From contig JAMOUS010000167.1 of the NCBI GenBank assembly GCA_027067975.1, forward strand, positions 1-39,023: a DNA stretch of 39,023 bases, given 5' to 3'. The stretch's first letter is position 1; the number at the start of each line of letters is the position of its first letter. Shown piece after piece: positions 1-39,023 of this stretch. This DNA is from Bacteroidales bacterium. GTDB taxonomy: Bacteria; Bacteroidota; Bacteroidia; Bacteroidales; VadinHA17. The notes below the pieces were generated by a model. It was not told where the DNA came from and searched no databases. It worked only from the letters and a program-made list of their open reading frames with translations. Both the position numbers and the translations under genes were made by a program.

Positions 1-178
1 AAATCTTTTTTGCCCACATAACATCGGCTTCGCGTACATAAGGATACGGCACCGGTTTCCTGTCCTGCATCGACTTCTCATAGATCCATCTTTCTTTCGT
101 GACTTCCTGTCCCTTTACGCTAAAGAGGGGAGCCAGGAGCAACAATGCTGCGAGGGCCGTAAAAATCGTTCTTTTCAT
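1..178 (-). CDS. gldN: GldN/PorN, T9SS component (N-terminal part only; truncated at window edge)
   Basis: Reverse complement from 178 reads MKRTIFTALAALLLLAPLFSVKGQEVTKERWIYEKSMQDRKPVPYPYVREADVMWAKKI: signal peptide plus GldN-like PYPYVREADVMW motif, directly downstream of gldM. Confidence 0.85.
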   Translation of the reverse strand, partial: MKRTIFTALAALLLLAPLFSVKGQEVTKERWIYEKSMQDRKPVPYPYVREADVMWAKKI

Positions 179-192
179 GGTCGTTCCATTTA

Positions 193-1830
193 TTACTGGA
201 TGGTAAACACAATGGGACTCAGTTTACGGGTTACGCCATCGGGTCCCACCGCTTTGATGTCGTCGAAGATGACCTTGCTGTTGCGACGCATCTGGTTGAT
301 CAGGGATTTCATCTTCGGCGTAATCTTGGCACTTTTGGAGATCTCGTCGTATGTAAACCCTTTCAGGGTGACGGAGAGACGGAAGGAGGTAACACGGAAT
401 TTCAGGTCGAAATCGAAGTTTTCCATCTCAGCCAATACGACACTTTGTGCGGCAAGAGCTGCCTTGCTGATTGAGCCGCCGGTTTTTCCTGCCACCTTAG
501 CCACAGGCGGTGGTACGCGCTTTACGCGGAAGGAGATTGGCGGGAAAGAGATCTTTTTTCCGTTGACATCGGCAAACACTTTCACCTTGGCAGGTTTACC
601 CGGTGTTTTCGGACGGACGATCCACGAACCGCGGAAATTCTTAACTCTCCCTTTTTTGATGACGCCGTTGGTCATTGAAGCAGAGATCTTGTCGGAGCCG
701 ACACCCGGGACGGAAATGTCCACGGGGTTGTCCACACCGACATAGAAAACGTTCATAGCGGTAGGCGAGACCACCACATTGGGGGCGGCTACGGTATACT
801 GTGCCTCGAAAGGATAAGCAATGGTATCACCGGAAGGAGCTCGCAGGCGGATGAGACCGCCCCATTTTTTCTCTCCGATGGTGGTGGCACGAACTTTATA
901 TACTCCGCGACCTTGCTCATCCACCGGCAGTACATCGTACTTCCCCACCATTTTATAGGTAACGCCACCGTCGGGAAGTTTCACTTTTTTATACTGTCCG
1001 ATCAGCACTTGCGGTTTCTGTGTGGTGTCTGTCGCAGCAAGGAAGACATGGGCTTGGTATTCGCCACCCTTCATTACATAATTACTGTTCGAAATGACTG
1101 TCGGAACGAGTTTGTTGAATTTGAAGTCATTGGCTTCGATCTGGCTGTAGAGGTAGTTGAGGGTAAGGCCTTCGGTGTTCCGCACGTCTCCCTGCAATTT
1201 GGAGAGGATGGTGATCACGGCGATCAAAGGCAGGGTATGGAAGTTATGGATCTCCCAAGATACCTTTTCTCCTCCCGGATCCATTTTGTCGGAGGTGTCA
1301 AGGGTCTTTTTGATCGACTCTACCAGCTTAGCGTTTTTGTTGCCGATGATGCCCAGCAGGAATTCCCGATAATCATCGAGCGCGTGGTGGAGATCATAGG
1401 CTTTCCCGTCCATGTTGGCACCGATGAGGATCTGGGAGGGGACGTTGTTCTCGTCGATTTTATGGATATTTTCAACTATGATCTTGTTTCCCTCGATGGC
1501 GGGAGAGTCTTCCCCTTCGGCGGTTTTCACGATCTCCAGTTTAATGGCCTGGATATAGTCGTACATCTCATCGGCACGGTTCTTCACCTCGTTTGCCTTG
1601 TCCCTCCAAGGACCCGCTTTGGTGGGGTTTGTGATGGCTTTCTGGTTGAAGTCGGCGTATACCTGGTTGTTCCTTTCGACGTTGATCTCAGTGGTTTGGT
1701 TGAGACTCTCGTCGACCAGTTTGAACGCCTCGACCGCCTCTTTGGATACGTTGAGGGCAAGGAGTGCGGTGAGCACCAGGTACATCATCCCGATCATCTT
1801 TTGTCTCGGGGTTTCTTTTCCGTGGCCCAT
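193..1830 (-). CDS. gldM: GldM/PorM, T9SS inner-membrane motor protein
   Basis: 545 aa; N-terminal MGHGKETPRQKMIGMMYLVLTALLALNVSKE is typical of GldM; gene order K-L-M-N. Confidence 0.95.
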   Translation of the reverse strand: MGHGKETPRQKMIGMMYLVLTALLALNVSKEAVEAFKLVDESLNQTTEINVERNNQVYADFNQKAITNPTKAGPWRDKANEVKNRADEMYDYIQAIKLEIVKTAEGEDSPAIEGNKIIVENIHKIDENNVPSQILIGANMDGKAYDLHHALDDYREFLLGIIGNKNAKLVESIKKTLDTSDKMDPGGEKVSWEIHNFHTLPLIAVITILSKLQGDVRNTEGLTLNYLYSQIEANDFKFNKLVPTVISNSNYVMKGGEYQAHVFLAATDTTQKPQVLIGQYKKVKLPDGGVTYKMVGKYDVLPVDEQGRGVYKVRATTIGEKKWGGLIRLRAPSGDTIAYPFEAQYTVAAPNVVVSPTAMNVFYVGVDNPVDISVPGVGSDKISASMTNGVIKKGRVKNFRGSWIVRPKTPGKPAKVKVFADVNGKKISFPPISFRVKRVPPPVAKVAGKTGGSISKAALAAQSVVLAEMENFDFDLKFRVTSFRLSVTLKGFTYDEISKSAKITPKMKSLINQMRRNSKVIFDDIKAVGPDGVTRKLSPIVFTIQ

Positions 1831-1894
1831 AGTGTTCTTGGTTTATGGAATAATTGCGATTGCTCAGTACAAGCAGTGGATCTATATGTGTTGA

Positions 1895-2809
1895 TTATTT
1901 GCGCATCACGTTCATGGCAGCCAGCATGTTCCCGTAGATGGTATTGAGCTGTGCGAGGTTATCGCTCAGTTTGGTCACCTCTTCCCTGTAACGAGCCGAA
2001 CTTTCGGCGGAGGCTTTGAGGTCTTCCATCATCTGGGCCAGGCCGGAATAAGCCTCTTCGGCTTTTTTGAGTTGTTCGTTGGAGGTTTGCAGCTGCAGTT
2101 CATAGACGGCGTTCAGGGCCGAGAGGTTTTTGTTCAGGGTCTCAAGCTGTTCATTGTATGATTTGCTGCCGTCTTCGATGTGGCTGAAGGATTCGGCAAG
2201 CCGCTGGTAGTTGGTGCCCGATTCCGTGATGAGGTTGGCGGTTTTGTCATAGGCTTCGGAAAGCCGGTCGACCGAGCCTTTCAGTTCTTCTGTGGAACTG
2301 ACGTAGTTTTCCGTGTGTTTATCGACGGTTTCGGCTGCTTTTTCAAGGCTTTCGGCGTACTTGGTGGAGGCGGCCGCTGCGTCAGAGATATCGCTCAGTT
2401 TTTCGGCGGTGTCGCTCAGACGCTGGAGGCCTTGTCCCAGTTTATTGAAGAGGTCGGGAGTGATTTCGCCTTCTTCCAGCAGTTTGTCAAACTTCTCCAA
2501 GGCCGAGGTGGAGCCGGCGTAGCCTCCGCGGTGGCGACCCCCGGAGGGAAGAGCCTCATCTTCGTCGGTGAGGCCGGCCAATTCGGGGTATACAAGTGTC
2601 CAGTCGGGCTCTTCGTGCGGGGGTTCGAAAGCCGAGAAGAAGAAGATGATGGCTTCGGTCGTCAGCCCCAGCACCAGCATGATATTCGCACCGGGATAGT
2701 GGTTGATCTTAAAGAGAGCGCCGATGATCACCACAGATGCGCCCCAGCCATACAGTTTGGCCATAAAGTTCTTCCAACCGCTTGTCTGAACTAATTCTTT
2801 GATTTTCAT
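1895..2809 (-). CDS. gldL: GldL/PorL, T9SS motor protein
   Basis: 304 aa; two N-terminal TM segments (WGASVVIIGALFKINHYPGANIMLVLGLTTEAIIFFFSAFEPP) followed by a coiled-coil region; gene order. Confidence 0.93.
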   Translation of the reverse strand: MKIKELVQTSGWKNFMAKLYGWGASVVIIGALFKINHYPGANIMLVLGLTTEAIIFFFSAFEPPHEEPDWTLVYPELAGLTDEDEALPSGGRHRGGYAGSTSALEKFDKLLEEGEITPDLFNKLGQGLQRLSDTAEKLSDISDAAAASTKYAESLEKAAETVDKHTENYVSSTEELKGSVDRLSEAYDKTANLITESGTNYQRLAESFSHIEDGSKSYNEQLETLNKNLSALNAVYELQLQTSNEQLKKAEEAYSGLAQMMEDLKASAESSARYREEVTKLSDNLAQLNTIYGNMLAAMNVMRK

Positions 2810-2856
2810 GATCTAAAGATTATTTATGAATGACCGTTACTCTTTTACTTTTTAAT

Positions 2857-4191
2857 TTAAATTCCTGTACCCATGTAGGAACGTACGTTCCGGAAGCCGA
2901 TGAACGACTTGGCCGAGTCCTGGTATTCGTAAGTCCGCGTGCTGACCTGGAGGTAATAAGCAATGTCTTTCCAGGAGCCGCCGCGGATGACCTTGCGTTT
3001 CATAACGGGAGCTTCATCGGGACGTGCATTGTATTTGTAATCGGGGTTCATATCGTGGATAAACTGATAGGCTGATTCGTCGTAAGCGCTGGAGGTCCAT
3101 TCGGCGACGTTCCCGGCCATGTCGTAGAGGCCGAACTCATTGGGTTCATAAGATCCCACCTTGTTGGTGGTGAGGGCTCCGTCGTCAATATAGTTACCGC
3201 GCAGCGGTTTGAAGTTTGCCAGGAAGCAGCCTTGGTAGTTACGGGTGTAGATCCCGCCCCAGGGATACATGGAAAGGTCAAGACCGCCGCGGGCGGCATA
3301 TTCCCATTCGGTCTCAGTGGGGAGGCGGTATTCCTGTACTTCCGGCCGTCCCTCCGAACGGAGGAAGTCGTTCAAGGTCTTGGTCCGCCAGATGCTGAAG
3401 GCATTGGCCTGCTTCCAGGTGACCCCTACGATAGGATAATCGTAAAAGGCCGGGTGCCAGAAATACATGTTGGTCCACGGTTCGTTGTAAGAATAGGTGA
3501 AGTCGCGGATCCATACGAGTGTATCGGGATAGCAGGGCACCTCGTCATGGAAGATGAAGGCGGAACGGTCCTGAATGGGAATCCATTTTTCATTTACATA
3601 GTCGTATACTTTTCCGTGATACGATTTGGTTTTGTAATCGTAAGAGTTAGAGGCTTTCGCAGCTTGTTTGAGATCGATCCAAAAATAGGAGTAAATGAGT
3701 TTACGGGTGTCGATCTGTTTTTTGCCGAAGAAACGTTCATTGGGTTGGTAATACATTTCGTCGACGATGTTCCGGATGTCCTCGTTTTCCAGGTCGATCT
3801 TGGTTTCCCAGTCGATGACAGGAGGATCGTACTGATCGCCGTTCTCATCGACCTTAAAGAATCCGTCGATACCGGCTTCACCCAGTTTGTACCGTATGAT
3901 GGAATCGCGTACATAATTGATAAATTGCCGGTATTCGCTGTTGGTGATCTCGGTTTCATCCATCCAGAAGGCGTCGACGGTGACGGTCTTGCTGGTGGAG
4001 TTCATGGCCCAACTGATATCCTGATCACTCGGGCCCATGTTAAAGCTTCCCTGAGGAACGAAGACCATACCATAGGGTTCGGGTTCGAAATATTTTTTCC
4101 CCGGTATCCCTACCAACTCGCCGTTGTACGAGCTTCCGCAACCGCTCAGGAAAAAGATCACGATCAACCCGATAACACACAACTTTTTCAT
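2857..4191 (-). CDS. gldK: GldK/PorK, T9SS lipoprotein with SUMF1/FGE-sulfatase domain
   Basis: Lipobox FLSGCGSS; FGE-type motifs (MVFVPQGSFNMGPSD, EWEYAARGG, YDMAGNVAEWTSSAYDES, VIRGGSW). Confidence 0.93.
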   Translation of the reverse strand: MKKLCVIGLIVIFFLSGCGSSYNGELVGIPGKKYFEPEPYGMVFVPQGSFNMGPSDQDISWAMNSTSKTVTVDAFWMDETEITNSEYRQFINYVRDSIIRYKLGEAGIDGFFKVDENGDQYDPPVIDWETKIDLENEDIRNIVDEMYYQPNERFFGKKQIDTRKLIYSYFWIDLKQAAKASNSYDYKTKSYHGKVYDYVNEKWIPIQDRSAFIFHDEVPCYPDTLVWIRDFTYSYNEPWTNMYFWHPAFYDYPIVGVTWKQANAFSIWRTKTLNDFLRSEGRPEVQEYRLPTETEWEYAARGGLDLSMYPWGGIYTRNYQGCFLANFKPLRGNYIDDGALTTNKVGSYEPNEFGLYDMAGNVAEWTSSAYDESAYQFIHDMNPDYKYNARPDEAPVMKRKVIRGGSWKDIAYYLQVSTRTYEYQDSAKSFIGFRNVRSYMGTGI

Positions 4192-4240
4192 AACGCTACA
4201 ATGTTATTGATACTGCAAGTAATACAATTTTTTTCAAAAA

Positions 4241-5200
4241 TCATAAAAATCGGATACTTTTATAGCTCTTGGGCTCCCTTTGGAGGCTGAGGTTAAAGCA
4301 ATATTTCACCATCACCTCGTGTGTTCCTCCGGTGTTCTTTTTCAGTTCGGAGGTTTGGAAGTCGTAAGCGTATCCGAGTCTCAATCCGTTCATCAGCTGC
4401 AAGCCGATCATTCCCACGATGGCGTCTCCTGTTCTGTAAGAAACGCCTGCCCATACTTTTTTATTGTAAAGCATAGTGAGGTTCATGGAAAACTGTGTGG
4501 CTTTCCCGTCGGACTGCATGAAGAAGGAGGGTCGCAGTTCGAAGGCGGGATCGGGGAGGCGCAGATTATATCCTCCTACGACATAGTAGTGACGGGCGAT
4601 AAAAGGTTCGCCTTCTGTGTATTTAATGACGGGGGCGTTCAGGTGGGTGGAGGAGACGCCCACATAAAAGTCGTCAGAATGGTAAAAGAGACCCACTCCC
4701 AGGTCGAAGGCCATGGCGCTCTCTTTGTTGTCGGGGATGAGCGGGTCGCCGCTGGGTGGGGTATGGTAGTCGTCGGTCGGGATTTCCCACGAGGGGTCGA
4801 GGGATTTGTTGAGCAGTCCGAAACTGGCTCCGATGCCCAGGGTTCCGTTGCCCAGGTCGAGGCGGTAGGCGTAAGTGGCTGTGATTGAGAGGTTGTTCTC
4901 GAACCCCAGCTTGTCGCTCATCAGGGTAACTCCTACCCCGCTGGGCAATCCGAAAGGCTTGACGAATGCCTCGCCCTGAAAAACAGTGGTGGAGGGGGCT
5001 CCCTTGAACCCAACCCATTGTTGCCGGTTGAGCCCTGTCACACAGATCCCTCCATTGCTCCCGGCAAAACCGGGATTGTATGTCAGTTTACTGAACATAA
5101 ATTGGCTCCATTGCGGATCCTGTTGGCCGGACACCTCTGCCATCCCCAGTGCCATCACCATGAACATTCCCAAAACGATCTTTCCTTTCCGGCTCTTCAT
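4241..5200 (-). CDS. porP: PorP/SprF-family type IX secretion outer-membrane protein
   Basis: 319 aa; signal peptide then QQDPQWSQFMFSKLTYNPGFAGSNG, characteristic PorP/SprF N-terminus; upstream of gldK. Confidence 0.9.
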   Translation of the reverse strand: MKSRKGKIVLGMFMVMALGMAEVSGQQDPQWSQFMFSKLTYNPGFAGSNGGICVTGLNRQQWVGFKGAPSTTVFQGEAFVKPFGLPSGVGVTLMSDKLGFENNLSITATYAYRLDLGNGTLGIGASFGLLNKSLDPSWEIPTDDYHTPPSGDPLIPDNKESAMAFDLGVGLFYHSDDFYVGVSSTHLNAPVIKYTEGEPFIARHYYVVGGYNLRLPDPAFELRPSFFMQSDGKATQFSMNLTMLYNKKVWAGVSYRTGDAIVGMIGLQLMNGLRLGYAYDFQTSELKKNTGGTHEVMVKYCFNLSLQREPKSYKSIRFL

Positions 5201-5255
5201 CAGTTGTCAGTAACCCAATGTTCGTGAGATCCACAGTTCGATGTGGTAAAGTAAG

Positions 5256-5286
5256 CAAAAATAATATATTCCTCCAATATTATCAA
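5256..5286 (-). promoter_or_regulatory. Candidate Bacteroidetes promoter of the porP-gldKLMN operon
   Basis: Minus strand TATTTTTG (5263..5256) matches TAnnTTTG; TTG (5286..5284) lies 20 nt upstream; about 55 nt before the porP ATG. Confidence 0.6.
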
Positions 5287-5303
5287 CAGGCCCCTGTTGA
5301 TAA
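5280..5303. repeat. Perfect 11-bp inverted repeat TTATCAACAGG-cc-CCTGTTGATAA
   Basis: Direct reading: 11-bp perfect arms, 2-nt centre; one arm overlaps the putative -33 TTG of the porP promoter. Confidence 0.85.
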
Positions 5304-5401
5304 CTCGTTTTGGCGGATCTTTCCGGACTAACTCTTTTATACTGAAGTTTTGACCAAAAAGTTACAAAAGGGGAAAAGGTTTTCGGGATGGTGCCGGAGG
5401 A

Positions 5402-6547
5402 TCATTTCTGTAGAAGGGAGAACCATCTTTCTGGGATTTCCTGGTGGGCGGCCCGTTGGTAATCGTGGTAGGAACAGGGGATCCATTCCTTTTTGCCGGT
5501 GTGTTTGTCCGGGAGGGGTGAGAGGAACCACCACCGGTCGGTGAGGTTGCTTTTGAGGAAAATGATCTTTTCGTCGGTATCGGGGAGGTCGAGGATGAAT
5601 TGTACGAAGTTTTCGTCGTCGGTATTAGGGATTTCGCGTGTACGGCGGGCGAGGCCGCTGAGGAAGAACCATATCATTTGGGCGGCGAGGTGGCTGGTCT
5701 GATCTCGTTGGTCGAGGCGGGGGTTGGTTTCGGTGAGGAGGTAGACGCCCACGTGGTTGCTCAGTCCGGCGTAGAGGCTCATCTGGCAGATCTCGGTGCC
5801 GGTGAAGCCGTTGGGGGAGGGATCGAGGGTGCCGGGGGCGTCGCTCATGCGAACGGCGGAGAGGTCGAAGCTATGGATGACCGCATCGCGGAAACAGGGT
5901 TCGTGGTCGGGCAGATCATCGCGTACTTTTCCGAGGCGGTGCAGGATGTGTCCCCGGGAGATGAGCCGTTGGATGTCATGGTGGCTGACGAGGTATTCCT
6001 GGTAGCCGAGGCAGGTCACTGGGGTGCCGTTCTCCAGCAGCTCTTCGAGCCAGGTGTCCGCGCGGAGCTCTTCCCGGTCCTTGGCCAGGTCGAGGCGCGC
6101 GTCGACATTCACGACCGAGGCGCGGCCTTTGTAACGTTGAGCCGCCTCGTGGCAGGTGAGGGTGATTTCCTGGGTTCCTCCCATAACGACTGCGATCACA
6201 TCGTGTTCGAGAAGATGGAAAATGATGTCCCGCAGGCCGTAAAGGGTGTCGGTGGGGGTGGTGCCGGCATGCATGTCGCCCAGGTCGATGATCTTCAGCG
6301 GGCTGCGCAGCTGGCTCAGGGAATAGAGTTTTTGACGGATCGTCGCGGGGGCTTCGGCGGCACCCTTGTTGTCGGAATTGCGATCTTCCGGCACCCCCAG
6401 TATGGCCACATCGTATTGGCCAATCTCCTCAATCGGCCGGTCGGGCACATGCACCGTCAAGCGCCGGGCGAACTCATCGGCGGCCCGTACGTTACGGTGA
6501 GAGGGGTGGGTGAGGCTTACCGGTTCGAAATAGTCGTTCAGGTCCAT
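5402..6547 (-). CDS. Arginase/agmatinase/formimidoylglutamase-family ureohydrolase
   Basis: 381 aa; VAILGVPEDRNSDNKGAAEAPATIRQKLY, DLGDMHAGTTP, VVMGGTQEITL, VVNVDARLDL, HSFDLSAVRMSDAPG motifs of the ureohydrolase fold. Confidence 0.8.
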   Translation of the reverse strand: MDLNDYFEPVSLTHPSHRNVRAADEFARRLTVHVPDRPIEEIGQYDVAILGVPEDRNSDNKGAAEAPATIRQKLYSLSQLRSPLKIIDLGDMHAGTTPTDTLYGLRDIIFHLLEHDVIAVVMGGTQEITLTCHEAAQRYKGRASVVNVDARLDLAKDREELRADTWLEELLENGTPVTCLGYQEYLVSHHDIQRLISRGHILHRLGKVRDDLPDHEPCFRDAVIHSFDLSAVRMSDAPGTLDPSPNGFTGTEICQMSLYAGLSNHVGVYLLTETNPRLDQRDQTSHLAAQMIWFFLSGLARRTREIPNTDDENFVQFILDLPDTDEKIIFLKSNLTDRWWFLSPLPDKHTGKKEWIPCSYHDYQRAAHQEIPERWFSLLQK

Positions 6548-6556
6548 CGTTGGCGA

Positions 6557-8872
6557 TTATCCTTTCCCCTTTTTTTCATCGGCCTTGCGGATGATCTCCA
6601 TGCAGGCTTCGTAGGTGAGTTCTTCGGCTTTCTGGCCTTTGGGGATGCGGTAGTTCTTTTTTCCGTGTTTGATGTAGGGTCCCCACCGGCCGTTCAGCAC
6701 CTGCAGGGAAGGATCTTCCTCGAAGATACGGATCACCTTTTTCTTTTCGGCTTCTCTTTTTTCCCGTATGATCTCGATCGCCCGTTCTTCGGTGATGGTA
6801 TGGGGGTCCTCCCCGTTGGGGATGGAATAGAAGGTGTTCCCGTGGCGCAGGTAAGGTCCATAGCGTCCGATGGAGGCGATGATCTCGGTATCTTCGAAGG
6901 TGCCGACGGTACGGGGCAGGCGGAACAGTCCGAGTGCCTCTTCGAGGGTGATGGTCTCGATAAGCTGGCCTTTCCGGAGGCGGGCGTAGCGGGGCTTTTT
7001 GTCTCCCTCACCGCGGCCCAGTTGTACCACCGGCCCGTAACGTCCCACCTTGACGATCACCTCCTCGCCGCTCTCGGGATCCTTGCCCAACACACGTTCG
7101 CCGGTGGTACGGCCTGTCGAGCGTTCGGTCTCTTCCACCTTGGGGTGGAATTCCTCATAAAAACGCCGGATCATCTCCGTCCAGTTCATCTTCCCCTGGG
7201 CGATCTCGTCGAACTGTTTCTCGATGGTGGCCGTGAAGTTGTAATCGAGGATGTCAGGGAAATGATCGAGGAGGAAGTCGTTGACCACCATTCCGATATC
7301 ACTGGGAAAGAGTTTTCCCCGTTCTTTTCCGAAGGTCTCTTTTTTGGTTTTTTTCTCGATTTTCTCTTTTTCTTCTTTGAGGACGAGCAGGTGGATCTGG
7401 CGGCTTTCACCGGGGCGATCTTCCTTGACCACGTATCCCCGTTGCTGGATGGTGGTGATGGTGGGGGCATAGGTGGAGGGGCGGCCGATGCCGAGTTCTT
7501 CGAGTTTTCGCACGAGCATGGCCTCGTTGTAGCGTGCCGGCGGCTGGGTGAAGCGTTCGGTGGCGGTGATCTGCTTGTATTGCAGGGGGGTGCCTACTTC
7601 CAGGGGAGGCAGGAAGCCTTTGCCTTCGCCTTCTTCCTCCTCTTCCTTATCGGAATAGACTTTCAGATAACCGTCAAAAAGGATGGTCTCTCCGGTGGCG
7701 ACAAAGCTTTTGTCCGAACCTTCCGGTACGATGGTGATGGTGGTCTTTTCGAGCTTGGCAGGTGCCATCTGTGAGGCCAGGGTGCGTTTGCGGATCAGGT
7801 CGTAGAGCTTTTGTTCGGCAGCCGATCCCGGTACTTTCTCCTTGTCGAGGTAGGTGGGGCGGATGGCTTCGTGGGCCTCCTGGGCACCGCGCGAGCGGGT
7901 CTTGTACTGGCGCGGCTTGGAATACTCCTCCCCGTAATGTTCGGTGATCCATTTTTTTGCGGCGCCCAGGGCCAGTTTGGAGAGATTGACCGAGTCGGTC
8001 CGCATGTAAGTGATATGGCCGGCCTCGTAGAGCCGCTGTGCCAGCGACATGGTATAGGCCACCGAGAACCGCAGTTTACGGCTGGCCTCCTGCTGAAGGG
8101 TGGAAGTGGTGAAGGGGGCCGGCGGTGTACGTTCGGAAGGCTTCCGGGTGATGTCGGCCACACGGAAGCGCTTGTCCTTTATGGCTTCCAGGAAGGATTC
8201 TGCTTCTTCCCGGCTCTCAAAGCGTTCGCTCAGCTCGGCGTTCACGAGCGACACCTTGCCGTCGCGGACGATATAAAACTCGCCCGTCACACGGTAATAG
8301 GATTTCGGTTCGAAGCGGTGGATCTCTCTTTCGCGTTCGACGATGAGGCGTACGGCCACCGACTGCACCCGACCGGCCGAAAGGGAGGGTTTCACCTTTT
8401 TCCATAGGATGGGTGAGAGCTCATATCCCACCAGGCGGTCGAGGATACGGCGGGCCTGCTGGGCGTTGACCAGGTCGTGGTTGATGTCACGGGGTGTCTG
8501 GAGGGCTTCCTTGATGGCCGGGGGCGTGATCTCGTGGAAGACGATCCGCTTGCTGTTGTCGGGCGAGAGCCCCAGCACCTCGGAGAGATGCCAGGCGATG
8601 GCCTCCCCCTCACGGTCTTCATCGGAAGCCAGGTAAATGCGGGAGGAATCTTTTACGGCCTTTTTCAACTCGCTCACCACTTTCTTTTTCTCTTCCGGTA
8701 CCACATATTTGGGTCGGAAGTCATGCTGGATGTCGATCCCCAGCTCTTTTTTCTCCAGGTCGCGGATATGTCCGAAGCTTGATTTCACCCGGTATTCTTT
8801 GCCCAGGATCTTCTCGATGGTCCGCGCCTTGGCCGGGGATTCAACGATGATCAGATTACTCCTGCTCTCCAT
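6557..8872 (-). CDS. topA: DNA topoisomerase I
   Basis: NLIIVESPAKARTIEKILGKEYRVKSSFGHIRDL, ASDEDREGEAIAWHL, HITYMRTDSVNLS, GIGRPSTYAPTI; start placed at MESRSN rather than the longer ORF start at 8938. Confidence 0.95.
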   Translation of the reverse strand: MESRSNLIIVESPAKARTIEKILGKEYRVKSSFGHIRDLEKKELGIDIQHDFRPKYVVPEEKKKVVSELKKAVKDSSRIYLASDEDREGEAIAWHLSEVLGLSPDNSKRIVFHEITPPAIKEALQTPRDINHDLVNAQQARRILDRLVGYELSPILWKKVKPSLSAGRVQSVAVRLIVEREREIHRFEPKSYYRVTGEFYIVRDGKVSLVNAELSERFESREEAESFLEAIKDKRFRVADITRKPSERTPPAPFTTSTLQQEASRKLRFSVAYTMSLAQRLYEAGHITYMRTDSVNLSKLALGAAKKWITEHYGEEYSKPRQYKTRSRGAQEAHEAIRPTYLDKEKVPGSAAEQKLYDLIRKRTLASQMAPAKLEKTTITIVPEGSDKSFVATGETILFDGYLKVYSDKEEEEEGEGKGFLPPLEVGTPLQYKQITATERFTQPPARYNEAMLVRKLEELGIGRPSTYAPTITTIQQRGYVVKEDRPGESRQIHLLVLKEEKEKIEKKTKKETFGKERGKLFPSDIGMVVNDFLLDHFPDILDYNFTATIEKQFDEIAQGKMNWTEMIRRFYEEFHPKVEETERSTGRTTGERVLGKDPESGEEVIVKVGRYGPVVQLGRGEGDKKPRYARLRKGQLIETITLEEALGLFRLPRTVGTFEDTEIIASIGRYGPYLRHGNTFYSIPNGEDPHTITEERAIEIIREKREAEKKKVIRIFEEDPSLQVLNGRWGPYIKHGKKNYRIPKGQKAEELTYEACMEIIRKADEKKGKG

Positions 8873-8959
8873 ACTTTTTGCCACGGTCACACGTTTTTGG
8901 ATCGCTGCAAAGTAAATTAATATGTAATGGAAGTTCAAAATTTATTCTCCATAATTTAC

Positions 8960-8967
8960 TAATTTTG
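8960..8967 (+). promoter_or_regulatory. Candidate TAnnTTTG -7 element upstream of the PBP gene
   Basis: TAATTTTG in the topA/PBP divergent gap. It lies very close to the first ATG (8974), so the true start may be 9004. Confidence 0.4.
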
Positions 8968-8973
8968 GCGGCA

Positions 8974-11340
8974 ATGATGAGGGTCAAGGAGAAAGAACCC
9001 GCCATGCGGCGGGAGAAAAAATATGTGATCGGTTTCTGGGTGTTGTATGGCCTGGGGATGTTTTCCATCGTGTTGGTCTTTGTCCTGATCTCCCTCGGCA
9101 AGCTGGGGCCCATGCCTACGTTCGAGGAGTTGGAAAATCCGAAGAAAAATGTGGCTTCGGAGGTATATTCGGAAGATGGGGTCTTGCTGGGGAAGTTCTA
9201 TGTACAGAACCGGGTGTGGGTCGATTACCGGGACATCTCGCCTTATGTGACGAAAGCGCTGGTGGCTACGGAGGATGTGCGTTTCTACCGGCATTCGGGC
9301 ATTGATGTCCGGGGTTTGGGGCGTGTGTTGGTGAAGACTTTTCTGATGGGGCAGCAGAGTGCCGGGGGGGGGAGTACGATCACCCAGCAGCTGGCTAAGA
9401 ACCTGTTCCCGAGGGACACTTCCCATGCACGTTTCGCTCCGGTCCGTATGGCCAAATTGGCACTGGTCAAGTTCAAGGAGTGGGTTACGGCGGTGAAGCT
9501 CGAACGCAGCTACACCAAGGAGGAGATCATCGACATGTATCTCAATGTGTTCGACTTCCTTTACCAGGCCGTGGGGATCCATTCGGCGGCGGAGATCTAT
9601 TTTCAGACCACCCCAGATTCGTTGACCCTTGAGCAGGCGGCCATGCTGGTGGGGATGGTGAAGAACCCGGCATATTACAATCCCGTCCGGCGGCCGGAGG
9701 TGACCCTGCGGCGACGGAACGTCGTGCTCGCCCAGATGCTGAAATACGGTTTCATCGACCGCGCCACGTACGATTCCGTCAAGCAACTGCCCCTGGGTGT
9801 ACATCTGAAGATCGAAAGCCATAACGAAGGACTGGCCCCTTATTTGCGGGAATACATCCGTACCACGATGATGAAAAGCTATCCGGAGCGGGAGTACTTC
9901 CTCACCGACGAGCAATATGAGGAGGCGCTCTACCAGTGGGAGCATGATCCTTTGTACGGGTGGTGCCACAAGAACAAAAAGCCTGACGGCAGCGACTATA
10001 ACATTTACAGTGACGGTCTGAAGATCTACACCACCATCAATTCGGTGTTCCAGCGTTATGCCGAAGAGGCGGTCCGGGAACATCTGGGAGGGGAGTTGCA
10101 GGAGGCCTTTTTCAAGGATGTGAAAAACAACCGCCATCCGCCTTTTTCGGATGATCTGAAGCCTTCGCAGATCCGGGAGATCATGGACCGGGCGATGCGT
10201 CGCACCGACCGTTATCGCCGCCTGCGCAGGCAGGGGGTGCCCATGGACACCATCATCCGGATTTTCAACACACCCGTGCCGATGAAGGTCTTCTCCTGGA
10301 AAGGGATCATCGACACGGTGATGTCGCCGATGGACTCACTGCGGTATTACAAGTTTTACATCCGTTCGGGGATGATGAGCTTCGATCCGCATACGGGGTA
10401 TGTGAAAGCCTATGTAGGCGGGCCGGATTTTCGGTTCTTCAAGTTCGATGCGGTGATCAAGCAAAAGCGCCAGGTGGGGAGTACGATCAAGCCTTTCCTC
10501 TATACCCTGGCGATGCAGGACGGCTATACGCCCTGCTACAAGGTGCCCGACATTCCCCAGGTGTTCAAGGTGAACGATACGGTCTGGATCCCCAAAAGCA
10601 CCGGCAGAAAGGAGTACTGGGGCAAGATGGTCACGCTCAAGTGGGGCCTGGCCAACTCGGAAAACTACATCTCAGCCTGGTTGATGAAACAATTCAATCC
10701 GCAGTCGGTGATCAACATCATGCGGAAAATGGGCATTCGCAGCCATATCGATCCGGTTTATTCCATTTTTCTGGGCACTTCCGATCTGAGCCTGTATGAG
10801 TTGACGGGGGCGTACGGCACCTTTGCCAACAAGGGGGTGTTCGTACAACCGATCTTTGTCAGCCGCATCGAGGACAAGACGGGCAATACCATCTCCACTT
10901 TCCGACCCTATTTCAACGAGGCGATCAGTGAAAAGGATGCTTACCAGATGATCAACCTCCTGGAAGGAGTGGTGAAGGAGGGGACAGCCATCCGGCTGCG
11001 GTACAAGTACGGACTGATGAACCAGATCGGTGGCAAGACGGGCACCACCCAGAACCATTCCGACGGATGGTTCATCGGGGTCACGCCGAGTCTGGTAACG
11101 GGGGTATGGACCGGTTGGGAGGACCGTTCCGTCCATTTCCGCACCCTGCACCTGGGACAGGGTGCCAATATGGCCCTTCCTATTTTCGCCCTTTACATGA
11201 AAAAGATCTATGAAGATCCGCAGTACGGGATTCTGCAGACCGAAGAGTTCGAGCCGCCTCCCGATTTCGACATCAATCTCGATTGCGATGAGGCGACCGT
11301 CCCCTCTCCCGTAAATGAGCTGGATGATCTGATCCGGTAG
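8974..11340 (+). CDS. Class A penicillin-binding protein (PBP1A-type transglycosylase/transpeptidase)
   Basis: VATEDVRFYRHSGIDVRGL, GGGSTITQQLAKNLFPRD, GRKEYWGKMVTLKWGLANSEN, GGKTGTTQNHSDGWFIG. Alternative start at 9004 (MRREKKYVIGF). Confidence 0.92.
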   Translation: MMRVKEKEPAMRREKKYVIGFWVLYGLGMFSIVLVFVLISLGKLGPMPTFEELENPKKNVASEVYSEDGVLLGKFYVQNRVWVDYRDISPYVTKALVATEDVRFYRHSGIDVRGLGRVLVKTFLMGQQSAGGGSTITQQLAKNLFPRDTSHARFAPVRMAKLALVKFKEWVTAVKLERSYTKEEIIDMYLNVFDFLYQAVGIHSAAEIYFQTTPDSLTLEQAAMLVGMVKNPAYYNPVRRPEVTLRRRNVVLAQMLKYGFIDRATYDSVKQLPLGVHLKIESHNEGLAPYLREYIRTTMMKSYPEREYFLTDEQYEEALYQWEHDPLYGWCHKNKKPDGSDYNIYSDGLKIYTTINSVFQRYAEEAVREHLGGELQEAFFKDVKNNRHPPFSDDLKPSQIREIMDRAMRRTDRYRRLRRQGVPMDTIIRIFNTPVPMKVFSWKGIIDTVMSPMDSLRYYKFYIRSGMMSFDPHTGYVKAYVGGPDFRFFKFDAVIKQKRQVGSTIKPFLYTLAMQDGYTPCYKVPDIPQVFKVNDTVWIPKSTGRKEYWGKMVTLKWGLANSENYISAWLMKQFNPQSVINIMRKMGIRSHIDPVYSIFLGTSDLSLYELTGAYGTFANKGVFVQPIFVSRIEDKTGNTISTFRPYFNEAISEKDAYQMINLLEGVVKEGTAIRLRYKYGLMNQIGGKTGTTQNHSDGWFIGVTPSLVTGVWTGWEDRSVHFRTLHLGQGANMALPIFALYMKKIYEDPQYGILQTEEFEPPPDFDINLDCDEATVPSPVNELDDLIR

Positions 11341-11352
11341 GAAGGGGCCGGT

Positions 11353-12072
11353 TCAGCGGACCACGGCACGACCGGCCTGGGCGAACACCTTTTTCAGCAG
11401 CTCTGTCGTACGGGCTTTCGGATCTTCCCGGATCAGTTTCTCCTGTTCGGCCACTTTCACGAACAGGCCGTCGATCGCCTTTTGGGTCACATAGAGCGGC
11501 AGGTCGGTCTCCACCTTCTTTGTGAAAGGCAGTTTGTCATAGGCGGTGGTGACCTTTTTCCAGTAATCGGCCACGTGCATGGTGTTGAGTACCTTTTCGA
11601 TGTCGGGTTTGAAAGCGGCCACGAGTTGGTCGTAGGTCTTGGCCCGGAAATAGTCGGTGGCGGCGTGTTCGTTGCCGTTGAGGATTCCCACGGCATCGGC
11701 GATGGTCATCTGGCGTATGGCGTCGTAGAAGATGGGGCCGGCCTTGGTGACGGCCTTTTCGGCCGCGTGGTTCATCTGCTCGACGAAGTTGTCCACCAGT
11801 TTCCCGAGGCCGAGGGTGCGTAATTTTTCTTCGACGAACTGCACCTCTTCGGGGAAGGGGATCTTCACCTCGTCATCGAGGTAGAAGCCGTTTTCCCGGG
11901 CCAGTTGGGTCACAGCCTTTTCGGTGCCGATGCGCAGGGCTTCCTTGAGGGCCTTCACCACCTCGTCTTTTGTCAGGGTTCCGCCCGTGGGCAGTTCCAG
12001 TTGCTGCAATACGTCGCAGCGGTTCATGGTGATCAGTATTAGCAGCGAAGAGAGCAGAACGAGCTTTTTCAT
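11353..12072 (-). CDS. DUF4197-family protein, probable lipoprotein/secreted
   Basis: 239 aa; N-terminal hydrophobic segment and Cys; body (PTGGTLTKDEVVKALKEALRIGTEKAV... DAVGILNGNEHAATDYFRAKTYDQL) fits DUF4197. Confidence 0.8.
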   Translation of the reverse strand: MKKLVLLSSLLILITMNRCDVLQQLELPTGGTLTKDEVVKALKEALRIGTEKAVTQLARENGFYLDDEVKIPFPEEVQFVEEKLRTLGLGKLVDNFVEQMNHAAEKAVTKAGPIFYDAIRQMTIADAVGILNGNEHAATDYFRAKTYDQLVAAFKPDIEKVLNTMHVADYWKKVTTAYDKLPFTKKVETDLPLYVTQKAIDGLFVKVAEQEKLIREDPKARTTELLKKVFAQAGRAVVR

Positions 12073-13448
12073 GGTTCCGGTTTTTTGGGGTTGAACAAAT
12101 ATTTTACCATCTCTTCGACCCGCTTCACCGGGACGAGGGTGATGGGGTGTTTTCCTTGGGGGATCTTGTCCCGGCTGTACCCGGAGATCAAGATCTTTTC
12201 AAATCCGAGGCGGGCGGCTTCGCCGATGCGTTGTTCGAGACGGGTGACGGGGCGTATTTCGCCCGAGAGACCCACTTCAGCGGCAAAGGCGAGGGAGGGT
12301 GGGATGGCGATGTCGAGATAAGAGGAAAGGATGGCGGCGGTGACGGCCAGGTCGAGGGCGGGGTCGTCGACGCGCAGGCCACCGGCGATATTGAGGAAGA
12401 CATCGCGCGCCGACAGGCGGAAGCCTGCCCTTTTTTCGAGGACGGCCAGCAGCATGTGGAGGCGCCGCACGTCGAAGCAGGTGGTGGTACGTTGTGGTGT
12501 GCCGTAGACGGCGGGGCTCACCAGGGCCTGCACCTCCAGTAGGAAGGGGCGGGCGCCGTCGAGGGTGGCGGCCGTGGCGATGCCGCTGAGGGAGCTGTCC
12601 AGGTGAGAGAGGAGCAGCTCGGAAGGGTTCAGTACTTCGCGGAGACCCTCTTCGTGCATTTCGAAGAGGGCCAGCTCCGAGGCGGCCCCGAAACGGTTCT
12701 TCAGCACCCGCAGGATGCGGAAGAAGAAGCGGGGGTCGCCCTCGAACTGCAGCACCACGTCGACGATATGTTCCAGCACCTTGGGGCCGGCGAGGGTCCC
12801 TTCTTTGGTGATGTGGCCGATGAGCAGGACGGGGATGCCGCTCTCTTTGGCCAGGGCCAGCAGACGGGCGGCGCACTCGCGTATCTGGGTCACCGTGCCG
12901 GCGGGGGTGTCGAGGCTTTCGGTGGTGAGTGTCTGGATCGAGTCGACCACCATTAGGGCAGGCTGCAACTGTTCGGCCTGGTGGAGGATTTCCTCGAGGC
13001 GTGTCTCGGCGAAGATGAGGGTGTTCTCCTGGGGCAGGCCCAGCCTGTCGGCGCGCATCTTGATCTGTTCGGCATTCTCCTCGCCGGAGACGTAGAGGGT
13101 GGTGCCTTCGCGCAGTTGCAGGCACATCTGCAGGGCGAGGGTCGACTTGCCGATGCCGGGTTCACCGCCCAGGAGGATGAGTGTGCCGGGAACGATGCCG
13201 CCGCCGAGGACCCTGTCGACCTCGCCGATGCCGCTATGCAGGCGGCGTCGTACGGGGGAGGTGACCTCATGCAGGGGACGCGGCGGCTCGGCGGAGGTGC
13301 TCTTCCGCCCGGGCCGTCGCGATGTGGCGGGGGCCACCGTCTCTTCCGCGTAGGTGTTCCACTCCCCGCATACCGGGCAGCGTCCCACCCACTTGGGCGA
13401 CTCGGCACCGCAGTTGCGGCATACCCATACGGTGCGTTTTTTTGCCAT
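12069..13448 (-). CDS. radA: DNA repair protein RadA (Sms)
   Basis: N-terminal zinc motif CRNCGAESPKWVGRCPVCGEW; Walker A GGEPGIGKSTL; KNRFGAASELALFEM; overlaps next CDS by 4 bp. Confidence 0.97.
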   Translation of the reverse strand: MAKKRTVWVCRNCGAESPKWVGRCPVCGEWNTYAEETVAPATSRRPGRKSTSAEPPRPLHEVTSPVRRRLHSGIGEVDRVLGGGIVPGTLILLGGEPGIGKSTLALQMCLQLREGTTLYVSGEENAEQIKMRADRLGLPQENTLIFAETRLEEILHQAEQLQPALMVVDSIQTLTTESLDTPAGTVTQIRECAARLLALAKESGIPVLLIGHITKEGTLAGPKVLEHIVDVVLQFEGDPRFFFRILRVLKNRFGAASELALFEMHEEGLREVLNPSELLLSHLDSSLSGIATAATLDGARPFLLEVQALVSPAVYGTPQRTTTCFDVRRLHMLLAVLEKRAGFRLSARDVFLNIAGGLRVDDPALDLAVTAAILSSYLDIAIPPSLAFAAEVGLSGEIRPVTRLEQRIGEAARLGFEKILISGYSRDKIPQGKHPITLVPVKRVEEMVKYLFNPKKPEP

Positions 13449-13505
13449 AGCTCCTGTTCAGGGAACGTAAAGATACGAAAAAGTCGGCAGGGCTTATCCC
13501 CTCTT

Positions 13506-14519
13506 TTATTGCGTGTCGGGGAGCGGGGGCTCGCGTCTTTTAATCATCACCACCATCATCATCGAGAAAGCGCCCACGACGAGGATGAGAAGTGTTTGCG
13601 ACTCATGGGCGATGGTGGCCAGGGCAAGGCCGGTCTCCCGGGGGATGCCGTAGAGGGTCAGGGCGGTCGAGACGATGAGGTGGTAGGCCCCCAGCCCTCC
13701 CTGCACCGGCACTACCATGCCGAAGCTGCCCACCACCAGGAGGAAGAGCCCGTCGACGGCCGTGAGCGACGAGGTGCCCGGCAGCGTGTACACCACCAGC
13801 CAGGCGGTCAGATAATACATCCCCCAGATCAAAAGGGAGGAGAGCAGAAACAGGCCCGGGTGCTCCATCCGGAGGATCGTGTGCATGCCTTGCAGGATCC
13901 CCCTCAAAAAATCCCGCATCCGCCGGAAGAGGGTCATATGCCGGAAATACCAGAGGAGATAGGCAGTGGCGGCCAGGAAGAGGAGCAGCGCCGCCCACAC
14001 CCAGGGGTGGGGACCCTCCACCAGGGAGGAGATGCGTTTGCCGAGGGGGGTGAAGATCTGGTCGCGGAAAAAGGCCCCGAAGAATTGGATCTTGATCAGG
14101 AAAGTGAGGAGGGTAAGGAGCATGAGGATGAGCATATCGACGATGCGTTCGGTGATGACGGTGCCGATGAGTTTGTCGAAGGGGATGCGGTCGGTGCGGG
14201 TGAGGGAGCCGCAGCGGGCCACCTCTCCCAGGCGGGGGAGGGCCAGGTTGGCCAGGTATCCTGACATTACGGCATAGAAGGTATGACTGAGAGGGGGGTC
14301 GTAGCCCAAAGGACGGATGAGAAGTTTCCAGCGCCAGGCGCGGAAGAGGTGGCTCAGCAATCCCAGCGGGAGAAGGAGGGCCAGCCACCCGTAACGGGCA
14401 TGCCGGAGGTCATTCCACACTCCCTCCGTATCGATGTCGCGGAAAGCCAGATAGAGCAGGAAAAGGGCGAAAGCCAGGAAGAGCAGAGAGCGGAAAGTCT
14501 TGAGGATTTGTGGCTTCAA
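13506..14519 (-). CDS. Lysylphosphatidylglycerol synthase TM-region / YbhN-family membrane protein
   Basis: 337 aa, many TM segments; AWRWKLLIRPLGYDPPLSHTFYAVMSGYLANLALPRLGEVARCGSLTRTDRIPFDKLIGTVITERIVD motif. Confidence 0.85.
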   Translation of the reverse strand: MKPQILKTFRSLLFLAFALFLLYLAFRDIDTEGVWNDLRHARYGWLALLLPLGLLSHLFRAWRWKLLIRPLGYDPPLSHTFYAVMSGYLANLALPRLGEVARCGSLTRTDRIPFDKLIGTVITERIVDMLILMLLTLLTFLIKIQFFGAFFRDQIFTPLGKRISSLVEGPHPWVWAALLLFLAATAYLLWYFRHMTLFRRMRDFLRGILQGMHTILRMEHPGLFLLSSLLIWGMYYLTAWLVVYTLPGTSSLTAVDGLFLLVVGSFGMVVPVQGGLGAYHLIVSTALTLYGIPRETGLALATIAHESQTLLILVVGAFSMMMVVMIKRREPPLPDTQ

Positions 14520-14525
14520 GACGGG

Positions 14526-14879
14526 CTACTTTACGAGTTTGTTGGTGGCGGTGTCGGGGAAGACGAGGGTGGGTTTGAACGAACGGGCCTCCTCGGGGGT
14601 GAGGAAAGCATAGGAGATGATGATGATGACATCGCCGACGGCGGCTTTGCGGGCGGCGGGGCCGTTGAGGCAGATGGCGCCGGAGCCGCGCTCGCCGCGG
14701 ATGACATAAGTCTCCAACCGCTCACCGTTGTTGATGTTCACCACCTGCACCTTCTCGTTCTCCATGATGTTGGCCGCCTCCATCAGCTCCTCGTCGATGG
14801 TGATGCTGCCCACATATTGCAGGTTGGCCTCGGTGACCGTCACCTTGTGTATTTTCGATTTGACGACCTCGATCCACAT
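14526..14879 (-). CDS. panD: Aspartate 1-decarboxylase
   Basis: 117 aa; [32 protein letters not shown] with the GS self-processing site. Confidence 0.96.
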
Positions 14880-14955
14880 AACGTTGCAAATATACGCATT
14901 CTTTCAGTAGGTTGTTCTCAGTGATTTGTAACAAAAACAATGCCTGGATGCGGTA

Positions 14956-15804
14956 TCAGTCGAAAGGGATGTTGTCGATGAGCCGCACGTCGCCGGCCCA
15001 GACGGCGGTGAGGGCTCTTTTGGGGCCGGGGTCATCCCAGTGCCGGGCAGGGCGGAAAGTGTCGGCACGGACGATACGGAAATATTCGGTGCGCAAGGCG
15101 GGTGCCTCGTCGATGCGGGAGATGGCCCACTTCTCCAGCTCGGGGAAAGGCATCTCCTTTCTTTTCCTGTAGGCTTCCAACAGCGTTTCATAGATGCGGG
15201 GAGCCTGCCGGCGAGCTTCCTCGCTGAGGCGAAGGTTGCGGGAGCTCATGGCCAGCCCGTCCTTTTCGCGGATGATGGGACAGGGAACGATCTCCACCGG
15301 CAGCGAAAGGAGATGCACCATCCTGCGGATGACGGCCAATTGCTGGAAGTCTTTTTCCCCAAAATAAGCGCGGGCGGGGCGTACCAGCCCGAAGAGGCGG
15401 CTCACCACCTGCGCGACGCCCTGGAAATGACCCGGACGGAAGGCCCCTTCGAGAAGGGTGTCGAGGTCGCCCAGGTCGAAATGGCGGTGATCAGGTTCCG
15501 GGTAGATCGTCTTCTCGTCGGGCAGGAAGACCACATCGTCACCCCGTAGCAGGTTTTCCAGAAGAGCGAGGTCATGCCCCGGCATGCGGGGATAGCGGCG
15601 CAGGTCCTCGGGGTCGTTGAATTGGGTGGGATTGACGAAGATCGAGACCACCGTGACCGTGTCACGGGGCAAGGAGCAGCGAATCAGGGAGAGATGCCCT
15701 TCGTGGAGGGCCCCCATGGTCGGCACAAAACCGATCTTCGCTCCTGTCCTCCGGAATGGGGCAAGGGCTTCGTCAAGTTCGTCAGGAAACTGTACCGTGC
15801 GCAT
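14956..15804 (-). CDS. panC: Pantothenate synthetase
   Basis: GFVPTMGALHEGHLSLI, FVNPTQFNDPEDL, FGEKDFQQLAVIRRMV, MSSRNLRLS. Confidence 0.97.
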   Translation of the reverse strand: MRTVQFPDELDEALAPFRRTGAKIGFVPTMGALHEGHLSLIRCSLPRDTVTVVSIFVNPTQFNDPEDLRRYPRMPGHDLALLENLLRGDDVVFLPDEKTIYPEPDHRHFDLGDLDTLLEGAFRPGHFQGVAQVVSRLFGLVRPARAYFGEKDFQQLAVIRRMVHLLSLPVEIVPCPIIREKDGLAMSSRNLRLSEEARRQAPRIYETLLEAYRKRKEMPFPELEKWAISRIDEAPALRTEYFRIVRADTFRPARHWDDPGPKRALTAVWAGDVRLIDNIPFD

Positions 15805-15891
15805 GGTCTGCCGGTTACTTCAAAAACTTCTCGTTCAGTGCGCTATCCTCTTTACCTTCAGGAATAAAACGCAAATATGAATAAAATTTAC

Positions 15892-15899
15892 TATCTTTG
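15892..15899 (+). promoter_or_regulatory. Candidate Bacteroidetes -7 element (TATCTTTG)
   Basis: TATCTTTG in the panC/GT5 divergent gap, about 100 nt upstream of the GT5-like CDS. Confidence 0.5.
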
Positions 15900-16000
15900 C
15901 ATGAAAATTTCAGGAAAAAGAAAAGGTTTTTCTGAAGTTCCGGCGCAGGGGATCGTAAGTGCCTGTGAGAGGGGCTGTTGAACGGAAAAAAGATCGCAGG

Positions 16001-16831
16001 ATGAAAAAGTACAAGGTTCTTTATGTTTCCCAGGAGATTACCCCCTATCTTCCTGAGAGTGAGATATCGAAGGTGGCGCGTTATCTGCCGCAGGGGGTTC
16101 AGGAGCGGGGGAACGAGATCCGGACATTCATGCCCAAATACGGGAACATCAACGAACGCCGCAACCAACTGCATGAGGTGATTCGCCTGTCGGGGATGAA
16201 CATCATCATCGATGAGACCGACCATCCTCTCATCATCAAGGTGGCATCGATCCAGGCTGCACGGATGCAGGTATATTTTATCGAGAACGAAGACTATTTC
16301 CAGCGCAAGTTCGTTCTTGAGGATGAGGAAGGCAAGCCTTTCGAGGACAATGATGAGCGGGCGATCTTCTTTGCCCGAGGGGTGTTGGAAACGGTGAAAA
16401 AGTTGCGCTGGGCCCCCGACATTGTCCATTGTCTGGGATGGTTCGGCGCCTTGGTACCGCTGTACCTGAAAAAGGCTTATCAGGATGATCCGATCTTTTC
16501 GAATGTGAAAGTGGTTTATTCGGTCTATAACGACAAGTTCGAGGGGGCGCTCCGGTCGGAGTTCCGGGAGAAACTGATGCTCGAAGGCATCACGCAGGAG
16601 GACCTGCGGGTGATGGAGGAACCTACCTGGGAAGGGGTGATGCGTCTGGCCCTGGAGCACTCTGATGCCGTGATCTATGGCAGCAAAGAGGTCGATACTG
16701 CAGTAGAGGCGTTCGTACGGGAAAAAGGAATGCCGGTGCTGGAATATCAGGATGAGGAGCACTATCTCGATGCTTATACACATTTTTATGACACCGTTTT
16801 AAATGGGAAAGCTCATGCAGAGGATCAGTAG
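16001..16831 (+). CDS. Glycogen/starch synthase N-terminal (GT5) domain protein, short form
   Basis: 276 aa from MKKYKVLYVSQEITPYLPESEISKVARYLPQGVQERGNEIRTFMPKYGNINERR; matches only the N-terminal half of GT5 synthases. Confidence 0.8.
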   Translation: MKKYKVLYVSQEITPYLPESEISKVARYLPQGVQERGNEIRTFMPKYGNINERRNQLHEVIRLSGMNIIIDETDHPLIIKVASIQAARMQVYFIENEDYFQRKFVLEDEEGKPFEDNDERAIFFARGVLETVKKLRWAPDIVHCLGWFGALVPLYLKKAYQDDPIFSNVKVVYSVYNDKFEGALRSEFREKLMLEGITQEDLRVMEEPTWEGVMRLALEHSDAVIYGSKEVDTAVEAFVREKGMPVLEYQDEEHYLDAYTHFYDTVLNGKAHAEDQ

Positions 16832-18098
16832 GGCAAGACGGTGGTGGAAGGTTTCCGTGCCGGCAGTGGTGGTGCTTTTCTCTTTCTTTCTTATCGTCGC
16901 ATGTGAGGATGATCCCACGGACATCGGTCTGGAACTGAAAAGTGCTTTGGGCAAGGTACAACCGGTGTATGTGGATACGCTGCGGGTCTACAGTTCGACC
17001 TGGTCGCGCGATTCGATGCGTACCGACCACTCTTCGAGCCTGATCCTGGGAAATATCCTGGATCCCGTCTTCGGGTGGACGGATGCTTCGTTCGTCACAC
17101 AATACCGGCTGACGGCTCCCTGGATACCTGGGAACAATGCGGATGTCGACTCGGTGAAGCTCTTCCTGGTGATCGGGGACTATACCGGCAATGAGGTCAC
17201 CCCCATGACGGTGGATGTGTATGAGTCGTTCCGGCATATCCGTTATGATACGGTCTACTATTCCAACTTTGAAATGTACGACTCGATCAGTGTATGGCCG
17301 GTAGGTTCGGCCACCTTTCATCCCGAAGACACGATGGTGGTGGTCTATCTCTCGAAGACCTTCGGGCGGCGCATCATCCGGGATACGGCGGCATTACAGG
17401 ACAATAAGATCTTCACCGACCATTTCCCGGGATTGTACATCACCACACGAAAGAGTGGGGCTCTGGGCGAGGGGGGCTTTGCCAAGGTCAACCTGCTGGA
17501 TGCCAAGACCTATCTGGCGATCTATTATCATAACGACCTGGCCGATAAACTGACTTATGGTTTCGGCATCAACACTTACTGTGCACGCATCGGTCTTTAC
17601 AAGCATCATTACGATGAGGCTCCGCCCGAGACAGCCGTCCGCTATCTCGACCAGGAAAAGGAAGACACGGTCCTCTACGTCCAGGGTCTTGCCGGTGTCT
17701 ACAGCAAGCTTACCATCCCCGGCCTGCAGCGCTATCGTGATTCGCTGGTGGTGCTGAACAATGTACGGCTGGTGATCCCCTTTCACAACGACCCCATGGG
17801 AGCGATCATGCGAAAGCCTTCCATTCTGGCCTTGCGGGTACGGCTGGGCGACTCCCTCTTCATCGATGTGGCCGATCGGCAGGTGCCCGACCTCTATAAC
17901 GGGAGATACGACGAGGAGAAAGAGGAATATGTGATCAACTTCACCGCCCAGGTACAGCAATACCTCCTGAAACATAACGACGACCTTTCTTTTTATTTGA
18001 TGACCGATTATCCGGCCTTCGACATGGAGCGGGTGGTGCTTAACGGCTGGAACAACAGCCGGCCCCTCAAGCTGATCCTCATTTACACCGAGTTGTAG
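16803..18098 (+). CDS. DUF4270-family lipoprotein
   Basis: 431 aa; lipobox-like FFLIVACEDD; PTDIGLELKSALGKVQPVYVDTLRVYSSTWSRDSMRTDHSSSLILGNILDPVFG; overlaps upstream CDS by 29 bp. Confidence 0.85.
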   Translation: MGKLMQRISRARRWWKVSVPAVVVLFSFFLIVACEDDPTDIGLELKSALGKVQPVYVDTLRVYSSTWSRDSMRTDHSSSLILGNILDPVFGWTDASFVTQYRLTAPWIPGNNADVDSVKLFLVIGDYTGNEVTPMTVDVYESFRHIRYDTVYYSNFEMYDSISVWPVGSATFHPEDTMVVVYLSKTFGRRIIRDTAALQDNKIFTDHFPGLYITTRKSGALGEGGFAKVNLLDAKTYLAIYYHNDLADKLTYGFGINTYCARIGLYKHHYDEAPPETAVRYLDQEKEDTVLYVQGLAGVYSKLTIPGLQRYRDSLVVLNNVRLVIPFHNDPMGAIMRKPSILALRVRLGDSLFIDVADRQVPDLYNGRYDEEKEEYVINFTAQVQQYLLKHNDDLSFYLMTDYPAFDMERVVLNGWNNSRPLKLILIYTEL

Positions 18099-18107
18099 GC
18101 GGAGCGG

Positions 18108-18825
18108 CAGGGTAGCAATATAGGGCTTGGAGTATTTAGAGTGCCTAAAGTTTGAAATTACAAGTGCCTAAAGTCAGTGACACCCGCCTCGTGCGAGGTG
18201 TAGCCGAAGCAGGAGGTGTTGGTGGAACTGATCCCGACACGAAGTCGTCGGGATTAAAAGTTACGAGTGCCTAAATTATTAATGCCTAGAGTACTTGGAG
18301 TGCATTGAGTATTTAGAGTGCCTAAAGTTGTAAGTTACAAGTGACTAAATTGAGTTCGGAATTTTCTCACTTTTGCCTTCTGTGTCCGCCGTAGCCTTGG
18401 CGAAGGCGGATCGCCTCATCGCCTCATCGCTTCATCGCTTTATCGTGCCCGTCGGAGCCGCAGGCGAAGCGTCAGGATAACAATAAGTGCCTGGAGTGCC
18501 TTGAGTACTTCGAGTACTTGGAGTTCCAAGTTTCCAGTATCGAGTATGGAGTTTTTTGGAAATTCCTGTCAGAGGCATCCCTATGGGAAAATAAATCCCA
18601 AATTTCAAATCCCTGCCGGAGGTATCCCTTCGGGAAATTTTCCAATATTCAAACATTGAATTTGGTTATCGGCATATCATGTCCCCGGAGGGAAAGAATG
18701 AAATTCTCTTGCCATTGCTCCCTTGCCAAGCTGCCCCTCCGGGGCGTTCTCTCCTTATCGCATCATCGCATCATCGCTTTATCGCTTTATCGTGACCGCC
18801 GTAGCCTTGGCAAAGGCGGATAGTA
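18108..18825 (+). repeat. Intergenic modular repeat cluster 1 (convergent gap)
   Basis: 9-bp AGTRCYTNG arrays, hairpins 18185-18200, 18231-18254, 18385-18410, 18796-18819, 8-bp TCGCYTYA arrays 18411-18442 and 18758-18789, 7-bp AGTATCG units around 18535. Confidence 0.85.
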
Positions 18826-18865
18826 TTGTTTTGGGCTCTACCGTTTTATGGAAGAAAAGGGGGGT

Positions 18866-19930
18866 TCAGCGGCGGCCGTATTGTTTTTCGTAATATTTTT
18901 CGTATTCGCCGCTGATGACATGTTCGAGCCATTCGGTGTTGTCGAGGTACCAACGGACGGTGCGGGTAAGACCTTCGTCGAAGGAGGTGCGCGGCTGCCA
19001 TCCCAGTTCACGGCGTATCCGGGAGGCGTCGATGGCATAACGGAGATCGTGGCCGGCACGGTCTTTTACGAAGGTGATGAGACGACGGGAGGATCCTTCC
19101 GGCCTTCCCAAGAGACGGTCGGTGATATCACATAATTTCTTCACCAGGTCGATATTCTTCCATTCGTTGTCGCCGCCGATGTTGTAGGTACGGCCCTCCC
19201 TGCCATTGAAATAGACCAGTTCGATGGCCTGGGCGTGGTCCTCCACATAGAGCCAGTCGCGTATGTTCTCCCCCTGGCCATAGACGGGGATGGGTCGTTC
19301 GTGAAGGATATTGTTGATGGTGAGGGGGATCAGTTTCTCGGGGAACTGGTAAGGCCCGTAATTGTTCGAACAGTTGGTGATGACGAACGGCAGTCCGTAG
19401 GTGTTGCCGTAAGCCCGCACGAAATGGTCGGCACTGGCCTTCGAGGCGGAGTAAGGGCTTTGCGGGTCGTAGGGGGTCTCTTCGGTGAACCTGCCCTCGG
19501 GGCCGAGGCTGCCGTATACCTCGTCGGTGGAGATCTGGTAGAAGCGTTTGCCGGAAAGATTATCGCCCCAGGCTTTGCGGGCAGCGTTCATGAGCGTCAC
19601 CGTGCCGATGACATTGGTGCGGATGAACGCCATCGGGTCGGTGATCGACCGGTCGACATGCGACTCGGCGGCCAGGTGGATCACCCCTGTGACAGGATGC
19701 TCGCGGAAGATCTTCTCCACCACCTCCGTATCGGCGATATCCCCTTTGATGAAAAGGTAGTTCTCCTTCCCCTCGATATCCCGCAGGTTCTCCAGGTTGC
19801 CGGCATAGGTGAGCTTGTCGAGGTTGATGATGAGCTTGTCGGGGTGGTTATTGACGAAACGCCGGACGGTGTGGGAGCCGATGAAGCCGGCGCCGCCGGT
19901 GATGAGGATGGCTTCGCGGAAGGAGGGCAT
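18866..19930 (-). CDS. rfbB: dTDP-glucose 4,6-dehydratase (RmlB/RfbB-like)
   Basis: ILITGGAGFIGSHTV, HLAAESHVDRSITDP, YQISTDEVYGSLG, YSASKASADHFVRAYGNTYGLPFVITNCSNNYGPYQFPEKLIP. Confidence 0.93.
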   Translation of the reverse strand: MPSFREAILITGGAGFIGSHTVRRFVNNHPDKLIINLDKLTYAGNLENLRDIEGKENYLFIKGDIADTEVVEKIFREHPVTGVIHLAAESHVDRSITDPMAFIRTNVIGTVTLMNAARKAWGDNLSGKRFYQISTDEVYGSLGPEGRFTEETPYDPQSPYSASKASADHFVRAYGNTYGLPFVITNCSNNYGPYQFPEKLIPLTINNILHERPIPVYGQGENIRDWLYVEDHAQAIELVYFNGREGRTYNIGGDNEWKNIDLVKKLCDITDRLLGRPEGSSRRLITFVKDRAGHDLRYAIDASRIRRELGWQPRTSFDEGLTRTVRWYLDNTEWLEHVISGEYEKYYEKQYGRR

Positions 19931-19935
19931 GATGA

Positions 19936-20976
19936 TCAGGCTTTTTGTTTTTCCAGGTTCTTGCGGTAGTGTTGTTCCCACTTCCATGCCGAGAGGAGGG
20001 CCTCGCCGAGGGTGCTTTCGGCTTTCCAGCCCAGCTCGCGGTTGGCGTATGAGGGGTCGGCCCAGATCTTTTCAATGTCACCGGGGCGGCGGCCGGTCAC
20101 CACATAGTTGACCTTCACGCCGGTGACCTCTTCGAATGTGCGGATGATCTCGAACACCGACACGCCGCGGCCGGTGCCGAGGTTGAACACCTCGTAGTTC
20201 TTTTTCTGTTTCTCTTCGAGGATGCGGCGTATTGCGACGATATGGGCTTTGGCCAGGTCGACGACATAGATGTAATCGCGTATGGCCGAGCCGTCGGGGG
20301 TGTTATAGTCGTCGCCGAAGACGCGCAGCATCTTGCGGATGCCAATGGCCGTCTGGGTGACGTAGGGCACCAGGTTCTCCGGCTCGCCCAACGGCAGCTC
20401 GCCGATGAGGCCGGTGGGATGGGCGCCGATGGGGTTGAAATAGCGCAGCGAGATGGCCCGCAACGAAGGAACGGCCTTCAGCTGGTCTTCGATGATCTCT
20501 TCCGAGATCTGCTTGGTGTTGCCGTACGGTGAAGCGGCCTTTTTGATGGGAGCCTGCTCGGTCACGGGCAACTCGTCGGGCTCGCCGTATACCGTGCAGG
20601 AGGAGGAGAAGACCATGCCTTTGATGTGATGGTCGTTCATCGCCTCCAGCAGGTTCATCAGGGAGACCAGGTTATTGCGGTAGTATTTCAGCGGCTTTTG
20701 TACCGATTCACCCACCGACTTATGGGCGGCGAAGTGGATGATGGCATCTATGTCGGGATGGTCGCGGAAAAGCTGCTGCACGCGCTCCCGGTCGCACAGG
20801 TCAAACTTCTCGAAAGCCGGCCGCACGCCCGTGATCTGCTCGATGCCGTCGAGGACCCATTCGTGCGAGTTGGAGAGGTTGTCGACGATCACCACCTCGA
20901 AACCCTGTTCGATCAGTTCGACGGTCGTATGGGATCCGATATAGCCGGTTCCGCCTGTTACCAGTATCTTGGCCAT
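19936..20976 (-). CDS. galE: UDP-glucose 4-epimerase
   Basis: KILVTGGTGYIGSHTTVELIEQGFEVVIVDNLSNS, FSSSCTVYGEP, YGNTKQISEEIIED, GTGRGVSVFEII. Confidence 0.95.
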   Translation of the reverse strand: MAKILVTGGTGYIGSHTTVELIEQGFEVVIVDNLSNSHEWVLDGIEQITGVRPAFEKFDLCDRERVQQLFRDHPDIDAIIHFAAHKSVGESVQKPLKYYRNNLVSLMNLLEAMNDHHIKGMVFSSSCTVYGEPDELPVTEQAPIKKAASPYGNTKQISEEIIEDQLKAVPSLRAISLRYFNPIGAHPTGLIGELPLGEPENLVPYVTQTAIGIRKMLRVFGDDYNTPDGSAIRDYIYVVDLAKAHIVAIRRILEEKQKKNYEVFNLGTGRGVSVFEIIRTFEEVTGVKVNYVVTGRRPGDIEKIWADPSYANRELGWKAESTLGEALLSAWKWEQHYRKNLEKQKA

Positions 20977-20989
20977 GGTTGCTAGGTTT

Positions 20990-22279
<1,290 letters not shown>

Positions 22280-22303
22280 GGTTAAAGAGTGATGTCTGTT
22301 TTT

Positions 22304-23269
22304 TTATTTAAGGATCTCTTTCAGGAGGGGGTGGTAATCCCCTTTGGGTCCGGTGGGGCGGCTGTTGCGTATCTCGTAGACGATGCGGATGGCTTCGCGC
22401 ATCTCGTCGATGCCGAACCCTTCGCCGGCGAGGATCTTACGGTAGCTTTCGGTATGCAGGTCGGTAAAGCCCCGGCTGAACTCCACCTCCCGACCTTCGA
22501 GGGTGAGGGAGCGGTAGGTTCGCTGGCCGCTCTCTTTCACCTTGACGGGGATGTCGTTGTAATCGATGCTCAGCAGCCAGCGTACGCGGGCGCGCTTAAG
22601 TACAAGAAAGCCTGCCGCCTTGTCGCGTTCGAGCAGGTGGACGCGGTTCTCCTGGACGGGCCCGAAGATCCATTGCAGCATGTCGAAGAAGTGGACGCCG
22701 ATATTCGTGGCGATGCCTCCCGATTTCTGGACATCCCCTTTCCAGGAGATGTGGTACCAGTGGCCGCGGCTGGTGATGTAAGTGAGGTCGAAGTCGAAGA
22801 TCTTGTCGGGAGGGGCGTTTTCCACCTCTTTCTTCAGGGCGATGATGGAGGGGTGGAGCCGCAACTGCAGGATATTGAAGACGCGGTGGCCGGTTTCCTG
22901 CTCAAATTGTTGCAGGGCGTCGACGTTCCAGGGGTTGAGCACCATCGGCTTTTCGCAGATGGCGTCGGCCTGTTGCCGCAGGGTGAAACGGATATGGGCG
23001 TCATGGAGATAGTTGGGAGAGCAGATGCTCACATAGTCGAGCTGCACCCCCTGGCGGCGCAGTTTGTCGATATGGCGGTCGAAACGTTCGAACTCGACGA
23101 AGAAATCGGCCTCGGGGAAATAGGAGTCCATGATGCCGACACTGTCGTGTTTGTCGAGGGCGGCTACCAGCGTGTTGCCGGTGTCGCGGATGGCCCGAAG
23201 ATGCCGCTCGGCAATATAGCCGGCCACACCGATGAGGGCAAAGTTACGAGGGCGGGACTGCTCGCTCAT
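22304..23269 (-). CDS. wbpB: Gfo/Idh/MocA-family oxidoreductase, WbpB/WlbA-like (UDP-GlcNAcA 3-dehydrogenase)
   Basis: MSEQSRPRNFALIGVAGYIAERHLRAIRDTGNTLVAALDKHDSVGIMDSYFPEADFF, YVSICSPNYLHDAHIRF, CEKPMVLNP. Start placed at 23269. Confidence 0.85.
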   Translation of the reverse strand: MSEQSRPRNFALIGVAGYIAERHLRAIRDTGNTLVAALDKHDSVGIMDSYFPEADFFVEFERFDRHIDKLRRQGVQLDYVSICSPNYLHDAHIRFTLRQQADAICEKPMVLNPWNVDALQQFEQETGHRVFNILQLRLHPSIIALKKEVENAPPDKIFDFDLTYITSRGHWYHISWKGDVQKSGGIATNIGVHFFDMLQWIFGPVQENRVHLLERDKAAGFLVLKRARVRWLLSIDYNDIPVKVKESGQRTYRSLTLEGREVEFSRGFTDLHTESYRKILAGEGFGIDEMREAIRIVYEIRNSRPTGPKGDYHPLLKEILK

Positions 23270-23303
23270 GGGGGAAGGTTTTTTCAGGATGACAAAGGTA
23301 GGG

Positions 23304-23885
23304 TCAATCGCTGATTTTAACAACATTTTCGTTTTCGAGGCGGTAACGCTGGCCGCTCTCGGGACATACGGCGATGCCGTTGTCATCGAAATGGAGACGG
23401 TGGCCGTATTCGCTCATCCACCCGATCTGGCGGGCGGGGTTGCCTACCACCAGGGCATAGGGTTTTACGTCGCGGATCACCACGGCGCCGGCGCCGACAA
23501 AACAGTACTCCCCGAGGGTGATGCCGCAGACAATGGTGGCATTGGCGCCGATGGTGGCGCCGCGTTTCACAAGGGTGGTCTGGTACTGGTCGCGACGCAC
23601 CACCGCACTGCGGGGGTTGATCACGTTGGTGAAGACCATCGACGGACCCAGGAAGACGTCATCCTCGCAGATCACGCCGGTATAGATGGAGACGTTGTTC
23701 TGCACCTTCACGTTGTCGCCGAGGGTGACACCGGGGGAGACCACCACGTTCTGTCCCAGGTTGCAACGCTTCCCGATGACGGCACCCGTCATGATGTGGG
23801 TGAAGTGCCAGATCTTCGTCCCCTCGCCGATGGTGCAGCCTTCGTCGATGACGGCGGTCTCGTGTGCGAAATAGTTTTTTTCCAT
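23304..23885 (-). CDS. wbpD: Left-handed beta-helix N-acetyltransferase, WbpD/WlbB-like
   Basis: 193 aa hexapeptide repeats ([52 protein letters not shown]). Confidence 0.87.
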
Positions 23886-23887
23886 GC

Positions 23888-25015
23888 TCAGGGTGTGTAA
23901 GCTTTTATCCGTTGGATGATATGGTCGAGCTGTTCCTCTTCCATCTCTGTATGGATGGGAAGGGAGACGACCGTCGCGCAGAGGCGGTCGCTCACAGTGT
24001 ATTCTTTCTCAAAAAAAGGATATCTTGAAAAAGCTTCCTGCCGGTGCATCGGCAGGGGATAATAAACCATGGAGGGGATCCCGGCCTGTTTCAGGTGTTC
24101 GCGGAAGTGTTCCCTGTCGATGCCACGGGTGATCAGGGTATACTGATGATAGCTGTGGGTGGTGCGGGGGGCGCGGGCGGGGGTTTGCAGGAAGGAGAGG
24201 CCGGACAGGGCTTCGTCATAGCGTGCTGCGACATGCTGACGGGCGGAGATAAACTCGTCGAGGTGGCGCAGTTTTACATCGAGGATGGCCGCCTGCAACG
24301 TGTCGAGGCGCGAGTTGATGCCCACGCGGGAGTGGTAGTATTTTTTTGTCGTGCCGTGGTTGACGTACGAGCGGAGGAAGAGGGCCAGATCGTCGTCGTC
24401 GGTGAAGAGGGCGCCGCCGTCGCCAAAGGCGCCGAGGTTCTTGGAGGGGAAGAAAGAGGTACAGCCGATGTGTCCCATGGTGCCGGCCATCTTCTCGGTG
24501 CCGTCGGAAAAGGCATAGCGGGTGCCGAGGGCCTGGGCGGCATCTTCGATGACGTATAGCCCGTGACGGCGGGCGATCTCCAGGAGCGGCTCCATGTCGA
24601 CACACTGGCCGAAGAGGTGGACGGGGATGACCGCCCGTGTGCGGGGGGTGATGAGCGCCTCGACGTGCTCGGGCTGGAGGAGGAAAGTGTCGGGGTCGAC
24701 GTCGGCGACGACGGGCGTAAGGCCAAGCAGGGCGACGGTCTCGACGGTGGCGATGAAGGTGAAGTCGGGGACGATCACCTCGTCGCCGGGGTCCAGCTGC
24801 AGCGCGGCGAGGGCGGCCTGCAGGGCGTCGGTGCCATTGCCGCAGGGGATCACATGCTGGGCACCGGTATATTCGGCCAGATGGGCGGCAAAGGTATTTA
24901 CCGCCGGACCATTGATGAAGGCAGTGGTCCCGATCACCTCCTGCATCGCCGCATCGATCTCCTCCTTCAGACGGAGATACTGCGTGTGCAGGTCGACCAT
25001 GCGGATCTCTTTCAT
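23888..25015 (-). CDS. wbpE: DegT/DnrJ/EryC1-family PLP aminotransferase, WbpE/WlbC-like
   Basis: [104 protein letters not shown]. Confidence 0.88.
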
Positions 25016-25107
25016 AGACAAATCTTTTACCGGCACCGCCGGAGAGAAAGCGTAAAAGTAGAAAAAATATGAAAAAGAGGATTCAGTTCCGAGTTCGGTG
25101 TAACGGT

Positions 25108-25410
25108 ATAAAGTGCCTGGAGTATATTTAGAGTGCCTAAAATTGAAAGTTACGAGTGCCTAAAGTCAGTGACACCCGCCTCGTGCGAGGCGTAGACGAA
25201 ACGGAATCCGCCGGTGGGCCTGACTCGATACTCCATACTCGATACTCGATACTACGAACTCGATGCTAAAAACGGTTGCCTTTTGCTTCCTCGGCCGCCG
25301 AAGCCTTGGCGTAAGCGGATCGCTTCATCGCCTCATCGCTTTATCGCTTGATCGTGACCGCCGTAGCCTTGGCGTAGGCGGATCTTTTTGTCTTTTATCT
25401 TGTTTTTCGT
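25108..25410 (+). repeat. Intergenic modular repeat cluster 2 (divergent gap)
   Basis: AGTGCCTAAA units, hairpin 25177-25192, inverted 7-bp array ACTCGAT 25223-25264, hairpins 25295-25318 (partly decayed) and 25358-25381, four TCGCYTNA units 25320-25351. Confidence 0.83.
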
Positions 25411-25453
25411 ATGATCGGTTGTCTTCCAGGGTCGGTACGGCGGTTGTTGAAAA

Positions 25454-25490
25454 ACCTCCTTCGTGGGGGGAAGGAGGTGTCGGCTTTTTT
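25454..25490 (+). promoter_or_regulatory. Stem-loop ACCTCCTTC-gtggggg-GAAGGAGGT followed by a T6 run
   Basis: 9-bp perfect stem (25454-25462 / 25470-25478), T-run at 25485-25490; followed by TATTTTTG (25494-25501) upstream of the HU-SPOR gene. Confidence 0.5.
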
Positions 25491-25518
25491 GATTATTTTT
25501 GTATCAAAAGCCGAAACC

Positions 25519-26583
25519 ATGGAACTGGGATCCTTCATCAAAGAGCTGCTGTACGAACATGACTGTGTCATTGTGCCGGAATTTGGCGGTTTTGTGGCCA
25601 ATTACCGGCCGGCGGAGATCAACTACAACCGTCACACGTTTGCCCCTCCGTCGAAAGCGATCACTTTCAACCGCAGTCTGACGAACAATGACGGCCTGCT
25701 GATCGGTCATGTTTCGCAGCGTACGGGGATGTCGTACGTGGATGCCCGCAAGTGGGTACAGGGCAGGGTGAAAGAGTGGAAGCGGCGCCTGGAGAAGGGG
25801 CGTCGCGTGGAGGTGTCCGGGTTGGGGGAGTTCCGCATGGGCAAGGATGGGAACCTGTTGTTCGAGCCGAGCCTGACGGAGAACTTCCTGGCGGAGGCTT
25901 TTGGTCTGGAGGAGTTTCAGTTTGCGCCGTTGGAAGAGTATGTCCGGGATCGCCGTCGTACGGCGGTGAATGCTGTGACGCCGGCGGAGATGGCCGCTCG
26001 CAGAAGGCGTCGCATCCTGGTCGGTGTGCCGGCGGCGGCCGCCCTCGCCGCGCTGGTCTTCGTGGGGGTCAACACCCGTCTGGGGAAGGAGCGGCTCGAC
26101 CTCTCCTCGTTCAACCCCTTCCATAGGCAGACCGTGACGCAGGCGGTCGTGCAGGAGGATACAGCACCTGCGGTCGAGACGGAGCAGAAAGCAGCGTCGG
26201 CGGCTGGGGAAGAGAGGAAGGTGGAAAAAGAAACGCCTGCGGGAAAAGAGGAAACCTCTGCCCCGGCAGTGGCGGAAGAAAAGGCTCCCGGCAACGAAGC
26301 TGCTGATCCGGCTGCGGCACCCGTTGGGAAAGAGGAGGCTGCACCGGTGGTGACCGCGCAGTATTACATCGTGGCGGGAAGCTTCCGTCATCAGCAGAAT
26401 GCCGAGACGTTGAAGACCCAGCTGGAACGGGCAGGCCTGCCCGTGGTGATCATGGACGGCCCCAACGGCTTCGTCCGCGTGGCCATCGGCAGCTACAGCG
26501 ACCGTGCCGAGGCGCTGCGTGTGCTGCGCGAACAGCGTAAAGCCGCCCTCAACGGCGACGGGTACTGGCTGCTCAAAAAATAG
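25519..26583 (+). CDS. HU-CCDC81 and SPOR domain-containing protein
   Basis: MELGSFIKELLYEHDCVIVPEFGGFVANYRPAEINYNRHTFAPPSKAITFNRSLTNNDGLL; TM segment; Pro/Ala/Glu linker; C-terminal SPOR (YYIVAGSFRHQQNAETLKTQLERAGLP). Start placed at 25519. Confidence 0.9.
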   Translation: MELGSFIKELLYEHDCVIVPEFGGFVANYRPAEINYNRHTFAPPSKAITFNRSLTNNDGLLIGHVSQRTGMSYVDARKWVQGRVKEWKRRLEKGRRVEVSGLGEFRMGKDGNLLFEPSLTENFLAEAFGLEEFQFAPLEEYVRDRRRTAVNAVTPAEMAARRRRRILVGVPAAAALAALVFVGVNTRLGKERLDLSSFNPFHRQTVTQAVVQEDTAPAVETEQKAASAAGEERKVEKETPAGKEETSAPAVAEEKAPGNEAADPAAAPVGKEEAAPVVTAQYYIVAGSFRHQQNAETLKTQLERAGLPVVIMDGPNGFVRVAIGSYSDRAEALRVLREQRKAALNGDGYWLLKK

Positions 26584-26589
26584 TTCTTG

Positions 26590-27490
26590 GTTCCCAGTTC
26601 GGAGTTCCGGGTAGGTAGTATGGAGTTCCTTTTGCCTTTTGTCCACCGTGGCTTTAGCGAAGACGGATCGCTTCATCTCATTATCGCTTCATCGTGTCCG
26701 CCGGAGCCGCAGGCGGAGCGTCAGGGTTACAAGATAGTGCCTGAAGTGCCTTAAGTACTTCGAGTACTAGGAGTTCAGAGTTCCCAGTATCGAGTATCGA
26801 GTTGACAATTGACAATGCCTGAATAAGGCGTCCCTTCGGGGACTCACCCATATTTAAATACTACTCCTTCCGAAAGTTAGATAATTATCAAATTTGTCTT
26901 ATCCAATTAATGGCGTAAGGGAAGAAAAGGCCTATTTGGATGCCCTCGGAAAACAAGCGGAGGGGAGCGTGGGATATCATAAGTGCCTTGAGTGCCTCGA
27001 GTATTTGGAGTGCATTGAGTATTTAGAGTGCCTAAAGTTGTAAGTTACAAGTGACTAAATTGAGTTCGGAATTTTCTCACTTTTGCCTTCTGTGTCCGCC
27101 GTAGCCTTGGCGAAGGCGGATCGCCTCATCGCCTCATCGCTTCATCGCTTCATCGTGTCCGTCCGAGCCGCAGGCGAAGCGTCAGGATAACAATAAGTGC
27201 CTGGAGTGCCTCGAGTATTTGGAGTACTTTTAGGAGTGACTAAAGTTAATACAAGTGCCTAAAGTCAATGACACCCGGCTTTCGTGAGCCGTAGGCGATG
27301 CGAAAGACGTTGGTGGAATTTATCCTGACCCGAGGCGTCAGGATAAAAAGTTACAAGTGCCTAAAGTCCGTGACACCCGCCTCGGGCGAGGCGTAGAAGA
27401 AGCGGAATCTGCCGGTGGGTCTGACTCGATACTCGATACTCCATACTCGGAACTCGATACTATTCGTGTTCTTAGTTCGGAGTATGGAGT
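26590..27490 (+). repeat. Intergenic modular repeat cluster 3 (convergent gap)
   Basis: 8-bp array 26668-26691, hairpin 26697-26717, 9-bp array 26731-26770, 7-bp array 26772-26806, hairpins 27095-27120, 27276-27291, 27321-27345, 27378-27393, inverted 7-bp units 27424-27490. Confidence 0.85.
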
Positions 27491-27553
27491 TACCGTTGCG
27501 GGTTGGGAGTACCGGTATGGCATGTTCCGGCGGTCATGGCACGGATCTTCCGG

Positions 27554-29593
27554 TCATTTGACGGGTGAGCCGTTCACGGCGCCGTCTTCGGGGACGATGA
27601 AGTGCAAGCGACCGTCGGGGTCTTCGGCCATGAGGATCATGCCCTGCGATTCGATGCCGCGGATCTTGCGGGGGGCAAGGTTGACCAGCACGGCGATCTG
27701 CTTTCCGACGATCTCTTCGGGCGAAAAAAATTCGGCGATGCCGGAGACTACCGTGCGGCGGTCGATGCCGGTGTCGAGGGTAAGTTTCAGGAGCTTTTTG
27801 GTCTTGGGCACCTTTTCGGCAGCCACGATGGTGGCAGTGCGGATGTCCAGCTTTGCGAAATCGTCGTAAGTGATCTCTTCTTCTTTTTGCGGGGGGAGTT
27901 TGATTGTATTGTTCCCTTCATTCTCGGTACGGGTTGCCTGGAGGCGGGCGATCTGTTTTTCGATCTCTTCGTCCTCGATCTTCCGGAAGAGGTGTTTCAC
28001 CTCACCGATCTGGTGGCCTTCGGGCAGCAGGTCGTCACGGCCGATGAGGTTCCAGTCGGTCTTCTCGAAGTGCACCATCTCCCGCAGCTTTTGCATGGAG
28101 AAGGGGAGGAAAGGTTCGAGGAGGAGGGTGAGGTTGGACGTGATCTGGAGGCAGATGTTGAGGATGGTGCCGACCCTTTCCTTGTCGTTTTTGACGAGGG
28201 CCCACGGTTCGGTGTCGGCGAGGTATTTGTTGCCGAGGCGGGCGAGTGCCATGGCCTCTTTGAGGGCTTCGCGGAAGCGGAAATGATCGAGGCTGTGCTC
28301 GGTGCGACGGCGGATGAGGGGGATCTGCTCGAGCACCTCGCGGTCGTAAGTAGAGATCTCACCACGTGGCGGCACGGCGCCATCGAAGTATTTGCGTGTG
28401 AGCACCAGAGCGCGGTTGACGAAGTTGCCCAGGATGGCCACCAGCTCGTTATTGTTGCGGGCCTGAAAGTCGCGCCAGGTGAAGTCGTTGTCCTTGGTTT
28501 CAGGCATGTTGGCCGTGAGGACGTAGCGCAGCACATCCTGCTGGCCGGGGAAATCTTCAAGGTATTCATGCAGCCAGACGGCCCAATTGCGGGAGGTGGA
28601 GATCTTATCCCCCTCGAGGTTGAGGAACTCGTTGGCCGGGACGTTGTCGGGGAGGATGTAAGAGCCTTCGGTCTTGAGCATCGTGGGGAAGATGATGCAA
28701 TGGAAGACGATATTGTCCTTGCCGATGAAGTGGATGAGCCGGGTGGAGGGGTCTTTCCAGTACTTTTCCCAGTCGGGGGTAAGCTCGCGGGTGGCGGAGA
28801 TATAGCCGATGGGGGCGTCGAACCAGACGTAGAGCACCTTGCCTTCGGCGCCTTCGACCGGTACGGGCACGCCCCAGTCGAGGTCGCGGCTCACGGCACG
28901 CGGTTGCAGTCCCTGGTCGAGCCACGACTTGCACTGGCCGTAGACGTTGGTCTTCCACTCCTTGTGATCTTCGAGGATCCATTTGCGGAGGAAAGGTTCG
29001 TAGCGGTCGAGGGGGAGGTACCAGTGTTTGGTCTTGCGCAGTACCGGCTTGCTGCCACTGATGGTGGAGCGGGGGTTGATCAGCTCGGTGGGGCTGAGGG
29101 AGGTGCCGCACTGCTCACACTGATCGCCGTAAGCTTTCTCATAGCCGCAGTGGGGACAGGTGCCGGTGATGTACCGGTCGGCCAGGAACTGTCCCGCCTC
29201 CTCGTCGTAGAACTGTTCGGTGGTCTTCTCGATGAACACGCCCTTGTCGTATAGGGTGCGGAAGAACTCCGAGGCGGTCTCGTAATGCACCTTGGAGGTG
29301 GTGCGGGAGTAGATATCGAACGAGATGCCGAAATCTTCGAAGGCTTTTTTGTTAAGCTCGTGGTAGCGGTCGACGATCACCTGGGGGGAGACGCCCTCCT
29401 GGCGGGCCTTGAGGGTGATGGGTACGCCGTGTTCGTCGGAGCCGCAGACATGGATCACGTCCTTCCCTTTCAGCCGCAGGTAACGGGTGTAGATGTCGGA
29501 GGGGATGTAGACGCCGGCCAGATGGCCGATATGGATGGGCCCGTTGGCATAAGGCAGGGCCGAGGTGATCAGGTGTCGCTTGAAACGAGGCAT
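27554..29593 (-). CDS. metG: Methionyl-tRNA synthetase with C-terminal tRNA-binding domain
   Basis: [62 protein letters not shown]-terminal [26 protein letters not shown]. Confidence 0.97.
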
Positions 29594-29628
29594 GGTCGTC
29601 TGTTTTGGTTTCTTTTTTATCCGGATTG

Positions 29629-29636
29629 CAAAGATA
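29629..29636 (-). promoter_or_regulatory. Candidate -7 element (TATCTTTG on minus strand) of metG
   Basis: CAAAGATA on plus strand, 36 nt upstream of the metG ATG. Confidence 0.55.
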
Positions 29637-29789
29637 GGAGAATTTCGGATGTCGTCTCCCCTCCTCCCTGGCTAATCGGCTTCAAAAGAGAAGGATACAG
29701 GGAACGTCGGAAGTAAATTCATAAAACTGCGAATAAGGTAGCTGTTAAATCGTCGTGTAGTGTGCAGTTATATAGTTTATTGTATGGAT

Positions 29790-29825
29790 GTAACTACGTA
29801 GGTAGCTACGTAGGTAACTACGTAG
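29790..29825. repeat. Three tandem 12-bp units GTARCTACGTAG, each containing the palindrome CTACGTAG
   Basis: Direct reading: gtaactacgtag / gtagctacgtag / gtaactacgtag. Confidence 0.95.
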
Positions 29826-29908
29826 ACCGAGTTTTGAGTGAAAAAGATCTCCATCGAGGAGCGGGAAAATATCCTTAACTTTCGGTGAGATTGACAAAAG
29901 AAGGGGAG

Positions 29909-30268
29909 ATGGCGCATAACCAGAAACTGGGGAAGGTCGGGGAGAACATCGCGGCGGCATGGTTGCGGGCGCAGGGGTATCGCATCCTTGAGCGCAACTG
30001 GCGTTTTCATCACAAAGAGATCGACATCATTGCCGAGAAGGGAGAAGAGCTGGTGATCGTGGAGGTGAAGACGCGGGAAGAGCAGGAGCAGCACCCGGGT
30101 GAGCTGGTGACCCTTGAGAAAGAACGCTTTCTCATACAGGCAGCCGATGCTTATATCCGCAAGCATGCCATCGATAAGGAGACCCGCTTCGACGTGATCC
30201 TCATCACTTTCCGGGGCGGTGAGCATGAACTGGAGCATGTCCCAAGGGCGTTCTATCCGACGATGTAG
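29909..30268 (+). CDS. yraN: YraN/UPF0102 endonuclease-fold protein
   Basis: MAHNQKLGKVGENIAAAWLRAQGYRILERNWRFHHKEIDIIAEKGEELVIVEVKTRE. Confidence 0.93.
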   Translation: MAHNQKLGKVGENIAAAWLRAQGYRILERNWRFHHKEIDIIAEKGEELVIVEVKTREEQEQHPGELVTLEKERFLIQAADAYIRKHAIDKETRFDVILITFRGGEHELEHVPRAFYPTM

Positions 30269-30282
30269 GGTTCGGAATATGG

Positions 30283-30533
30283 AGTAAATAGTAGAGTGCC
30301 TAAAGTTGTAAGTTACAAGTGCCTAAATTGTTATTGTCTGGAGCACTTGGAGTACCTTAAGTACTTCGAGTACTTGAAGTTCAGAGTACAGAGTTCGGAG
30401 TATGGAGTATCGAATTAGCTCACTTTTGCCTTTTGCCTTAACCCTTTTGCCTTACCGGCGTAGTTCCGAGTTCGGAGTTCCCAGTATCGAGTATCGAGTA
30501 CGGAGTATGGAGTATGGAGTATCGAGTTTGAAG
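30283..30533 (+). repeat. Intergenic modular repeat cluster 4 (co-directional gap)
   Basis: AGTGCCTAAAG and 9-bp units, five 7-bp AGTNNNG units at 30378-30412, TTTTGCC units, ten 7-bp units at 30462-30531. Confidence 0.85.
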
Positions 30534-30544
30534 GGTGAAAATCT

Positions 30545-30922
30545 ATGAACATTGAAGAGATCCGGGAATATTGTTTGAAAAAGGCCGGTGTGACGGAGGG
30601 GTTCCCTTTCGACGAGGTGACACTGGTGTTCAAGGTAGGGGGTAAGATGTTCCTGTTGGCTGACCTGGAGCGGGCCGGCCGGATCAACCTCAAAGGCCGA
30701 CCCGAAGCGATCCTCAAACGGCGAGAGCACTATCCCGGTGCGGTATTTCCGGCCTATCACATGAACAAAAAACATTGGTGTACGGTATTGACAGATAGCG
30801 AGATCCCTGAAGTGGAGCTGCGGGCCTGGATCGATGCGTCGTACCGTCTGGTGAGGGACTCCCTCCCGAAAAAGGTGCGTGAAACGCTGGGTCATGAAGG
30901 GAATGCGGAAGAAATTACGTAG
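30545..30922 (+). CDS. MmcQ/YjbR family DNA-binding protein
   Basis: 125 aa; MNIEEIREYCLKKAGVTEGFPFDEVTLVFKVGGKMFLL ... NKKHWCTVLTDSEIPEVELRAWIDASYRLV. Confidence 0.9.
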   Translation: MNIEEIREYCLKKAGVTEGFPFDEVTLVFKVGGKMFLLADLERAGRINLKGRPEAILKRREHYPGAVFPAYHMNKKHWCTVLTDSEIPEVELRAWIDASYRLVRDSLPKKVRETLGHEGNAEEIT

Positions 30923-30959
30923 CTTTGAGAGGTATTGTCCACCCTAAAAGATAATCGCG

Positions 30960-32117
30960 ATGAAAAAAAACGGATCTTTTCGTACATGGATGACCGTTGT
31001 GGGGTTGACACTCTTCTCGACGGGCCTTTCCGGGCAGTTTGCCGATCATCCCTACCATTTCACTCAGATCAAGAAGATCCCCACCACGCCGGTGAAGGCG
31101 CAGAACCGCACCGGCACCTGCTGGTGTTTTGCCACCACTTCGTTCGTGGAGACGGAGATCCTGCGTATGGGCGGGCCGGAGCTCGATCTTTCGGAGATGT
31201 TCACCGTGGAGCATGCCTACCGGCACAAGGGGCGGTTGTACGTGCGTTACCATGGTCTGGCCAACTTCGGTCCGGGCGGGCAGGCACATGATGTGATGAA
31301 CATGATCCGTGATTATGGAATGGTGCCGGAAAGGGTTTATCCCGGCAAGAACTATGGCGACACCCTTCACAACCACAGTGAGCTGAACCGGGTGCTGGAG
31401 GATTATCTGAAGGGGGTGGTGAAGGGACGCCGTCTGACGACGGCCTGGGACCGCGGCTTTACAGCGGTGGTGCATGCCTATCTCGGTGACGAGCCGACCT
31501 CGTTCGAATACGACGGACAAACCTACACCCCTGCCTCGTTCCGCGACCACCTGAAGTTCAACCCCGACGACTATGTCGAGCTGACCTCCTACACACACCA
31601 TCCTTTTTACCGCCGTTTCGTCCTGGAGGTGCCGGACAACTGGTCGCACGACCTCTATTACAACCTTCCCATCGACGAGCTGATGCAGGTGATCGACCAT
31701 GCCCTGGCCAACGGCTATTCGGTGGCGTGGGACGGCGATGTGAGCGAGCGGGGTTTTTCTCACAGCAAGGGGGTGGCCGTGCTGCCGGCCAAGCCGTGGG
31801 AACAGATGAGCCGCGAAGAGGCCGACTCGGTCTTCAAGCATCCCGTGAAGGAGTTGCAGGTGACCCAGGCGATGCGGCAGAAAGCTTTCGACGACTACGC
31901 CACCACCGACGACCACCTGATGCACCTGGTCGGTACCGCCCGCGATGCCAACGGCACGAAATATTACCTCACCAAAAACTCATGGGGGGCCGCGAGCAAC
32001 GATTATGGCGGATACCTGATGATGTCGGAGCCGTATGTGCGCCTCGAGACCATCGCCATCCTCGTGCATAAGGATGCATTGCCGAAAGAGATCCGGAAAA
32101 AGCTGGGGATCAGATAG
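30960..32117 (+). CDS. Secreted C1B (bleomycin hydrolase/PepC-like) cysteine peptidase
   Basis: Signal peptide; NRTGTCWCFATTSFVETEILR (catalytic Cys), DDHLMHLVGTA (His), YLTKNSWGA (Asn). Confidence 0.88.
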   Translation: MKKNGSFRTWMTVVGLTLFSTGLSGQFADHPYHFTQIKKIPTTPVKAQNRTGTCWCFATTSFVETEILRMGGPELDLSEMFTVEHAYRHKGRLYVRYHGLANFGPGGQAHDVMNMIRDYGMVPERVYPGKNYGDTLHNHSELNRVLEDYLKGVVKGRRLTTAWDRGFTAVVHAYLGDEPTSFEYDGQTYTPASFRDHLKFNPDDYVELTSYTHHPFYRRFVLEVPDNWSHDLYYNLPIDELMQVIDHALANGYSVAWDGDVSERGFSHSKGVAVLPAKPWEQMSREEADSVFKHPVKELQVTQAMRQKAFDDYATTDDHLMHLVGTARDANGTKYYLTKNSWGAASNDYGGYLMMSEPYVRLETIAILVHKDALPKEIRKKLGIR

Positions 32118-32146
32118 CGATAATACGATCATCTCCGGATCTTGAA

Positions 32147-32270
32147 ACTCAAAACTCGATACCCGATACTAGGAACTCGATACTGAGAACTCGATACTCG
32201 ATACAGCGAACTGATCCGGTGAAACGATCCGCCATCATTGTCTGCCTTAGCACAGGCTCCGGCGGACGAG
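32147..32270 (-). repeat. Intergenic modular repeat cluster 5 (inverted orientation)
   Basis: Ten 7-bp ACTCGAT-type units 32147-32216; reversed hairpin TCTGCC...GGCGGA 32241-32266. Confidence 0.8.
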
Positions 32271-32280
32271 GAGGTACGGC

Positions 32281-33282
32281 ATGAACTCATTTGAAGAGAT
32301 AGCGCAGCGGATATTCCTGCTGAGGGGGGAAGAGGATTTTGCGGGGACCGCCCTGGCGTTGTTCCGTCTGCAGGCGGAGCACAATCCGGTATATCACCGT
32401 TATCTTTCATTGCTCGGGGTGGATCCACTGCGTGTGGAACGGTTGGAGGAGATCCCTTTCCTGCCGGTGCGTTTCTTTAAGTCATACCGCGTGAGCGTGA
32501 CGGAAGGTCCCTATGCGGCGGTCTTCACCAGCAGCACCACGACGGGGGGTGAGCCGTCGAGGCATTATGTGCCGCACCTGTCGTTGTATGAAGAGAGCTT
32601 TTTGCGGGCATTCCGTCATTTTTACGGGGATCCTACGGAGTATTGTATTTTGGCGCTGCTCCCCTCCTATCTGGAGCGGGAGGGTTCTTCGCTGGTGTAT
32701 ATGATGGACCGGCTGATCCGGCGCTCGGGTCATGAGGAGAGCGGTTTTTACCTGCATGATCATGCGCGTTTGTATGCCACGTTGCAGCGGCTGGCGGCAA
32801 CGGGGCAGCGCACGCTCCTTTTTGGGGTGAGCTTTGCGCTGCTCGACTTTGCCGAGCACTACCGTCTGCCGGCGATGGACCTCATCGTGATGGAGACGGG
32901 TGGCATGAAGGGACGGCGTCGTGAGCCGGTACGGGAAGAGCTGCACGGCTTCCTGAAAGAACGGTTCAGGGTGGCGGCGATCCATTCGGAGTATGGTATG
33001 ACCGAGCTGTTGTCGCAAGCCTATTCACAGGGGGCAGGAGTGTTCCGAACACCGCCGTGGATGCGTGTGCTCGTCCGTGACAGCTACGACCCCTTTGCCT
33101 GGATGCCCCCCGGCCGTACCGGCGGCATCAACATCATCGACCTGGCCAATGTCTGGTCGTGTGCTTTTCTTGAAACGCAGGACCTGGGGCGCCTCCTTCC
33201 CGACGGGGCCTTCACCGTCGAAGGACGCTTCGACCACAGCGAGATGCGCGGTTGTAACCTGATGGTGCAGGAAGTTCAGTGA
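32281..33282 (+). CDS. LuxE-like acyl-protein synthetase / phenylacetate-CoA ligase-fold protein
   Basis: 333 aa; FLPVRFFKSYRVS, FTSSTTTGGEPSRHYV, SEYGMTELLSQAYS, GGINIIDLANVWSCAFLETQDLGRL. Confidence 0.83.
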   Translation: MNSFEEIAQRIFLLRGEEDFAGTALALFRLQAEHNPVYHRYLSLLGVDPLRVERLEEIPFLPVRFFKSYRVSVTEGPYAAVFTSSTTTGGEPSRHYVPHLSLYEESFLRAFRHFYGDPTEYCILALLPSYLEREGSSLVYMMDRLIRRSGHEESGFYLHDHARLYATLQRLAATGQRTLLFGVSFALLDFAEHYRLPAMDLIVMETGGMKGRRREPVREELHGFLKERFRVAAIHSEYGMTELLSQAYSQGAGVFRTPPWMRVLVRDSYDPFAWMPPGRTGGINIIDLANVWSCAFLETQDLGRLLPDGAFTVEGRFDHSEMRGCNLMVQEVQ

Positions 33283-33540
33283 CACCCGCCTCGTGCGAGG
33301 CGTAACCGAAGCAGGAGGTGCTGGTGGAACCGATCTCAACACGAAGTCGTCGGGATTAAAAGTCACGAGTGCCTAAATTATTAATGCCTAGAGTACTTGG
33401 AGTGCCTTGGGTATTTAGAGTGCCTAAAGTTTTACAAGTGACTAAATTGAGTTGGGAGTTTTCTCACTTTTGCCTTAGCCCTTTTGCCTTAAACCTTTTG
33501 ACTTCTTTTGTCTTTGTCCTTTTATCTTTTATCTTGTTTT
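33277..33540 (+). repeat. Intergenic modular repeat cluster 6 (fills a convergent gap)
   Basis: Hairpins 33287-33302 and 33332-33355 region; similar to 18175-18370; ends in a 7-bp-period pyrimidine-rich array from about 33464 to 33540. Confidence 0.85.
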
Positions 33541-34091
33541 CATTGTGGGAATGTGCGGGAGCCGTCGGGCTGGTAGACGAACCGGAGTTGCACCTCGCCA
33601 TAAGGCTGCCCGTCGCGGAACCCTTTCGTCACGCTGAGTATGAGCAGCTTGGCGTAGTGGCGGTCGGCGGTGCGGAAGGTCCACACCTGCCAGGGGGCAA
33701 GGCTGTCGGCGATGCCGCGGTAGCCGGAGGCATCGTCCACCTCGAGGTAGTTGTCGAAAAAGTTGCGGGCAGAAGACTCGCCGTCGAACGAACCATTGAA
33801 AACGAACGAATCGTTCAGGTTGTCGGTGGAAAGATAAACACTCTCAATGACGGCATTGTCGGGGCTGGTACGTACCAGCAAGGTGAGGTCAGGACCCGGA
33901 TGATCGAGGGTGCGGACCATCTTGCCCAGAGCGAAATTGTAACCCAGGGCGTAATAGGGTCCCGAACCGTATAGCTGAGAAGAAAGTGTGATCATTCCTG
34001 TGTTGTTCGGGATCTCCTCTCTCTCACTGCACGCGGGAAGAGTCAACAGCAACGGAAAGAAAAATAAGACGAAAAGAAAATGTTTCTTCAT
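33540..34091 (-). CDS. Hypothetical lipoprotein
   Basis: MKKHFLFVLFFFPLLLTLPACSEREE lipobox; remaining about 160 aa not assignable by eye. Confidence 0.75.
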   Translation of the reverse strand: MKKHFLFVLFFFPLLLTLPACSEREEIPNNTGMITLSSQLYGSGPYYALGYNFALGKMVRTLDHPGPDLTLLVRTSPDNAVIESVYLSTDNLNDSFVFNGSFDGESSARNFFDNYLEVDDASGYRGIADSLAPWQVWTFRTADRHYAKLLILSVTKGFRDGQPYGEVQLRFVYQPDGSRTFPQ

Positions 34092-34252
34092 TTTGTCATT
34101 ATTATTTGTGTCGCAATTAAAGTAACAAAAATCAAACCAACCTTTCTTATAAACCTTCGGCAAAAAAACTTCCGGGAATACTGGAATATTTTACGGAAAA
34201 ATTGTAAATTATCCTTTTTTTAATCTAATAAATCCCCAAAATCTCTCCCGGC

Positions 34253-37200
34253 ATGAAAAAGATTCTTTTCTTTCTCGGATTTCTGCTAACGGCAATATTT
34301 TGTTTCGGTCAGAAGTTTGTTGAGTCCCAAGAGCTTCTTCCCGAGCCGTACCAAAATGCTGCAGAAAGTAACTTTGGGCAGGCGGTGGTGGTCAGTGGAC
34401 ACTATGCTGTGATCGGGGAGGAGGGGTATGACAACTTGAGAGGACGGGTGACGGTCTATGCTTGGGAAAAGAAAAATTGGGTCCGGGTTGCCGTTCTGCT
34501 TCCTTCCGATCCTGTCCCGGGACAACATTTTGGTCATTCGGTAAGCATGTACGGCGATACCATTGCGGTGGGAGCTCCTTACGACCAGGAAGGTGGGAAA
34601 GAGTGTGGGGCAGTCTATCTTTTCGGAAAGCCGAAAGAGGGTTGGCACGACATGACCGAGACGATCAAGTTGATCCCAAAAAAGGGGGAGGATCAGCGTA
34701 GTGGGTATTCCGTTGCTCTTTGGGAGGACCTTTTGGTGGTAGGTGCTCCGCAGGCCGACGAACAGAAAGGAGTCGTGTATTTGTATGTGAAGAACGAAAA
34801 AGAGTGGACAGGTAAAGAAGAGGCTGTGCGGTTGGTGCTTTCCCAGAGGTACATGAAAGATCAATTAGGCTTTTCGGTGGATGCCTGGGGAAATATGGTG
34901 GTGGCAGGTATACCGGGGAAGGTCAATATCGGCCGGGTCGCCCTGTTCGAGAAGCCTGCCGATGGTTGGCAGGATATGACCGAGACGGCGATGTTGTATA
35001 ATAACAGGGGGCCACAATTGCACGACAACGTGGGATTCTCGGTAGGTATATGGGGGAGGACGGTGGTGGTGGGGATGAATAATTACAGGTATGACCGTAT
35101 CGGTTATGCTTTGGTGTACGAACGTCCCGCTGGCGGATGGAGTGATATGGGGCCGACGGCAAAGTTAACCTCCACGGACAGTCATCATGGAGACCACTTT
35201 GGTTCCGCTGTGGCTGTGAACGGCGATACGGTCGTGGTAGGGGCATATTTTATCAACACTCATCAACGGTATTCGGGGGCAGCCTATGTATATGTTCGTC
35301 CTTCGTCCGGATGGAGCGATATGACCGAGAGTGCACGACTGACTGCCTCGGATGCAGGCAGTTATTTTTGCCATTTAGGGGCTTCGGTGAGCATCGGAAA
35401 CGGGATGGTGCTTGCGGGAGCACCGAAGCGCTACGATGTGGGTGAGAGCAGTGGGGCTGCTTATCTGTTCCGGAAAAAGGCCAAAATATGGAAAGATATG
35501 GAGGAAGAGCATAAGTTTCTTCCGGAGGTTTACTTGACCTGTCAGATGGAACAGATGGGGACGGCACTGGATATCGACGGGGATTATGCTGTGGTGGGAG
35601 CCCCGGGTTATGATGTGTATAGGGGGCGTGTGTATGTCTATCATTATGAAGGTGAACGATGGGTGGAAGTGGCGGAGTTGAAAACTTCCTCCGGAGCTCC
35701 GTGGGACAGGTTCGGTTATGATGTGGCGATCCGGGGGAAGACCATTGCGGTGGGAGCTCCCGGCTATTTGGAAAACATGGGTGCGGTGTATCTGTTTGAA
35801 GCGGGAGAGGCAGGCTGGCAGGATATGACGGAGAGTGCCTGCCTGGTGCCGCCGGACAGCGCTACCGGCACGTCGTTTGGAAAAAGTGTGGCTGTCGGTG
35901 AGGGGTACGTGGTGGCGGGTGCCCCTTACTCCGATGCCAGAGGGTTCTACTCCGGGGGTATTGTCTGTCTATACGCCCGGCCGGCACAAGGTTGGATCGA
36001 CATGGAGCCGACGGCATTGCTCACCCCATCTGACGGGATCAGATATCAGTATTTCGGAACATCGGTAGCGGTGGAGGGATCGGCGGTGTTTATCGGTGCA
36101 CCGGGCGATGACGATAAGGGGCCGGGAACAGGATCGGTCTATTTCTTTGAAAAGCCGGCCGGCGGCTGGACGGATATGTCCGGAGCGAACAAGCTGGTCG
36201 CAAAAGACGGGGGGGCTTACAAACGTTTTGGAGAGAAGGTGACGTCGGACCACGGTGCCCTGGCGGTTGTCAGCAGGGACAATGTGAACGGGTATTACAG
36301 CGGAGCGGTATATGTTTTCGAACGAACAGCCGATGATTGGAGCAGCCTCACGGAACGGGCCAAATTGCTCCCTTCTTCCGGGAGCACCTATGATAAGTTC
36401 GGTGTGGATGTGGATATGGAGGAAGAACGGATCGTGGTGGGTTGCTCCTGGGCAAACAGTATGGGAGAGAAAAAGGGTGCGGTCTATCTGTACAGAAAGC
36501 CGGCCGGTGGCTGGCAGGATACGACCGAGTCGGAGAAGTATAGCGCCGATGAGGTGGGGGCTTTCGAACAATTCGGCTATTCAGTGGCCTTGCGTAGTGA
36601 CCGATTCCTGTCGGGGGCGATGTATGCCAATGCGGTGGGATACCGCAGCGGTGCGGTTTATGGCTTCAGGGAGTATGAGCCGGTAGTCATCGCAAAACAG
36701 CCGCACGACAGCAGCAATCTGTGTGAGGAGGAAGTGATACAACTGGAGATCCAGGGAGTGCATGCCACGGATTACCGGTGGCAGATCAGCCGGGACGAGG
36801 GAAACACTTTCACCGACCTGACAGATGATGCGGTCTTTTCCGGCAGCAGGACGGAGGTGCTCACGGTGGCTTTCGACGCTTCACTCGACAGTACACTCTT
36901 CCGCTGCAAGGTGAGCAATCCTGCTTATGTCCTCTTTTCCGATACCGTCCGTCTGATGTTGGATACATTGTTTCCTGGGGTGATGGTTCAGAATGATACG
37001 GTGTACTTAGACGATCAAGGCACGGCATGGGTGACGGCAGACGATGTGGTGCTCGTTGCGGGGGACGACTGCGGCGTGGAGGATACGGTGCTGTCGGTCA
37101 CCGGCTTTTCCTGTGCGGATGCCGGCTCCCAAGTGCCGGTGATGGTGACGGTACGTGACGTAAATGGCAACCGCACGACAGCGACGGTGTGGGTGCGTGT

Positions 37201-37705
37201 GGAGGATACGCTCTCTCCGTTCCTCGAGGTACGGGATATCACACTGCAGCTTGGTGATAGCGGATATGCCGTACTTACGCCTGCCGATGTGGTGATCGCT
37301 GCCAGTGATAACTGTGAAGTGGCGGATACGCTTCTTGACCGGGACACCCTCACGACAGCCGATCTGGGTACCGTCCGAGTGACGGTGACCTTGCAGGATG
37401 AATTTGGGAACAGGACGGAAAAACAGGTAACGGTGACGGTGGAAGATGATACCGGTCTGGAAAATTTGGAGGCGGAGGGTGTGCGGATTTATCCCAATCC
37501 CGCCGGGGATCGGCTATATCTTGTTGCCGGGGCGGAACACATCGGAAAGCTACGGATGTTGGACAATGCAGGTCGTACGGTATGGGTTGCGAAAGAGCTG
37601 CCTGCGGACCGTGCTTTGGACATTTCCCGTCTGCAGAGGGGTGTCTATTTTCTGCAGATCACCACTGACCGGGGGATGATTGTCCGGAGATTCATTAAGA
37701 AATAA
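34253..37705 (+). CDS. T9SS cargo with 14 FG-GAP-like repeats, Ig-like and HYR-like domains, and type A C-terminal sorting domain
   Basis: Repeated FG.SV...GDT.VVGAP......GAVYLF.KP..GW.DMTE.A.L; C-terminus RIYPNPAGDRLYLVAGAEHIGKLRMLDNAGRTVWVAKELPADRALDISRLQRGVYFLQITTDRGMIVRRFIKK. Confidence 0.88.
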   Translation: MKKILFFLGFLLTAIFCFGQKFVESQELLPEPYQNAAESNFGQAVVVSGHYAVIGEEGYDNLRGRVTVYAWEKKNWVRVAVLLPSDPVPGQHFGHSVSMYGDTIAVGAPYDQEGGKECGAVYLFGKPKEGWHDMTETIKLIPKKGEDQRSGYSVALWEDLLVVGAPQADEQKGVVYLYVKNEKEWTGKEEAVRLVLSQRYMKDQLGFSVDAWGNMVVAGIPGKVNIGRVALFEKPADGWQDMTETAMLYNNRGPQLHDNVGFSVGIWGRTVVVGMNNYRYDRIGYALVYERPAGGWSDMGPTAKLTSTDSHHGDHFGSAVAVNGDTVVVGAYFINTHQRYSGAAYVYVRPSSGWSDMTESARLTASDAGSYFCHLGASVSIGNGMVLAGAPKRYDVGESSGAAYLFRKKAKIWKDMEEEHKFLPEVYLTCQMEQMGTALDIDGDYAVVGAPGYDVYRGRVYVYHYEGERWVEVAELKTSSGAPWDRFGYDVAIRGKTIAVGAPGYLENMGAVYLFEAGEAGWQDMTESACLVPPDSATGTSFGKSVAVGEGYVVAGAPYSDARGFYSGGIVCLYARPAQGWIDMEPTALLTPSDGIRYQYFGTSVAVEGSAVFIGAPGDDDKGPGTGSVYFFEKPAGGWTDMSGANKLVAKDGGAYKRFGEKVTSDHGALAVVSRDNVNGYYSGAVYVFERTADDWSSLTERAKLLPSSGSTYDKFGVDVDMEEERIVVGCSWANSMGEKKGAVYLYRKPAGGWQDTTESEKYSADEVGAFEQFGYSVALRSDRFLSGAMYANAVGYRSGAVYGFREYEPVVIAKQPHDSSNLCEEEVIQLEIQGVHATDYRWQISRDEGNTFTDLTDDAVFSGSRTEVLTVAFDASLDSTLFRCKVSNPAYVLFSDTVRLMLDTLFPGVMVQNDTVYLDDQGTAWVTADDVVLVAGDDCGVEDTVLSVTGFSCADAGSQVPVMVTVRDVNGNRTTATVWVRVEDTLSPFLEVRDITLQLGDSGYAVLTPADVVIAASDNCEVADTLLDRDTLTTADLGTVRVTVTLQDEFGNRTEKQVTVTVEDDTGLENLEAEGVRIYPNPAGDRLYLVAGAEHIGKLRMLDNAGRTVWVAKELPADRALDISRLQRGVYFLQITTDRGMIVRRFIKK

Positions 37706-37725
37706 ATCTTTCCTTCAACTGTTCA

Positions 37726-37759
37726 AAGAGAAAAGCCCCGGATCCGGGGCTTTTCTCTT
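37726..37759. terminator. Bidirectional intrinsic terminator, 34-bp perfect palindrome
   Basis: AAGAGAAAAGCCCCGGATCCGGGGCTTTTCTCTT between converging genes; GC core with A/T tracts on both sides. Confidence 0.9.
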
Positions 37760-37776
37760 AAAGGGACAAGGGGATG

Positions 37777-38970
37777 TTAACCTTCCCGGATCGCTTTGAT
37801 GCCGGGGAGTTCTTTCCCTTCCATGTATTCCATCATGGCGCCGCCGCCGGTGGAAACGTACCCCATCTTGTCCTTGAGGTTGAACTTGTTGACGGCAGCT
37901 ACCGAGTCGCCGCCGCCGACGAGGCTGAAGGCGCCTTTTTCGGTGGCTTCGGCGATGGCGAGGGCCACCTGTTTGGTGCCTTCGGCGAATTTTTCCATCT
38001 CGAAGACGCCCATGGGACCGTTCCAAAGGATGGTCTTGGAGTTGAGGATCACCTCCCGTACCTGCTTGATGGTTTCGGGGCCCACGTCGAGGCCCATCCA
38101 GCCGTCGGGGATCTCATCGACGGGGGTGATCCGGGTGTTGGCATCGTTGCTGAAGGCGTCGGCGATGACATTATCGACGGGGAGGATGACCTTGACGTTC
38201 TTCTCCTTGGCCTTGTCGAGGAGGTGGAGAGCCAGGTCGAGCTTGTCCTCTTCGACGAGGGAGTTGCCGATCTTGCCGCCGCGGGCTTTGACGAAGGTAT
38301 AGACCATGCCGCCGCCGATGACGAGGTTGTCGACCCGTTCGAGGAGGTTCTCGATGATGAGGATCTTGTCCGACACCTTGGCACCGCCCATGATGGCCGT
38401 GAAGGGATGTTCGGGGTTATGGAGCACTTTGTCCATGTGTTTGAGCTCGTTCTCGATGAGGTAGCCGAACATTTTGTCTTCGGGGAAGAACTTGGCCACG
38501 ACGGTGGTGGAAGCGTGGGCGCGGTGGGCCGTACCGAAAGCGTCGTTGACGTATGCGTCGGCCAGTTTGGCCAGTTGTGCGGCGAACTGTTCGTCGCCTT
38601 TTTTCTCTTCGGGATGGAAGCGGAGGTTTTCCAGGAGGAGCACCTCGCCGGGCTTGAGGGAGGCGGCCATCTCTTCGGCCACGGGGCCGACGCAATCGGG
38701 CGCGAACTTCACCTCGCGTCCGAGCAGTTCCGAAAGACGGGGAACGATGTGTTTCAGCGAGAACCTTTCGTCGTATGCATCTTTGGGGCGTCCCAGGTGC
38801 GACATCAGGATGGGCATACCGCCCCCTTCGAGGATGCGGTTGATGGTGGGCAGGGCTGCCCGGATGCGCGTGTCATCGGTGATCTCGAACTTGTCGTTGA
38901 GCGGTACGTTGAAATCCACCCGTACCAACACACGTTTGCCGTTGAAGTCGTAAGTGTCGATATTTTTCAT
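37777..38970 (-). CDS. pgk: Phosphoglycerate kinase
   Basis: [76 protein letters not shown]. Confidence 0.98.
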
Positions 38971-39005
38971 CGTTTTGCGGTTTTGAGGGTTCTACAAACT
39001 TTTCA

Positions 39006-39013
39006 CAAAAATA
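39006..39013 (-). promoter_or_regulatory. Candidate -7 element (TATTTTTG) of pgk
   Basis: CAAAAATA on plus strand about 36 nt upstream of the pgk ATG; the -33 region lies outside the window. Confidence 0.45.
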
Positions 39014-39023
39014 GCAACTTCGG

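Follow-up and report, generated by a model that had tools for sequence, protein, structure and literature searches.

A two-hairpin intergenic element with a conserved fold in Bacteroidales, a candidate family of REP-like mobile elements

Why do the arms of short repeated hairpins between the genes of a Bacteroidales genome stay paired while their letters change? The question arises in a contig of 39,023 nucleotides (the window, by which we mean this whole stretch of DNA), where an earlier note had proposed that paired changes among hairpins around 27269-27345 reflect selection on the fold. All of the sequences it quoted are present where it placed them: hairpin 2 as ATCCCGAC-acgaagtc-GTCGGGAT (18231-18254) and TATCCTGAC-ccgaggc-GTCAGGATA (27321-27345), and hairpin 1 as CGCCTC-gtgc-GAGGCG (25177 and 33287, with a gggc loop at 27378) and CGGCT-ttcgtg-AGCCG (27276-27291). 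The compensatory C/G to T/A change seen in hairpin 2 is real and recurrent, with pair 64/89 being T-A in 21/37 and C-G in 15/37 sequences.

Scored with a covariance model, R1, the repeats are copies of an element of ~82 nt with two consecutive hairpins. The copies in the window, and the parts of the main one, are as follows.

18173..18254, + strand: best-preserved copy in the window (R1 84.2 bits), with one unpaired position within its stems
27264..27345, + strand: main element copy (R1 77.8 bits), two-hairpin fold of ~82 nt
27264-27269/27318-27323: outer stem of the 27264 copy, GTCAAT/ATTTAT
27270-27271/27316-27317: tandem GA of the 27264 copy
27272-27275/27312-27315: 4-bp stem of the 27264 copy
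27276-27285/27300-27309: 10-bp stem of the 27264 copy
27286-27299: inner part of the 27264 copy, GA-GCC-GTA-GGC-GAT
27310-27311: TT bulge of the 27264 copy
27321-27345: hairpin 2 of the 27264 copy
33275..33356, + strand: copy at the stop codon of the gene at 32281-33282 (R1 66.2 bits), the TGA stop being supplied by the element
25165..25223, + strand: chimeric copy (R1 27.4 bits), the left half of one type joined to the right half of another
27366..27424, + strand: second chimeric copy, in tandem with the main copy at 102-nt spacing (R1 12.1 bits, E 0.84)
27163..27189, + strand: truncated copy, the 3' half of hairpin 2 without its left arm, identical in sequence to the 3' half of the full hairpin 2 in other copies
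18453..18479, + strand: a second truncated copy of the same kind, also identical to that 3' half

The R1 scores of the copies at 18173, 27264 and 33275, together with their end pattern, argue against chance. The 18173 copy lies downstream of a DUF4270 gene (16866-18098, Pfam PF14092), and proteins with Por_Secre_tail and HU-CCDC81 domains, which fit Bacteroidota, are also encoded in the window. The 27264 copy is slightly decayed: its outer stem has a C.T mismatch and the loop of hairpin 2 has lost 1 nt. In the chimera at 25165 the 10-bp stem is broken and ACTCGAT repeats stand in place of hairpin 2; in the chimera at 27366 the long stem is broken. At four loci (L168, L160, L179 and L152), full elements are followed by extra 5'-truncated copies, comprising the 3' part of hairpin 1 and hairpin 2, that resemble the truncated copies of the window.

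Other repeats accompany the elements. Tandem repeats of 7 nt (AGTATCG/ACTCGAT) and 9 nt (AGTGCCTGG) occur on both sides of them (25223-25267, 26736-26816, 27424-27461, 30462-30527 and 32133-32204), the left unit often being the reverse complement of the right unit, as if lengthening the outer stem. At 18372-18412, 18792-18822, 25291-25384 and 27082-27122, (ATCGCYTC)n repeats come after a CCGCCGTAGCCTTGGCGAAGGCGGA hairpin; unlike the element sequence, this hairpin is common to the genus and family by DNA match. A 12-nt unit, GTAACTACGTAG, is repeated three times at 29790-29825.

Read 5' to 3', the fold opens with an outer stem (RTNART/AYTNAY) and a tandem G.A mismatch, continues through a 4-bp stem and one of ~10 bp to an inner GNA-type loop, and closes with hairpin 2. 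When the copies of the source genome were aligned, the outer stem was RTCART/AYTGAY and was followed by a tandem GA/GA mismatch. The 4-bp stem occurred as CACC/GGTG, GTCC/GGAC, GACC/GGTC, GACT/AGTC or GTCT/AGAC, and the ~10-bp stem in many sequence versions. In the same copies the inner loop reads GA-3 bp-GNA-3 bp-GA-A and is followed by a 2-nt 3' bulge, while hairpin 2, CCYGAC...GTCRGG, has an inner loop of GNA form and a single bulged base ahead of its 3' arm; loops are mostly of the GNA type. ViennaRNA returned essentially the same fold for three of four test sequences with both DNA and RNA parameters. For the 27264 copy, both folds contained the inner stems and hairpin 2, the outer stem being missing as DNA and its inner 3 bp being kept as RNA.

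The earlier reading stands for selection on the fold and for hairpin 2, and not for hairpin 1 as drawn. As a conserved pairing, CGCCTC-gtgc-GAGGCG was paired in 67.6% of cases, compared with 66.2% after shuffling, and is only a local competitor. These pair counts rule it out, and its place is taken by a long hairpin closed by the outer stem, which the note had not described. Hairpins picked by eye in repeats like these can be the wrong ones.

A covariation analysis over a larger set of copies, the check proposed at the outset, found significant covariation, and its extent across many copies and genera strongly supports selection on the fold. In a set of 37 diverse sequences (A1), whose rows were preselected for pairing, 95.6% of cells were paired, compared with 78.2 ± 0.7% in shuffled alignments, and the score was 0.515 against 0.206 shuffled and at most 0.10 when partners were slid. 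Two sets without such preselection are stronger evidence, although their alignments lean toward the model because they were fitted to it: 47 order-wide matches (A2; 94.1% paired against 75.0% shuffled, with 264 against 73 double changes) and 67 matches from the source genome (93.3% against 83.4%). The A2 outer stems, such as GTAAGT/ACTTAT, GTTAGT/ACTAAT, GTGAGT/ACTCAT and ATGAAT/ATTCAT, lie mostly beyond the content on which the model was trained. A tree-aware count gave 134 joint changes where 43.5 ± 5.4 were expected (maximum 64 in 1000), with 10 pairs significant after correction, and is supporting rather than exact, since recombination among copies violates the tree. The tandem G.A was retained on the 5' side in 153/158 and on the 3' side in 148/158 matches (>93%); a purely mutational process of palindrome making or repair is thus unlikely, as it would erase the mismatch. 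Selection clearly maintains the fold.

How widely is this fold distributed? The source genome (2.79 Mb in 311 contigs, 93% complete) gave 85 BLAST matches to the window stretch. By pattern it holds 74 copies in 45 intergenic regions, orientation being mixed in only one region, and the covariance model found 67 matches in the same collected stretches, or about 70 copies overall, intergenic where collected. The element-end pattern matched 42 times in this genome, while the reversed pattern matched 0 times and the 116 other family genomes gave 0 matches. A sequence-pattern search of GTDB genomes turned up Bacteroidota/Chlorobiota MAGs in which the fold is shared but the inner sequence differs. 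R1 matches were present in 23/117 family genomes, in 49/295 order genomes (41 genera), where the fold is alike and the sequence mostly different, and in 3/396 phylum genomes, the source genome being one of the three. Viral contigs gave 0 matches to the element.

At the 33275 locus, the one locus compared, congeners end in NLMVQEI* or NLMVQDI* at the matching position and carry no element, orthologues stopping one residue from the same place; the element is inserted there relative to the congeners. Two relatives (G282 and G262) each hold about 10 copies at unrelated loci with common ends and unrelated flanks. Their repeat is longer, roughly 170-220 nt, starting TTAA|ATCAGTGAGAC and ending with a further hairpin and then GTTCATT. 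A TIR-type MITE would have a target-site duplication beside terminal inverted repeats; the outer stem forms a 6-bp inverted repeat, but no such duplication came to light in these two genomes, where the element runs on to ...GTTCATT. In the source genome neither a duplicated target site nor a clear-cut right end emerged, which, like the lack of a matching enzyme gene described below, weighs against a mobile element. The many copies in one species, the strict end pattern, the empty congener locus and the common ends in G282 and G262 all point to mobility. We therefore favor, at a probability of about 55%, a new family of dispersed, non-coding, REP-like mobile elements whose folded single strand is recognized by a protein or by the cell and moved in trans. 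An enzyme supplied in trans would copy or move the hairpin, the probable form being single-stranded DNA, and insertions would be best tolerated at gene ends, where a stop codon is restored by the element itself.

Comparison with known systems did not provide a name for the element. No Rfam family reached its gathering score in the window, and even the best matches in relatives and in 27000-27500 had E-values at chance level; no tRNA or tmRNA was found. We found no published description in open-licence papers, which is weak evidence of novelty. One near likeness is to CGTC-tagged REPs, short palindromic dispersed repeats with heterogeneous stems and no known dedicated transposase, also reported in Chlorobi and Bacteroidetes (Di Nocera et al. 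2013, PMC3733652); like them, the element is a short dispersed palindrome with heterogeneous stems and no consistently attached transposase. Those REPs have their own unpaired CGTC (or TGTC/CCTC) tag, an 8-9 bp stem, a 4-5 nt loop and a CCA tail (PMC3733652), whereas the element has two consecutive hairpins of ~82 nt, a paired outer stem, a tandem G.A and stop-codon docking. It was rejected as a CGTC-tagged REP, as CGTC appears only inside hairpin 2, where the bulged C precedes GTC, and stem and length differ. Integron attC sites were set aside on inspection, the RYYYAAC ... GTTRRRY core boxes being absent from the consensus ends. Nor is the element an intrinsic terminator: no T-run lies directly 3' of hairpin 2, the letters that come next being ATCT.., ATAAAA or TTACAA. 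Modular repeats of pathogens, such as pneumococcal BOX, are intergenic mosaics of modules with stable hairpins. The element resembles them by description in all three respects and is apparently unrelated in sequence.

The position of the element bears on what it does. In relatives, the distances from an upstream stop codon to the first base of the element cluster at 0, +4, +5 and +8 (22/55 within -3 to +8), which is partly to be expected, as stop codons are present in several of the element's frames. Upstream genes were co-directional in 55 cases against 27 (p = 0.003), and convergent genes ending against the 3' end of the element numbered 0/29. Nine genomes have the element placed precisely where mnmE normally ends (..FCIGK* or closely similar); the TAA or TGA stop of the gene then falls within the outer stem, and the base facing it in the other arm is the matching one in 9/9. 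Of the mnmE-type gene ends that were listed for the order sample, almost all lack the element, so the mnmE copies are recurrent insertions or scattered survivals, and we rejected this position as an ancestral 3'-UTR element in general. SGI1-type islands, a different system, likewise attach at the 3' end of mnmE (PMC7826253). Behind mnmE at L278 (G010:C23) there is a tandem array of 72-nt units in which the outer stem is unpaired and a hairpin arm, AAATTTTGCAT, resembles the mnmE coding end just upstream. At L289 (G312:C241), positions 2213 and 3814, an element-like match stands in frame within an ORF of RHS/YD-repeat-like type (..HFVNETRLLQACAAKAVGRINP..); it may have inserted into the coding sequence or may match by chance.

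Sense orientation behind genes counts against the mobile-DNA reading, because it is also expected of an element in the 3' UTR of an mRNA. The fold could act there as RNA, as a structured stabilizer or a signal for processing placed immediately after the stop codon and spread by rare copying, which we consider unlikely but the most serious of the alternatives. Its 5' end at stop codons, the sense bias in relatives and the agreement of stop codon and partner arm at mnmE fit such a role, as does RNA folding, in which the element was more stable than nearly all of 200 shuffles. On the other hand, T-runs, in some cases resembling terminators, precede several copies, which may therefore sit past the end of the transcript; some copies in the source genome are on the promoter side of genes; and in its tandem intergenic regions the orientation bias was 11 against 5 (p = 0.21). 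Were the fold maintained as RNA of the strand read, G.U would be expected to be tolerated much more frequently than A.C. On that strand, G.U and A.C intermediates were nearly equal (33:23, 53:34 and 26:23, outermost pair excluded), so G.U is not favored. C(GNA)G loops form extraordinarily stable DNA mini-hairpins (PMC4686876). This near parity and these loops, neither of which decides the matter, lead us to lean toward single-stranded DNA rather than RNA as the acting form. A GC-skew test of replication strand gave 54/82 in relatives (p = 0.005), a result confounded by gene direction, and was null in the source genome.

Within the mobile-element reading, the outer stem, which joins an internal arm of the element to the flank or stop-codon side, may share in the choice of site. 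A stronger version, in which this stem is a guide-target pairing whose internal arm docks on 4-6 host bases, often the stop codon, with lineages retargeting by changing the arm, strikes us as doubtful. By analogy, the end hairpins of IS200/IS605 combine folded single-stranded DNA hairpins with short guide-flank pairings. The element differs from them in having no tnpA within it and a partner arm that lies 3' of the hairpin. It was not accepted as an IS200/IS605 element: no ORF was found inside the 82-230 nt element, and Y1 loci are unassociated with it.

Could the enzyme be a RAYT (TnpA-REP), such as those of Bacteroidetes subclass 2.6, acting on a REP/REPIN-type element? We judge this improbable. 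Subclass 2.6 genes are flanked by atypical hairpins that are found elsewhere in the host genome (PMC6006769), and GTAG-tagged REPs and REPINs share with the element intergenic imperfect hairpins, conserved mismatches and many copies per genome (PMC3733652, PMC6006769), but the element has no consistent RAYT neighbor and no unpaired GTAG/GTGG foot. Its 5' junctions (TTAA|ATCAGT, TTTT|ATTCGT, GGNAA|GTRAGT and TAAA|GTCAGT) lack an unpaired GT[AG]G, and it was rejected as a GTAG-tagged REP. The source genome contains no PF01797 match, although a single-copy mobilizer may be absent from an assembly that is 93% complete. In relatives, the element was present at 0/40 loci of a first set of Y1 transposases, mostly IS200-type genes, and at 1/about 50 of a further set, some 20 of them RAYT-like. 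The sole adjacency among these roughly 90 loci, a RAYT-like gene in G401 with the element beside it, does not amount to consistent attachment. No autonomous version with an ORF between copies was seen in G401 or G312, and the conserved 3' hairpin with the GTTCATT end, further downstream, showed no sign of an inserted gene. In another genome (G017), several copies of a different hairpin set (CCACTGAAGTGGCTGC, TCCCGGAGGGA) lie on each side of a Y1 transposase gene at L226, and similar hairpins occur in the source genome at L021 and L101.

That the repeats have no function, as quasi-palindromes whose pairing is upheld by mutational template switching and by recombination between copies, is very improbable: the chimeric copies at 25165 and 27366, the repeats in arrays and the G.U/A.C symmetry would suit it, but the tandem G.A and the bulges ought to be lost under template switching, their conservation largely refutes this reading, and one architecture persists across the order despite mostly different sequence.

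These repeats form a covariance-supported family of structured elements that spans a bacterial order, is not in Rfam and has no known transposase. They offer a testable case of a folded element placed precisely on stop codons, and the R1 model is a means of finding further copies, polymorphisms and a candidate enzyme.
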